DNA from: an uncultured Paracoccaceae bacterium | GTDB taxonomy: Bacteria > Pseudomonadota > Alphaproteobacteria > Rhodobacterales > Rhodobacteraceae | Direction: 5' to 3' | DNA: 64,000 nucleotides | Assembly: GCA_947497065.1 (NCBI GenBank) | Contig: CANMEQ010000002.1 | Span: forward strand, 554,029 to 618,028 | Shown here: piece after piece, positions 1-64,000 of the stretch | Layout: every line of letters starts with the position of its first letter | Numbering within the stretch: the first letter of the stretch is position 1 | The notes under the pieces: model-generated | Told to the model about the DNA's origin: nothing | The model's input: only the letters and a program-made list of their open reading frames with translations | Databases searched by the model: none | Program-made: the position numbers and the translations under genes

Positions 1-27
1 CAATAAACCCGCAAAGGGGGAGGCGAC

Positions 28-1365
28 ATGACAGGCATGAAGACATCCAAACGGGGCGCTCTACGACCTTCGGTTTTTGGTCTTTTAGCAGCAACCAGTA
101 TTCTGGCCGCGTGCGCCGAGAAAGATGTGATCTTGCCCGGTGATCGGGTCGGCATCCGCGGTGAAACCTTGGAAACGCAGGTCGCGCTGAACGAAGCACG
201 CCCAATCGCTCTGCAAGCCGCCGTACAAAACGCCGATTGGACCCACCGCAATGGCGGCCCAACCCACAAGGCGTCTCACCCTGCGTTGAACCCATCGCTT
301 ACCCAGCTCTTCGCGACCAATATTGGCGCCGGAAACTCACGCCGGTTGCGGATCACTGCCGATCCCGTTGTGTCAGCTGGCCGCATTTTCACTCTGGATT
401 CCCAAAGCCAATTGGTCGCGACATCCGTTGCAGGCGAAACCCTGTGGTCGCGCGATCTTATCCCTGCGACAGACAACCAGCGGGACGCGTCCGGTGGCGG
501 GGTGGCAGCGGCGGCAAATGTTGTTTTGGCCACAACCGGATTTGGTGAAGTGGTCGCGTTGGACCCTGCGTCAGGCGGCGAAATCTGGCGTCAGGACTTG
601 GACGCACCAGGCACTTCAGCACCAACGATTCGTGGCGATTTGGCCTATGTCGTGGCACGCGACGGTCGGGCGTGGGCGCTTGAATTGGGCAGCGGACGGA
701 TTCGCTGGACCCATTCTAGCACCGTACCGGTTTCGAACTTTTCAGGCGGTGCAGGGGCTGCCGTCTCTGACGATTTTGCAATTTTCCCGTTTCCAACAGG
801 CGAAGTGCTGGCCGCATTTCCTGATGGCGGCTTGCGTCGTTGGTCGACAGTTGTGACCGGCCAACGCCCCGGACAGGCCGCATCGACGATCTCAGATATC
901 GCCGGTGATCCCGTTATTGATGGCAACCGCGTTTATGTTGGCAACGTGTCGGGGCGGGTTGTGGCCTTGGAAATCGCCAATGGCGACCGCATCTGGACCG
1001 CGACTGAAGGCGCTGTCGGCCCTGTTTGGCCTGCAGGGGATTCCGTATTTTTGGTCAATGATTTGAGCGAGTTAATCCGTTTGGATGATGCCGACGGATC
1101 CGCAATCTGGCGCGTGGCTTTGCCTGGCTTCGAAGAAACCCGTGAACGTCGTCAAAAAACCCGCTTCGCGCATTACGGCCCGATCTTGGCCGGTGGGCGT
1201 TTGATTGTTGCGTCAAGCGACGGTGTGTTGCGCCAATTCGATCCGGTGTCTGGTGCGTTGATCGGGACGGTCGATATCCCGGGCGGCGCCGCATCAAACC
1301 CTGTCGTGGCTGGTGGCACGCTCTATGTCGTCACAGGCCGCGGTCAGTTGATGGCTTTCCGTTAA
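28..1365 (+). CDS. bamB: Outer membrane protein assembly factor BamB-like lipoprotein (PQQ-like beta-propeller)
   Basis: 445-aa ORF with lipobox-like signal (LAATSILAAC) and repeated propeller motifs (GxxxALDxxxGxxxW); directly upstream of der, the usual bamB-der order. Confidence 0.88.
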   Translation: MTGMKTSKRGALRPSVFGLLAATSILAACAEKDVILPGDRVGIRGETLETQVALNEARPIALQAAVQNADWTHRNGGPTHKASHPALNPSLTQLFATNIGAGNSRRLRITADPVVSAGRIFTLDSQSQLVATSVAGETLWSRDLIPATDNQRDASGGGVAAAANVVLATTGFGEVVALDPASGGEIWRQDLDAPGTSAPTIRGDLAYVVARDGRAWALELGSGRIRWTHSSTVPVSNFSGGAGAAVSDDFAIFPFPTGEVLAAFPDGGLRRWSTVVTGQRPGQAASTISDIAGDPVIDGNRVYVGNVSGRVVALEIANGDRIWTATEGAVGPVWPAGDSVFLVNDLSELIRLDDADGSAIWRVALPGFEETRERRQKTRFAHYGPILAGGRLIVASSDGVLRQFDPVSGALIGTVDIPGGAASNPVVAGGTLYVVTGRGQLMAFR

Positions 1366-1414
1366 ACCCGAAAGGGTATAGAGGGCTGCACTTAACCCTT
1401 AAAAGGTCGCAGAT

Positions 1415-2905
1415 ATGTCCTTCACACTTGCCATTGTGGGCCGCCCGAATGTTGGCAAATCCACGTTGTTTAACCGTCTCGTCGGCAAAAAGCTGGCTTT
1501 GGTCGACGACCAACCAGGCGTCACGCGCGATTTGCGCGAAGGGGCTGCGCGTTTGGGCGATCTGCGGTTCACGGTGATCGACACCGCTGGCTTGGAAGAG
1601 GCGACAGACGAATCTTTGCAAGGCCGCATGCGCCGCTTGACCGAACGCGCTGTTGAAATGGCAGACATTTGTTTGTTCATGTATGACGGCCGAACAGGCG
1701 TGATGCCCGCCGACGAAGTCTTCGCTGACATTTTGCGCCGGAAGAATGCGAACGTCATTTTGGCGGCCAACAAATCCGAAGGCAAAGCAGCGGACGCAGG
1801 CGTATTGGAGGGGTTCAACCTCGGCTTGGGCGAACCGATCCGTTTGTCTGCCGAGCATGGCGAAGGTTTGGGTGAGCTCTACGATGTTTTGATGCCGCTT
1901 TCTGATGAATTCGAGGAACGCGCTGCGGCGGATGCGCCTGACACAGACGTGGATGTTGAAGAGGGCGACGAGGACGAAGGTCCGCGCGTGCCGACCAAAT
2001 CAAAGCCGTTGCAGATTGCCGTTGTGGGCCGCCCGAACGCGGGTAAATCCACATTGATCAATAAAATCCTTGGGGAGGACCGTTTGCTGACGGGCCCCGA
2101 GGCTGGCATCACCCGCGATGCGATTTCGGTGCAAATGGATTGGGAAACATCTTCCTCGTCCGTACCAGTTCGTATTTTTGACACGGCCGGGATGCGCAAA
2201 CGTGCCAAGGTTCAGGAAAAGCTTGAGAAACTATCCGTGTCTGACGGATTGCGCGCTGTGAAGTTTGCTGAGGTCGTGGTTGTTCTTCTCGACGTGGAGA
2301 TCCCGTTTGAACAGCAGGATTTGCGTATCGCCGATCTGGCCGAACGCGAAGGCCGTGCGGTTGTCTTGGCCGTCAACAAGTGGGACGTTGAAGACGAAAA
2401 GCAAGCAAAGCTGAAGGAATTGAAAGAACAGTTTGAGCGTCTGTTGCCACAGCTGCGTGGCGCGCCGCTGATCACTGTTTCTGCCAAAACAGGCCGTGGT
2501 TTGGACCGCTTGCAAGAAGCTATTTTGCGAGCCCATGAAGTTTGGAACCGCCGTATCACGACCTCCCAATTGAACCGTTGGCTGCTTGGCATGACCGAAG
2601 CGCACCCGCCCCCCGCCCCAGGCGGCCGCCGGATTAAAATGCGGTACATGACACAGGTAAAAACACGCCCACCGGGCTTCGTTGTGATGTGTTCCCACCC
2701 GGATATGCTGCCCGAAAGCTATTCGCGGTATTTGGTGAACGGGTTGCGTTTGGATTTCGATATGCCGGGCACACCCATCCGCCTGCATTTCCGGTCACAA
2801 GCGGACAAGAACCCCTATAAAAACAACACGAAATCAACTCCGTCTCGTTTGCGCAAGCACCTTGGTAAGGCGCCTGCAGACCAAAAGAAACGGTTTAGGG
2901 GCTAG
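1415..2905 (+). CDS. der: Ribosome biogenesis GTPase Der (EngA)
   Basis: Two tandem GTPase domains: [14 protein letters not shown] and [14 protein letters not shown], each with DTAG and NKxD-type motifs. Confidence 0.97.
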
Positions 2906-3606
2906 GCTTTAGCTGATATTTGCTGGCGCAACAAAAGCGCCAGCATGACGAGCGCGCCTGCGGTGGCCATCATACCGACGCCGTTCGTGAGGCCATTTGC
3001 CACAACAATGCCGATCAACGCCCAAATCAATGTCGCTCCATATGCAGGCGCCTGTGGGGTTTTGGCTTGCACAGCCAAGGCCACGGCGAGGGCCGCGAGG
3101 ATACCCGCATAGGCCCAGCCGACTTGGTCAAATAAAACGCCATACCCGGCAAGTGTCGTGCCAATAGAGACGAATGAAGCGGCGGTGAGCCAGCCCGCAT
3201 AGATCGCCACAGGCGTTTGCGCCCACCTACGATCAAACGAGGGCGCACGGTGCAATGCCAGTAAGGCGGGCAGTGCCATTGCGATAATCAAAACAGTCGC
3301 AGCGATAGCCGATTGGTTCGCAACCCAGAGCCACGGCGTGCCTAAAGCAAGGCTGACAACCAGCGGTAGGCGCATAACGTCCCATGCGGGATCGGTTGCA
3401 CGCTTCCATATCCCGAACCCAGCCGAAACGACGAGCCAGGCATAGATCAGCCCCCAGATAGAGAACGCATAGCCCGCAGGCTGAATCGGGGGATCAAGCT
3501 GCGGGATGGGCAATTGGTCAGCTTCAAAACCGGTGAACGGGCTGGTGATGAAGGGAGAGCCAACGAAAGTTAGCGTGAAGATCACTGTGAGTAGGGCGCG
3601 GGTCAT
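2902..3606 (-). CDS. TspO/MBR-related multi-TM protein
   Basis: Hydrophobic Trp-rich protein from [10 protein letters not shown], with [19 protein letters not shown] typical of TspO/MBR-related proteins; the longer ORF (to 3771) has a non-homologous-looking N-terminus. Confidence 0.65.
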
Positions 3607-3733
3607 AAATTTCTCTCGACTATTTGATCTTAAACGAGTGCAGGTGAGGTTTGGTTCACATTTAGGTCGGGAACACCCGACTTGACCCAGCGGCACCTGA
3701 TGTTTGATCGTTGTTTTATCTTGGAAAAAGGGG

Positions 3734-5005
3734 ATGCAGATGAAACGGATTGTGATCTTCATCGATGGCACATGGAACCGGCCAGATGCGGAATACCCAA
3801 CGAATGTGGTGCGACTGGCGCGCTGCGTTCAGCACCGCACAGACAGCGGGATGCCGCAGGTTGTTTTGTACACTGCGGGTGTCGGTTCTGGGGCGGGGAA
3901 CAATTGGTTGGGCCGAATAATGGACCGTGTGTTTGGCGGCACATTGGGGTGGGGCCTGTTGTCGATTATGGAAGATATGTATCGCCAATTGGTTTTCGCG
4001 TATGAGCCTGGCGATGAGATCATGGTGTTCGGGTTTTCGCGCGGGGGGTTTGCCGCACGGTCTTTGGTTGGGTTTATCCGGTCAGCGGGAATTTGCAGCC
4101 GCGAGAAGCTGCGCGATATCCCTTTGGCTGTCGAACGTTATGTCAGCCGCGCAGCGCAGACTCATCCGCGCACCGAAGAAAGCTACGCCTTCCGGCTGGG
4201 GTTTTCACCCGATGTTGTTACCTCAAACGAAGAGCGCAAATGGCGGCAGCACAACGGGCATCGGCATGAGGATGTTGTCGATCTGAAAATCGCCTATTTG
4301 GGGGTCTGGGACACGGTTAAGGCGTTGGGTTTGCCTGCAAAATTACCCTTCGCAGAACGGTTTAACCGCAATTATGCGTTCCACGATGCTAAGCTGTCAT
4401 CGATGGTGTTGGCCGCTAGGCATGCAATTTCTATTGATGAGAAACGGGCGACGTTTCCGGCGATGCCGTGGGACAATATGCAGGATCTAAACATAAAATA
4501 TGCCCATTTCGTGCCTGAATATCTTCAGCAGTGGTTTCCTGGAAATCACGGATCTGTTGGTGGTGGGGGCCGTCGGACAGGGCTGTCATCGATTTCGCTG
4601 AATTGGGTGATGCTGGGCGCGTCGAAGGCGGGGTTGGCGATTGATTGGCGGGCGTTTCGCGCTGTGGCCACACGGTTTGATGTTACGGACCCGTTGGATA
4701 ACAAGTTCGGGCCGGTGAAGATTGGGGCGCTGTTGAACAAGTGGACCGCCCATCGGGAAGGTCCACAGGAAATTTCAGAATTGTCGATGGCCGCCGTGGA
4801 CCGTGCCGCTGTTGATCCTGAGTATCGCAAGGGAGAGACATTGAGCAAAGTCTATGCGGACCTGTTCGAAATGACTGAAAAACAAAGGGAAAATATGCGT
4901 GCGGCGCATCGTGAGGCAGATGGAGCATATTCCCATGCGCCGGGACAAGTGACATGGCCGGGCCCACCGCGGTGGGCCCAGACCGAAGCTGATTTAGGCG
5001 AGTGA
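3734..5005 (+). CDS. DUF2235 domain protein (predicted alpha/beta hydrolase)
   Basis: [16 protein letters not shown]-terminus and [16 protein letters not shown] nucleophile elbow, typical of DUF2235 proteins; ORF opens at 3704. Confidence 0.8.
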
Positions 5006-6283
5006 GCCGTCAGCCGCGATGGTTGTTTTGCCACCCAAATAGGGGTGCAGCGCCGCTGGCAGGACAACTGAGCCATCGTCTTGCTGGCCGTTCTCAAGAA
5101 CAGCGATCAAGCAGCGGCCGACGGCAAGGCCAGAGCCGTTGAGGGTGTGCAAGAATTGCGGCTTGCCACCTTCAACGGGCTTGAACCGGGCGTTCATGCG
5201 GCGGGCTTGGAAGTCGCCTGTGGTCGAGACAGAGCTGATTTCGCGGTAGGTGTTTTGACCGGGCAGCCATGCTTCGATGTCATAGGTGCGGCGTGCGCCG
5301 AAGCCCATATCGCCCGTGCACAGAATTACAGTTCTGTAAGGAACTTCAAGACGTTCCAAGATGTCTTCCGCGCAGCGTAGCATGCGTTTTTGTTCGGCGT
5401 CGCTCTCATCAGGGTGGGTGATCGATACCATTTCTACCTTTTCGAATTGGTGCTGACGCAGCATGCCCGATGTGTCGCGGCCCGCGCTGCCGGCTTCAGA
5501 ACGGAAACACAGCGAATGGGCGGCGTAGCGGCGGGGGAGGGTCTCGGCGTCGACGACGTCGTTTGCGGCCATGTAGGTCAGCGGAATTTCAGAGGTGGAG
5601 ATCAGCCACATGCCTTCCTCAGTGCGGTAGGAATCCTCGGCGAATTTGGGCAATTTGTCTGTGCCGTACATCGCATCGTCGCGCACCAGAACGGGTGGGT
5701 TAACTTCGGTCAGGCCGTTGTCAGTAGTGTGCACGTCGAGCATGAATTGCGCCAGCGCGCGGTGAACGCGGGCCGCGGCACCGGTGAGGATAACAAAGCG
5801 GCTGCCAGAAATCTTGGCGGCTGTTTCAAAATCCATAGACGGTTTTACCGCTGGAATATCAAAGTGTTCCAGTGCGTTCGTGATGTCGCGCGGCGTGCCC
5901 CATTTGGAGATTTCAACGTTGTCGTCTTCGTCGGCCCCATCTGGAACATCATCGGCAGGCAGGTTTGGAATTTCGGCCAAACGGGCTGTCAAAGCGGCGT
6001 CTTGGTCTTTGGCCTCTTCGTTGAGCTTGGCAATTTCGGCCTTCTTTTCACCGACCAATGCGCGCAGCCGTTCGAATTCGGCGTCATCGCCGCGGCCCTT
6101 TGCGGCGCCCACTTCTTTGGCAGCTTTATTGGCCTCGGCTTGGGCGGTTTCGGCAGCTTGAATTTTGGCGCGGCGGGCTTCGTCCATGGCCAAAAGTTCG
6201 GACGACAAAGGTGCATCTCCGCGACGTGAGAGAGCCGCATCGAAAGCGGCGGGGTTTTCACGGATGGCGCGAATGTCGTGCAT
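4994..6283 (-). CDS. serS: Seryl-tRNA synthetase
   Basis: [12 protein letters not shown]-terminus, coiled-coil arm and class II motifs ([46 protein letters not shown]). Confidence 0.97.
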
Positions 6284-6542
6284 TGGTCTGTCCTTTGGTT
6301 GGTTATTTCAGGCGTCATATGCCGCAAAATTTGCAGTATGGAAAGGATATGGTTCGGGTATTGCTCTGGTATGGGTGGATATTGCTGGCGTGCGATATGC
6401 AGGCACCGCCGCGCAGCACCGGCTGGTTTCTAAAACGGCGTGGGAAACTGGGCGAGAGACATTGCGAATCTGGCGGGTGGGCCGTAGGGTGCCGCGACTT
6501 TGGGTGGGGGTGTGCCCCGTCCGCTATTGAGGAAGAACGACC

Positions 6543-6824
6543 ATGGAAGCATTCGCGCAGTTTGTCCCACTGATCCTGATTTTCGGGATCATGTATTTCT
6601 TGCTGATCCGTCCGCAACAACAAAAGCTGAAAGCGCATCAGGCGATGGTGGCGGCTGTGCGCCGCGGTGATCAGATTGTGACGCAGGGCGGCATCATCGG
6701 CAAAGTGGCCAAAGTGAAAGACGACGGCGAAGTTGAGGTCGAGATTGCGGACGGCGTGAAGGTACGCGTTGTTCAATCTACCATCGCACAGGTCTTGAAC
6801 AAGACAGAGCCAGCGGACGCATGA
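6543..6824 (+). CDS. yajC: Preprotein translocase subunit YajC
   Basis: 93-aa ORF with MYFLLIRPQQQKLKAHQ and GDQIVTQGGIIGKV; upstream of secDF. Confidence 0.95.
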   Translation: MEAFAQFVPLILIFGIMYFLLIRPQQQKLKAHQAMVAAVRRGDQIVTQGGIIGKVAKVKDDGEVEVEIADGVKVRVVQSTIAQVLNKTEPADA

Positions 6825-7243
6825 TCCGTTTCGCGCTCGCCCTTTTAGGTTTGAGCGCGGGGGCGGCGGACGCCCAACGACTGGTGCCAGCAGTTGCGAC
6901 TGCGGTACCGGTTTTAGAAAGCTGCGGTCTGCACGTGGATGTGCGGGCCGAGACCGACCGCTGTTCTGAACAGGATGGCGGTGTGGCAGGCGCCCCGACG
7001 GTGCCGGTGGACCACCCAGTGACCGATGAGGGTGTTGTAGCGGCGGCGCGCGCGATTGTGGTGCGTGCCCAAGACGCCACGCCAAAGCTGCCCGAGCCGC
7101 GTTTGCCTGCGGTTTTTGTCCCGATCCAGTTTACGTCATTTTCGGCCGATGCCCCGCAGGGCGTGGCCTGTCCGTTTCCGGAGGGGGCTGTGTTTGCCCA
7201 ATCGGTTGATGGATCAGACCCAAGCGCGATGTTTTGCCCCTAG
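6821..7243 (+). CDS. Hypothetical secreted protein with four Cys
   Basis: ATGA overlap with yajC stop; signal peptide MIRFALALLGLSAGAADA; lies between yajC and secDF. Confidence 0.6.
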   Translation: MIRFALALLGLSAGAADAQRLVPAVATAVPVLESCGLHVDVRAETDRCSEQDGGVAGAPTVPVDHPVTDEGVVAAARAIVVRAQDATPKLPEPRLPAVFVPIQFTSFSADAPQGVACPFPEGAVFAQSVDGSDPSAMFCP

Positions 7244-7356
7244 GGGCATTTTCCGCCGTTTGATGGACGCCCGTGTGCGTCAAGTTTTGCGCGTAAGCGC
7301 TTTTATTATATGAATTTTTGGGCTGTGGCCCTTTTGATCCCAGACAGGATACTTCC

Positions 7357-9990
7357 ATGCTTAAGATTGATCTTTGGAAACGTGTGGCCATTTGGCTGGT
7401 TGTGGCGATTGGCATTTTGGTGGCCTTGCCCAACGCGTTTTACAACCGTGTTGAGATGTCAAACGACGCTGAGGCGCTGATTGCGCAAGGTGAAGGTGGG
7501 AGTGAGGTTGAGGCCGCGGCGGGTGATTGGCCGTCGTTTATGCCGGATAATCTGGTGAATTTGGGGTTGGATTTGCGCGGGGGTGCGCAGCTGCTGGCCG
7601 AAGTGCAGGTGGCTGATGTGTATGAGACCCGCATGCGAGCGTTGTGGCCGGAAGTGCGCGATGTTTTGGCCGCACAGCGTGACATTGTTGGGTTCGTGAC
7701 GGATGAAAGCGACACCGATGGTGAGCTGCGGGTGCGGATTTCGCAGGCGGCTGGGATGGACACGGCTTTGGAATTGGCGCGCGGTTTGGCGCAGCCGATT
7801 GTGTCGCTGACCGGTGCGGGACAATCTGACATTCAGGTGCGCCAGCTGAGCGATACGGATTTGGTGATCAGCCTTACGGAGGCCGAACAGGTTGCGACGG
7901 ATGATCGGACTGTTGCGCAGGCGCTAGAGATTGTGCGCCGCCGGATTGATGAAGCGGGCACGCGTGAGCCGTCTATTCAGCGGCAAGGTGTTGACCGGAT
8001 TTTGATTCAGGTGCCGGGTGTCGGGTCTGCCCAAGAGATTAAGGATTTGATTGGTACACCCGGTCAGCTGGGGTTCCATCCGGTTGTCGGGTCGACCTCT
8101 GATCCGGATGCGCGGGCGGGTGCGGGTAATATTTTGTTGCCGAGCCTCGACCAAGAGGGGCTGTATTACATCGTCGAAAACTCTTCCGTTGTGTCGGGGG
8201 AGGAGTTGGTGGACAGCCAGCCGACGTTTGACCAGAACAACCGACCTGCGGTGACGTTCCGGTTTAATGCCTCGGGCGCACGTAAGTTTGGCGAATACAC
8301 GCAAGACAATATCGGGTCGCCTTTTGCGATTGTGTTGGATGATGAGGTGGTGTCTGCCCCCACCATTCAGGCGCATATTTCTGGTGGCTCCGGCATCATC
8401 ACCGGCAACTTTACAGTGCAGGAATCGACCAATCTGGCGGTTTTGCTGCGCGCGGGGGCTTTGCCTGCCGATTTGGAGTTTTTGCAAGAGCAGACCGTTG
8501 GGCCTGATCTGGGTAAGGACAGCATCGAGGCGGGTGCGATTGCCTGTATCGTCGCGTTTGTTTTGGTGCTTGTGTACATGGTGCTGAGCTATGGGCTGTT
8601 TGGTATTTTTGCCAATGTGGCGTTGCTGGTGAACGTGGCGTTGATTTTTGCGCTGCTGTCGATGATTGGCGGGACGCTGACGTTGCCGGGCATTGCGGGG
8701 ATCGTGTTGACCATCGGTATGGCGGTGGATGCCAACGTGCTGATTTTTGAGCGTATCCGCGAAGAGGCGCGCACCGCCAAAGGGCCTGCACGGGCGATTG
8801 AGCTGGGGTACGAAAAGGCGTTGTCGGCGATTATTGATGCCAACATCACCACGTTCCTGACAGCGGTGATTTTGTTCGCGATGGGCGCAGGTCCGGTGCG
8901 CGGCTTTGCGATTACGCTGGGGCTGGGGATCGTGACATCCGTGTTCACGGCGATTTTCGTGACCCGTTTGTTGGTTGTGATTTGGTTTGAGCGCAAACGC
9001 CCTAAAGCGTTGTTTACGGGCAAGTATCTGCGCTTGGTCAAGGAAAACACGTCGTTCGATTTCTTCAAGCGTGCAAAAGTGTGGTTGGGCATCTCGGCCG
9101 TGTTGGTGGTTGTTGCGATTGGGTCTTTCGCGGTGCAGGGGCTAAATTACGGGATCGATTTCAAGGGCGGTACGACGCTGCGGACGCAAAGTGCGCAGCA
9201 GATTGATGTGGCGGATTATCGCGCTGCATTGGTGCCTTTGGAATTGGGCGATGTTTCGATCACAGAAGTGTTTGACCCCAACTTTGGCGATGATCGGTTC
9301 GTGACCACTGTGGCGTTGCAGGCGCAGGGCGACGAAGAGGCTGTGAGCAACGAGACGATTGGCGCGGTGCAAGAGGCGTTGCGCGGGCTGGACCCCGAGA
9401 TGACCTTCCCCGCGGTGGAATCTGTTGGGCCGACCGTGTCGGGCGAGTTGATCATGGATGCGATTATTGCCGTGGTTTTGGCGATTGGCGCTGTGTTGAT
9501 CTACATCTGGCTGCGGTTTGAATGGCAGTTTGCGCTGGGGGCTGTGGCCGCGTTGGTGCACGATGTGTTCCTGACCATCGGGATCTTTTCTGAGCTGAAA
9601 TTGCAGTTCGATTTGGCGATTATCGCGGCTTTGCTGACCATCGTGGGCTATTCGTTGAACGATACGGTCGTCGTGTTTGACCGTGTTCGTGAAAACTTGC
9701 GCAAGTATAAAGCCAAGGATTTAAAGGACGTGTTGAACCTGTCGATCAACGAGACCTTGAGCCGGACGTTCATGACATCGTTTACGACTTTGTTGGCGCT
9801 GATATCGCTCTATGTGTTGGGCGGAGACGTGATCCGCGGGTTCGTGTTTGCGATGATTTGGGGCGTTATTGTCGGCACCTATTCGTCGATCTTTGTGGCG
9901 TCGACCACGTTGTTGGTGCTGGGCGTGAAGCGGGATTGGTCTAAGACGAAGAAAAACGTAGGCGGCCAGTTTGCCGACATTGATGCGTAA
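7357..9990 (+). CDS. secDF: Fused protein translocase SecD-SecF
   Basis: One uninterrupted ORF with SecD (LGLDLRGGAQLL; GMAVDANVLIFERIREE) followed by SecF (GIDFKGGTTL; TIVGYSLNDTVVVFDRVRENLR); start ATG at 7357. Confidence 0.93.
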   Translation: MLKIDLWKRVAIWLVVAIGILVALPNAFYNRVEMSNDAEALIAQGEGGSEVEAAAGDWPSFMPDNLVNLGLDLRGGAQLLAEVQVADVYETRMRALWPEVRDVLAAQRDIVGFVTDESDTDGELRVRISQAAGMDTALELARGLAQPIVSLTGAGQSDIQVRQLSDTDLVISLTEAEQVATDDRTVAQALEIVRRRIDEAGTREPSIQRQGVDRILIQVPGVGSAQEIKDLIGTPGQLGFHPVVGSTSDPDARAGAGNILLPSLDQEGLYYIVENSSVVSGEELVDSQPTFDQNNRPAVTFRFNASGARKFGEYTQDNIGSPFAIVLDDEVVSAPTIQAHISGGSGIITGNFTVQESTNLAVLLRAGALPADLEFLQEQTVGPDLGKDSIEAGAIACIVAFVLVLVYMVLSYGLFGIFANVALLVNVALIFALLSMIGGTLTLPGIAGIVLTIGMAVDANVLIFERIREEARTAKGPARAIELGYEKALSAIIDANITTFLTAVILFAMGAGPVRGFAITLGLGIVTSVFTAIFVTRLLVVIWFERKRPKALFTGKYLRLVKENTSFDFFKRAKVWLGISAVLVVVAIGSFAVQGLNYGIDFKGGTTLRTQSAQQIDVADYRAALVPLELGDVSITEVFDPNFGDDRFVTTVALQAQGDEEAVSNETIGAVQEALRGLDPEMTFPAVESVGPTVSGELIMDAIIAVVLAIGAVLIYIWLRFEWQFALGAVAALVHDVFLTIGIFSELKLQFDLAIIAALLTIVGYSLNDTVVVFDRVRENLRKYKAKDLKDVLNLSINETLSRTFMTSFTTLLALISLYVLGGDVIRGFVFAMIWGVIVGTYSSIFVASTTLLVLGVKRDWSKTKKNVGGQFADIDA

Positions 9991-10014
9991 ACGGCCCGGT
10001 CAAGGAGACGCGAT

Positions 10015-10368
10015 ATGCGCCTGAACGAAGTGGTTTATACGGATGCCAAGCCGGTGGATGGCTACGGTCCGGGATTTTTCCGGATCGGGGGCGAGGTGTA
10101 TGAAGGTGCGCTGGTGGTTTTGCCCACCGGTATCGCCCCTTGGGGCGGCTATGCTGACCCCAAAACCTTGCTGGATGCGATCGGCGATTTGGACGTGGTT
10201 TTCATGGGGACGGGGGCGGAGATTGCCCATATCCCTGCGGAGCTGCGTGCCACGTTGGAAGAGGCTGGTTTGGGGGTTGAGGTTATGTCCTCGCCCACGG
10301 CGTGCCGGACGTATAATGTGTTGCTGAGCGAAGGGCGGCGCGTGGGTTTGGCGTTGTTGCCCGTCTGA
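10015..10368 (+). CDS. Mth938-like domain protein
   Basis: 117-aa ORF with [14 protein letters not shown] and [19 protein letters not shown], typical of the Mth938-like/DUF498 family; between secDF and ccmA. Confidence 0.8.
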
Positions 10369-10384
10369 TAAAGGGGCGCATGCG

Positions 10385-11002
10385 ATGACACTGGTGGTAA
10401 ACGATTTAACGGTGGCACGCGGCGGTGTTCCGGTTTTGGCGGGGCTTTCGTTTGAGGTGTCTGAGGGCTGCGCGCTGGTGCTGCGGGGGCCCAACGGGAT
10501 CGGCAAAACCACATTGCTGCGCACCCTCGCCGGATTGCAGCCTGCCCACGCCGGGCAGGTTCAATTTCCCGAAGAGACGGGCGCCTATGCCAGCCATGCG
10601 GATGGGATCAAGGCGCAGCTGACTGTTCTGGAGAATTTGGCGTTCTGGGGCGAGGTTCATGGGAACGATGTGCCTGATGCGGTGTTCGAGGCCTTTGATC
10701 TGGTCGATTTGCGCGACCGGTTGGCCGGCACATTGTCAGCCGGGCAAAAGCGGCGATTGGGGCTGGCGCGATTGGGCGTGATCGGGCGCAAGGTTTTGTT
10801 TTTGGACGAGCCGACGGTAAGCTTGGACGGATTTTCGGTGAAGATGTTTGCGCGGTGGCTGCGTGAGGATCATTTGGCGCGCGGTGGTGTTGCTGTCATT
10901 GCGACGCATATCGATCTGGGGCTTGAGGCACCGGAGCTGGATTTGACACCCTACAAGGCGCGCGTAGATTTGGCGGGCGGGTCTGACGAGGCGTTTTTAT
11001 GA
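10385..11002 (+). CDS. ccmA: Heme exporter ATP-binding protein CcmA
   Basis: Walker [17 protein letters not shown], signature [14 protein letters not shown], Walker B KVLFLDEP; followed by ccmB and ccmC. Confidence 0.95.
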
Positions 11003-11655
11003 TCGCGTTGTTGAAACGTGATTTGAAACTGGCTGTGCGGGCAGGGGGCGGTTTTGGGCTGGGCCTTGCGTTTTTTCTGATTGTGATTGTGTTGGTCCCT
11101 TTTGGTGTGGGGCCCGACGCGGCAGTGCTGACGCGGATCGCGCCGGGGATGTTGTGGGTGGCGGCCTTGTTGGCGGCACTGCTGTCGTTGGACCGCATTT
11201 TTGCACTGGATTTTGAAGACGGGTCGCTGCCGCTTTTGGCGACATCGCCATTGCCATTGGAAGGCGTGACGTTGATCAAGGGCGTGGCCCACTGGGTGAC
11301 GACCGGCCTGCCGTTAACCTTGGCGGCGCCGGTGTTGGGGTTTTTGTTAAACTTAGAGCCGGGTGCCTATGTTTGGCTGTTTGCGTCTTTGGCGTTGGGC
11401 ACGCCGGCGCTGTCGATGATCGGGGCGTTCGGCGCTGCGTTGACGGTGGGGGTGAAACGGGGCGGGCTTTTGATGTCGTTGTTGGTGTTGCCGCTCTACG
11501 TGCCGACGTTGATTTTTGGCGCAGAGGCGGTGCGTCGTGGGGCGGATGGGCTGGATGCCAGCGTGCCGATGTTGATGGTGGCGGGCATCACGCTGGGGTG
11601 TTTCGCGTTGCTGCCCTTTGCCGCAGCGGCGGCGTTGCGGGTGAATTTACGGTGA
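10999..11655 (+). CDS. ccmB: Heme exporter protein CcmB
   Basis: 218-aa membrane protein; [18 protein letters not shown] and [25 protein letters not shown]; overlaps ccmA end. Confidence 0.94.
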
Positions 11656-11696
11656 GCGGGCTTGTCGTGGATCGGATCAAGGGATAGCTGAGCGAT

Positions 11697-12422
11697 ATGT
11701 CGATTTGGGAATATGCTAATCCGAAAAAGTTCATTGCGACCACGACGCCGTTGGTGCCGTGGCTGATGTGGACGTCTGTTGCGATCTTGTGTGTGGGGCT
11801 GACTTGGGGGTTTTTCTTTACGCCTGATGATGCGCGCCAAGGGTCGACCGTTAAGATTTTCTATCTTCATGTGCCGTCCGCGATGATGGCTATTAATGCC
11901 TGGATCATGATGTTGATTGCCTCGTTGATTTGGCTGGTGCGCCGTCACCATGTGAGCGCGCTGGCCGCAAAAGCGGCGGCCCCGATTGGCATCGTGATGA
12001 CCGTTATGGCCTTGTTTACAGGGGCAATTTGGGGCCAGCCAATGTGGGGCACGTGGTGGGCGTGGGATCCGAGGCTGACGTCGTTTTTGATCTTGTTTCT
12101 GTTTTACCTGGGGTATGTCGCGCTCTGGGCGGCGATTGAGGACTCAGATACGGCCGCAGATTTGACGTCTGTTTTGTGCATTGTCGGATCGGTGTTTGCG
12201 GTGTTGTCGCGGTATGCGGTTAACTTTTGGAACCAAGGGCTGCATCAGCCAGCGTCCCTGTCTTTGGACAAGGAGGAGAATGTCGCGGATGTGTTTTGGT
12301 ATCCGGCGTTGGTGTGCATCGCGGGGTTTGTGCTGCTGTTTGTGGCCTTGGTGTTGATGCGCACGGCGACTGAAATTCGGCTGCGCCGCATGCGCGCGCT
12401 AGAGATGAGGATGCGTGGATGA
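11697..12422 (+). CDS. ccmC: Heme exporter protein CcmC
   Basis: 241-aa membrane protein with WGQPMWGTWWAWDPRLTS (WWD motif). Confidence 0.96.
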   Translation: MSIWEYANPKKFIATTTPLVPWLMWTSVAILCVGLTWGFFFTPDDARQGSTVKIFYLHVPSAMMAINAWIMMLIASLIWLVRRHHVSALAAKAAAPIGIVMTVMALFTGAIWGQPMWGTWWAWDPRLTSFLILFLFYLGYVALWAAIEDSDTAADLTSVLCIVGSVFAVLSRYAVNFWNQGLHQPASLSLDKEENVADVFWYPALVCIAGFVLLFVALVLMRTATEIRLRRMRALEMRMRG

Positions 12423-12577
12423 TCCCTGATTTAGGCAAATATGCGGTTGAGGTTTTGGCGGCCTACGGGGTGTCGATTGCGTTGCTATTGGGGCTGATCG
12501 GGGCGTCTGTTTGGCGGTCGCGCAAGGTGCGGGCGCGATTGGCTACGGTAGAGGCGGCGCGTGAGGCGGGCCGATGA
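12419..12577 (+). CDS. ccmD: Heme exporter protein CcmD
   Basis: Below the ORF-track length cutoff; translated by eye as MIPDLGKYAVEVLAAYGVSIALLLGLIGASVWRSRKVRARLATVEAAREAGR*; ATGA overlaps with ccmC and the next gene. Confidence 0.88.
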   Translation: MIPDLGKYAVEVLAAYGVSIALLLGLIGASVWRSRKVRARLATVEAAREAGR

Positions 12578-13107
12578 AGTGGCTGTTGATGATCCCCGTG
12601 ATTTTGTTCACGGCGTTTGCCGGGTTGTTCGCGGCGGGCATGTTTTTGGGGCAGGGCGAGGAGCTGCCATCGGCGTTGATTGGCAAGGCTGCCCCTGTGG
12701 TAGAGGTGACGGAAATTGAAGGTTTGCCGCTGTTGCGCGACGAGATGTTGCGCGATGGGGAGGTGAAGATTGTGAATTTCTGGGCCAGCTGGTGCGCGCC
12801 TTGCCGTGTGGAGCACCCCAATTTGACGTTGCTGGCGGAGGAAGGGATCCCGATTTATGGGATCAATTACAAAGATTTTGACCGTAATGCGCGCGCGTTT
12901 TTGGACGAATTGGGCGACCCGTATGTGGCTGTTGGCGCGGACCCGAGCGGATTTCATGCGGTTGACTGGGGCGTCTACGGTGTGCCGGAGACGTTCTTAC
13001 TGGATGGGGACGGGACCATTTTGTTGCGCATGGCAAATCCTGTGACGCAACGTGAGTTGGAAAACCGGTTGCGGCCTGCTTTGGCGGCCGCATTGGCCGA
13101 TCGCTAA
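12574..13107 (+). CDS. ccmG: Thiol:disulfide interchange protein CcmG/DsbE
   Basis: Thioredoxin-like WASWCAPCRVEHP and GVYGVPETFLLDGDG; end of ccm run. Confidence 0.93.
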   Translation: MKWLLMIPVILFTAFAGLFAAGMFLGQGEELPSALIGKAAPVVEVTEIEGLPLLRDEMLRDGEVKIVNFWASWCAPCRVEHPNLTLLAEEGIPIYGINYKDFDRNARAFLDELGDPYVAVGADPSGFHAVDWGVYGVPETFLLDGDGTILLRMANPVTQRELENRLRPALAAALADR

Positions 13108-13272
13108 CGCGCCCTGTGATAGGGGGCGAATTAGGTAGGTTTTTATCTATTTTCTGCGTTGTTGGGTGTGTTTGAAAGGGCCTCTTTCTGAATTGTAACA
13201 GTCCCATCGCAAACGCTTGATTGGCACGAAACGTTTCATTGCGGTAGTCAGGACGAAACGACAGGAAAAACT

Positions 13273-13965
13273 ATGAACCGTTCTATTGCCTTGTTTGCGT
13301 CTATGATGTCCTTCGCCGCGCCTGCGGTAGCAGAAGGCCCTGTTGTTATTGAATTATATACGTCGCAAGGCTGTTCGAGCTGTCCACCTGCGGATGCGAT
13401 TTTGCATGACTTGGCGCAGCGCAGTGATGTGATTCCCTTAGCGTTACACGTTGATTATTGGGATTACATAGGCTGGGAGGATAGCTTTGCCGACCCTGAG
13501 CATACGGAACGCCAGCAAGACTATGTGCGCGTTGCAGGTGGTAGCACGATTTACACGCCGCAGATGATTGTTGCCGGGCAGTCCCATGTGATTGGTGCCA
13601 AGGGCATGGAGATCGAGCAAGCCATCCAAAATCATGCGGACCAAGCGACTGGTGTGAACATCGATCTCGCCCGTGACGGGGACCGGCTGATGATTTCTGG
13701 TGAAACAAACGACGCGTTACCACGTGGGACGGTTGTGCAGGTTGTGCGCTATTCCCCGGAAGAGACGGTTGATGTGCGCCGTGGCGAGAATGCGGGCCGC
13801 ATTTTGAGTTATGCCAATGTTGTCACCTCGTGGGACATTGTTACGGGCTGGTCTGGTTCTGCGGATCTTGATTTCAGCGTTGATGTTGAGGGGGCTGAGC
13901 CGATTGTTGTGATCGTGCAAGAAGCTGGGCCTGGTGCCGTTCTTGCGTCAGCTGTGCTGCGCTGA
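13273..13965 (+). CDS. DUF1223 domain secreted protein
   Basis: Signal peptide, then VVIELYTSQGCSSCPPADAIL and LHVDYWDYIGWEDSFA, typical of DUF1223. Confidence 0.88.
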   Translation: MNRSIALFASMMSFAAPAVAEGPVVIELYTSQGCSSCPPADAILHDLAQRSDVIPLALHVDYWDYIGWEDSFADPEHTERQQDYVRVAGGSTIYTPQMIVAGQSHVIGAKGMEIEQAIQNHADQATGVNIDLARDGDRLMISGETNDALPRGTVVQVVRYSPEETVDVRRGENAGRILSYANVVTSWDIVTGWSGSADLDFSVDVEGAEPIVVIVQEAGPGAVLASAVLR

Positions 13966-13966
13966 G

Positions 13967-15001
13967 TTAGTCTTCTTCCACTACAATTAGGGTGATTTCC
14001 CCTGCATCTGCGGCGTCGCGGATCGCCGATACGAGTGTTGTTTGCGCCTCTTCCCCGTCAGCTTGTTTGATTTTTCCCGCTTCATTCATTTCTTCACGTA
14101 AATTATCGGCCATGCGCGACGACATGTTTTCGAGCAGAAAGCTTGCTGAGGCGGCGAGTTGGCCGCCGGCGGTTGTAGCCGAGGCGAGGGCTTTGATCAG
14201 GTCGGCCTGATCAAGATTGCGAAGAACCTGCGGGACCTGCAAGGGATCGAGGCGGGTTGCGATATCTTCGAAGGTGAAAATGGCTTTGCGAACGCTCTCG
14301 CCGAAGGCGCGGTCTTCGGACATGAGACCTTCGAGGAGGCTGTCGCGGGTGGCGGCGGGGCTGGAGTTTAGGATGGAGCCGATCCGTTCCTCGGCGGTTT
14401 GAGTGAAGGCTGGGATGGCGGCGCCGCAGTAATGTTTGGCGAGGCCTGCGCCGATGCGGGCGATGGCATCGGGGCGCACATTGGCGGTGCGGGACATGGC
14501 GAAGGCGATGCGGCGGGCCTGTTCGCCGGGCAGGAGACCCAAAACCTCTGCCGCTTTGGCGGTGGGAAGTTTTGACAGAACGATTGCGATGACTTCGGGG
14601 CTTTCGTTGTTGGCCATGGGCGCGAATTTGGCGGGTTCAAGGTCGAGCACGAGGAGCCATGGATCGCTGCCGAATTTGGCGGCTTCTTCTTCGCGCAGGC
14701 GCGCGGATGCGGCCGGGGAAATACGACCATCGAGGGATTTGAGCGCGGCTTCCATGCTGCCGGGCGCGGTAAGGGCGACGTCGGACAATTCGCGGGCAAA
14801 TTCTTCGGCGACGCTGTTCATCGTGGCTTTGTCGACAATGTTGAGGGCGCCCAGCTCTTTGGTGAGGCGCATTTGCGCGTCTTCGGGGAGGTCGGAGAGG
14901 GAGAGGTCACCGCCTTCGCGCAACAGCAGTTGCACAACCATAGCGGCCTTTCGGGACCGGGGCAGTGGCGCGTGGGATTGGGGGACGGAAACGGTGGCCA
15001 T
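13967..15001 (-). CDS. fliG: FliG-like flagellar motor switch protein
   Basis: 344-aa ORF with FliG middle-domain-like PEVIAIVLSKLPTAKAAEVLGLLPGEQARRIAFAM and C-terminal FTFEDIATRLDPLQVPQVLRNLDQADLIKALA; no flagellar neighbours. Confidence 0.82.
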   Translation of the reverse strand: MATVSVPQSHAPLPRSRKAAMVVQLLLREGGDLSLSDLPEDAQMRLTKELGALNIVDKATMNSVAEEFARELSDVALTAPGSMEAALKSLDGRISPAASARLREEEAAKFGSDPWLLVLDLEPAKFAPMANNESPEVIAIVLSKLPTAKAAEVLGLLPGEQARRIAFAMSRTANVRPDAIARIGAGLAKHYCGAAIPAFTQTAEERIGSILNSSPAATRDSLLEGLMSEDRAFGESVRKAIFTFEDIATRLDPLQVPQVLRNLDQADLIKALASATTAGGQLAASASFLLENMSSRMADNLREEMNEAGKIKQADGEEAQTTLVSAIRDAADAGEITLIVVEED

Positions 15002-15129
15002 TTCAAGGATTCTCCTGTGTTGACAGAAATCACAGGTAATCGCCGAGTGTGAAGGAAGGTTTAATTTGGCCTAAAAGGGCCCGGCCAACAGGGGAGGGGC
15101 CTGCCCACGACACACGTTTTGGTTGTTGG

Positions 15130-15618
15130 TTAAGAGGGGTGGGTCATTTTGACTGAGAGACGGTGCAGTTCAGCGCGCATTGGTTCGGGCATGCCGGTGG
15201 CTGTGTCGGTGAGATCGTGCAGGTCTTGGACGAGCTGTGTCAGCTGCGCGATCTCGGGGTCGGTAAATTCCCGATCTGGGCGGGAGAACCCGGCCATGCT
15301 GCGCGAATTGGCAGAGGCGACGCCGATTGAGATGCCGAATTTCATACCGTATTCAGCGGCTTGTTGGAAAATGTTTTCAGGATCTTGGGCGCTGAGGTCG
15401 GACCAGCGTTTTCCGCCGGTGTTGGTGAAGGCCCAGCTGACCGATGGGTCTGACAGGATGAAGCCGCGTTCGGAGTAGGTTTTGATCCAGTCCTTCGGAT
15501 AGGTTTGAAATTGCAATTCAGAGGATGTTAGGCGAACATGAAAGCCAATGGCGAAACCTGAGGGGGACAAGTCTTCCGCAGTTTCCAGCAACGATGTGAT
15601 GGTTCCGATGTCTGTCAT
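15130..15618 (-). CDS. LuxR-like autoinducer-binding domain protein without HTH
   Basis: 162 aa with the DWIKTYSERGFILSDPSVSW / GGKRWSDL pattern of AHL-binding domains; ORF ends without a C-terminal HTH. Confidence 0.75.
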   Translation of the reverse strand: MTDIGTITSLLETAEDLSPSGFAIGFHVRLTSSELQFQTYPKDWIKTYSERGFILSDPSVSWAFTNTGGKRWSDLSAQDPENIFQQAAEYGMKFGISIGVASANSRSMAGFSRPDREFTDPEIAQLTQLVQDLHDLTDTATGMPEPMRAELHRLSVKMTHPS

Positions 15619-15767
15619 TTCGTGACCCCTATACTCGCTTTACGGTTGCTTGTCGTGCGCATCGGTGTCTAGGTAAAGGGCCAAAGATGCCGATCAAGCG
15701 TTTTTTGCTGATTGGTAACTAAAGCACAGTATGTCGCACGAGGTGACCGGACCAGAAAGGCCCCAAA

Positions 15768-16376
15768 TTGGTGAAAGTGAACACACCAGAAGATGTCAGT
15801 TCGATCGCAGGCGCGGGGTATTATATTGCTTTGCGGGTGGGTTTCGCGTTCCCGCTTGAGGAGGTGAACAAGCTGCCGGAGCCGTGGGTCGAGCATTACA
15901 CCAAGTTGGGGTTTATGCTGCAAGATCCGGTTATTCGGTGGATTTACGGCAATACCGGCGCCACGCGGTGGAGCGAGATTGACGCACCAGATCCGTTGCG
16001 GGTTTTGGATCAGGCGCAGACGTTCGGGTTGCGGTATGGTTTGGCGGTTTCTTATCTGGATGCGGGATCGAACGGGCAGCGTTCGTTTGGTCATTTTGCG
16101 CGCAGTGATCGGGAGTTTAACGACGAAGAGATTGTGGCGCTGAACGACTACGTGACGATGAGGCACCGCCAAAAGGCACCGCCTACGAACCTCACGGCCG
16201 CGGAGCTAGAGGCATTAGGGATGGTGAAAGACGGGATGCGTTTGAAGCAGATCGCCCATGTTTTAGGAGTGTCTGAAGGGGCCGTGAAGCAGCGATTGAA
16301 GAATGCGAAATCGAAGCTGGGGGCGCAGACATCGGCGCAGGCAGCGGCGATGGTGAAGGAATTCGGGCTTTTGTGA
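15768..16376 (+). CDS. LuxR family transcriptional regulator
   Basis: PWVEHYTKLGFMLQDPVIRWIYGNTGATRWSEI ligand domain plus LTAAELEALGMVKDGMRLKQIAHVLGVSEGAVKQRLKNAKSKLGA HTH; TTG start (or GTG at 15771). Confidence 0.87.
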   Translation: MVKVNTPEDVSSIAGAGYYIALRVGFAFPLEEVNKLPEPWVEHYTKLGFMLQDPVIRWIYGNTGATRWSEIDAPDPLRVLDQAQTFGLRYGLAVSYLDAGSNGQRSFGHFARSDREFNDEEIVALNDYVTMRHRQKAPPTNLTAAELEALGMVKDGMRLKQIAHVLGVSEGAVKQRLKNAKSKLGAQTSAQAAAMVKEFGLL

Positions 16377-16429
16377 CCGAAGGGTCATGGGCCGCGCAAG
16401 GGCAGCCCATGACGAGATTTCAACAGATA

Positions 16430-17737
16430 TTAGGCTTCGCCGAAAACACGCTTGAAGATCGTGTCGACGTGTTTGGTGTGGTAGCCCATATCGAATTTTT
16501 CGTTGATGCCATCCACGCCCAATGCAGCGACCACCTCTTCGTCGGCAAGCAGCTCTTCGCGGAAATCAACGCGGTGTTCCCAGACTTTCAACGCGTTGCG
16601 CTGCACCATGGAGTAGGCATCTTCGCGGGACACGCCAGCCTGTGTGAGGGCCAGCAGCACGCGCTGTGACATCACAAGACCCGGGAATTTGTTCATGTTG
16701 TCGAGCATGTTGTCTGGGAAGATCAACATTTTGTCGATCACACCTGTCAGACGGTTCAGGGCGAAGTTCAACGTGACTGTCGCATCTGGGCCGATGCCGC
16801 GTTCCACGGAGGAGTGCGAGATATCGCGTTCGTGCCAGAGGGCGACGTTTTCCATGGCAGGCACAACCGTCATGCGCACGAGACGGGCGAGGCCTGTGAG
16901 GTTTTCTGTCAGGATCGGGTTCTTCTTGTGCGGCATCGCCGAGGAGCCTTTTTGGCCCATGGAGAAGAATTCCGCACCTTCGAGGACTTCGGTCCGTTGC
17001 ATGTGACGGATTTCGATGACCACGTTTTCGATAGAGGAGGCGATGACGCCCAGCACTGCAAAGAACATCGCGTGACGGTCACGTGGGATGACTTGGGTGG
17101 AGATCGGTTCTGGTTTCAGGCCGAGTTTTTCGCAGACGTGCTCTTCGACGGCTGGGTCAACGTTGGCGAAGGTGCCGATGGCGCCGGAGATCGCACCGGT
17201 TGAGATTTCTTCGCGGGCGGCGATCATGCGGTCACGGTTGCGCGACATTTCGGCGTAGAACCGTGCGAAGGTCAGGCCCATTGTTGTGGGCTCTGCGTGG
17301 ATCCCGTGGGAGCGGCCAACGCGGACGGTCATTTTGTGTTCCATCGCGCGTTTTTTCAACGCGGCCATGAGGTTTTCGATGTCTTTGATCAGAATGTCTG
17401 CAGCGCGGACCAGTTGGACGTTGAGACATGTGTCGAGAACGTCGGAGGAGGTCATGCCTTGGTGCACGAAACGGGCTTCTTCGGAGCCTACGTGTTCTGC
17501 AAGGTGGGTGAGGAAGGCGATGACGTCGTGTTTGGTGACGGCTTCGATTTCATCGATGCGGGCCACGTCGAATTCAACGTCTTTGGCTTTCCAAACGGCG
17601 TCGGCGTTTTCGCGAGGGATGACGCCGAGGTCTGCCATTGCGTCGCAGGCGTGTGCCTCGATTTCGTACCAGATACGGAACTTGGTCGCGGGTTCCCAGA
17701 TGTCGGTCATTTCGGGGCGGGCATAGCGAGGGATCAT
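16430..17737 (-). CDS. purB: Adenylosuccinate lyase
   Basis: MIPRYARPEMTDIWEPATKFRIW start and signature GSSAMPHKKNPILTENLTGLAR. Confidence 0.97.
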   Translation of the reverse strand: MIPRYARPEMTDIWEPATKFRIWYEIEAHACDAMADLGVIPRENADAVWKAKDVEFDVARIDEIEAVTKHDVIAFLTHLAEHVGSEEARFVHQGMTSSDVLDTCLNVQLVRAADILIKDIENLMAALKKRAMEHKMTVRVGRSHGIHAEPTTMGLTFARFYAEMSRNRDRMIAAREEISTGAISGAIGTFANVDPAVEEHVCEKLGLKPEPISTQVIPRDRHAMFFAVLGVIASSIENVVIEIRHMQRTEVLEGAEFFSMGQKGSSAMPHKKNPILTENLTGLARLVRMTVVPAMENVALWHERDISHSSVERGIGPDATVTLNFALNRLTGVIDKMLIFPDNMLDNMNKFPGLVMSQRVLLALTQAGVSREDAYSMVQRNALKVWEHRVDFREELLADEEVVAALGVDGINEKFDMGYHTKHVDTIFKRVFGEA

Positions 17738-17809
17738 TGGCAGATGGCCTTTTCGTGATGTCAAAGTGTATGGCCTGCGTCATAAGGGGGACGCGCCTGT
17801 GTCACAAGG

Positions 17810-18277
17810 GTGGTGCGGGCTACGCGGGCCGGAAATAAAGCGATTCAGACGAGGTTTAGGGCGTTGAGACGGAGTTTAGACGATTTTTGCGGGCGGTTTA
17901 CGCTGTCACGACAGATTGAGGATGCGCGGGCGCAGGCGACATCGCGGTTTGAAGGGGAGGCGGAGATTGTGGCCACGGTGGACGGTGCGCACTACCGCGA
18001 GCGGGGGCAGCTGATTATGGGGGAGCAGCGATTTGAGGCGGAGCGCACTTATATCTGGCGCAGTGCGGGGGCGCGGATTGAGGTTTTGTTTGCCGATGGG
18101 CGCCCGTTTCATGATTTTGATCCGGTTTTGGGCGGCAAGGCGACGGAGCATTTGTGCGGCGCGGATTGGTATCGGGGCGGATATGATGTGGCGGATTGGC
18201 CGGTTTGGACGGTGACATGGGATGTGGAGGGGCCGCGAAAGTCCTATCGGTCGGTCACAGTCTATACAGGCTGTTAG
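17810..18277 (+). CDS. DUF6314-like family protein
   Basis: 155-aa ORF with FRGRARIE-like FEGEAEIVATVDGAHYRERGQL and LCGADWYRGGYDVADWPVWTVTWDVEGPRKSY. Confidence 0.65.
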   Translation: MVRATRAGNKAIQTRFRALRRSLDDFCGRFTLSRQIEDARAQATSRFEGEAEIVATVDGAHYRERGQLIMGEQRFEAERTYIWRSAGARIEVLFADGRPFHDFDPVLGGKATEHLCGADWYRGGYDVADWPVWTVTWDVEGPRKSYRSVTVYTGC

Positions 18278-18360
18278 CGTAAACTCTGGCTTCGCACTTG
18301 CAGAATTTGACGTGCTGGGGCATTCAAGGCGCCAACGGGACATTGATAAAGGGAGCCTAG

Positions 18361-18960
18361 ATGATGGCACTAACCATGAATGATAAAGTCTTGACCGAAG
18401 CCTTTGGCGCGAATGAGGGCACTGCCCTGCGCGTTAAGCAGGCGTTGTTGGTTGTTGTTGGGATCGCTGCAATGGCGGCTTTGGCGAAGATCAAAGTGTT
18501 TTTGCCAGGCAACCCTGTGCCAATCACAATGGGCACATTCGGCGTGTTGACGATTGCAACAGCTTACGGCGCGCGTTTGGGTCTGGTGACGATCCTTGGG
18601 TATTTGGCGCTGGGTGCAATGGGCGCCACAGTGTTTGCTGGTGAAAAAGCAGGCCTGACGTACATGATGGGCGGCACAGGCGGCTATTTGGTTGGCTACG
18701 TTTTGGCGACATTGGCGCTGGGTTTTGCAGCGCGCAAAGGCTGGGACCGCAATGTTGCGCTGATGGCGCTGGCGATGCTGGTTGGCAACGCGCTGATCTA
18801 CATCCCAGGTCTGCTGTGGCTGAACGGTTTTGCCGAAAGCTGGGCGCAAACATTGGAGTGGGGTATCACGCCATTCCTGATCGGTGATGCATTGAAACTG
18901 GGTCTGGCCGCGTTGTTGGTGCCAGCAGTTTGGAAGCTGGTGGGCAAAGCTCGCGGCTAA
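18361..18960 (+). CDS. bioY: Biotin transporter BioY
   Basis: NPVPITMGTFGVLTIATAYGARLGLVTILGYLALGAMG and GGTGGYLVGYVLA, typical of BioY. Confidence 0.95.
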   Translation: MMALTMNDKVLTEAFGANEGTALRVKQALLVVVGIAAMAALAKIKVFLPGNPVPITMGTFGVLTIATAYGARLGLVTILGYLALGAMGATVFAGEKAGLTYMMGGTGGYLVGYVLATLALGFAARKGWDRNVALMALAMLVGNALIYIPGLLWLNGFAESWAQTLEWGITPFLIGDALKLGLAALLVPAVWKLVGKARG

Positions 18961-18984
18961 GCCGAACACCGGTTTGAAGATTGA

Positions 18985-19020
18985 GAGGCGCGGAGCGAAT
19001 GCTCGGCGCCTCTTTTCTTT
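18985..19020 (+). terminator. Rho-independent terminator of bioY
   Basis: gaggcgcggagcg-aatg-ctcggcgcctc followed by ttttctttt. Confidence 0.75.
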
Positions 19021-19032
19021 TGTGGGGGCCGG

Positions 19033-20247
19033 TTAACTGTCGGCGAGTTTCGTGTCGATATGGTTGCTGCGTTCCAGGGTTTGGTGAACCGGGCAACGGT
19101 CTGCGATTTCGAGGAGACGGGCACGCTGAGCGTCATCAAGGTCACCTTTGAGGGTGATGGTGCGGGTGAAACTGTCGATCTTGGTCTTGCTGTCAGCGCT
19201 TGCATCTTCGCTGTGCACTTTGTCGTGGGTGATGTCGACGCTGACGTGGGCGAGGGGCCATTGTTTGCGGCGTGCATACATGCGGATGGTCATGGAGGTG
19301 CAGGCGCCGAGACCTGCGGAGAGCAGGCCGTAGGGTGTGAGGCCTTTGTTGGCGCCGCCATAGGCGGTGGGTTCGTCGGCCAGAACATGGTGTGGGCCGG
19401 ATTGGATATCTTGGAGAAAGCCTGCGGGGTCGGCTTCGGAGACGCGCAGTATGCCTTCGGGGGTACTTTCAGGTGGAGCGGGGCGCTGGAGGTCGAGGTA
19501 GCGGGAGACCCAAGAGGAGATAACATCGGCCGCATATTCCGCGTCTTGCGCTCGGGTGAGCAGGTGGTCGGCATCATCAAGGGTCACGAAGCTTTTGGGG
19601 TGTTTGGCGGCCACAAAGATGTTTGAGGCATTGTCGATCGAGACGGTTTGATCCATGGGCGCATGAAGCACGAGAAGTGCAGCGTTAAGGTCTTTGATCG
19701 CGGTGGTTAATTTTTCGCCTGCCACGTCGGACAGGAAATCGGAAGAAATGCGGAACGGGCGACCGGCGAGGGAGACTTCGGCGACACCGTCGCGTTTGAT
19801 GTCATCGATTTTGGCACCGAAGGTGTGGGTCACGTGCTCGGGATCGAAGGGCGCACCGATGGTGACGACGGCCTTGATGTTGGGCAATGTGTTGGCCGCT
19901 TTGAGGACCGCGGCACCACCCAGCGAGTGGCCGATCAGCAGGGAAGGGGCGAGGCCGCGTGTCTCAAGCTCTGCACAAGCGGCCTGCAAATCCTGCACAT
20001 TGGTGGTGAATGTTGTGTTTTCAAATTCACCTTCGGAGTGGCCCAAGCCGGTAAAGTCAAAGCGCAGAACGGCGATGCCCATGGCGGCCAAACGCCCGGC
20101 GATACGGCGGGCGGCGGGAATGTCTTTTGAGCAGGTGAAGCAATGCGCGAACAGCGCCGTCGCCAAGTGCGGGCCGTCGGGCATATCGAGGCGGGCAGCC
20201 AATTGGCCACCGTCGTGTCCGGGGAAGGTGAAACGTGTCATGGTCAT
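19033..20247 (-). CDS. Bifunctional alpha/beta hydrolase / OsmC family protein
   Basis: Hydrolase half (LFAHCFTCSKDIPAARRIA; LLIGHSLGGAAVL) and OsmC-like half (GLLSAGLGACTSMTIRMYARRKQWPL; RCPVHQTLE). Start MTMTRFTFPG; the longer ORF to 20949 is an unsupported upstream extension. Confidence 0.87.
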   Translation of the reverse strand: MTMTRFTFPGHDGGQLAARLDMPDGPHLATALFAHCFTCSKDIPAARRIAGRLAAMGIAVLRFDFTGLGHSEGEFENTTFTTNVQDLQAACAELETRGLAPSLLIGHSLGGAAVLKAANTLPNIKAVVTIGAPFDPEHVTHTFGAKIDDIKRDGVAEVSLAGRPFRISSDFLSDVAGEKLTTAIKDLNAALLVLHAPMDQTVSIDNASNIFVAAKHPKSFVTLDDADHLLTRAQDAEYAADVISSWVSRYLDLQRPAPPESTPEGILRVSEADPAGFLQDIQSGPHHVLADEPTAYGGANKGLTPYGLLSAGLGACTSMTIRMYARRKQWPLAHVSVDITHDKVHSEDASADSKTKIDSFTRTITLKGDLDDAQRARLLEIADRCPVHQTLERSNHIDTKLADS

Positions 20248-20321
20248 GGTATGGATCCTTGTGTTGGACGTAAGGTGGCGGTGCGGCGCATAGGGCGCAA
20301 GAGTTGTGACGGGTGCGTCAC

Positions 20322-21212
20322 ATGAAGGTGAGAGCGATGGGCGGATTTTTAAGGATCGTGGTACTGGGCACAGTGGCTGTATTGGCTGCGTCTTACGGCG
20401 GTGCTGTGCATCCGTTGGGAGACAGTTTGGCCGTTTTTCGACTGTGGATCTCTGCGGTTTTGGTGGTGGTGTCGGGTATGTTGATGTGGTTCGGCGGGCG
20501 GCGCATTGGCGCGTTGGGCCTGGGCGCTGCGGTTGGAGCCGCGGTGTGGATTGCGCCCTTGTTTGTCGCGCGAAACGTGCCAGAGGCTGAGGCGCAGGTT
20601 GTTGTTTATTCGAAGAACACGTGGGGCGGTCGCGGGGATGATCGGGCGATCGTGGCGGATATTTTGCGGGTCGGGGCCGATGTGGTGCTATTGCAGGAGG
20701 TGAGCGCGACGCGCAGCGATTTTGCGGGCGCGTTGGCGCCGGAACTCGGGCACGTACAGATGTGTCAGTTTTCGGATTGGTCGGGGATTGGCATTGTGTC
20801 GCGCTGGCCGATTTCGGAGCGGTATTGCTCGCCTCATCGGTCTTTTGCGGCGGCGATGATTGAGGCCCCGAGCGGGGCGTTCTGGGCTGTTTCGACTCAT
20901 TTGGTATGGCCGTTCCCCCATGCGCAGTGGCCATTTCTGGAGGCGGCATTGCCGTTTTTGGAGCAGATTTCGGGGCCTGCGATTGTCGGGGGTGATTTCA
21001 ATATGGTGCCGTGGGGGGCATCTGTGCGGCGCGTGGCGCAGGCGACGGGGACGTCGTTGATCGGTCCGGTGCGTCGGACGTTAACGGTGCGAGGGGTTCC
21101 GTTGCAGATTGATCATATCTTGAGTGATGCACAGGGGCGGGTCGATATTCGCCCGAAGTTTGGGACGGATCATTCTGGGATTGTCGCGCGGTTGAGTTGG
21201 GCTGCGAAGTGA
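20322..21212 (+). CDS. Endonuclease/exonuclease/phosphatase family protein
   Basis: N-terminal TM helices, then VVYSKNTWGG, LLQEVSAT, VGGDFNMVPWG, DHILSD and GTDHSGIVARL motifs; ORF opens at 20313. Confidence 0.85.
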   Translation: MKVRAMGGFLRIVVLGTVAVLAASYGGAVHPLGDSLAVFRLWISAVLVVVSGMLMWFGGRRIGALGLGAAVGAAVWIAPLFVARNVPEAEAQVVVYSKNTWGGRGDDRAIVADILRVGADVVLLQEVSATRSDFAGALAPELGHVQMCQFSDWSGIGIVSRWPISERYCSPHRSFAAAMIEAPSGAFWAVSTHLVWPFPHAQWPFLEAALPFLEQISGPAIVGGDFNMVPWGASVRRVAQATGTSLIGPVRRTLTVRGVPLQIDHILSDAQGRVDIRPKFGTDHSGIVARLSWAAK

Positions 21213-21296
21213 CGCCACTGTGTGGGTTAAGATATTGGACTGTATGGACAACGTCGTGTTGAGTGGTTTGCAGAAACGGAAGCGGGATTTGACATA

Positions 21297-22079
21297 ATGC
21301 AGAGCCGAATTTTACATCGTGCCATTCCGAGTGAGCAGGTTGCGCGTGCGGCGGCGCGGTTGCCTTCGGTTGCGCCAGTGGAGGGGCCGTGGCTGCGCAT
21401 GGACGAGATGTATGACGCGCAGATGGCCGAACGGCGAAGGTTGATGGCTGCGCATCGTGAGGCGGTTTATGCGCAATTGCCCGAGGGGGTCGCGGCGGCG
21501 CGGGGTTTTTTGCGTGCGGCTTTGGCCGCACTTCCAGCTGGGTTTGAGGTGGGGGCGGAACAGGTTGTTTGCCCCGATGGTGTGGTTGTGCCGATTGAGT
21601 GGGACGCGCCGCTGTGGAGCCTTGGGGCAATCTTGCAGCAGGATGTGTGTATTCTAGAAAAGCAGGGAGAGGCCCATGTTTTGACCGGCGCTATTTTGTG
21701 TTTTCCGGCCAGTTGGACGCTGGCGCAGAAAGTCGGCAAGCCGTTGATTGGGATACACAAACCGGTTGAGAGCTATGACGGTGGGATCGCCGCACGGGTG
21801 CAACGGTTGTTTGACGGTGTGAAACCGGGGCGGCCTTTGTGGCGCGCGAACCATCTGCGGTATGATGATCCGGCGCTGTTCCAACCGCGACGGGAAGATG
21901 ATCCACGCCCCGTGTCCGGGCCCAATGCACGGTATCTTCGAAGTGAACGGCAGGTGATTTTACGGGTGACTGAACCGGACGCGGTTGCGTTTGTCATTCA
22001 CACTGTCGTGGCGGAGATTGAGGTACCTGTTTCAGTGCAGGACCGGACCGAGCAGGGCGGCGAGTGCTGCGAAACATAA
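21297..22079 (+). CDS. DUF3445 (heme-dependent oxidative N-demethylase-like) protein
   Basis: LTGAILCFPASWTLAQKVGKPLIGIHKPV and LWRANHLRYDDPALFQPR, typical of DUF3445. Confidence 0.8.
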   Translation: MQSRILHRAIPSEQVARAAARLPSVAPVEGPWLRMDEMYDAQMAERRRLMAAHREAVYAQLPEGVAAARGFLRAALAALPAGFEVGAEQVVCPDGVVVPIEWDAPLWSLGAILQQDVCILEKQGEAHVLTGAILCFPASWTLAQKVGKPLIGIHKPVESYDGGIAARVQRLFDGVKPGRPLWRANHLRYDDPALFQPRREDDPRPVSGPNARYLRSERQVILRVTEPDAVAFVIHTVVAEIEVPVSVQDRTEQGGECCET

Positions 22080-22455
22080 AAAGTTTCTGAACATCGCGCG
22101 GGTGCACCATGACCGGACTGACTGCACAAGACGGCCGAAGGTCGTGTCGGGTTGGTCGCTGTGCAACGCAAAGGGATGTGTCGGCGTTTGCCGAGATTGC
22201 CAAGCCTGTGGAAGGTGTGTCGGACCTTCACGCAAGGAGAAGGACGGTCGGCCCGATGGACGAGCAGAGCCGTGGCTGACGGGGGCGCGGGCTTGGGTGA
22301 GCGGCGGGGTGTACTGGTTACTAAACATACGATTTCTATAATGAAGGAATGAGACGGCAGCAGGTTGCCCTTAGGGCAAGTTTGAGACGAATTGTGGCGG
22401 AATTTGGGCAGAGCGGCCCCTGCGGATGCCGGTCAGAAGGGGCCTGCAACGCGAA

Positions 22456-22483
22456 AGGGCGCCCCGTGGGACGCCCTTTGCAT
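22456..22483 (-). terminator. Putative terminator downstream of glnA
   Basis: Inverted repeat aaagggcgccccgtgggacgcccttt downstream of the glnA stop. Confidence 0.6.
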
Positions 22484-22499
22484 AAAATGCGGTGCTGAA

Positions 22500-23906
22500 T
22501 TAGCAGCTGTAGTACAGCTTGAATTCAACTGGGTGAGGTGTGTGCTCGTATTCGTACACTTCTTCCCATTTCAGATCCATGTAGCCTTCGATCTGGTCTT
22601 TGGTGAACACGTCGCCAGCCAAGAGGAAGTCCATGTCTTTTTCAAGCTCGTCCAGTGCTTCACGCAAGGATGCACAAACTGTTGGAATTTCAGCCAGCTC
22701 TTCTGGTGGCAGATCGTAGAGATCTTTGTCAGATGCGGGGCCTGGATCGATTTTGTTTTTGATGCCGTCAAGGCCAGCCATCAACAGTGCGGAGAAGCAC
22801 AGGTATGGGTTGGCTGCTGGATCAGGGAAACGTGCCTCAACGCGCTTGGCTTTAGGGCTGTCTGTCCATGGAATACGGACACAACCGGAACGGTTAGACG
22901 CAGAGTAGGCGCGCAGAACTGGTGCTTCGAAACCCGGGATCAAACGCTTGTAGGAGTTTGTGGATGGGTTTGTGAAGGCGTTCAGAGCTTTTGCGTGCTT
23001 CAGGATGCCGCCGATGAACCACAGAGCTTCGTCGGAGAGATCAGCGTATTTGTCGCCTGCGAACAATGGCTTGCCATCTTTCCAGATGGACATGTTCACG
23101 TGCATGCCTGTGCCGTTATCGCCAGCGATTGGCTTTGGCATGAAGGTTGCGGATTTGCCGTACGCCTGTGCCACGTTGTGGATCACGTATTTGTACTTTT
23201 GCAGTTCGTCAGCTTGCTTGGTCAAAGAACCGAAGATCAGGCCGAGTTCGTGCTGACAGGACGCAACTTCGTGGTGGTGCTTGTCCACTTTCATGCCCAG
23301 ACGCTTCATTGTGGAGAGCATCTCGGAACGGATGTCGTGTGCATCGTCGATTGGGTTTACAGGGAAGTAGCCGCCTTTAACGCCAGGACGGTGACCTGTG
23401 TTGCCCATTTCGTATTCAGCGTCTGTGTTCCAAGCCGCATCGATTGCGTCGACCTGGTAGGACACTTTGTTCATGCCGACTTGGTAACGCACGTCGTCGA
23501 ACAAGAAGAATTCAGCTTCTGGGCCGAAGTAGGAAACGTCACCGATGCCGGAGGCTTTCAGGTAAGCTTCTGCGCGTTCTGCTGTGCCGCGTGGGTCGCG
23601 GTCGTAGCCTTCGCCTGTGTCAGGCTCGACGATGGAACAGTGCAGGCAGAGTGTTTTTTCTGCGTAGAACGGGTCAACGTAAGCGCTGGACACGTCTGGC
23701 ATCAGTTTCATGTCGGATTCGTCGATGGATTTCCACCCAGCGATGGAAGAGCCGTCGAACATGAAGCCATCTTCGAGGAAGTCTTCGTCAACCTGGTCGG
23801 ACATCAGTGTAACGTGCTGCAGTTTGCCGCGCGGGTCGGTGAAGCGGATATCGACGTAGTCGATTTCTTCATCCGCGATCATTTTTACGAGGTCTTTATT
23901 GCTCAT
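22500..23906 (-). CDS. glnA: Type I glutamine synthetase
   Basis: 468 aa; [13 protein letters not shown]-like start, [39 protein letters not shown], adenylylation-site-like region near [21 protein letters not shown]. Confidence 0.98.
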
Positions 23907-23959
23907 ATCTTTAAGCTTCCCTGTTTGTCATTGTAGTGAGTGAATGTGTGTGGCGTGAC

Positions 23960-24310
<351 letters not shown>

Positions 24311-24530
24311 CTAGCCTTATTTTGCACAGCAGGCAGAGCATTTCTGCGCGGGAGCCACAATTGGGGAGGGGGGCGCGAGGCGATTCAAACGGGGGTTTTG
24401 GGGTGCGGTGATTAAAAAATAGGCAAATTGGCGCAAAAGGTAGCGAAATTGAATCTTTGCGTTGCACAGGTTTTGGACATGTGTCGCGGGCCTGTGCTGT
24501 TTGGTGCAAAGGGGCATTGGGTACAACGAA

Positions 24531-24555
24531 AAACGCAGCCCCTGGGGCTGCGTTT
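24531..24555 (-). terminator. Rho-independent terminator downstream of Hint-domain gene
   Basis: aaacgcagcccc-t-ggggctgcgttt perfect inverted repeat with a U-run on the minus strand. Confidence 0.75.
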
Positions 24556-24582
24556 CAGTGAGGTCTTGGGAATGTAGGACGT

Positions 24583-25188
24583 TTAAACGGCGGTGCTGGC
24601 GATTTCGAGGCCGTTTGCGTAAACGATATGCTGTTTGTCGAAGATCAATTCATAGACTTTCGTTGTTGCAACGTCTTGTTCTGCAACGAATTCGCCGTCG
24701 ATCAGACGTTTGGCTTTGACTGTGGCCACGTCAGCCCCGAAGAGGGCCTTTGCGCGCCAATCCCGAATGTGAACGAGGGTATCTGGGCCAACGATCATAT
24801 CGGACTCAGGCCGCGTGTGGCCAAGGGAGCCTGCTTTGATGGTAATCGCGCCTACGTCGACTGTTTTTTCGCGGATGTCACGCAGAACGGACATGCCAGC
24901 GTCACGGGTGATGATGCGGTCGCCCACATTCAGGTGTTCGACGGGCAATTCGCCGTCCAGCGTCATGATTGTTGTACCGGCTGTGAGGCCAGATACGTTT
25001 TTCGCGCGTTTTACGGCAATGACATTGCCCGCTGCGAAGTCTTTTGTTTGTCCCAAATGCATGGCGTTTCTCGCTCTCGCTTGTTGTCTGCTCTTTTTTG
25101 AGGACAAATATGGCAATAAAGTGCCGATGGTGGGATATTTATCGTATATTTTTCTGTGTATTGCCTGAAGTTGAGTCTTTTCAGTCAC
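24583..25188 (-). CDS. Stand-alone Hint (Hedgehog/intein) domain protein
   Basis: GTTIMTLDGELPVEHLNVGDRIITRDAG and C-terminal KVYELIFDKQHIVYANGLEIAS; the first segment may be upstream of the true start (M at about 25062). Confidence 0.75.
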   Translation of the reverse strand: MTEKTQLQAIHRKIYDKYPTIGTLLPYLSSKKSRQQARARNAMHLGQTKDFAAGNVIAVKRAKNVSGLTAGTTIMTLDGELPVEHLNVGDRIITRDAGMSVLRDIREKTVDVGAITIKAGSLGHTRPESDMIVGPDTLVHIRDWRAKALFGADVATVKAKRLIDGEFVAEQDVATTKVYELIFDKQHIVYANGLEIASTAV

Positions 25189-25336
25189 GCCTGTGCGCCG
25201 TGGGGGGCACGCGGGCCTGTTTGGGAAAAGAAAACGAACGCTGTGCAGATCTTCTCACGATTTGCTCTCGCATCCTGTAAAAGTCTTTGCTAAGACGCCG
25301 CTCATCGAATGGCGTGCATCGTTGTTTGGTTCAAAT

Positions 25337-25421
25337 GCGGGTGTGGCGGAATTGGTAGACGCACCAGATTTAGGTTCTGGCGCCGCAAGGCGTGGGGGTT
25401 CAAGTCCCTTCACCCGCACCA
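25337..25421 (+). tRNA. tRNA-Leu (anticodon TAG), CCA encoded
   Basis: gcgggtg/cacccgc acceptor stem, ccaga-ttTAGgt-tctgg anticodon arm, variable arm gccgcaaggc, ggttcaagtcc T arm, cca end. Confidence 0.95.
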
Positions 25422-25626
25422 TAATTTTCATGAATGATGATCAAGTTCCGCGCTGTGGGATGCGCCGTTTTTTGCGTGGTGGTTTGCGCCGTGGCGATTG
25501 CAATGGGCAATATAGGCAATGAGGGGCGGTGCCCCCTTGCGTTAAAGGGGGGACGCCCATAGAAGGGCCACCTATTTTGACCGCCGCGGACGCCTCTGCG
25601 GCCCCAATGCAATGGATAAGGACGAC

Positions 25627-26958
25627 ATGCAGGTCACCGAAACACTGAACGACGGTCTCAAGCGCGGCTATGAGATTACTGTAACGGCCGCTGAGCTTGA
25701 CCAAACGGTTAACGACAAGCTGAAAGAAGCGCAGCCAGAAATCGAAATGAAGGGCTTCCGCAAAGGTAAAGTTCCTATGGCGCTGCTGAAAAAGCAGTTC
25801 GGCCCGAAAGTTCTTGGCGAAGCGATGCAGGAATCTGTCGATGGCGCGATGAACAAGCACCTCGAAGAATCAGGCGACCGCCCTGCGATGCAGCCTGAAA
25901 TGAAGATGACCAACGAAGACTGGAAAGAGGGCGACGATGTTGTCGTTTCCGTGTCTTACGAAAACCTGCCTGCGATTCCTGAGGTCGATTACGCGTCGAT
26001 CAAACTGGAGAAGCTGGTTGTGAAGGCTGATGATGCGTCTGTTGACGAGGCATTGGGCTCTTTGGCGGAAACAGCGCAGAACTTTGAAGACCGCAAAGCG
26101 GGCTCCAAGGCGAAAGACGGCGACCAGGTTGTGTTCGACTTCTTGGGTAAAGTTGACGGCGAAGCCTTTGAAGGCGGTGCTGCTGAAGGCCACGCATTGG
26201 TGCTGGGTTCTGGTCAGTTCATCCCTGGTTTCGAAGAAGGTCTGGTTGGCGTTAAAGCTGGTGAAGAGAAAGACGTTACCGTTACTTTCCCAGAAGATTA
26301 CAACGCTGAGCACCTGGCTGGCAAAGAAGCTGTGTTCGAATGCAAAATCCACAACGTTAAAGAGCCTAAAGCGGCTGAGCTTAACGATGAGATGGCAAAG
26401 CAGTTCGGCGCCGAAGATTTGGCAGCTTTGAAGAGCCAGATTTCCGACAAGCTGGAAGAAGAGTATGCGGGTGCGGCACGCGCTGTCACCAAGCGTGCTT
26501 TGCTGGATGCCTTGGATAAAGAAGTGTCCTTCGAGCTGCCACCATCCTTGGTGGAAGCGGAAGCGGGCCAGATTGCGCACCAGTTGTGGCATGAAGAAAA
26601 CCCTGAAGTTGAAGGCCACGATCACCCTGAGATCGAAACAACAGACGAGCACACATCCTTGGCCGAGCGCCGCGTGAAGTTGGGCCTGCTGTTGGCTGAA
26701 ATCGGCCAGAAGGCTGAGGTTCAGGTGTCTGACGCGGAATTCACACAAGCTGTTATGAACCAAGCGCGCCAGTACGGCCCGCAGGCCAAGCAGTTCTTTG
26801 ATTTCGTTCAGCAGAACCCACAGATGCAGCAGCAGATTCGGGCACCTCTGTTCGAAGACAAAGTTGTTGATCACATCATTGAAGGCGCATCTTTGACTGA
26901 AAAAGAAGTGTCTAAAGACGATCTTCAAAAGGCTGTTGAAGCGCTCGAAGAAGAGTAA
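25627..26958 (+). CDS. tig: Trigger factor
   Basis: [19 protein letters not shown] start, [20 protein letters not shown]-like domain [41 protein letters not shown]. Confidence 0.97.
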
Positions 26959-26979
26959 GCTTTACCCGCTAAATATTTG

Positions 26980-27010
26980 AAAGGCCGCTCCTTTTTAGGG
27001 GCGGCCTTTT
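26980..27010 (+). terminator. Rho-independent terminator of tig
   Basis: aaaggccgctcc-ttttta-ggggcggcctttt. Confidence 0.8.
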
Positions 27011-27132
27011 GCGTTTGGCGGGGGCGGCGGGTGACGTATGGAAAACCTGACCCGTGCGGGTGAAGTTTACCCTAGGAAAGGTAACGTAGAAAAGTTTACC
27101 ATTTGGTCATAATTTTTAGAGGGACCAAAAAT

Positions 27133-27606
27133 ATGAAGACTTTTTTATCATCCATAGCTGCTTGTGTATTGATGGCGGGGGCGGCGCAGGCCTGCCCGAA
27201 CTGGCAAAATAACCCGACCTATGGGTCGTATGATTTGTCGCTGTCGCAACTGCGCGCGGGTCATGGGCTGTCGCTGACTGCGGGCGGTAGTTTCGATTGG
27301 AAGAACTGCCAGCACATTCGCGTTGGAACGGACGATGGACCTGGATATTTTGAGGCGGCGCCGGATGTTCGGTATTTTGTGAACAATGTTGAGGGGCGTC
27401 GTTTGAGCATTTTTGTACAAAGTGCCTGTGACAGTACGTTGCTGATCAACACACAATCGGCCAGCTGGTATTATGATGACGATGACAATGGCAACGCGGA
27501 TGCGAAGATTGTTCTGACGCGGCCGTTGAGTGGGCAGATCGACGTGTGGGTCGGTACATATGACGGTCAGTACTGCGATGCGAACGTCTATATCCAAGCA
27601 AGCTAA
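27133..27606 (+). CDS. Hypothetical secreted Cys-containing protein, paralog 1
   Basis: Signal peptide MKTFLSSIAACVLMAGAAQA; C-terminal SACDSTLLINTQSASWYYDDDDNGN...IDVWVGTYDGQYCDANVYIQ. Confidence 0.7.
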   Translation: MKTFLSSIAACVLMAGAAQACPNWQNNPTYGSYDLSLSQLRAGHGLSLTAGGSFDWKNCQHIRVGTDDGPGYFEAAPDVRYFVNNVEGRRLSIFVQSACDSTLLINTQSASWYYDDDDNGNADAKIVLTRPLSGQIDVWVGTYDGQYCDANVYIQAS

Positions 27607-27630
27607 GCGAGAGTTTATTGTGAGATGAGG

Positions 27631-27660
27631 AGGGCCGCCCGGTGAGGGCGGCCTTTTTCG
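27631..27660 (+). terminator. Rho-independent terminator
   Basis: agggccgccc-ggtga-gggcggccttttt. Confidence 0.8.
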
Positions 27661-27723
27661 GTCTAACAGAGATGTGAATATTGGTTTGATGCCTGTGAGG
27701 GGAAGCGCGGCTAGGGTGAGGGT

Positions 27724-28191
27724 ATGAGAACTGCGATTATATGTATGTGTTTGTGGGCGTCACAAGCTGCCGCGCAATGTCCGGAACCGTCTGTGGCGGA
27801 GACGGGGATAGCGGCGTCTGGCCCGGACCTGATTGTACCAAAGTCATGGGAGGTGACGGCGGTAGGGGCCCATGCAGCGCCCTGTCAGGTCTGGGCGGAC
27901 CAAGGTGTCAACGCGCAGAGCATTGATGGGTTTTTGCCCGTGGCCCCCAGCGCGACATTCGAACTGGCGGGTATGGCCCCACATATCCTGATGGTCATGG
28001 CTGAAGCCGCGTGCGACCCACGGTTGGCCGTGCGCACTGGAGACGGGTTGTGGCATTTCGCGCAATCCGCGAACGGCCGGCAGGAAGTGGTGGTGTGGAG
28101 TGCGAGCGATGGGCCGATGCAGGTTTGGGTTGGGGCGGCTGATCAAACCAGTTGTGAGGCCTCAGTTATTTTGGAAACCTTTGACCGATAG
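27724..28191 (+). CDS. Hypothetical secreted Cys-containing protein, paralog 2
   Basis: Signal peptide MRTAIICMCLWASQAAA; C-terminal AACDPRLAVRTGDGLWHF...MQVWVGAADQTSCEASVILE matches the upstream gene. Confidence 0.7.
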   Translation: MRTAIICMCLWASQAAAQCPEPSVAETGIAASGPDLIVPKSWEVTAVGAHAAPCQVWADQGVNAQSIDGFLPVAPSATFELAGMAPHILMVMAEAACDPRLAVRTGDGLWHFAQSANGRQEVVVWSASDGPMQVWVGAADQTSCEASVILETFDR

Positions 28192-28215
28192 GGGCGGAGC
28201 CTAGGCTGAAACACA

Positions 28216-28251
28216 AACGGGCCGCGCAGTGATGCGCGGCCCGTTGTTTTT
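28216..28251. terminator. Bidirectional terminator between the secreted protein gene and rplI
   Basis: aacgggccgcgc-agtgat-gcgcggcccgtt perfect stem followed by gttttt. Confidence 0.78.
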
Positions 28252-28266
28252 GATCTGACGTCAGAC

Positions 28267-28890
28267 TTAGTCTTCGTCGGATGCTTCTTCTGTTTCAGCA
28301 GGAGCAGCGTCGTCGTCGCCGAAGTCGTCCATACCGGCAGCGCCGATATCGTCGAACAGTTCCTGAATTTCGAATTCAGCTGCGGCTTCTTCTTCAGCGG
28401 CAAGTTCTGCAACAGATTTACCAGCGGCCTGAAGCTCAGCTTCTTCTTCAGAACGTGCAACGTTCAGTTTGATTGTTGCTTCGACTTCTGGGTGCAGTTT
28501 GACCAGCACGTCGTGGATGCCGAGTTCTTTGATCGGGTCGATCAAAGCAACTTGCTTGCGGTCCACTGTGAAGCCAGCTTCGGTTGCAGCGTCTGCGGCG
28601 TCACGTGTTGTAACGGACCCGTAGAGGTTGCCACCGTCGGACGCAGAGCGAATCACGATGAATGTTTCGCCGTCCAATTTTGCGGACAAAGCTTCTGCTT
28701 CTTTCTTGGTTTCCAGGTTGCGTGCTTCGAGCTGCGCTTTCTGGTCTTCGAAAGATTTTAGGTTGTGTGCGTTTGCGCGCAGGGCTTTGCCCTGTGGCAG
28801 CAAGAAGTTCCGTGCGTAGCCCTCTTTAACAGAGACGACTTCGCCCATCTGGCCCAGCTTAGCAACGCGTTCGAGAAGGATGATATCCAT
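28267..28890 (-). CDS. rplI: 50S ribosomal protein L9
   Basis: [36 protein letters not shown]; acidic C-terminal extension. Confidence 0.98.
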
Positions 28891-28902
28891 GATGTCTGTC
28901 CT

Positions 28903-29130
28903 TTACTTTACAGCGTAAGGCAACAGAGCGAGGAACCGTGCGCGTTTGATCGCACGTGCCAAGGCACGCTGGTTCTTTGCACCGACTGCGGTGATACGGG
29001 AAGGAACGATTTTGCCGCGCTCAGAGATGTAGCGCTGCAATGTACGTGTGTCTTTGTAGTCGATCTTTGGAGCGTTTTCGCCCTCAAACGGATCGGACTT
29101 ACGACGACGGAAAAATGGTTTAGTAGCCAT
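28903..29130 (-). CDS. rpsR: 30S ribosomal protein S18
   Basis: [50 protein letters not shown]. Confidence 0.98.
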
Positions 29131-29159
29131 GACTTATGGTCCTTTCTTGATCTGATGAA

Positions 29160-29513
29160 TTAGCGGCGCTCGCGGCGTTCGCCACGTTCGTCACGTTTTT
29201 GCATCTGAACCGATGGGCCTTCTTCGTGCTCGTCGACCTTGATGGTCAGAACACGCATAACATCGTCATGCAGGCGCATCAGGCGTTCCATTTCCTGCAC
29301 GGCAGCGGCCGGTGCATCGGAACGCAGGTAGGCGTAGTGGCCTTTGCGGTTCTTGTTGATCTTGTAGGCCATCGTCTTGACGCCCCAGTACTCGGACTCA
29401 ACGACTTTACCATCGTTGTCGGCCAGCACTGCGGAGAAGTGTTCGATGAGGCTTTCAGCTTGCGTGTTGGACAAGTCCTGACGCGCAATAAACGTATGCT
29501 CATACAGTGGCAT
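29160..29513 (-). CDS. rpsF: 30S ribosomal protein S6
   Basis: MPLYEHTFIARQDLSNTQAESL and YWGVKTMAYKINKNRKGHYAYL. Confidence 0.97.
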   Translation of the reverse strand: MPLYEHTFIARQDLSNTQAESLIEHFSAVLADNDGKVVESEYWGVKTMAYKINKNRKGHYAYLRSDAPAAAVQEMERLMRLHDDVMRVLTIKVDEHEEGPSVQMQKRDERGERRERR

Positions 29514-29880
29514 GCGTAACTCCAGTCATATCAGCGCATTTCATAGGGTGGGGAGTGTCGTTTGCCGCGTCCCACCCACGAGAGACTGCGCAGTTCATAA
29601 AAAATCTGCGGAAACGATGGGGCCTTATACAGAGCGGGGGCGAGGAGGCAAGGGACAGTAGCGGGTTTTAGAGAATATTCATTGTTCGGGATTATATGGA
29701 AGGGGTGATGCGATATTTGAACCGGGGGGGCGGCGAGGGCCGTGTTGGTTACGTTGGCTTAAATTAGTTAAAGTTAACCTAGCGTTAAGGCTGAATTCAC
29801 CATCCCCTAGCCTCGGCTTGGCCTCGTTTCTGCCGTGATTGGCTGGAAATCATGAACTGCGTAGCAAGGAGAGACTAAGG

Positions 29881-30501
29881 ATGACCATATTACCCGATCC
29901 GAATGAGTTTACGACAACATTGGGGACGAGTGCCGAGAATGGAGCATTGCTTCATCCAGATGTGCGAGACCGGTTTTGGGGGTATGAGGTGCGGATGACG
30001 CAGGTCGGCGACACGCTGTCTATGGCTATTCGGTTTGTGTCCGGTTTGATCTGCATGGCCTTGGCTTTTTTGACCGTTGCACTGTTGGTTGTGCCGTCTG
30101 CCTTTGGGGCGTTGACGGATGAGCTGCGCTGGCCGCTTGCCGTGAGCGGGCTGTGCTGCGCGGTGATCGCGGCCCATATTTATTCAGCTTTTCGACCCAT
30201 TCGCGTGCAGGTGGATACGACGGCAGGTGAAATTCGTGAAGTTATTGAGCGCCGTTTTGGCGGTGAAGAGGTTTTGAGCTGCTATGGTATGGACGCCGTT
30301 GCTTCCGTTGAGGTGGTGGCCTCTGGACAGGATGCGACTTTGGGGCAGGTTCACGTGCGGGTGAACGGCTATGGTGTTGTGCCTGTTGGAGATGGCGCAG
30401 TGTCTGCGTTGCGGCCCTTGCGCGACCGGTTGGCTGTGGATTGCGGCATTGAAGTTGCGGATTCGTCCGATGCGTTTTGGTCCGGTCCGTTGAAGGCATA
30501 G
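29881..30501 (+). CDS. Hypothetical two-TM membrane protein
   Basis: MTILPDPNEFTTTLG start with ggagag-type RBS; two hydrophobic segments; no family recognised. Confidence 0.55.
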   Translation: MTILPDPNEFTTTLGTSAENGALLHPDVRDRFWGYEVRMTQVGDTLSMAIRFVSGLICMALAFLTVALLVVPSAFGALTDELRWPLAVSGLCCAVIAAHIYSAFRPIRVQVDTTAGEIREVIERRFGGEEVLSCYGMDAVASVEVVASGQDATLGQVHVRVNGYGVVPVGDGAVSALRPLRDRLAVDCGIEVADSSDAFWSGPLKA

Positions 30502-30619
30502 CCTAAGGCGCGGACAAAGCGCGCTATTCGTTCCCTTTTTGATGAGGGGATGAGGGAGATGTCTTGTAACGTTGCGTTCTGCGCGATACCCCATGGGAAA
30601 TTTTTCAGAGGGGAGCCGC

Positions 30620-31558
30620 ATGAGAGCTTTCATTTTTCCGGGTCAAGGGGCTCAAACGATTGGGATGGGGCAGGCGTTGGCTGAGGCCTATCCGACCGCA
30701 AAGGATGTCTTCAACGAAGTTGATGACGCTTTGGGAGAGAAACTGTCGGACCTGATTTGGTCTGGTGATATTGCCGAGTTGACGTTGACGCGAAATGCGC
30801 AACCGGCGTTGATGGCGACCTCATTGGCCGCGATGCGCGCATTGGAAGCCGAGGGCGTGACCTTTGATGCGGCATCGTTTGTGGCGGGGCATTCGCTGGG
30901 CGAATATTCCGCGTTGGCGGCGGCGGGCGCGTTTAGCGTGGCAGATACCGCGCGTCTTTTGCGGATCCGCGGCGATGCCATGCAAATGGCTGTTCCTGTT
31001 GGTTTGGGCGCCATGGCGGTGATTTTGGGCTTGGATTTCGAGGGCGCTAAAGCGGTTGCTGAAGAAGCGGCGCAAGGTGAGATTTGTCAGGCGGCGAACG
31101 ACAATGACCCAAGCCAGGTGGTGGTTTCGGGCCACAAGGCAGCCGTGGAACGCGCTGTTGTGATCGCAAAAGAAAAGGGTGCCAAACGGGCCATGTTGTT
31201 GCCTGTAAGCGCGCCGTTCCATTCTGAGCTCATGGCCCCTGCGGGTGATATTATGGCGGCTGCATTGTCGGATGTAGCGATGAGCGCGCCTGCGGTGCCG
31301 CTGATCGCGAATGTACGCGCGCAGGCGGTGGATGCCGTGGATATTAAGGATTTGTTGATTGAGCAGGTGACCGGATCTGTGCGGTGGCGCGAAAGCGTCA
31401 TGTGGATGGCCGGCGCTGGTGTGACGGAAACGTGGGAGATTGGGGCCGGTAAGGCGCTGTCTGGCATGGTGAAGCGCATTGACCGTTCTGTGGCGACGCG
31501 GGCGATTGGGACACCTGATGATGTTGTGGCGGCGGCTGCGGCTTTGAGTGAAGGATAA
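30620..31558 (+). CDS. fabD: Malonyl CoA-acyl carrier protein transacylase
   Basis: MRAFIFPGQGAQTIGMGQ, GHSLGEYSALAAAGAFS; fab gene order. Confidence 0.97.
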   Translation: MRAFIFPGQGAQTIGMGQALAEAYPTAKDVFNEVDDALGEKLSDLIWSGDIAELTLTRNAQPALMATSLAAMRALEAEGVTFDAASFVAGHSLGEYSALAAAGAFSVADTARLLRIRGDAMQMAVPVGLGAMAVILGLDFEGAKAVAEEAAQGEICQAANDNDPSQVVVSGHKAAVERAVVIAKEKGAKRAMLLPVSAPFHSELMAPAGDIMAAALSDVAMSAPAVPLIANVRAQAVDAVDIKDLLIEQVTGSVRWRESVMWMAGAGVTETWEIGAGKALSGMVKRIDRSVATRAIGTPDDVVAAAAALSEG

Positions 31559-31561
31559 GAT

Positions 31562-32299
31562 ATGTTTGATTTGACTGGTAAAAATGCCCTGATCACCGGC
31601 GCGTCTGGTGGTATTGGTGGCGAAATCGCAAAGGTATTGCACGGTGCGGGGGCGACTGTTGGTTTGTCCGGCACACGTGAAGCTCCGCTGGAAGCTTTGG
31701 CGGCAGAATTGGGCGAGCGCGCATATGTTTTGCCGTGCAACCTGAGTGACGGGGCCGCTGTTGATGCTTTGCCGAAACAGGCTGTCGAGGCCATGGGATC
31801 CGTTGATGTATTGGTGAACAACGCAGGCATAACGCGCGATCAGATTTTTATGCGGATGTCGGACGACGAGTGGGCCGATGTGATCAACGTAAACCTGACG
31901 TCGACCATGCGGTTGTGCAAAGGGGTGATCCGCGGGATGATGAAATCGCGTTGGGGCCGTATTGTAAATGTGAGCTCGATCGTGGGGGCTACCGGCAACC
32001 CTGGTCAGGCCAACTATGCGGCATCAAAAGCGGGTATGGTCGGGATGAGCAAATCGATTGCTTATGAGGTGGCGAGCCGTGGGATCACGGTGAACTGCAT
32101 CGCACCCGGCTTTATCGCGACGGCGATGACCGACAAGCTGACTGATGAGCAAAAAGACAAGATTAACGTTCAAATTCCAGCCGGTCGGATGGGCACGCCA
32201 GAGGAAATCGCAGCGGCTGCGCTGTATTTGGCCAGTGAGCAGGCGGCCTACGTTACGGGCACGACTTTGCACGTCAACGGTGGTATGGCGATGCTGTAA
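31562..32299 (+). CDS. fabG: 3-oxoacyl-[ACP] reductase
   Basis: ALITGASGGIGGEIAKVLH, NNAGITRD, YAASKAGMVG; SDR family. Confidence 0.97.
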   Translation: MFDLTGKNALITGASGGIGGEIAKVLHGAGATVGLSGTREAPLEALAAELGERAYVLPCNLSDGAAVDALPKQAVEAMGSVDVLVNNAGITRDQIFMRMSDDEWADVINVNLTSTMRLCKGVIRGMMKSRWGRIVNVSSIVGATGNPGQANYAASKAGMVGMSKSIAYEVASRGITVNCIAPGFIATAMTDKLTDEQKDKINVQIPAGRMGTPEEIAAAALYLASEQAAYVTGTTLHVNGGMAML

Positions 32300-32491
32300 C
32301 CCTATATAGGGTGTTCTTGAAAGCGTTTGCCAAGCGGAGAATCTCTGTTATAGGCCACGCAGAAATCAGTCTCGTGACGTAACGTCTTGGGGCATGTGGT
32401 CTAGAAATAGGCCGAAACAATGGTCTTGTTTTTGTATGAAATCAGGGCTGACCAACGGGCGTAAAGCCCCGAACTATATGAGGAATTTAAC

Positions 32492-32725
32492 ATGAGCGAC
32501 GTCGCAGATCGTGTTCGTAAAATCGTAGTTGAGCACTTGGGTGTTGAAGAAGACAAAGTTGTTGAAGGCGCGTCCTTCATCGACGATCTGGGCGCAGACA
32601 GCCTCGATACTGTTGAGCTGGTGATGGCATTCGAAGAGGAATTCGGTATCGAAATCCCTGATGATGCAGCTGAAACAATTCAGACTTTCGGCGACGCCGT
32701 TAAGTTCATTTCTGAAGCGTCCTAA
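32492..32725 (+). CDS. acpP: Acyl carrier protein
   Basis: 77 aa with phosphopantetheine site [27 protein letters not shown]. Confidence 0.98.
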
Positions 32726-32740
32726 GCGACTTTTCAGACC

Positions 32741-33694
32741 TTAATTGGGGGCGGGACCAGAGACTGGTGCCGCCCCTTTTTTATGGGCTGCCGCCTTGGC
32801 CCTTTGTTTTTTCTTGGGCGGTGTTCGGGTTTTGGCACTGATGTTGCGGCCCAATAGGGCGTAGAGTTCGCTTTTTGAAAACGGTTTGACGAATTGGCCG
32901 CCGAAGAAATGAGGATTGGCCCATCGGACCCGCAACTGTTTTGTGGATGTGCCGATTTTGAGCGTGATCACAGAGTTTAAGGGCGGGAAGGTGCCACGGA
33001 CCGAGCCGAGTTTGACACCGCTTCGGCTGATGTCTTCTGCGATGGCGGAGGAGGGCTCTTCCCTTGCAGTGGGGCCGGTAAAGGTCGTTTGCAGTTTGCA
33101 GGAATAGCGTTCGGCAAGAGAGGTTTTTCGGGAGCGGAGTCTCGCGATACCTATACCCGCGACTGTTACAATTGCGAAGATGCCAGCAACGATCAGAGCG
33201 TCGCGAAACCACGTGGGGAATTTGACATTTGTTCCGTACTCTGGGGTCGGGGACAGACGCAAAAGGCCGCTTTGAGGGGCATCTGTCGTATCGTTTCCGA
33301 TGGGTGGGGGGCAATCGAGCCGCCCGAGAACCGCGAGGGCGCGATCGATGTTACGGGCCGTGGTCGGGGCAAAGAGGGGGGCTGTGACGGGCGGATCGGC
33401 CGCCAGGGATCTTAGAGTGGTGGTTGCGTCACCAAAGCCCATCAGAATGGCCGAGGTTTGGCCCGCGACCGGGCTGTCGCGAAAGTGGTAGTTGATCGTG
33501 AAGTTATTGTAGCGAGAGCTCGCCGCGATGAGGTAGCGCAGCTGCGTGTTCGTGGGGATGTGCCGATCGGCGATATGGGTTTGCAACGACATGAACATAC
33601 GCTGCAAGTCGGCGGTTGTTTTGCACATGTCTTGCGCGTGCGCCGATGTGGCAAGGAAAAATGCCGCTACAAATCCAAATACTAAGTGTTTAAT
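32741..33694 (-). CDS. Membrane-anchored PilZ-domain protein with a periplasmic N-terminal domain
   Basis: Signal-like KHLVFGFVAAFFLATSAHA, Cys-containing exported domain, TM GIFAIVTVAGIGIARL, PilZ-like ERYSCKLQ...DISRSGVKLG. Start proposed as ATT at 33694 (ORF extends to a GTG at 33841). Confidence 0.65.
   Translation of the reverse strand: MKHLVFGFVAAFFLATSAHAQDMCKTTADLQRMFMSLQTHIADRHIPTNTQLRYLIAASSRYNNFTINYHFRDSPVAGQTSAILMGFGDATTTLRSLAADPPVTAPLFAPTTARNIDRALAVLGRLDCPPPIGNDTTDAPQSGLLRLSPTPEYGTNVKFPTWFRDALIVAGIFAIVTVAGIGIARLRSRKTSLAERYSCKLQTTFTGPTAREEPSSAIAEDISRSGVKLGSVRGTFPPLNSVITLKIGTSTKQLRVRWANPHFFGGQFVKPFSKSELYALLGRNISAKTRTPPKKKQRAKAAAHKKGAAPVSGPAPN
32747..32783 (+). terminator. Rho-independent terminator of acpP
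   Basis: ggggcgggaccag-agactggtgccgcccctttttt. Confidence 0.72.
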
Positions 33695-33883
33695 CGGGAT
33701 ATCCCTTCGATTTCCTCTATCGCTGGGTTGGCATATCGCCGTTTGGTTAAAAAGCTGTGAGGCACGGTTTCGCGAATGGTTTCCCTTTGTACGGATACTT
33801 GCCGGAAAGGGTTGCAAGGCCTTGCCGACAGGGGGGTGCACGCTGTATCAGACGTCCAAAGAATTGCACGTGAGAGGTGAGCC

Positions 33884-35143
33884 ATGCGTCGAGTGGTCGT
33901 TACAGGATTAGGTTTGGTAAGCCCGTTGGCTGACGGGGTGGAAAAAAGCTGGGAGCGTATTTTGGATGCGCAATCCGGTGCAGGGCCGATTACGCATTTC
34001 GATCCCGAAGGGTTCGCGACGACCTATGCTTGCGAAGTGCCCTACGGTGACGGCACAGATGGTACGTTTAACCCCGACGCCTATATGGCTGCAAAGGAAC
34101 GTCGCAAGGTCGATGATTTCATTGTGTTCGCCATGGCTGCGGCGCAGCAAGCGGTTGAAGATGCCGGTTGGCAGCCCGAAGATGCAGAGGCGTTGGAGCG
34201 CACCGGCGTTTTGACGGGATCTGGCATTGGGGGCCTGAACTCCATCGCCAACACGGCGATTATGATGAAGGAAAAGGGCCCGCGGCGTGTGTCGCCGTTT
34301 TTTGTACCCGGCGCGTTGATCAACCTGATTTCAGGTCAGATTGCTATTAAATATGGCTTCAAGGGCCCCAACCACGCGGTTGTGACGGCTTGTTCCACTG
34401 GCGCGCATGCCATTGGTGATGCGACGCAATTGATCAAAGCGGGCCGCGCTGATGTGATGATTGCAGGCGGGGCGGAAGCCACGATTTGCGAGATTGGCAT
34501 TGCCGGTTTCAACGCGTGCAAAGCTTTGTCGACCAAAGGTGCGGATGATCCGAAATCTGCAAGCCGCCCCTACGACGCGGACCGTGATGGGTTCGTGATG
34601 GGCGAGGGGGCCGGCATGGTTGTGCTGGAGGATTATGACCACGCTGTAGCCCGTGGTGCGAAGATTTACGCGGAAGTTTTGGGCTACGGTTTGACTGGTG
34701 ATGCCTACCACATCACGGCGCCATCTGAGGATGGTGAAGGGGGCGAGCGCTCTATGCGGATGGCGTTGAAAGATGCGGGGCTTGAGCCTGCGGATATCGA
34801 TTACATCAACGCGCATGGCACATCGACCATGGCTGATACGATTGAGCTGGGCGCTGTTGAGCGGATGATGGGGGATGCAGCGTCGAAAGTGACGATGTCA
34901 TCGACGAAATCTGCCACCGGGCACCTTTTGGGAGCGGCTGGCGCGATTGAGGCGATTTTCTCGATCTTGGCGATCCGCGATCAGGTGGCCCCGCCGACCA
35001 TCAATTTGGACAACCCAGCGGTTGAGACAAAGGTTGATTTGGCACCGAACGCCAAGGTCGAACGTGAGATCAATGTTGCGCTGTCCAATTCATTTGGTTT
35101 TGGCGGCACGAACGCGTCTGTTCTGTTTGGTAAGGTCAACTAA
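33884..35143 (+). CDS. fabF: 3-oxoacyl-[ACP] synthase II
   Basis: MRRVVVTGLGLVSPL, active-site TACSTGAHAIG, NAHGTSTMADTIE, KSATGHLLGAAG. Confidence 0.97.
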   Translation: MRRVVVTGLGLVSPLADGVEKSWERILDAQSGAGPITHFDPEGFATTYACEVPYGDGTDGTFNPDAYMAAKERRKVDDFIVFAMAAAQQAVEDAGWQPEDAEALERTGVLTGSGIGGLNSIANTAIMMKEKGPRRVSPFFVPGALINLISGQIAIKYGFKGPNHAVVTACSTGAHAIGDATQLIKAGRADVMIAGGAEATICEIGIAGFNACKALSTKGADDPKSASRPYDADRDGFVMGEGAGMVVLEDYDHAVARGAKIYAEVLGYGLTGDAYHITAPSEDGEGGERSMRMALKDAGLEPADIDYINAHGTSTMADTIELGAVERMMGDAASKVTMSSTKSATGHLLGAAGAIEAIFSILAIRDQVAPPTINLDNPAVETKVDLAPNAKVEREINVALSNSFGFGGTNASVLFGKVN

Positions 35144-36316
35144 ATGTGGAAACATATCGCCAGCAATGCGCTGACGTTTTTGATTGTTCTGCTGTTTTTG
35201 GTGGGCGGTGTGATTGCGTGGGGAACCTCGCAATACTCGGCTGAAGGGCCATTGGATCAGGCGATCTGTGTGCAGGTCCGCTCGGGCAGTAACATGCGGA
35301 TTGTGAGCAATGATCTGGCTGAGCAGGGGGCTGTCTCGTCGGCTGGGTTGCTGCGGATCGGTGCGGATTATTCCGACAAAACATCGCAGTTGAAAGCGGG
35401 GAGCTTTTTGGTTCCGGCGGGATCATCGATGGAAGAGATCGTTGATATCGTCACACGGGGTGGGCAAAGCACCTGTGGGACCGAGATTGTGTACCGCGTG
35501 GGGGTGACACGGGTCACCGCACAGGTGCGCGATTTGGATCCTGCGACGGGGCGGTTTGTGGAACAGGCCAATTTCGAGCCTTCGGTTGAAGAAACGCCGG
35601 CGGTGTATACGGAGACCCGTGAGGCCGATGATACGCAGTACCGTGTGGTGATTTCTGAAGGGGTGACGAGCTGGCAGATTGTTCAGGCGCTCAATTCTTT
35701 GGAGTTCATGGACGGGCAGGTTACTGAGATACCGCCTGAAGGTATGCTGGCGCCCAATTCTTATCAGGTGAGACCGGGAGATTCGGTGGCGGAGTTGCTT
35801 GCGACGATGCAGTCGGAGCAGGAACGGATTCTGGCAGAGGCTTGGGCTGGACGCGCCGATAATTTACCTTTGGCCAGCCCTGAAGAGGCGCTGATTCTGG
35901 CGTCGATCATCGAGAAAGAAGCTTCGACCAGCGATGAGCGGTTTGATGTGGCATCGGTGTTTGTGAACCGTTTGAACCAAGGGATGCGTCTGCAGACAGA
36001 CCCCACGGTGATCTACGGTGTGACCGAGGGACGTGGCGTTTTGGGACGCGGGTTGCGGCAAAGTGAGCTTCGGGCGGAAAACCCTTGGAACACTTATGTA
36101 ATTTCCGGTTTGCCCGCGACGCCAATTGCCAACCCCGGGTCGGCCACGATTGAGGCGGCTTTGAACCCGTCCAGCACGGATTATATCTTCTTCGTGGCCA
36201 AGACGTTGGACCCACGAGATGGGCATAATTTTGCGGTGACGTTGGACGAACACAATGCCAATGTGGCGATCTATCGTCGGTTGGAAGCGGAGCGTGCGGC
36301 CCAATCTGACAATTAA
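35144..36316 (+). CDS. mltG: Endolytic transglycosylase MltG (YceG-like)
   Basis: N-terminal TM, LASIIEKEASTSDERFDVASVFVNRLNQGMRLQTDPTVIYG and NPGSATIEAALNPSSTDYIFFVA. Confidence 0.96.
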   Translation: MWKHIASNALTFLIVLLFLVGGVIAWGTSQYSAEGPLDQAICVQVRSGSNMRIVSNDLAEQGAVSSAGLLRIGADYSDKTSQLKAGSFLVPAGSSMEEIVDIVTRGGQSTCGTEIVYRVGVTRVTAQVRDLDPATGRFVEQANFEPSVEETPAVYTETREADDTQYRVVISEGVTSWQIVQALNSLEFMDGQVTEIPPEGMLAPNSYQVRPGDSVAELLATMQSEQERILAEAWAGRADNLPLASPEEALILASIIEKEASTSDERFDVASVFVNRLNQGMRLQTDPTVIYGVTEGRGVLGRGLRQSELRAENPWNTYVISGLPATPIANPGSATIEAALNPSSTDYIFFVAKTLDPRDGHNFAVTLDEHNANVAIYRRLEAERAAQSDN

Positions 36317-36414
36317 CCAATTAATCAAAGGTATGCCCGTCGGGCGCTAACACTTTGGTAAGATTTGGAAAGAATCAAATGTGCCCGTAATTTGGTGGCA
36401 CGCTGGACAAAAGC

Positions 36415-36458
36415 AAACGGGCTTTGAGGCGCAATCCTCAAGGCCCGTTTTGGTTTTG
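36415..36458 (+). terminator. Terminator-like hairpin in the mltG-GTA intergenic leader
   Basis: aaacgggctttgagg-cgcaat-cctcaaggcccgttt, 15-bp stem with one T.G wobble, then tggtttt. Confidence 0.7.
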
Positions 36459-36496
36459 GGATATGGGCGGAGCAAACCTGAGAAGGGGAATGCCCC

Positions 36497-36820
36497 ATGA
36501 CAACCCAAAGCGGTGGCAAGACCACCGAGCAGAAATCGGCTGCCGAACGTATCGAGGAGGCTGGGCGGCTTCATGAAACGATCCACCAAACGCTGAGCAA
36601 CGTTTTGGAGGGTATCAAAACAGGCGATCTGACGGACGTGGCTGCGTTGCCCAAACAGGTGACGCGGTTGACTGATGCGATCGGCGATCTTCGAAAAAAG
36701 GAGGCTGAGTTCAATGACAAGTTTGGAAGTGGGTTCGGAGACGACGAAGTCGATTTCGACGACCTGCGACGTGAAATTGGGTGCCGCATTCGTCGCATCC
36801 GCAAGTGCTGCAAATCGTAA
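36497..36820 (+). CDS. GTA gp1-like small terminase subunit candidate
   Basis: 107-aa helical protein directly before the large terminase, ending DFDDLRREIGCRIRRIRKCCKS; position and size as in RcGTA g1. Confidence 0.75.
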   Translation: MTTQSGGKTTEQKSAAERIEEAGRLHETIHQTLSNVLEGIKTGDLTDVAALPKQVTRLTDAIGDLRKKEAEFNDKFGSGFGDDEVDFDDLRREIGCRIRRIRKCCKS

Positions 36821-38129
36821 AGCGTTTTTGCGCAGCTTGACGGATGCGCAGGTGCGGTGGCTGCCCTATTTGTTTGAGTTCTGGGCCTTGGAGCATCAAT
36901 TGCCGCCGATGGGCGATGATTGGCGGACCTGGGTCATTCTAGGCGGACGGGGTGCGGGTAAAACCCGTGCAGGGGCTGAATGGGTCAGATCAATGGTGGA
37001 GGGGTCGCGTCCGCGCGACCCCGGTCAAGCGCGCAAAGTGGGGCTGATCGGTGAAACGATGGAGCAGGCCCGTGAGGTGATGGTGTTTGGGGACAGTGGT
37101 ATTCTGGCCTGTTCACCGCCGGACCGCAGGCCGACGTGGATTGCGGGGCGTCAGATGTTGGTGTGGCCGAACGGGGCCGAGGCGCGTTTGTTTTCTGCGT
37201 TCGATCCCGAAAGGTTGCGCGGGCCGCAATTTGATGCGGTTTGGGCGGATGAATTGGCGAAATGGCCGAAGGCGCAGGACACTTGGGACATGATGCAGTT
37301 TGCATTGCGTTTGGGAAAGAATCCGCGGGCCTGCGTCACCACGACGCCCAAAAATGTTGGAATTTTGAAAGCGCTGTTGGAGCGGAACAGCACGGTGAAG
37401 ACCCATGCGCCGACGTCGGCCAATCGGGTGTATTTGGCCGAGAGTTTTCTGGAAGAGGTTCAGGAGCGCTATGCGGGGACCCGTTTGGGACGCCAAGAGC
37501 TGGACGGGGTTTTGTTGCCCGATAGTGAAGGTGCGTTGTGGTCATCCCACGGGATTGAAGCGGTGCAGGTGAAGGATGTTCCGCCGTTGGACCGGGTTGT
37601 CGTGGCGGTTGATCCACCTGCGGGGGCGTCTGCGACATCTGATGCCTGCGGGATCGTGGTGGCGGGCATTGTGATGCAGGGGCCGATTGCGGACTGGAAG
37701 GTTTATGTTTTGGAGGATGCCTCTGTTCAGGGCGCGAGCCCGAATGCGTGGGCGGCGGCGGCGATTGCGGCGATGGATCGGCATGGGGCGGATCGTTTGG
37801 TGGCGGAAGTGAACCAAGGGGGCGCGATGGTGGAGACCATCGTGCGGTCTATTGATCCGGCGGTGCCGTATCGCGGCGTGCATGCCACGCGTGGCAAGGC
37901 TGCGCGCGCTGAACCTGTGGCGGCGTTATATGAACAGGGACGGGTGCGGCATGCTGTTGGCCACGGAGCGGGGCTTGGCGATCTGGAAGATGAGATGTGC
38001 CAGATGACGGCGCAGGGCTTTGACGGACAGGGGTCGCCTGATCGGTTGGATGCCTTGGTTTGGGCGATCACGGATCTGTTTCTGGAGCCTGCACGGTCGT
38101 GGCGTGCGCCACGCATGCGGACGCTTTAG
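36714..38129 (+). CDS. GTA gp2-like large terminase
   Basis: Walker A VILGGRGAGKTRAGAEWVR, RLRGPQFDAVWADELAKW, nuclease-domain DPPAG; start uncertain (ATG 36714 or GTG 36771), either overlaps gp1. Confidence 0.92.
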   Translation: MTSLEVGSETTKSISTTCDVKLGAAFVASASAANRKAFLRSLTDAQVRWLPYLFEFWALEHQLPPMGDDWRTWVILGGRGAGKTRAGAEWVRSMVEGSRPRDPGQARKVGLIGETMEQAREVMVFGDSGILACSPPDRRPTWIAGRQMLVWPNGAEARLFSAFDPERLRGPQFDAVWADELAKWPKAQDTWDMMQFALRLGKNPRACVTTTPKNVGILKALLERNSTVKTHAPTSANRVYLAESFLEEVQERYAGTRLGRQELDGVLLPDSEGALWSSHGIEAVQVKDVPPLDRVVVAVDPPAGASATSDACGIVVAGIVMQGPIADWKVYVLEDASVQGASPNAWAAAAIAAMDRHGADRLVAEVNQGGAMVETIVRSIDPAVPYRGVHATRGKAARAEPVAALYEQGRVRHAVGHGAGLGDLEDEMCQMTAQGFDGQGSPDRLDALVWAITDLFLEPARSWRAPRMRTL

Positions 38130-38264
38130 CGCTGAAAATAAGGGGTTTTGAGGGTGTTGCAAGGGCACCGTGCGGTGGCTTTGAACCTTCGAAACTATTT
38201 GAACCGATATTCATTCGTGTAGCAGCGAATGCCGCGATGAGAGCGGGACCCAAGGGAGAGTTGG

Positions 38265-39446
38265 ATGTTTGATTTTCTAAAGCGATCTGAGACAGCACAG
38301 ATGGCGTTGCCCGAAGTTAAGGCATCGGCCACGGGCAAGATTGCGGCGCTGGGGTCGGTGGGCCGGTCTGTTTGGGGCGCGCGGGACACGACGTCTCTGA
38401 CGCGGTCTGGGTTCACGAGCAATCCGGTTGGGTTTCGTGCGGTTAAGATGATCGCCGAGGCGGCAGCTGCATTGCCATTGGTGTTGCAAGATGCGGAACG
38501 TCGGTACGACACGCATCCGGTTTTGGAGTTGTTGCACCGCCCCAATGGTGCACAGGGGCGTGCGGAGTTGTTGGAGGCTTTGTTCGGCCAGTTGTTGCTG
38601 AGCGGGAACGGGTATGTGGAAGCGGTGGCGGGTGACGCCGGTTTGGTGGAACTGCATGTGTTGCGGTCTGACCGGATGTCGATTGTGCCGGGTGCGGATG
38701 GTTGGCCGGTTGCGTTTGACTACACGGTGGGCGGGCGCAAACACCGGTTTGCCTTGGGCGAGGGGCCGTCGCCTATTTGTCATTTGAAGTCATTTCATCC
38801 GCAAGATGACCATTACGGGTTGAGCCCGATGCAGGCGGCTGCGACGGCGCTGGATGTACATAATGCGGCGAGCCGGTGGTCGAAGGCGCTTTTAGACAAC
38901 GCGGCGCGGCCTTCGGGGGCGATTGTGTACAAAGGGGCCGACGGACAGGCGCAGCTGAGCACGGATCAATATGACCGGTTGCTGCATGAGATGGAGACGC
39001 AGCATCAAGGGGCTAAGAATGCGGGTCGTCCGATGTTGCTGGAGGGTGGTTTGGATTGGAAGCCGATGGGGTTCAGCCCGTCGGACATGGAATTTCAGAA
39101 AACCAAAGAGGCCGCTGCGCGCGAGATCGCGATTGCGTTTGGGGTGCCGCCGATGCTGTTGGGCATCCCTGGGGATGCGACCTATGCCAATTACCAAGAG
39201 GCGAACCGCGCGTTTTACCGTCTGACGGTGTTGCCGTTGGTGACCCGAGTGGCAAGTGCTTTGGCTGATTGGTTGGGGGATTTTGCGGAGAGTTCATTCG
39301 AGTTGAAGCCAGATCTGGACCAAATTCCAGCGCTGTCTGTCGAACGGGATGCGCAGTGGAAACGTGTTGGAGAGGCTACGTTTCTGAGTGATGCGGAGAA
39401 ACGCAACCTGTTGGGTCTGCCTTCGCTGGAGGTGGGGGATGGCTGA
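38265..39446 (+). CDS. GTA gp3-like phage portal protein
   Basis: HK97-type portal features: VGFRAVKMIAEAAAALPLVL, GFSPSDMEFQKTKEAAAREIAIAFGVPPMLLGIPGDATYANYQEANRAFYR. Confidence 0.95.
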   Translation: MFDFLKRSETAQMALPEVKASATGKIAALGSVGRSVWGARDTTSLTRSGFTSNPVGFRAVKMIAEAAAALPLVLQDAERRYDTHPVLELLHRPNGAQGRAELLEALFGQLLLSGNGYVEAVAGDAGLVELHVLRSDRMSIVPGADGWPVAFDYTVGGRKHRFALGEGPSPICHLKSFHPQDDHYGLSPMQAAATALDVHNAASRWSKALLDNAARPSGAIVYKGADGQAQLSTDQYDRLLHEMETQHQGAKNAGRPMLLEGGLDWKPMGFSPSDMEFQKTKEAAAREIAIAFGVPPMLLGIPGDATYANYQEANRAFYRLTVLPLVTRVASALADWLGDFAESSFELKPDLDQIPALSVERDAQWKRVGEATFLSDAEKRNLLGLPSLEVGDG

Positions 39447-39657
39447 TCTGCGCGAGACGTTCGAATGCGGGCCGTCATTGCGCATTGAAGCGCAAGAGAG
39501 GGTTGTTGCGTTGCAGTTTGCACAGCTCAACACGCAGTTGGGCAAGATCGAAGTGATGATGGAGCGTTTGGAGCGCCGGTTGTGGCTGACTGTTTATGGC
39601 GTGGTGGGTGTGATTTTGGCCCAGGCGTTTGAATCCATTCTGACCAGTGTGCCGTGA
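39439..39657 (+). CDS. GTA gp3.5-like small protein
   Basis: 72-aa ORF MADLRETFECGPSLRI... with a C-terminal TM-like segment, overlapping the portal gene end. Confidence 0.65.
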   Translation: MADLRETFECGPSLRIEAQERVVALQFAQLNTQLGKIEVMMERLERRLWLTVYGVVGVILAQAFESILTSVP

Positions 39658-39667
39658 GGAGAGAAAG

Positions 39668-40210
39668 ATGACGTTAGAGCATAAATTTGTAGCCCTTGGG
39701 GATGCGACGCCTGTGGAGAGCGGGATTGAGATCAGCGGGTATGCGTCGTTGTTTGGCAAGACCGATCAGGGGGGCGATGTGGTGGATGCCGGGGCTTATG
39801 GTGCGTCGCTGGCGCGGCTGGCGTCCAAAGGCAACAGTGTAAAGATGCTGTGGCAACATGACCCCAACCAACCGATCGGGGTTTGGGATGAGGTGCATGA
39901 GGATGCCACTGGCCTATGGGTCAAGGGGCGCATTTTGACCGACGTCGAAAAAGGCCGCGAGGCTGCGGCGTTGATCGAGGCGGGCGCCATTGACGGATTG
40001 TCGATTGGGTACCGCACGGTGCGCGCCACAAAGAATGACACGGGCGGTCGCCTGTTGTCGGAGTTGGAGCTGTGGGAGGTGTCATTGGTGACATTCCCCA
40101 TGCTTCCCGATGCGCGGGTGGGCGCGAAGGGGGCTGACCCCATCGAGACCGCCATGCGCGAATTGGCAGGGGTGTTTGAAGACGCCCGTGCCGTGCTGGG
40201 CCGCACCTAG
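39668..40210 (+). CDS. GTA gp4-like HK97 family prohead protease
   Basis: EISGYASLFGKTDQGGDVVDAGAY, LWQHDPNQPIGVWDEV, LSIGYRT, LWEVSLVTFPM. Confidence 0.94.
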   Translation: MTLEHKFVALGDATPVESGIEISGYASLFGKTDQGGDVVDAGAYGASLARLASKGNSVKMLWQHDPNQPIGVWDEVHEDATGLWVKGRILTDVEKGREAAALIEAGAIDGLSIGYRTVRATKNDTGGRLLSELELWEVSLVTFPMLPDARVGAKGADPIETAMRELAGVFEDARAVLGRT

Positions 40211-40244
40211 GGGCCGGCGTTTCACCGCTAAGATCTGAAGGATC

Positions 40245-41447
40245 ATGATTATGACGACACCCGAGTGCAAGGCTCGGGCCGGGGAAGCTGTGTCTGAACA
40301 GGCGAACCCGGCCAGCGAATTGAAGTCCGCGATGGCGGGCTTTGTGAGCGATTTCAAACACTTCACGACTGACATTCAAATTAAGTTGCAACAGCAGGAT
40401 GACCGCATGACCAAACTTGACCGTAAATCTTTGATGATGGGCGCACGCCCTGCACTGGCCGCAGCAGCATCTGCTGAAGCCCCGCACCAGAAGGCGTTTG
40501 AAGACTATCTGCGCTCTGGCGATGATGATGCGCTTCGTGGTTTAGACATGGAGGGCAAATCCATGTCCACGGCTGTTGCGGCGGATGGCGGCTATTTGGT
40601 TGATCCGCAAACCTCTGACACAGTTCAATCGGTTCTGGCTGCTACGGCGTCTGTGCGTGCGATTGCCAATGTGGTGAACGTTGAGGCCACGTCTTACGAT
40701 GTGCTGATCGATCACACGGAGTTGGGCGCTGGTTGGGCCACTGAGACAGGATCTGCGGCTGAGACTGGCACGCCAGTTATCGACCGGATCACCATTCCGT
40801 TGCACGAGCTGTCAGCATTGCCGAAGGCATCGCAACGTTTGTTGGATGATAGTGCGTTCAACATCGATGAGTGGCTGGCGGGCCGTATTGCGGATAAGTT
40901 TGCGCGCTCTGAAGCGGCTGCATTTGTGAACGGCGATGGTGTGGACAAGCCGACGGGCTTTTTGACAGCACCGGCTGTGGACAATGATGTTTGGGCCTGG
41001 GGCAATCTTGGCTATGTGGTGACCGGTGTCGATGGTGATTTCGACGGTGCCGATGCGTTGATCGATTTGGTCTATGCGCTGGGCGCGGAATACCGTGCAA
41101 ACGGGACGTTTGTGATGAACTCCAAGACGGCAGGCGCCGTGCGCAAGTTGAAAGACAACGATGGCCGTTTCTTGTGGTCTGACGGTTTGACGGCGGGTGA
41201 GCCTGCGCGTTTGCTGGGCTATGCGGTGCTGATCGCCGAGGACATGCCGGACATCGCATCTGACGCGACGCCGATTGCATTTGGTGATTTTGGTGCGGGC
41301 TACACCGTGGCGGAACGCCCTGATCTGCGCGTGTTGCGTGACCCGTTCAGCGCCAAGCCGCATGTTCTGTTCTATGCGACCAAACGCGTGGGCGGTGCGG
41401 TGTCTGATTACGCGGCCATCAAGCTTTTGAAATTCGGCACTGCGTAA
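40245..41447 (+). CDS. GTA gp5-like HK97 family major capsid protein
   Basis: N-terminal coiled delta-like region, VAADGGYLVDPQTSDTVQSVL, FVNGDGVDKPTGFLTAPAV, RPDLRVLRDPFSAKPHVLFYATKRVGG. Confidence 0.95.
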   Translation: MIMTTPECKARAGEAVSEQANPASELKSAMAGFVSDFKHFTTDIQIKLQQQDDRMTKLDRKSLMMGARPALAAAASAEAPHQKAFEDYLRSGDDDALRGLDMEGKSMSTAVAADGGYLVDPQTSDTVQSVLAATASVRAIANVVNVEATSYDVLIDHTELGAGWATETGSAAETGTPVIDRITIPLHELSALPKASQRLLDDSAFNIDEWLAGRIADKFARSEAAAFVNGDGVDKPTGFLTAPAVDNDVWAWGNLGYVVTGVDGDFDGADALIDLVYALGAEYRANGTFVMNSKTAGAVRKLKDNDGRFLWSDGLTAGEPARLLGYAVLIAEDMPDIASDATPIAFGDFGAGYTVAERPDLRVLRDPFSAKPHVLFYATKRVGGAVSDYAAIKLLKFGTA

Positions 41448-41624
41448 GCGGGGTTGATCGGAACGGTTCGCCTTAACGGGCGGGCCGGGTCCGGGCGCGT
41501 GCGAGACGTGAGGTCACCTTGCGTTGGCCAGCTGCTTCCTTCCGTCCGAGCAATGCGGGGAGCACGCGCCCGGTTCTATCACAGGTTTGGCGGACCAAAA
41601 TATGACCGTTTTCGGAGTTATTCC

Positions 41625-42224
41625 ATGATGTTGATTGAAGAGACCACAGTGCCAGCAGGGGCTTTGCCTGTGGCCGTGTTTAAAGAACACTTGCGCCTTG
41701 GAACAGGCTTTGCCGATGACGGTTTGCAAGACGGGTTGATCGAGAGTTTTTTGCGGTCGGCGATGGCCGCTGTGGAGGCGCGCACGGGCAAGGCATTGAT
41801 CGAACGCACATTTAGCTGGACGGTGTCGCGCTGGCGGGGGACGGACACGCAGACGTTGCCGATTGGACCGGTGAGTGCCGTTGTCTCGGTTACGCTTGCT
41901 GATCGGGCTGGCGGCGAGGAATTGGTGGATGCGGAGCGCTATGTGCTGTGCCCCGACATGCAGCGCCCGATGGTGAAATCCGTATCGGGCAGCTTACCAA
42001 CGATCCCTGTGGCGGGATCTGCGAAGGTGGAGATGCTGGCGGGCTTTGGGCCTGAGTGGAGCGATTTACCTGCCGATCTGGCGCAGGCTGTCATGATGCT
42101 GGCTGCGCATTATTACGAATATCGCCATGAGGTTCAGTATGACGGTGGGTGCATGCCCTTTGGCGTGAGTGCGTTGATTGAGCGGTACCGGACCCTGCGG
42201 ATTTCAGGGGGAGGTGTGGCATGA
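41625..42224 (+). CDS. GTA gp6-like head-tail connector protein
   Basis: MMLIEETTVPAGALPVAVFKEHLRLGTGF, typical phage gp6-like adaptor; ORF opens further upstream at 41454 but the leader reading looks non-coding. Confidence 0.88.
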   Translation: MMLIEETTVPAGALPVAVFKEHLRLGTGFADDGLQDGLIESFLRSAMAAVEARTGKALIERTFSWTVSRWRGTDTQTLPIGPVSAVVSVTLADRAGGEELVDAERYVLCPDMQRPMVKSVSGSLPTIPVAGSAKVEMLAGFGPEWSDLPADLAQAVMMLAAHYYEYRHEVQYDGGCMPFGVSALIERYRTLRISGGGVA

Positions 42225-42559
42225 CGCGCTATCGGTTGAACCGTAAGCTTGTGCTGGAAAGCCCAGAGCAGGTGGCAGATGGCGCGGGCGGGTATGTTCA
42301 ATCGTGGTCAGCGCTGGGCACGCTTTGGGCCCATGTGACCGCAGGATCCGGGCGGGAGGTTGCAGGTGTTGCAGCACCACTGAGCCGGGTTTCATTGAAG
42401 ATTATCGTTCGTGCGGCGCCCTTTGGGTCTGAGGCAAGGCCCAAAGCGGACCAGAGATTTCGTGAGGGCGAGCGCCTGTATCGCATCATTTCGGTGGCCG
42501 AGGATGACACGGATGGTCGTTACCTGAAGTGCACCGCGCAAGAGGAGACAGTGGCATGA
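42221..42559 (+). CDS. GTA gp7-like head-tail adaptor
   Basis: 112 aa; GYVQSWSALGTLWAHVTAGSGREV and GERLYRIISVAEDDTDGRYLKCTAQEE. Confidence 0.87.
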   Translation: MTRYRLNRKLVLESPEQVADGAGGYVQSWSALGTLWAHVTAGSGREVAGVAAPLSRVSLKIIVRAAPFGSEARPKADQRFREGERLYRIISVAEDDTDGRYLKCTAQEETVA

Positions 42560-42966
42560 GTTATGGAGTTTCAGCGGCCCTGCAGGGGGCGGTGTATCAG
42601 ACGCTGGTGGCGGATGTGGATTTGGCGGCGTTAGTTGGCACAGATATTTATGACGCTGTGCCATCGGGCAGTGTGCCCGCGCTTTACGTCGCCCTTGGGC
42701 CGGAGATTGTGAAGGACCGGTCGGACAAGACAGGCACCGGTGCGATGCACCAGTTCACAGTGTCTGTGGTCACAGAAGCAGCAGGGTTCGCAACAGCAAA
42801 GACGGCAGCGGGTGCTGTGTCGGATGCATTGGTTGATGCGGATCTAACGCTGGATCGCGGTCATCTTGTTGGTCTGCATTTCGTGCGTGCGAAAGCCATG
42901 CGTGTTGGGACGGCCGATGAACGACGCATTGATCTGACGTTTCGTGCCTTGGTTCAGGACGACTAG
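42556..42966 (+). CDS. GTA gp8-like DUF3168 tail completion protein
   Basis: MSYGVSAALQGAVYQTLVADVDLAALVGTDIYDAVPSGSVPALYVALG. Confidence 0.87.
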   Translation: MSYGVSAALQGAVYQTLVADVDLAALVGTDIYDAVPSGSVPALYVALGPEIVKDRSDKTGTGAMHQFTVSVVTEAAGFATAKTAAGAVSDALVDADLTLDRGHLVGLHFVRAKAMRVGTADERRIDLTFRALVQDD

Positions 42967-43016
42967 TCGGGTCGCTTAGAAATTACAGTTTTTCAAACCC
43001 TTACGGAGTATTCGAT

Positions 43017-43433
43017 ATGACAGCTCAAAATGGCAAGGATCTATTGATCAAAATCGACATGACAGGTGATGGCCTGTTTGAAACAGCTGCAGGTCTGCGG
43101 GCCACGCGGATCAATTTCAACGCGGAGACCGTGGATGTGACCTCGCTGGACAGCACGGGCGGTTGGCGTGAAGTGCTGGGAGGCGCTGGCGTAAAGTCGG
43201 CATCGATCAGTGGGTCTGGTGTGTTCAAGGACGCCGACACGGATGAGCGCGTACGCACCGTGTTCTTTGATGGTGAAACGCCAGACTTTCAGGTGATTGT
43301 GCCCGATTTCGGAACGATTGAAGGCCCGTTTTTGGTGAGCAGCATTGAATATGCGGGCAGCCACAATGGCGAGGCAACCTATGAGATGTCGCTGACATCT
43401 GCGGGCGAAATCACCTTCGTGGCGTTCCCATAA
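43017..43433 (+). CDS. GTA gp9-like major tail protein
   Basis: MTAQNGKDLLIKIDMTGDGLFETAAGLRATRINFNAETVDVTSLDSTGGWRE. Confidence 0.93.
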   Translation: MTAQNGKDLLIKIDMTGDGLFETAAGLRATRINFNAETVDVTSLDSTGGWREVLGGAGVKSASISGSGVFKDADTDERVRTVFFDGETPDFQVIVPDFGTIEGPFLVSSIEYAGSHNGEATYEMSLTSAGEITFVAFP

Positions 43434-43768
43434 TGATCAGCCCTGCGCATACGGCGCTGCATAATCCATGGGCGGGCGAGGTTGGTCTGGTGATCGATGG
43501 GCAAGTGCAGGTTTGCAAGTTGACCTTGGGTGCATTGGCCGAACTGGAAGCTGCTTTGGAGGCGGAGACATTGGTTGAACTGGTCAAACGGTTCGAGGCG
43601 GGTGCGTTTTCGACCCGCGATGTGTTGGCGTTGATTGTGGCGGGGCTGCGTGGGGGCGGTTGGCAGGGCACGGCCCGAGATTTGGTGCAAGCCGAGATCG
43701 AAGGCGGGATTGTGCGGGCAGCAGAGGCGGCGGCGGAGGTTTTGGCCCGCGCGTTTGCTGCCCCATGA
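43433..43768 (+). CDS. GTA gp10-like tail assembly protein
   Basis: 111 aa; VGLVIDGQVQVCKLTLGALAELEAAL between the major tail and tape measure genes. Confidence 0.85.
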   Translation: MISPAHTALHNPWAGEVGLVIDGQVQVCKLTLGALAELEAALEAETLVELVKRFEAGAFSTRDVLALIVAGLRGGGWQGTARDLVQAEIEGGIVRAAEAAAEVLARAFAAP

Positions 43769-43986
43769 ACCGGGCAGATGGCGGCTTTGATTGGCCGGGT
43801 TTGATGCGGGCCGGTATGCGCGGCTTGGGATTGAAACCACATGAATTTTGGGCGCTGACGCCGGCCGAGTTGTGGCTGCTGTTGGGGCCTGAGGCGGGCG
43901 AGATGCCCATGGGGCGCGGGCGCTTGGACGAGTTGGCGCGTGCCTATCCAGATGGAACGGCGGACATAGGAGCGGATGATGGATGA
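43765..43986 (+). CDS. GTA gp10.1-like phage tail assembly chaperone
   Basis: MNRADGGFDWPGLMRAGMRGLGLKPHEFWALTPAELWLLLGPEAG; ATGA overlap with the preceding gene. Confidence 0.85.
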   Translation: MNRADGGFDWPGLMRAGMRGLGLKPHEFWALTPAELWLLLGPEAGEMPMGRGRLDELARAYPDGTADIGADDG

Positions 43987-44638
43987 TATTGATGGATTGG
44001 ACGCGCTGGACAGCGAGGCCAAGGTTTTGGAAGAGACACTCGGGTCGGTGACGGCGATGACGGATGCATTTGATGGCCAGTTGCGTCGGATGCAGACCAC
44101 ATTGGGTGCCACCACGCGGGATTTAGGAAATCTGGAGAGCGGTTTCTCCGGTGGTTTGCGCCGAGCGTTTGATGGTTTGATTTTCGATGGGGCGTCTTTA
44201 TCGGATGCCTTTGCGACGCTGAGCCAAGCGATGTCGAAGACTGTCTACAAGAACGCGATCACGCCGGTGGCGAACCACTTTGGCGGCATATTGGCCAATG
44301 GGGTGAATTCGTTGGTGTCAGGGCTGATGCCGTTCGAAAAAGGGGGTGCGTTCAGTGGGGGACGGATGACGGCATTTGCCAAGGGCGGTGTCGTGGATGG
44401 GGCAACTACGTTTCCCATGCGTGGCGGTACGGGCCTGATGGGCGAGGCCGGGCCAGAGGCAATCATGCCGTTGACCCGCGGAGCAGACGGCAGTTTGGGC
44501 GTCAGAGCCCAAGGCGGACGAGCCGTGAATGTCACCATGAATATCACAACACCGGATGTGCAGGGGTTCCAACGCAGTCAATCGCAGGTGGCGGCGTCGA
44601 TGAGCCGTGCGCTGAGCCGTGGTCAACGGAACCGATAG
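43976..44638 (+). CDS. GTA gp11-like short tape measure protein
   Basis: 220 aa; GLMPFEKGGAFSGGRMTAFAKGGVVDGATTFPMRGGTGLMGEAGPEAIMPLTRGADGSLGVRA. Confidence 0.92.
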   Translation: MMDDIDGLDALDSEAKVLEETLGSVTAMTDAFDGQLRRMQTTLGATTRDLGNLESGFSGGLRRAFDGLIFDGASLSDAFATLSQAMSKTVYKNAITPVANHFGGILANGVNSLVSGLMPFEKGGAFSGGRMTAFAKGGVVDGATTFPMRGGTGLMGEAGPEAIMPLTRGADGSLGVRAQGGRAVNVTMNITTPDVQGFQRSQSQVAASMSRALSRGQRNR

Positions 44639-44650
44639 GGAGAGAAGACG

Positions 44651-45283
44651 ATGAATTTTCACGAAGTTCGGTTTCCAACAAACCTGAGTTTTGGTGCCGT
44701 AGGCGGGCCGGAGCGACGGACAGATATTGTGACATTGTCCAACGGATACGAAGAACGCAACACGCCCTGGCAGCATTCGCGTCGCCGTTTTGATGCGGGC
44801 ATGGGGTTGCGATCTTTGGATGATGTTGAAGCGGTCGTTGCGTTTTTTGAAGCGCGTCAGGGGCAGATGTACGGATTTCGGTGGAAGGATTGGTCTGACT
44901 ATAAATCGGCCACGCCGAAGCGTGCGGTTTCGGCGGATGATCAAGTGTTGGGCATGGGGGACGAGGCAGAGACCGTGTTCCAATTGGTCAAGAATTACAG
45001 GTCTGGCACAGTAACCTACGCACGCCCGATTAAGAAACCTGTTGCTGGTACGGTTTTGGTTGGGATCAGCGGTGAGCCACAGCTCGAAGGTGTCGACTAT
45101 GAGGTTGATGTTGAGACGGGTTTGGTGACGTTCAACCATCCGCCAGATTTTCAGGCTGAGGTTACAGCTGGCTATGAGTTTGATGTGCCTGTGCGGTTTG
45201 ACACGGATGGCATTTTTACTTCGATGGCGTCGTTTCAGGCGGGTGAAGTTCCAGACATTCCAGTGGTGGAGGTGCGGGTATGA
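44651..45283 (+). CDS. GTA gp12-like DUF2460 distal tail protein
   Basis: NFHEVRFPTNLSFGAVGGPERRTDIVTLSNGYEERN, typical DUF2460. Confidence 0.94.
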   Translation: MNFHEVRFPTNLSFGAVGGPERRTDIVTLSNGYEERNTPWQHSRRRFDAGMGLRSLDDVEAVVAFFEARQGQMYGFRWKDWSDYKSATPKRAVSADDQVLGMGDEAETVFQLVKNYRSGTVTYARPIKKPVAGTVLVGISGEPQLEGVDYEVDVETGLVTFNHPPDFQAEVTAGYEFDVPVRFDTDGIFTSMASFQAGEVPDIPVVEVRV

Positions 45284-46164
45284 GCGCGTTTCAGGGCCAT
45301 TTGGACACCGGCGTTACGACATTGGCGCGGTGTTGGGCTGTGATACGCCGGGATGGATCGGTGTTCGGGTTTACGGATCACGATGGATCCTTGGACTTCG
45401 ACGGGATCACCTTCAAAGCCGACAGTGGCATGACGGCTCGAGCCGTTATGTCGGGGACGGGGTTGTCTGTAGATAATTCGGAGGCGATGGGCGCGCTGAG
45501 CGATGGTGCAATTACTGAAGCGGATATTGAGGCAGGCCGATATGACGGTGCTGAAGTTAAAGCGTGGTTGGTGAATTGGGCAGATGTAGAGCAGCGTGAG
45601 CTGCAATTTGCAGGCACCATCGGAGAGTTGCGCCGCGAGGGCGGTGCATTTCACGCCGAGCTTAGAGGGTTGACAGAGTTGCTCAACCAGCCACATGGGC
45701 GTGTTTACCAAAAGACATGTTCGGCGATCTTGGGGGACAGCGCGTGTGCGTTCGATCTGGAAGCTGCGGGCTATGCCGTCGAGGTTGAGATTGAGGCGGT
45801 TGAGGCAGGGCGCAAATTTGTGTTTGCTGAGCAGTCGCAGTTTGATTCCGGGTTCTTTGAACGGGGCCGTGTTACTGTGATGTCTGGTGCTGCTGAAGGG
45901 CTCGTTGGGGTTATCAAACGCGATGCGAATGGTGACAGTGGCCGACAAGTTGAAATTTGGCAGGCGTTTCGGGCCGAAGTTGAGGTTGGAGATCGCATCA
46001 AGATTGAGGCTGGGTGTGACAAACGGAGCGCGACGTGCAAGGCGAAGTTCAATAACTTCCTGAATTTTCAGGGCTTCCCCGACATTCCCGGCGACGACTG
46101 GCTGACGAGTACCCCGTCTTCGGGTGGCGAAAACCTCGGGCTTAGCCTGCGTCAGAGCAGCTAG
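45280..46164 (+). CDS. GTA gp13-like DUF2163 hub protein
   Basis: LARCWAVIRRDGSVFGFTDHDGSLDFDG and NNFLNFQGFPDIPGDDWL; Cys cluster in the C-terminus. Confidence 0.94.
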   Translation: MSAFQGHLDTGVTTLARCWAVIRRDGSVFGFTDHDGSLDFDGITFKADSGMTARAVMSGTGLSVDNSEAMGALSDGAITEADIEAGRYDGAEVKAWLVNWADVEQRELQFAGTIGELRREGGAFHAELRGLTELLNQPHGRVYQKTCSAILGDSACAFDLEAAGYAVEVEIEAVEAGRKFVFAEQSQFDSGFFERGRVTVMSGAAEGLVGVIKRDANGDSGRQVEIWQAFRAEVEVGDRIKIEAGCDKRSATCKAKFNNFLNFQGFPDIPGDDWLTSTPSSGGENLGLSLRQSS

Positions 46165-46165
46165 G

Positions 46166-46609
46166 ATGACGCAGATCGTCTCAATAGCGCGCAGTTGGAT
46201 CGGAACGCCATACGTGCATCAAGCGGCGACACGCGGTGCGGGGTGCGATTGCCTAGGTCTGCTGCGTGGTGTCTGGGCTGAGGTGACACAAGAGCCCTTG
46301 ATACCGGTGCCCGCATACACGGCGGATTGGTCAGAACCGCAGGGCGATGAGCGGTTGTGGCGCGGGCTGAGCAAACGGTTGATGCGAAAGCCGCTGGTTG
46401 ATGCAGCGGCTGGGGACATCTTGCTGTTCCGGATGCGCCATGGCGCGGTTGCGAAACATGTGGGCTTGCAAGCGAACGCTGGCCCACATGCCACATTTAT
46501 TCATGCATATCAGGGGCACGTCGTGGTCGAGAACGCATTTTCGGCACCGTGGCAACGACGGCTCGCAGCCCGTTTTAGCGCCCCTGAGCATCATTCAAAC
46601 GAGGTCTAG
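46166..46609 (+). CDS. GTA gp14-like NlpC/P60 cell wall peptidase
   Basis: IARSWIGTPYVHQAATRGAGCDCLGLLRGVW and HVGLQA; Cys-His peptidase pattern. Confidence 0.92.
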   Translation: MTQIVSIARSWIGTPYVHQAATRGAGCDCLGLLRGVWAEVTQEPLIPVPAYTADWSEPQGDERLWRGLSKRLMRKPLVDAAAGDILLFRMRHGAVAKHVGLQANAGPHATFIHAYQGHVVVENAFSAPWQRRLAARFSAPEHHSNEV

Positions 46610-46614
46610 ATATC

Positions 46615-49600
46615 ATGGCGACGATTGTACTTTCTGCAGCGGGTATGGCGCTGGGCGGATCTGTTGGTGGCACCGTTATGGGGCTAGGGATGGCGACGAT
46701 TGGGCGCGCGGCGGGCGCGGCTTTAGGGCAGGTCATCGACCAGCGCGTGATGGGCACCGGCAGCGACGCGGTTGAAACGGGGCGGGTGGACCGGTTTAGG
46801 TTGACCGGGGCGAGTGAAGGTACAGGCATGAGCCGTGTTTTCGGGCGCAACCGGATTGCGGGCCAAGTGATTTGGGCGACGCAGTTTGAAGAACATGTAG
46901 AAACGACGGGTGGCGGAGGCGGGAAAGGCAGCCGCAGCGAGCCAAGCATGTCGAACTACAGCTATTCTGTGTCACTGGCGATTGCCTTGTGCGAGGGGGA
47001 GATCTCGCGGGTTGGTCGTGTTTGGGCGGACGGCGAGGAAATCGCGCGTGATGACTTGAACATGCGCGTTTACACAGGATCTGATACGCAGTTGCCTGAT
47101 GCCAAGATTGAGGCTGTTGAAGGTGCGGGAACTGTCCCAGCATACCGTGGAACGGCCTATGTGGTTTTGGAAGACTTGGCACTGGGCCAGTTTGGCAACC
47201 GTGTTCCGCAGTTTTCATTTGAAGTGATGCGGCCTGGGCAAGATGCTGATCCGGTACATTCAGATATGGCCTCTTTAGTGACTGGCGTCGCGCTGGTGCC
47301 GGGGACGGGGGAGTATTCATTGGCAACGACGTCGGTGACGGTTTCCAAGGGCTATGGGATCACGGAAGTATCGAACGTGAACACTCCGTCTGGAAAATCT
47401 GATTATTTGGTGTCTGTCGAAGCGATGGAAGAAGAGCTTCCCAATTGCGGGTCTGTCACCATGGTTGTGTCCTGGTTTGGCGACGATTTGCGTTGCGGCG
47501 ACTGCCAGTTGAAACCAAAGGTCGAGCAAAACGAGGAAGATGGGCGGGAAATGGCGTGGCGCGTGGCAGATGTAGATCGCGCGCAGGCTGATGCTGTTCC
47601 CTTACTGGAGGACGCGCCTGTTTACGGCGGCACGCCAGCGGATGCCGCTGTTTTGGAAGCACTACGGGATTTAAGCGACCGCGGGAAACGGGCCGTATTC
47701 TACCCGTTCATTTTGATGGACCAGCTGAGCGGGAATAGCTTGACCGATCCTTGGAGCGGTGAGACGGGCCAACCGGAACTGCCGTGGCGTGGGCGGATCA
47801 CAACGGCGCTTGCGCCAACTGTTGATGGTACGACAGATCAGACGGCTGCGGCGGATGCGGAAGTTGCAGCCTTCTTCGGTACCGCGTCAGTGTCGGATTT
47901 TTCGGTGTCCGACGATGTCGTATCGTACTCGGGGCCGGACGAATGGTCGTACAGACGGTTCATTTTACACTATGCGCATTTGTGTGCCGCAGCGGGCGAT
48001 GTTGATGGGTTTTGCATTGGGTCGGAAATGCGCTCACTTACGCAAATTCGCGGGGCAAACGGGTTTCCGGCAGTGGATGCATTGATGCAACTGGCGGCCG
48101 ATGTGCGAACGATTTTGGGTCCAGATGTAAAAATCGGTTATGCGGCTGATTGGTCAGAGTATCACGGTTATCAGCCCAGTGGGACGGTCGACAAATATTT
48201 CCACCTTGATCCGTTGTGGGCGCATGAAGCGATCGATTTCATTGGGATTGATAATTACATGCCGCTGTCCGATTGGCGCGAAGGCGAGGGTCATTTGGAT
48301 GCTGGTTTTGAATCGATCTATAATTTGGACTACCTGTCGTCGAATATCGAAGGTGGTGAAGGCTATGATTGGTTCTATCATTCGGATGAAGCGGCGGCTG
48401 CACAAATTCGGACTCCGATTACCGATGAGGGCGAGAACGAACCGTGGGTTTGGCGATATAAAGATATCCCAAATTGGTGGCTGAATGAGCACCATAACCG
48501 CGTGAACGGAGTGCGCGAAACGCTTCCGACTGTTTGGGAACCCGGATCAAAGCCTATTTGGTTTACGGAAGTGGGCTGCGCGGCTGTAGACAAAGGGACA
48601 AACGAGCCCAACCGCTTTGTTGACCCTAAATCTTCAGAGAGCGGTTTGCCACGGTCTTCCACGGGGCTGCGGGATGATTATATTCAGCTGCAATACCTGC
48701 GCGCGATCTATCAGCATTACGGGGATCCGAGCTTGAACCCGACCTCCGCTGTTACGGGTATTCAAATGGTGGACCCTACCAGAATTCACGTTTGGGCCTG
48801 GGACGCACGGCCTTTTCCAGCGTTTCCCGGAAATGCGACTTTGTGGTCGGATAGTCCGAACTACCGCTTGGGGCACTGGATCAATGGCCGTGCGCCGTCG
48901 CGCCCTTTGGCGTCGGTCGTTGCGGAGATTTGTGAAAATGCAGGTATTTCAGATTTTGATGTTTCGGCCTTGTATGGCGTCGTGCGGGGATATGGTTTGG
49001 ATGATGTCGCCACGGGGCGTGCGGCCTTGCAGCCCTTGATGATTGCCTACGGGTTTGACGCGGTCGAGCGTGACGGCATTTTGATTTTCAGAACACGTGG
49101 AACACGTTTGGATGCCGAAGTGTCTCAAGACATGATGGTCTACAACCCTGACAGCGATGGGGCGATTGAACTGACACGGGCCCAAGAGGCTGAGATTTCC
49201 GGACGTGTGCGTTTGGGCTTCGTGGAAGCGGACGCGGATTATGAAGTGCGCTCAGCCGAGGCAATTTTCCCCGATGATCGGGGGCTTACGACCTCTACAT
49301 CAGAGGTGCCTCTCGTTTTGACGTCAGCCGAAGGACAGGGGATAGCGGAGCGTTGGTTGGCTGAGGGGCGCGTGGCCCGTGATACGGCGCGTTTCACCTT
49401 GCCACCGTCATTGATGCATGTGGGTGCTGGTGACGTTGTGCGATTGCCTGACGGTCATGGCGACGGATTGTTTCGGATCGACCAATCGGAGCAAACGGAC
49501 AGACAAGTTCTTGAGGCCGTTCGCATTGAACCTGCAGTCTATGAGCCACAAGACGTAGCAGAAACAACCTACGATCTGCGTAGTTTTGTGGCACCTGTTC

Positions 49601-50526
49601 CTGTTGAGCTGGTGCTGATGGATCTGCCGTTGTTGACGGGGGATGAAAGCCCCGTCGCGCCTTATGTTGCGACGTCAAGCATGCCGTGGCCGGGCAGTGT
49701 GGCGCTTTATTCCTCATCCTCTGATGCGGACTATAATTTGAACCGTTTGATCAATGCTCCGGCGACCATGGGGCTGACGCAGACTGTCATGACTCAGGCA
49801 GGCGCTGGCCGCTACGACCGAGGGGCGCCGCTTCGCGTGGAGTTGATCCGGGGAAGTTTGTCATCCGTCTCAGCACAGCAAATGTTGAGCGGGGCGAATG
49901 TGGCCGCGATTGGGGACGGATCGGCAGGCAATTGGGAGATTTTCCAATTCGAGCAGGCTGATCTGGTCGCAGAAAACACCTACGATTTGAGCCTTCGTTT
50001 GCGCGGGCAGGCCGGCACCGATGGTGTGATGCCGAGTGATTGGCCAGAAGGGTCTGTGTTTGTGATGTTGGATGGGGTGCCCGAGCAAATTGATCTACCG
50101 TCTTCGGCCCGAGGTGTGAGACGCCATTTCCGCTATGGCCCTGGATCGCGGGCAATTTCAGATGCGAGTTATCAATATCGCCAAGATGCGTTTAGCGGTA
50201 TCGGAATGCGTCCTTACCGTGTGGCACATCTGGCGGGCGTTGAAGGAGCGGACGGAATTGATTTTTCATGGATCAGACGGACTCGGATGAATGGCGATAG
50301 CTGGGATGCGGAGGATGTCCCTCTGTCTGAAACGGTTGAGCAATATGCGGTCTGCGTGTTTCGTGACGGCGTGCAGGTCCGCACTCTCTCCGTGACCGAC
50401 CCTTCGTGGAGCTATACAAGCGCCATGCAGGCGGAAGATGGCAGCGGCTTGTTGCGTGTAGATGTGGCGCAAGTGTCTGATGTCTATGGCGAAGGGCCTT
50501 CGGCTTCAATTACGTTGGCTGCGTGA
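46615..50526 (+). CDS. GTA gp15-like host-specificity / baseplate megatron protein
   Basis: 1303 aa; N-terminal Gly-rich hydrophobic region, glycoside-hydrolase-like TIM-barrel segment (IGYAADWSEYHGYQ; DFIGIDNYMPLSDWR; PIWFTEVGCAAVDKG), phage-tail domain. Confidence 0.94.
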   Translation: MATIVLSAAGMALGGSVGGTVMGLGMATIGRAAGAALGQVIDQRVMGTGSDAVETGRVDRFRLTGASEGTGMSRVFGRNRIAGQVIWATQFEEHVETTGGGGGKGSRSEPSMSNYSYSVSLAIALCEGEISRVGRVWADGEEIARDDLNMRVYTGSDTQLPDAKIEAVEGAGTVPAYRGTAYVVLEDLALGQFGNRVPQFSFEVMRPGQDADPVHSDMASLVTGVALVPGTGEYSLATTSVTVSKGYGITEVSNVNTPSGKSDYLVSVEAMEEELPNCGSVTMVVSWFGDDLRCGDCQLKPKVEQNEEDGREMAWRVADVDRAQADAVPLLEDAPVYGGTPADAAVLEALRDLSDRGKRAVFYPFILMDQLSGNSLTDPWSGETGQPELPWRGRITTALAPTVDGTTDQTAAADAEVAAFFGTASVSDFSVSDDVVSYSGPDEWSYRRFILHYAHLCAAAGDVDGFCIGSEMRSLTQIRGANGFPAVDALMQLAADVRTILGPDVKIGYAADWSEYHGYQPSGTVDKYFHLDPLWAHEAIDFIGIDNYMPLSDWREGEGHLDAGFESIYNLDYLSSNIEGGEGYDWFYHSDEAAAAQIRTPITDEGENEPWVWRYKDIPNWWLNEHHNRVNGVRETLPTVWEPGSKPIWFTEVGCAAVDKGTNEPNRFVDPKSSESGLPRSSTGLRDDYIQLQYLRAIYQHYGDPSLNPTSAVTGIQMVDPTRIHVWAWDARPFPAFPGNATLWSDSPNYRLGHWINGRAPSRPLASVVAEICENAGISDFDVSALYGVVRGYGLDDVATGRAALQPLMIAYGFDAVERDGILIFRTRGTRLDAEVSQDMMVYNPDSDGAIELTRAQEAEISGRVRLGFVEADADYEVRSAEAIFPDDRGLTTSTSEVPLVLTSAEGQGIAERWLAEGRVARDTARFTLPPSLMHVGAGDVVRLPDGHGDGLFRIDQSEQTDRQVLEAVRIEPAVYEPQDVAETTYDLRSFVAPVPVELVLMDLPLLTGDESPVAPYVATSSMPWPGSVALYSSSSDADYNLNRLINAPATMGLTQTVMTQAGAGRYDRGAPLRVELIRGSLSSVSAQQMLSGANVAAIGDGSAGNWEIFQFEQADLVAENTYDLSLRLRGQAGTDGVMPSDWPEGSVFVMLDGVPEQIDLPSSARGVRRHFRYGPGSRAISDASYQYRQDAFSGIGMRPYRVAHLAGVEGADGIDFSWIRRTRMNGDSWDAEDVPLSETVEQYAVCVFRDGVQVRTLSVTDPSWSYTSAMQAEDGSGLLRVDVAQVSDVYGEGPSASITLAA

Positions 50527-50822
50527 TGCGCGCGGTCGGATTGAGTGACCTTGATCTTGCGACACGGGCAGTCATGGCCGTGCCCCAAGATGCCCAAGCG
50601 CAATTTGCCCAAGAGTTACTTTGCGACGCGCATGCATGCGATCTTTGGCGCAAACAATCGGGCGGGGCGCATCCATCTGGCGGGACTGGGTCGCTTTTTG
50701 CGCAGGCGACACTTTTCCCGACGGTGCAGGTGAACGGGGCGGACAAGGCCTATTGCGCTGCATTCATGGTTGTTCTTCAGGCGCTTAACGCTTGGCGGAC
50801 GCGGGATCATAAAGTTTTGTGA
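50526..50822 (+). CDS. Conserved-looking small protein at the GTA cluster 3' end
   Basis: MRAVGLSDLDLATRAVMAVPQDAQAQFAQELLCDAHACDLWRK; start overlaps gp15 stop (GTG at 50523 possible). Confidence 0.65.
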   Translation: MRAVGLSDLDLATRAVMAVPQDAQAQFAQELLCDAHACDLWRKQSGGAHPSGGTGSLFAQATLFPTVQVNGADKAYCAAFMVVLQALNAWRTRDHKVL

Positions 50823-50894
50823 TTATCGCTTTCACGGGTTTGTTCTTGGAAAAACTGCATTATGTGGAGTAGGACAGAGATGAAAGTGAGGTGC

Positions 50895-51707
50895 ATGATG
50901 GCCCAGACACAACAAAAAATTGCTGAAATCGATCCGGTTTGGCAACGCATTTGCGTCGAAGCTGAAGAGGCGATCAAAGAGGAGCCTCTCATTGGGGCCT
51001 TTGTGCATTCCTCCGTTTTGCATCATTCATCCCTTGAAAATGCGCTGGCCTACAGAATTTCCATGAAGCTCGCATCTGCTGAGATGTCTGACCAGATGTT
51101 GCGTGAGATCGCAGATAATGCCTACCGTGAAGCGCCTGCGCTCACTGAATCTGCGCGCGCAGATATCGTTGCGATCTACGATCGCGATCCAGCGTGCCTT
51201 CGGTTCTTGCAGCCGCTTCTTTTCTTTAAGGGGTTTCAAGCGGTTCAGGCCTACCGCTTGGGGAACTACCTTTGGAAGCAGGGCCGCCGTGATTTGGCGT
51301 ATTATGTGCAAATGCGCGTGTCAGAGATCTTCGGTGTAGATATTCACCCGGGCGCGACCATTGGGCGGGGCCTGATGATCGACCATGCCCATTCTATTGT
51401 GATCGGTGAAACAGCGGTTGTCGGTGACAACGTGTCCATGTTGCATTCCGTGACCTTGGGCGGGACGGGCAAAGAGGAAGAAGATCGTCACCCGAAAATT
51501 GGTGATGGTGTTTTGATTGGCGCTGGTGCCCACGTTTTGGGAAATATCAAGATTGGTCATTGCAGCCGCATTGCTGCCGGATCCGTCGTTTTGGATCATG
51601 TGGAACCAATGAAAACGGTTGCTGGTGTTCCAGCGAAAGTTGTTGGCGAAGCGGGTTGTTCGCAACCATCTCGCACGATGGATCAGCTGCTTCGGACCCA
51701 CGGATAG
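50895..51707 (+). CDS. cysE: Serine O-acetyltransferase
   Basis: Left-handed beta-helix hexapeptides: GVDIHPGATIGRGLMIDHAHSIVIGETAVVGDNVSMLHSVTLGGTGKE; start M at 50895 or 50898. Confidence 0.97.
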   Translation: MMAQTQQKIAEIDPVWQRICVEAEEAIKEEPLIGAFVHSSVLHHSSLENALAYRISMKLASAEMSDQMLREIADNAYREAPALTESARADIVAIYDRDPACLRFLQPLLFFKGFQAVQAYRLGNYLWKQGRRDLAYYVQMRVSEIFGVDIHPGATIGRGLMIDHAHSIVIGETAVVGDNVSMLHSVTLGGTGKEEEDRHPKIGDGVLIGAGAHVLGNIKIGHCSRIAAGSVVLDHVEPMKTVAGVPAKVVGEAGCSQPSRTMDQLLRTHG

Positions 51708-51734
51708 CACGTTAGTTTTTTGAATTTAGAAGTG

Positions 51735-51770
51735 AAAAAGGCCGCCCGGTTTCCTTCGAGCGGCCTTTTT
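51735..51770. terminator. Bidirectional terminator between cysE and pdhC
   Basis: aaaaaggccgcccggtttccttcgagcggccttttt. Confidence 0.78.
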
Positions 51771-51794
51771 GTTTTATAGGGTCGGTCGCGTGGT

Positions 51795-53087
51795 TTACGC
51801 CAACATACCCATTGGGTCTTCGAGGTTCGCTTTGATCGCGTTCAAAAGGTTCGCACCTAGCGCACCGTCGATCACACGGTGATCAACAGACAGCGTAGTC
51901 GACATCACCGTTGCGACTTTAATCTCGCCATCGGCGCCAACAACGGGTTTTTTCGCGCCGGCACCGACCGCAAGGATCGCACCGTGTGGCGGGTTGATGA
52001 TCGCGTCGAAGTTATCGATGCCAAACATGCCAAGGTTGGAAATCGCGAAGCTGCCACCGACGTATTCATGCGGCGCCAGTTTACCATCGCGCGCGCGTCC
52101 TGCGAGGTCTTTCATTTGTGCAGACAGAGCCGAAAGCGACTTCATCTCTGCATCCTGAAGGACGGGCGTGAACAATCCACCTTCGACGGCCACCGCTACA
52201 GCAACATCAGAAGCCGAGAATTTCAGTGTCCGGTCACCGGCCCAAACGGCGTTTGCTTCAGGAACTTCTTGCAACGCCAAAGCACAGGCTTTGATGATGA
52301 AGTCATTCACGGATAGTTTAACGCCGCGTGGTTCCAGCGTTTTGTTCAGCTGGCTGCGGAACTTGAGCAAGGCATCCAGTTCGATGTCTCGGCGCAGGTA
52401 GAAGTGCGGCACGCTTTGTTTGGCTTCTGTCAAGCGTGCTGCAACTGTTTTGCGCATCCCGTTGAGCGAGACTTCTTCGAAGTCGCGACCATCGTACATC
52501 TTGAGAACCTGGTCGGTGGTAGGACCGGAGGCAAGTGCAGAGCCTTTGGCTGCAGGTGCAGAAGCAGTTGCCGCTGGAGCGGTTTCTGCAGGCTTAGCAG
52601 TCGCGTTTTCAACATCTGCTTTGATGATCCGACCGTGCGGGCCGGAGCCAGAGATTTCGGACAGATCCAAACCTTTGTCAGCCGCAATACGGCGTGCCAG
52701 TGGCGTAGCAAAAATGCGGTTGCCGTCTTTTACCGGCGCGGCTGGAGCTGCGGACGGCACCTTTGCGGCTTCTGCTGGTGCTTCAGGTGCGGCGGCAGCA
52801 GGAGCTTCAGCAGCAGGTGCGGCAGACGCCGAAGACATGTCTTCGCCGTCTTCACCGATGATCGCGATTGGTGTGTTCACTTTCACACCTTCAGAGCCTT
52901 CAGCCACTAGGATTTTACCAACGACGCCTTCGTCGACAGCTTCAAATTCCATTGTTGCTTTGTCAGTCTCGATTTCAGCCAAAAGGTCACCGGATTGAAC
53001 GGTATCACCTTCTTTGACCAACCATTTTGCCAGCGTGCCTTCTTCCATTGTTGGGGACAGGGCGGGCATTAGGATTTCGATAGCCAT
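51795..53087 (-). CDS. pdhC: Pyruvate dehydrogenase complex dihydrolipoamide acetyltransferase (E2)
   Basis: Lipoyl domain ([15 protein letters not shown]), E3-binding domain ([29 protein letters not shown]), catalytic [11 protein letters not shown]. Confidence 0.96.
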
Positions 53088-53099
53088 GGTCTGTTCTCC

Positions 53100-54464
53100 T
53101 TAACGGTAGGTGACTTGTTTCACGGCTGCGATCACTTCTTCGGTTGTGATCAGCGCGTGACGTTCAAGGTTTGCGGCATAAGGCATTGGCACGTCTTTAC
53201 CAGCACAGTTGATCACAGGCGCATCGAGGTAATCGAATGCCTCTTGCATGATCGTTGCACCGATGTGGTTGCCGATGGAGCCTACAGGGAAGCCTTCTTC
53301 GACGGTAATGCAGCGGTTTGTCTTCTGAACAGATTCCAGAACCGTCGCGTAGTCGATTGGGCGCAGGGTCCGCAGGTCGATCACCTCAGCGGAGATACCT
53401 TCTTCGGCCAGTTTTTCAGCAGCTTCCATCGCGTATGTCATGCCGATCCCGAATGAGACGATCGTCACGTCGTCGCCTTCAACAGCCACGCGCGCTTTGC
53501 CGAATGGAATTGTGAAATCATCCATCACCGGCACGTCAAATGACTTGCCGTATAGGATTTCGTTTTCCAAGAAGATGACAGGGTTGTTGTCACGGATGGC
53601 TGTTTTCATCAAACCTTTGGCGTCAGCCGCCGTGTAAGGCATGACAACTTTCAAACCAGGGATCTGCGCGTACCAAGCGGCATAACACTGCGAGTGCTGG
53701 GCACCCACACGGGCCGCAGCCCCGTTTGGACCACGGAACACCATCGGTGCGCCCATCTGACCGCCGGACATATACAATGTCTTGGCGGCAGAGTTGATGA
53801 TTTGGTCAATCGCTTGCATGGCAAAGTTGAAGGTCATGAATTCAACGATAGGACGCAGACCACCAAAGGCCGCACCAGTCGCGATACCTGCAAAGCCGTG
53901 CTCGGTGATTGGTGTGTCGACAACGCGTTTATCGCCAAACTTATCCAGCAAACCTTGAGAGATCTTGTAGGCACCTTGGTATTCACCAACTTCCTCACCC
54001 ATGAGGAACACATCCTCGTCGCGGGTCATCTCTTCCGCCATGGCTTCGTTCAACGCTTCGCGAACGGTCATGGATTTCATTTCCGTGCCTTCAGGCCAAT
54101 CAGGCGATTTGTCTGATGGGGCGAAGTCGACGGGCGCAGCAGCAGTCGCAGGAACCGCAGCAGCCGCGGCGGCTGGTGCTTCCTCTGCAGCGGGTGCGGC
54201 AGACGCCGTAGACATGTCTTCGCCTTCTTCACCGATAACAGCGATTGGAGTGTTCACTTTCACGCCTTCGGTGCCTTCGGCGATGAGGATTTTACCAACG
54301 ATGCCTTCATCGACAGCTTCAAATTCCATCGTGGCTTTATCAGTTTCAATCTCGGCCAGGATATCGCCAGATTTCACTTCATCGCCTTCTTTGACGAGCC
54401 ATTTTGCAAGTGTGCCTTCTTCCATTGTTGGGGAGAGGGCGGGCATAAGTAGTTCAGTAGCCAT
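53100..54464 (-). CDS. pdhB: Pyruvate dehydrogenase E1 beta subunit with N-terminal lipoyl domain
   Basis: N-terminal lipoyl domain plus transketolase core [36 protein letters not shown]. Confidence 0.96.
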
Positions 54465-54478
54465 AATAAATCTCCTCC

Positions 54479-55474
54479 TTAGGCGTCTGTGTAGATGTCT
54501 GTCCAAAGCTCAGAAAGATCGGGTTCTGGGCTTTCTTTGGCAAACTCGGCGCTTTCGTTCACAACGCCTTTAATTTCTTTGTCGATCGCCTTGAGGTCGT
54601 CTTCGGTGGCATGTTTGCCGGTGAGCAACATGTCACGAACCTGCTCAATCGGGTCCCGCTCGTCGCGCATTTTCTGCACTTCGTCACGTGTCCGGTATTT
54701 GGCCGGATCAGACATGGAGTGGCCACGGTAACGGTATGTTTTCACTTCCAAAACATATGGGCCTTTTCCAGCACGACAGTGGGCGACAGCTTTCTCAGAG
54801 GCTTCTTTCACGGCAAGAACGTCCATGCCGTCAACGATTTCACCTTTGATGCCAAAGGCTTCGCCGCGTGTGTAGAGGTCTGGTGTAGACGTAGAACGCG
54901 CTTGGGATGTCCCCATTGCGTATTGGTTATTTTCGATCACGAAAATCACAGGCAGGTCCCAAAGGGCGGCCATGTTGAATGTTTCGTAAATCTGACCTTG
55001 GTTCGCAGCGCCGTCGCCGAAATAGGCGAATGTGACGTTGTCGTTGCCTTTGTATTTGTCAGAGAAGGCAAGACCTGCGCCAAGTGGAACTTGCGCGCCA
55101 ACGATACCGTGGCCGCCATAGAAATGTTTCTCTTTCGAGAACATGTGCATGGAGCCGCCTTTACCTTTGGAATAGCCGCCTTCGCGACCGGTCAATTCTG
55201 CCATCACACCGTTCGGGTCCATGCCACAGGCCAACATGTGGCCGTGATCACGGTAAGATGTGATGCGCTTGTCGCCTTCCTTTGTCGCGGACTCGAGCCC
55301 GACAACAACGGCTTCTTGACCGATGTAGAGGTGACAAAAGCCGCCGATGAGACCCATGCCATAAAGCTGGCCTGCTTTCTCTTCGAATCGACGGATCAAA
55401 AGCATGTCGCGGTAGTACGCGAGAAGCTCATCTGCAGAAACATTTGATTTCTTTGAGGTTTTCTTAGCGGCCAT
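54479..55474 (-). CDS. pdhA: Pyruvate dehydrogenase E1 alpha subunit
   Basis: [40 protein letters not shown] motif [20 protein letters not shown]; phosphorylation-loop-like [19 protein letters not shown]. Confidence 0.97.
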
Positions 55475-55637
55475 GTGTCCTCCCAATGTTTTCCGCAAGG
55501 CCTGCGGAAAAATAGTTTAGTGTTAAACTATCTCTTACAGATAAAGTTCCAGAAAATCGACAGCCAATGTGACGTGACGGTGTTTCAGGCTGGTTTTCTG
55601 CCTTGCACGCGGCGCAAAGCTCCGTCTAACTGCGGGT

Positions 55638-56132
55638 ATGAAATGGACAATACGCCAAGAAAAGTCAGGGGACGAGGACGCAATTGCCTCCGTCACGAAA
55701 GAAGCCTTCGCGGGCAAAGCCTATGCGGATGGCACTGAGGCACAGTTACCTGCCAAATTGCGCGCGGCGGGGGCTTTGGTGCTATCGCTCGTCGCGACAG
55801 AGCGCAAAATGATTGTTGGGCACGCGTGTTTGTCACCTGCGTTGATCGGAGCCGAAAAGTGGCTGGCGCTTGGGCCGGTTTCGGTTCTGCCGGCCAAACA
55901 GGGCCAAGGTATCGGCTCGGCACTTGTTTCCAGCGCGGTCAGTGTTGCGCAAGCCTATGGTCGTGGCGGGGTGGTGTTGATGGGCGATCCAAAGTTCTAC
56001 AGCCGCGTAGGTTTCGAACTGGCGACAGATGCCACCTATTTGAACAAGCCATCACCGCATTTGCAGGTCTATCCGTTCGGCGCACAGCCGTGTGGGGATG
56101 TGATGTTTCACGCAGCTTTCAGTGAGACCTAG
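55638..56132 (+). CDS. GNAT family N-acetyltransferase
   Basis: LGPVSVLPAKQGQGIGSALVSSAVSVAQAYGRGGVVLMGDPKFYSRVGFE. Confidence 0.9.
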   Translation: MKWTIRQEKSGDEDAIASVTKEAFAGKAYADGTEAQLPAKLRAAGALVLSLVATERKMIVGHACLSPALIGAEKWLALGPVSVLPAKQGQGIGSALVSSAVSVAQAYGRGGVVLMGDPKFYSRVGFELATDATYLNKPSPHLQVYPFGAQPCGDVMFHAAFSET

Positions 56133-56205
56133 GCCGTTAACCGGCTCCACAATCTTTTATATTTGAAGTTGAGAGACTGATTGTTCTCGATTGTGAAAAG
56201 TCGAT

Positions 56206-56505
56206 TTAGCGAATAACAAGCTCGTCCGCGCGCACCATGCCTAAAACATCGCGCGCTTGTTCGTCCAGAAGATCAAGGTCCAGGTAGCTGTCAGATAGGC
56301 GGCGGGTCAGATTTTCCATGCGGGCGACTTCAGCCTGAACAATAGCCAGTTCTTCGGTCAACGCCCTGCCTTCGGCATCGATTTCCGCACGTTTGAATAC
56401 ACCATAGTCGCCTTGCACGGCGGCAAAGGTGAAATAGAGGCAGAGCATCAATGTGCCCGCAAAATATAGAAGAACGCCCATTGGCGCACGTTTTGATCTG
56501 ATCAT
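56206..56505 (-). CDS. Septum formation initiator (FtsB/DivIC-like)
   Basis: 99-aa TM plus coiled-coil protein, ALTEELAIVQAEVARMENLTRRLSDSYLDLDLLDEQARDVLGMVRADELVIR; next to fda and the pdh operon. Confidence 0.85.
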   Translation of the reverse strand: MIRSKRAPMGVLLYFAGTLMLCLYFTFAAVQGDYGVFKRAEIDAEGRALTEELAIVQAEVARMENLTRRLSDSYLDLDLLDEQARDVLGMVRADELVIR

Positions 56506-56625
56506 GGGTCTGCCTCATCTGCAATCTCGTGCGGATCGCTTGGAGATAGAATCGCATATTCGAATCGTCTTGTGAATCCCCTTTATGTGGGGGCTTGCAA
56601 AGAAGCCCCCACAAGAGAGTGGAAT

Positions 56626-57525
56626 TTAAGTGATTGAGGCGGCGTGAATTTCCGCGATAGTTTCTGCGAGGGACGCGTTAAAAGCTGCGTCAGATTGCTT
56701 CGCAGACAGACCTTCTGTCAGCGCACGGCTGAAGCTGGCAATGATGCCAGAATTGTCTTTGAGGCGTGCGTTGGCTTCCGTCCGGTCATAGCCGCCGGAA
56801 AGTGCCACAACTTTCATGGCTTTCGGGTGATCGACAAGCGGCTGATAGTGGCCCGCTGTTTCCGGCAGTGTCAGCTTCAGCATGACTTCTTCGTCCATCT
56901 TGTCTAACGCTGCGAGTGTCTGTTCCAGCAAAATAGCTTCAGCCTCGGCTTTGTCGGCAATCGAAATGGTGATCTCGGGTTCGATGATTGGCACAAGTCC
57001 ATGTGCTAGCACTTCGCGACCAAACTCGAACTGTTGGTCGACAATCGCGGCAATACCCTCACGGTTGGCTCCATCAATGACAGACCGCATTTTCGTTCCA
57101 AAAATACCGTTAGCGCGGGCGCGGGGCAGCAGGTCGGAGAGGTGCGGCATCGGCTTCATCAATTTGACGTCGTTGCGTGCGTCTTCAAGGCCCTTGTCGA
57201 TCTTAAGGAACGGCACCACTCCATTGTCATCCCAAAGCGCCTGGGCTGTCGGTTTGCCGGCGACCTGACGATCCATGGTCATTTCGAACAAGATCGCGCC
57301 GACAACTTTGTCGCCGTTGAATTCAGGTGCCTGAATGATCCGTGCCCGCATGCCGTGGATCAGATCGAACATCTCGTCTTCGGATGTGTAGGCATCTTCC
57401 GTCACGCCATAGAGCGCCAAAGCTTTCGGTGTTGATCCGCCAGATTGATCCAGCGCCGCGATAAAGCCTTGGCCACTACGGACCTGATTTGCCATTTCTG
57501 CTTGTGTGGAATTCATGTCGAGCAT
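56626..57525 (-). CDS. fda: Class I fructose-bisphosphate aldolase
   Basis: GFIAALDQSGGSTPKALALYGV, GAILFEMTMDR, VPIIEPEITI, LKLTLPE, ALSGGYDRTEAN. Confidence 0.95.
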   Translation of the reverse strand: MLDMNSTQAEMANQVRSGQGFIAALDQSGGSTPKALALYGVTEDAYTSEDEMFDLIHGMRARIIQAPEFNGDKVVGAILFEMTMDRQVAGKPTAQALWDDNGVVPFLKIDKGLEDARNDVKLMKPMPHLSDLLPRARANGIFGTKMRSVIDGANREGIAAIVDQQFEFGREVLAHGLVPIIEPEITISIADKAEAEAILLEQTLAALDKMDEEVMLKLTLPETAGHYQPLVDHPKAMKVVALSGGYDRTEANARLKDNSGIIASFSRALTEGLSAKQSDAAFNASLAETIAEIHAASIT

Positions 57526-57678
57526 GTCAAAGACCTCTTAATACCAAGGGCGACGCTGCCCTTGGTATTGGTCTTATGGGACACAGGTTGTGCCGACAAT
57601 TCTGGTTACGCTAACGGTTGCGCTAACAACTGGTATTCTAGTCGCCTGATAGCGCAAACACCCGAGTTTGTGCGTATT

Positions 57679-58857
57679 TCAGCCGCCCAATGCTGCAACA
57701 CCGGGCAGTGTTTTACCTTCCATCCACTCTAAAAACGCGCCGCCAGCGGTGGAGATATAGGTGAAATCGTCCGCCGCGTTTGCCTGATTCAGGGCCGCGA
57801 CCGTATCGCCGCCGCCCGCAACCGTAATCAGGCTCCCAGACTTGGTCAGATCAGCCGCGGCCTTCGCTGCTGCGAAGGTGGCTTTGTGAAATGGCTCGAT
57901 TTCAAATGCACCCAAGGGGCCATTCCAGATCACCGTTTTCGCCGTCTCAAACAGCGCGCTGATTTGCGCGACGGATTTAGGGCCTGCGTCCAGGATCATT
58001 TTGTCCGCTGGGCAGGCGTCCGCCGCGACGGTTTCATTTTCAGCGCCAGCTTTGAATTCAGCGGAGACGACCACATCGACAGGCAACACCAATGTGCAAC
58101 CCGCGCTTTCGGCTTTTTTCATAATGTCGCGTGCTGTGTCGGCCAGATCATGTTCGCAAAGAGATTTGCCAACATCGATACCTTGGGCTGCGAGGAACGT
58201 GTTCGCCATGCCGCCACCAATCACAATCGCATCTGTCTTGGAGATTAGGTTGCCGAGCAGATCCAACTTCGTGGACACTTTCGCGCCGCCAACAACCGCA
58301 ACAACGGGTCGTTCCGGTGCTCCGAGTGCTTTTTCCAATGCACCCAGCTCTTCGGCCATCAAGCGGCCCGCGCAATTGGGCAGCAATTTCGCCACGCCTT
58401 CGGTCGATGCGTGGGCGCGGTGCGCGGCCGAAAACGCATCGTTGCAATAAACATCGCCCAATGACGACAAAAACTGCGCCATTTTCGGGTCGTTGTCAGT
58501 TTCCATGGAGGTGAAACGCGTATTTTCCACCAAAATCACCGCATCGGCAGGGGCGGCATCAATCGCGGCGCGATCTGGACGTTCGATGAACGTAACAGGG
58601 CGACCTAGAACGGCCTCAAGTGTTGGAACTGTGATGCGCAAAGACAGCTCTGGCACGACTTCACCCTTTGGGCGCCCGAAATGCGCCAACATGACAGGCT
58701 TGCCGCCCTTGGCGAGAATGTCTGTGATTGTTGGTTTGATGCGTTCAATCCGTGTGGCGTCCGTGACCTTGCCATCTTCAATGGGGACGTTGATGTCCAC
58801 CCGTGTCAGCACCACTTTGCCATTCAAATCCATGTCGTCGAGTGTATTCCAGCCCAT
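57679..58857 (-). CDS. pgk: Phosphoglycerate kinase
   Basis: [61 protein letters not shown]; start [10 protein letters not shown]. Confidence 0.97.
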
Positions 58858-58976
58858 GATCGTCTCCTGTTTCGTTGGCATGTTCATGATCAATCGTCGC
58901 ACCAGCGTCAACCGTGGCTTGGAATCCGCGCCGCGCGCGCATAGGTTCGCGCCAACGTAATGAAAAGGAGACCGGC

Positions 58977-59483
58977 ATGGCCGAGATCAAAGACCCCGAA
59001 AACACAATCCTGATGGAACTCAAAGACGGAACCGTCACCATTGAACTGCTGCCAGATGTGGCCCCTCAGCATGTTGAGCGTATGAAAACACTGGTGCGCT
59101 CTGGTGCGTATGACAATGTCGCGTTCCACCGTGTGATCGACGGGTTCATGGCCCAGACAGGCGATGTGGCCAACGGCAACATGGAAAAAGACTTCGACAT
59201 CGGTCGTGCCGGTACCGGTGGGTCTGACATGCCTGATCTGCCTGCAGAATTTTCCAAGATCCCGCACGCACGTGGCTCCATCGGCGCTGCGCGCTCTGCG
59301 AACCCGAACTCTGCCAACAGCCAGTTCTTCATCAACTTCAGCGACAACGATTTCCTGAACGGCCAGTACACTGTGTATGGTCAGGTCACATCTGGCATGG
59401 AGCATGTTGATGCCATCGTGCGCGGCGAGCCACCGATGTACCCAGACCGTATGGTGTCCATGAAAGTGGCTGCCGATGCTTAA
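58977..59483 (+). CDS. Peptidyl-prolyl cis-trans isomerase (cyclophilin type, cytosolic)
   Basis: [51 protein letters not shown]; no signal peptide. Confidence 0.95.
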
Positions 59484-60036
59484 GCGCACATCCCTGATCG
59501 CTTTGCTGGCTGCGTCTTCGGCGCAGGCGGCGGGGCTGGACATCACCGTAGATGGGGCGGCCACCGGCACGATCTCCATCGACCTGTTCGAAGACATCGC
59601 ACCGCTTCACGCAGCGCAGCTCACTGCGTTGGCCGCAGATGGGGCCTATGATGGTGTGGTGTTTCACCGCGTGATTGAAGGCTTCATGGCGCAAACCGGC
59701 GACGTTCAATTCGGCGACAGCACAGATGCGGAATTCAACATGCGCCGCGCGGGCACGGGCGGGTCTGACCTGCCTGATATCGCACTGGAAGCCACAACCG
59801 AGAAATCGTTCACACGTGGCATGGTTGGCATGGCGCGGGCGCAAAACCCGAATTCCGCCAACAGCCAGTTCTTCATCATGTTCGAAGACGGCCCGTTTCT
59901 GGATGGGCAGTACACTATTGTTGGTGAGGTCACTGACGGCATGGATGTGGTTGATGCCATCAAACGTGGTGACGGCCCGAATGGCGCCGTGATTGGTGAA
60001 GCGGACCGTATGGTCAGCGTGACCGTGACAGACTGA
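59476..60036 (+). CDS. Peptidyl-prolyl cis-trans isomerase (cyclophilin type, exported)
   Basis: Signal peptide [43 protein letters not shown]; overlaps the upstream cyclophilin gene. Confidence 0.95.
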   Translation: MLKRTSLIALLAASSAQAAGLDITVDGAATGTISIDLFEDIAPLHAAQLTALAADGAYDGVVFHRVIEGFMAQTGDVQFGDSTDAEFNMRRAGTGGSDLPDIALEATTEKSFTRGMVGMARAQNPNSANSQFFIMFEDGPFLDGQYTIVGEVTDGMDVVDAIKRGDGPNGAVIGEADRMVSVTVTD

Positions 60037-60057
60037 TCCATAACCTAAATTTGCATT

Positions 60058-60087
60058 GGGGCCGCGCAGAGATGCGTGGCCCTTTTT
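60058..60087 (+). terminator. Rho-independent terminator of cyclophilin genes
   Basis: gggccgcgc-agaga-tgcgtggccctttttg. Confidence 0.72.
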
Positions 60088-60096
60088 GTTGGGTCC

Positions 60097-61479
60097 TTAG
60101 GTCCCACAGAACGTCTGGCGGACCTTTTGCGCCTCAGTTGGCGGGCGCATAAATTCAGGTGCAGGCTCAAACGGCGCGCTGACCGCAGATAAGAGCGCAT
60201 GAAACGGCGCGTAATCGCCATCTGTGGCGGCGCCAATCGCCTGTTCAATCATATGGGTGCGTGGGATTACCTTTGGGTTCGTCGACCTCCACAAGGCGTC
60301 ATCAGGGTTTGCCGCACGCCATTTGCCGTGCCAGTCCGGCAGGGACGTGGCGGTTTGATCGAGGTCTGCAAAAGTTTTGGTGAAATCCATTTGTGAATGG
60401 GCCATTTGCGTCAACAGATCCTGCGCCAAGGCATATGTGCCGTCACCGTCACCGGCACCAAGCCCCAGCTTCGCGGCGAACTCTGCCTGCCATTGGGTTT
60501 GATAGGCCGCAGGGAAACGGTTGATGATTTCGGTGAAACGCTCGATCGCCTCATCTTGATCCGGCATTATCGGAACAAGTGCGGTGGCGAATTGTGCCAA
60601 ATTCCAGTGGGTAACAGAGGGCTGATTGGAATAGGCATAGCGCCCCTGATAGTCGATTGAGCTGAACACCGTATCCGGGTGGTAGACATCCATGAAAGCG
60701 CAAGGACCATAATCGATGGTTTCGCCCGCGATTTGAACGTTGTCAGTGTTCATCACCCCGTGAATAAAACCATGGGCCATCCATTTCGCAATTAGGCTGG
60801 CCTGCCGCGCCAGCACCGCGTCTAACAGGCCCGCAGGTCCGTCTGCTTCGGGGTAATGGCGCGCGATTGTGTAGTCAGTCAGCGCCTGAAGCGCGTCTTT
60901 ATCTCCACGTGCGGCAAAAAACTGGAACGTCCCGACGCGGATGTGGGAGGCCGCAACACGTGTCAGCACGGCGCCGGGCAGGGGGCCTTGTTCACGCAAG
61001 ACCGGATCGCCGGTTGTTACGGCTGCCAACGCGCGGGTGGTCGGGATGCCAAGCGCGTGCATCGCGCAGGACATTATATATTCACGGATCACGGGACCGA
61101 CCCAGGCCCGCCCGTCGCCACTGCGCGAATAGGGCGTTCGCCCCGCACCTTTGAGCTGCAGGTCGACCCGTCCGACTGGACTGTCGATCTCACCTAGATG
61201 CACGGCGCGCCCATCCCCTAGCTGCGGCGAGAATCCACCAAATTGATGACCCGCGTAAACTTGGGCGAAGGGGCGCGCCGTGTCCGGCACATCGTTACCC
61301 GAAAATAGCGCTGCGGCCCCTGTGTCGGTCATCTGCGCGGTGTCGAGGCCCAGTTGGTCCGCCAACGCATGGTTGAACACAATCAACGCCGGGTCGCTGA
61401 CAGGGGTTGGTGCCTGTTGCGTGTAGAACCGATCCGGCAGGGTGAGATAGGTGGTGTCAAAGGGCAGGTGCAGCGGCAT
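60097..61479 (-). CDS. selO: Protein adenylyltransferase SelO (YdiU/UPF0061)
   Basis: YAGHQFGGFSPQLGDGRAVHLGE, LQLKGAGRTPYSRSGDGRAWVGPVIREYIMSCAMHALGIPTTRALAAV, HGVMNTDNVQIAGETIDYGPCAFMD. Confidence 0.96.
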   Translation of the reverse strand: MPLHLPFDTTYLTLPDRFYTQQAPTPVSDPALIVFNHALADQLGLDTAQMTDTGAAALFSGNDVPDTARPFAQVYAGHQFGGFSPQLGDGRAVHLGEIDSPVGRVDLQLKGAGRTPYSRSGDGRAWVGPVIREYIMSCAMHALGIPTTRALAAVTTGDPVLREQGPLPGAVLTRVAASHIRVGTFQFFAARGDKDALQALTDYTIARHYPEADGPAGLLDAVLARQASLIAKWMAHGFIHGVMNTDNVQIAGETIDYGPCAFMDVYHPDTVFSSIDYQGRYAYSNQPSVTHWNLAQFATALVPIMPDQDEAIERFTEIINRFPAAYQTQWQAEFAAKLGLGAGDGDGTYALAQDLLTQMAHSQMDFTKTFADLDQTATSLPDWHGKWRAANPDDALWRSTNPKVIPRTHMIEQAIGAATDGDYAPFHALLSAVSAPFEPAPEFMRPPTEAQKVRQTFCGT

Positions 61480-61509
61480 GTTTGTATCCTTGGTGCGGTG
61501 CCCCAGAAC

Positions 61510-61959
61510 TTAAAGCGTTCTGGTCATCAGGGAATAGCGGTCGCGCATTTTGAAATGGGCGCGTGTATAAAGCCGCTGTGTCGCCTCGTCTTCACGATCG
61601 ACCTCCAGATGCAGGGCCTTCACCCCAACATCTGACAAACTTCCGGAAATGGCAGCCAAAACTTCGGACGCGATGCCCCGTTTTCGAACGGGTGGGCGAA
61701 TATATAGTTCATCTACGAAGGCATCCATGCCGCCCAATTCCATCGACCAGCCAAAGGTGATGATAACATAGCCGGTGGGCGCCATGGTTGGGCCGAACAG
61801 CCAAACGGCCCCCAGCGGCGATCCTTCGAGAAGAGGCGAGAGCGCCGCTGTGCGCGCAGCGTCATCCATTTCGATGCCGTATTCGGCGTGAAACGCCGTT
61901 ATCAGGGGGAGCAGCTTCGGCGCATCTGCGGGGCCGGCGAGTGTAATGGCGGTGGTCAT
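61510..61959 (-). CDS. GNAT family N-acetyltransferase
   Basis: DELYIRPPVRKRGIASEVLAAISGSLSDVGVKALHLEVDREDEATQRLYTRAHFK. Confidence 0.9.
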   Translation of the reverse strand: MTTAITLAGPADAPKLLPLITAFHAEYGIEMDDAARTAALSPLLEGSPLGAVWLFGPTMAPTGYVIITFGWSMELGGMDAFVDELYIRPPVRKRGIASEVLAAISGSLSDVGVKALHLEVDREDEATQRLYTRAHFKMRDRYSLMTRTL

Positions 61960-62048
61960 ATCTAAATTCCAAACCATGCGGGAACACCCCGACACGTTGC
62001 ACCCGTCCTACCTCTCCAGCAACCAATCGGAAAGGGTGAAGCTGTGAC

Positions 62049-62990
62049 CTAGCCCAACGTCGCCAAACGCTCGGCCAGCAGCGCGAAGAACCCGTCAGCG
62101 TCTAGATCGCCCATAAACATGCAGTTCGGGGTGCGGTCAGTCACGCCCCACCAATCTGCGACTGTCATGCCTAGCGTTAGCTCTGACTGGGTTTCGATCT
62201 CAACGTTGATGTGCCGGCCAGTGAAAAGGTCCGGCTTGATCAAATAGGCGATCACGGTCGGGTCATGAAGAGGCGCCCCAGCAGACCCGTATTTCTCTTT
62301 GTCGAAGCGTTCAAAGAAGTCAGTCCAAGCCGCCGTCATATCGCCGACTTTAGTGCCCATGTTTCTGAACGCATCGACACGGGACTGAGTGGTCAAGGCT
62401 TTGTGTGTGACGTCAAGCGGCATCGCGGTGAGGGAAACACCGGCCTCGAAGACGATCTTGGCGGCCTCCGGGTCCACATAAATATTGAACTCTGCGGCTG
62501 GTGTAATGTTACCCACTTCGAAATAGGCTCCGCCCATCAATACGATTTCTTGGATCGCGTCTTTGATGTCGGGCGCGCGGGTCAGGGCGGTCGCGATGTT
62601 GGTCAGCGGACCCAAGGGACAAAGCGTAATGGATTGGGCGGGTGCTGCGCGACAGGTTTCAATGATCCAATCAACAGCATGTTGATCCTGCAGTGGCATC
62701 GTTGGTGCATCAAGCTGTGGCCCATCTAGCCCGGTTTTCCCGTGCACATGTTCTGCGGTGACCAACGTCCGGGACATCGGGGCCTCGCAGCCAGCGAAAA
62801 CCTTGGTTTCTGGAAATCCGGCCAATTCGCACACGATGCGCGCATTCTTTTGGGTCAGCGAGAGCGGTACATTCCCCGCAACCGCTGTGATCCCTAGCAC
62901 ATTCAATTCAGGCGATGCCAATGCCAACAAAATAGCGACCGCATCATCCTGACCTGGATCGGTATCGATGATAATATTCCGGGTAGCCAT
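62049..62990 (-). CDS. Nucleoside hydrolase
   Basis: NIIIDTDPGQDDAVAILLAL, LGPLTNIATAL, LMGGAYFEVGNITPAAEFNIYVDPEAA. Confidence 0.96.
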   Translation of the reverse strand: MATRNIIIDTDPGQDDAVAILLALASPELNVLGITAVAGNVPLSLTQKNARIVCELAGFPETKVFAGCEAPMSRTLVTAEHVHGKTGLDGPQLDAPTMPLQDQHAVDWIIETCRAAPAQSITLCPLGPLTNIATALTRAPDIKDAIQEIVLMGGAYFEVGNITPAAEFNIYVDPEAAKIVFEAGVSLTAMPLDVTHKALTTQSRVDAFRNMGTKVGDMTAAWTDFFERFDKEKYGSAGAPLHDPTVIAYLIKPDLFTGRHINVEIETQSELTLGMTVADWWGVTDRTPNCMFMGDLDADGFFALLAERLATLG

Positions 62991-63441
62991 AAAGTTTTCC
63001 TAATCATGTGCTTTGAACGTGTTGCGTAAATTAGCGGGGTGAGACGGATAGTAAATGTCTTTTGACTGCTTGGTCTAATTTGCAACTTTTGGGTGAAGTT
63101 CGGTCAAGCCATGCCCGCCTGCTTTCAACCAAACCCGATTGGTCTGAAACAAGTCCCTCTGGTTTCAAGCCCACCAAATGAATGTTCATAAGGCGTTGGT
63201 GAGGCCATTGGCGGTGGCTCGCTCCTTCGCGATAATTTCCTGCGCCAAAGACTGCCGAACATAATATCCCGCGGCGCCAACGGCGTGAGGTTGCTCAACG
63301 CCTTGCCCCTTTTATGCGTTGAATGGCCCAAAAGTCGTGCCGTTGGACAGCGCTGTCTGCAGGGCAGGCGTGGACGCTTAACGTCGTACCTGCTGGGAAC
63401 TGACCCAGTATGCAGAACCAAGTCTTTAAAGGAGACCACAC

Positions 63442-63693
63442 ATGCTATTTAAGATGTCCAAACTCGCCGCTGCCTTTATCCTCGCAACAGCTGGTGCGGC
63501 CTCGGCGCAAGAGGCTGATCCAGCGATAGACGTAAATGGAGACGGCTTTTACAGCTTCCCCGAAATCAACACCCTGTTCCCAGACGTGACCGACGAAGTC
63601 TTTACGCAAATCGATACAACGAGGGACGGTCTTCTCGATATGGCCGAGGTGATGTCCGCGCAAAACGCGGGGCTGATCCCGGTCTCTGAATAA
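63442..63693 (+). CDS. Small exported EF-hand-like protein
   Basis: Signal peptide, then DVNGDGFYSFPEIN and DTTRDGLLDMAEV Ca2+-loop-like motifs; ggagac RBS. Confidence 0.75.
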   Translation: MLFKMSKLAAAFILATAGAASAQEADPAIDVNGDGFYSFPEINTLFPDVTDEVFTQIDTTRDGLLDMAEVMSAQNAGLIPVSE

Positions 63694-63991
63694 GCAAACC
63701 GTCAAAAATCCAGACCACTAAACCACAAAATTGCATGGCTTTTCCCCTTATTGATCACGGGTGAGGGGGAAAGTCTGTGCTTTGCGCCGCAAAGTTTGCC
63801 GTCTTTCACCATCAAATTGGCGCTAAGAGGCTGAAGACAAACAATTGTCGGAAAACTCGCTACGACGTGATGCCTAATTGAGCAGGGGATGAGGAACGAA
63901 TGTGGGTGTGGCGAGTTGTATAGTCAGAAGCCCAGCGGGGCACATTGCACCGCACCCCGGGCACCCCAGATAAACCAAATTGGAGACTACC

Positions 63992-64000
63992 ATGAACACT
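63992..64000 (+). CDS. Start of a CDS truncated by the window edge
   Basis: ttggagactacc ATG AAC ACT: RBS and start codon only. Confidence 0.4.

Follow-up and report, generated by a model that had tools for sequence, protein, structure and literature searches.

Gene transfer agents (GTAs) are one of the important routes by which Rhodobacteraceae exchange genes, and we know of no explanation for how a single late operon gives about twelve capsid subunits for each adaptor subunit. In the GTA particle a T=3 capsid that lacks five hexamers is combined with a dodecameric adaptor (PMC7296036), and the copies of the two proteins per particle stand at about 145 to 12. In the locus described here the two genes are neighbours.

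The gap between the capsid gene and gp6

The window analysed, a stretch of 64,000 nucleotides from an uncultured Paracoccaceae bacterium, contains a GTA cluster of the Rhodobacteraceae type in which terminase, portal, protease, capsid, gp6 connector and further head-tail genes were recognised by their Pfam domains, together with a GTA TIM-barrel protein (also Pfam). The major capsid gene (g5; 40245-41447, + strand; Phage_capsid, 294.6 bits) ends 177 nt before the start of gp6, the head-tail connector (adaptor) gene (41625-42224, + strand; Phage_connect_1), whose start-codon position is kept in relatives. Across 237 related loci the length of this gap ranged from 123 to 231 nt. The ribosome-binding site (RBS) of gp6 is CGGAG (41613-41617, + strand), and at the corresponding position in 102 genus-level loci CGGAG was found in 72 and TGGAG in 17. 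The same two forms were favoured over AGGAG at the RBS of the tail tube gene gp9, both in the window (43002-43016) and in relatives, unlike the portal gene.

The preliminary description of this DNA had read the gap as non-coding. In the window an open frame does run from a TTG at 41454 through into gp6, but in-frame stop codons lie upstream of the gp6 ATG in 71 of the 102 genus-level gaps, and the gap is therefore non-coding, as proposed. The same description had drawn attention to a perfect 12-bp inverted repeat at 41491-41502 and 41562-41573; the coordinates and the perfect complementarity were both right, with 59 nt between the arms. When the 177-nt gap was shuffled 2000 times with its dinucleotides preserved, no perfect inverted repeat of at least 12 bp arose (11 bp was reached in 0.45% of the shuffles), and perfect 12-bp repeats with a spacer of up to 100 nt occur at only four places in the whole window. 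Another perfect 12-bp inverted repeat (CACGGCGCGCCC) is present at 61201-61212 and 61271-61282, with a spacer of about 58 nt.

Covariation and anatomy of the hairpins

Comparison with relatives showed that the 12-bp repeat forms the outer stem, P1, of a larger feature than the one first described, a conserved RNA hairpin here called H2. H2 occupies 41491-41573 (+ strand; covariance model score 84.5 bits) and is present as a single copy in the genome. In P1 the strand at 41491-41502 pairs with that at 41562-41573; an internal loop, mostly on the 5' side, leads to the 10-bp stem P2 (41517-41526 with 41551-41560, all on the + strand). Above P2 lies an apical part (41527-41550, + strand) made up in the window of the bulge GCCAGCUG, a weak stem P3 (CUU/GAG) and the loop CCUUCCGUCC. 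This pyrimidine-rich part is nearly invariant in 99 sequences, reading UCYAGCUG-CUY-CCYUCCGUCC-GAG, or UCYAGCUG-CUC-CCCUCCGUCC-GAG as a consensus, with the bulge UCYAGCUG and the loop CCYUCCGUCC on either side of the first strand of P3; the same alignment supports P3 weakly.

A second hairpin, H1 (stem P0), lies just behind the capsid stop codon at 41464-41487 (+ strand), where the ribosome leaves the capsid gene. It has 10 bp in the window and its sequence is variable, but a hairpin that abuts P1 was found there in 98 loci, with a median of 12 bp; the median distance between the capsid stop and its start was 12 nt, the window having 16 nt. The folding energy of the whole gap was unremarkable (z = -0.38); the H2 element alone gave z = -2.2 and H1 alone z = -3.1, and by itself the whole-gap value would have overlooked the feature.

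Of 30 capsid-gp6 gaps taken from the window's genome and from related ones, 29 share a core close to GTTGTCYAGCTGCTYCC(Y)TCCGTCCGAGCAAY, enclosed by a stem that varies in sequence in both arms. In a MAFFT alignment of 25 sequences, which was not fitted to the structure, 97.9% of the cells were paired and double changes were seen at 18 of 25 pairs, with none of 500 shuffles as good; sliding one partner by 1-3 columns destroyed the pairing. For 99 hits, mostly one per genus, in an alignment made by the covariance model and so fitted to the structure, 93.9% of cells were paired and double changes occurred at 22 of 25 pairs, including 12/12 in P1 and 9/10 in P2, the double-change cells numbering 317 against 92 in shuffles. 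An unguided mutual-information scan over all columns of this fitted alignment placed P1 and P2 pairs in the top eleven positions. Paired cells held 331 G-U against 31 A-C combinations, and this excess indicates that the selected molecule is the RNA of the + (sense) strand. H2 is thus, with near certainty, a conserved structured RNA. The RNA structure between the capsid and connector genes that had been suggested from the window alone is strongly supported, since the conservation and the covariation among relatives by which it was proposed to be judged were both found.

Of the smaller self-complementary pieces noted earlier between the arms, one (ggtcacc) is part of a possible alternative hairpin in the genus of the window, and the other (ttggccagctgc) reaches across the P2 end and the conserved bulge. 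The alternative hairpin (GACGUGAGG/CCUUGCGUU; 41505-41525, + strand) excludes P2, appears in the minimum free energy fold and is present in the window's genus and one relative. Its cells were paired at 92.9%, compared with 35-59% when the partner was slid, but no covariation above that of shuffles was detected for it. In the window's genus the strand that precedes P2 could, on the folding model, pair with the 5' arm of P2 as a possible two-state switch.

Distribution of H2 and loci that lack it

With the covariance model, 101 of the 199 family genomes gave a hit, nearly all of them from different genera; one of these hits is probably false. A class sample of 289 genomes, searched under strict filters, yielded none outside the family. 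Carriers include Rhodobacter capsulatus, Ruegeria, Salipiger, Sulfitobacter, Roseovarius and Celeribacter. H2 was found once per genome, with the exception of one draft genome that had two copies, and 102 of the 103 hit loci lay between a GTA capsid gene and gp6. The remaining hit (L397, genome G166) was taken as false, its capsid gene being on another contig, and two hits in Sinomonas (L217 and L236, 22-31 bits) that were accompanied by neither capsid nor gp6 were taken as chance. The many copies per genome of a dispersed REP-like repeat were not seen, nearly every relative having one copy. BLASTN searches against phages and plasmids returned only chance matches. Pattern hits in IMG/VR were nearly all flanked by a GTA capsid gene and gp6, many of them on contigs of about 13-14 kb (loci L090-L209), and from their gene content these 'viral' contigs are taken to be GTA clusters that were classed as viruses, not free phages.

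A GTA capsid gene was present in 154 of the 199 family genomes, 101 with and 53 without a hit to the element; among the 199, no genome that lacked the capsid gene had a hit. A GTA locus can thus do without H2, as the 53 capsid-bearing genomes without a hit show. In one relative (L079, genome G015) the capsid gene is interrupted by three in-frame stops, yet an intact RNA element scored 85.5 bits there; the GTA of this genome has perhaps been broken recently.

At loci without a model hit H1 was usually kept, and H2 was either lost (gaps of roughly 59-110 nt) or replaced by a divergent second hairpin, which at some of these loci still carries CUCCG. In five such gaps (L071, L074, L412, L414 and L418) a small gene of about 95 aa takes the place of H2, and the two of these that were scanned matched Pfam Gp77 (podophage GP4 fiber-tail adaptor protein; E about 1e-15). 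Three HK97-type phages (L438, L440 and L441; MW202777, OP947159 and CU468217) have a single GC-rich hairpin directly 3' of the capsid gene that matches H1 in position and shape, whereas H2 was absent from the four phage loci examined. A hairpin adjoining the capsid gene may thus be a general device for capsid mRNA. The presence of H1 in many relatives that lack H2, together with the single hairpins of distant phages, suggests that H1 is the older and more general part and H2 a later, family-specific addition, the order of events seeming the likeliest from these comparisons; the resolution of the gp6 tree was too poor for gains and losses to be counted.

No match to Rfam 15 was found over the element, at E values up to 1, in the window and 12 related loci, and the weak hits elsewhere in L260 and L331 were far below the gathering scores. 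No report of H2 was found in the literature searched, the scope of which took in few subscription papers. We rate H2 as an undescribed RNA family of the intercistronic cis-acting kind.

A possible role in the capsid to adaptor ratio

Judged by their position and by precedent, the two hairpins may form an intercistronic cis-acting RNA in the GTA late mRNA that helps to set the ratio of capsid to adaptor, a reading that we put forward tentatively, at a little short of an even chance. H1 and H2 would act on the relative expression of the two proteins after transcription. H1, aided by H2, would block decay in the 3'-5' direction, such that the capsid segment of the mRNA outlived the rest, as with the puf hairpins, and the loop of H2 would be contacted by a trans-acting factor, be it an RNase, an RNA-binding protein or a second RNA, which made this step specific or adjustable.

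In the puf operon a complex ratio of about 1:14 is obtained through differential stability of mRNA segments, for which a hairpin stabilising the 3' end of the pufBA mRNA is needed (PMC10253847), and there is further precedent in Rhodobacter for stabilisation of mRNA by a puf intercistronic hairpin (PMC7509114). The puf operon of R. capsulatus and the GTA cluster belong to the same bacterial group, and each has a strong hairpin, not followed by a U-tract, between a much-needed upstream and a less-needed downstream gene of one operon. H1 has the puf-type position directly behind the upstream cistron, co-transcription being assumed from gene order. The GTA gap differs by the addition of H2, with its nearly invariant loop, and in that its effect on mRNA stability is a prediction.

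No clear U-tract follows either hairpin, the number of T in the next 8 nt being 0.7 for H1 and 2.15 (a slight excess) for P1, and no promoter-like site was found in the gap; protection or processing thus fits better than termination or re-initiation. These figures disfavour the partial intrinsic terminator that had been one of the original suggestions, whereas a separation of capsid expression from that of the connector genes by H1 and H2 would fit both position and precedent. In the linker behind H2, which is not AU-rich, no RNase E site stands out. Protection of the puf type, however, needs no conserved loop sequence, and the ratio model does not by itself account for the loop of H2.

Alternative explanations

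The YUCCG of the H2 loop is complementary to the CGGAG of the gp6 RBS, and the portal gene mostly has AGGAG instead. The element could therefore control translation in cis, the loop pairing with the RBS as a pseudoknot that lowers or gates translation of gp6. YGGAG is indeed commoner at gp6 where the element is present (89/102) than where it is absent (21/34), and the persistence of CUCCG in hairpins at some divergent element-less loci points the same way. Yet more than half of the element-less loci keep CGGAG at gp6, and on phylogenetically independent pairs, a comparison of low power, RBS type was not associated with H2. Co-evolution of the two partners finds little purchase in a loop that hardly varies; gp9 also has CGGAG though no such element precedes it, and within the cluster the gp6 RBS region is not the best target of the loop. 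We consider this explanation unlikely.

It is somewhat more doubtful that H2, with or without H1, is excised from the GTA mRNA as an sRNA whose anti-SD-like loop binds other mRNAs, although processing within the gap, or release of a small RNA from it, is possible, as suggested at the outset. In the CcsR or cuckoo sRNAs of alphaproteobacteria, too, a hairpin from a non-coding mRNA segment presents an anti-SD-like loop that is CU-rich, with the motif CCUCCUCCC. The H2 hairpin is stable and its loop also CU-rich, but the loop consensus is different, H2 is a single-copy element within an operon for which no terminator of its own was found, and none of the window ORFs examined next to it was a DUF1127 gene. 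It is common in Rhodobacter for RNase E or III to process sRNAs out of UTRs (PMC8625941), and the CcsR sRNAs are processed from the 3' UTR of an mRNA (PMC10253847). H2, however, was never found away from the capsid-gp6 junction and has neither its own promoter nor a U-tract terminator. The one site in the cluster that recurred as the best match lies about 3.1 kb downstream, near the start of gp12, and is probably just a purine-rich RBS; no other conserved trans target was found there. The idea that a paper on the sRNAs of Ruegeria pomeroyi reports a GTA sRNA was set aside, its text containing no mention of GTA or gene transfer.

In antitermination of the put/nut type the signals lie close to the promoter, whereas the element lies in mid-operon, about 4.8 kb behind the start of the terminase gene; this argues, by position only, against hairpins that act on RNA polymerase as a partial terminator, an antitermination signal or an elongation signal under control of the GafA/GafZ type. 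The GTA cluster of Caulobacter does contain inverted-repeat terminators that are overcome by GafZ (PMC11150451), and these too are in a non-coding stretch. They lie behind the first gene and not behind the capsid gene, however, and terGTA consists of three 150-bp direct repeats, whereas H2 is a single-copy covarying RNA. With no clear U-tracts, and a terminator scan of the gap that found nothing, action on the polymerase appears improbable.

Equally improbable is that H2 is the recognition site of a dedicated RNA-binding factor of the GTA or its host, which might be the capsid or some other GTA protein in an autogenous role, perhaps with P2 and the 41505-41525 fold as two states in the window's genus. 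If true, it would be a new RNA-protein switch coupling particle assembly to expression of the late operon.

A signal at the level of DNA (a packaging site, recombination site or cruciform), part of the preliminary description, would agree with the palindromic arms and their strong conservation, but it is made very improbable by the tenfold excess of G-U over A-C, by arms that change in sequence while keeping their pairing and by the single copy per genome, at this place only. That there is no real feature, the repeat being due to chance or gp6 starting upstream in a coding region, would accord with the open frame and the whole-gap z value and is refuted, to practical certainty, by the stops in relatives, the covariation and the conserved start codon and RBS of gp6.

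Significance

The preferred reading is that H1 and H2 may help to set the capsid to adaptor ratio. A covarying RNA lies at exactly the capsid-adaptor junction in about 100 genera, including the model organism R. capsulatus, where it offers a ready target for mutation. It shows selection at work on part of the non-coding RNA of a domesticated phage, a point of relevance to the question whether GTAs are maintained functions or decaying prophages.
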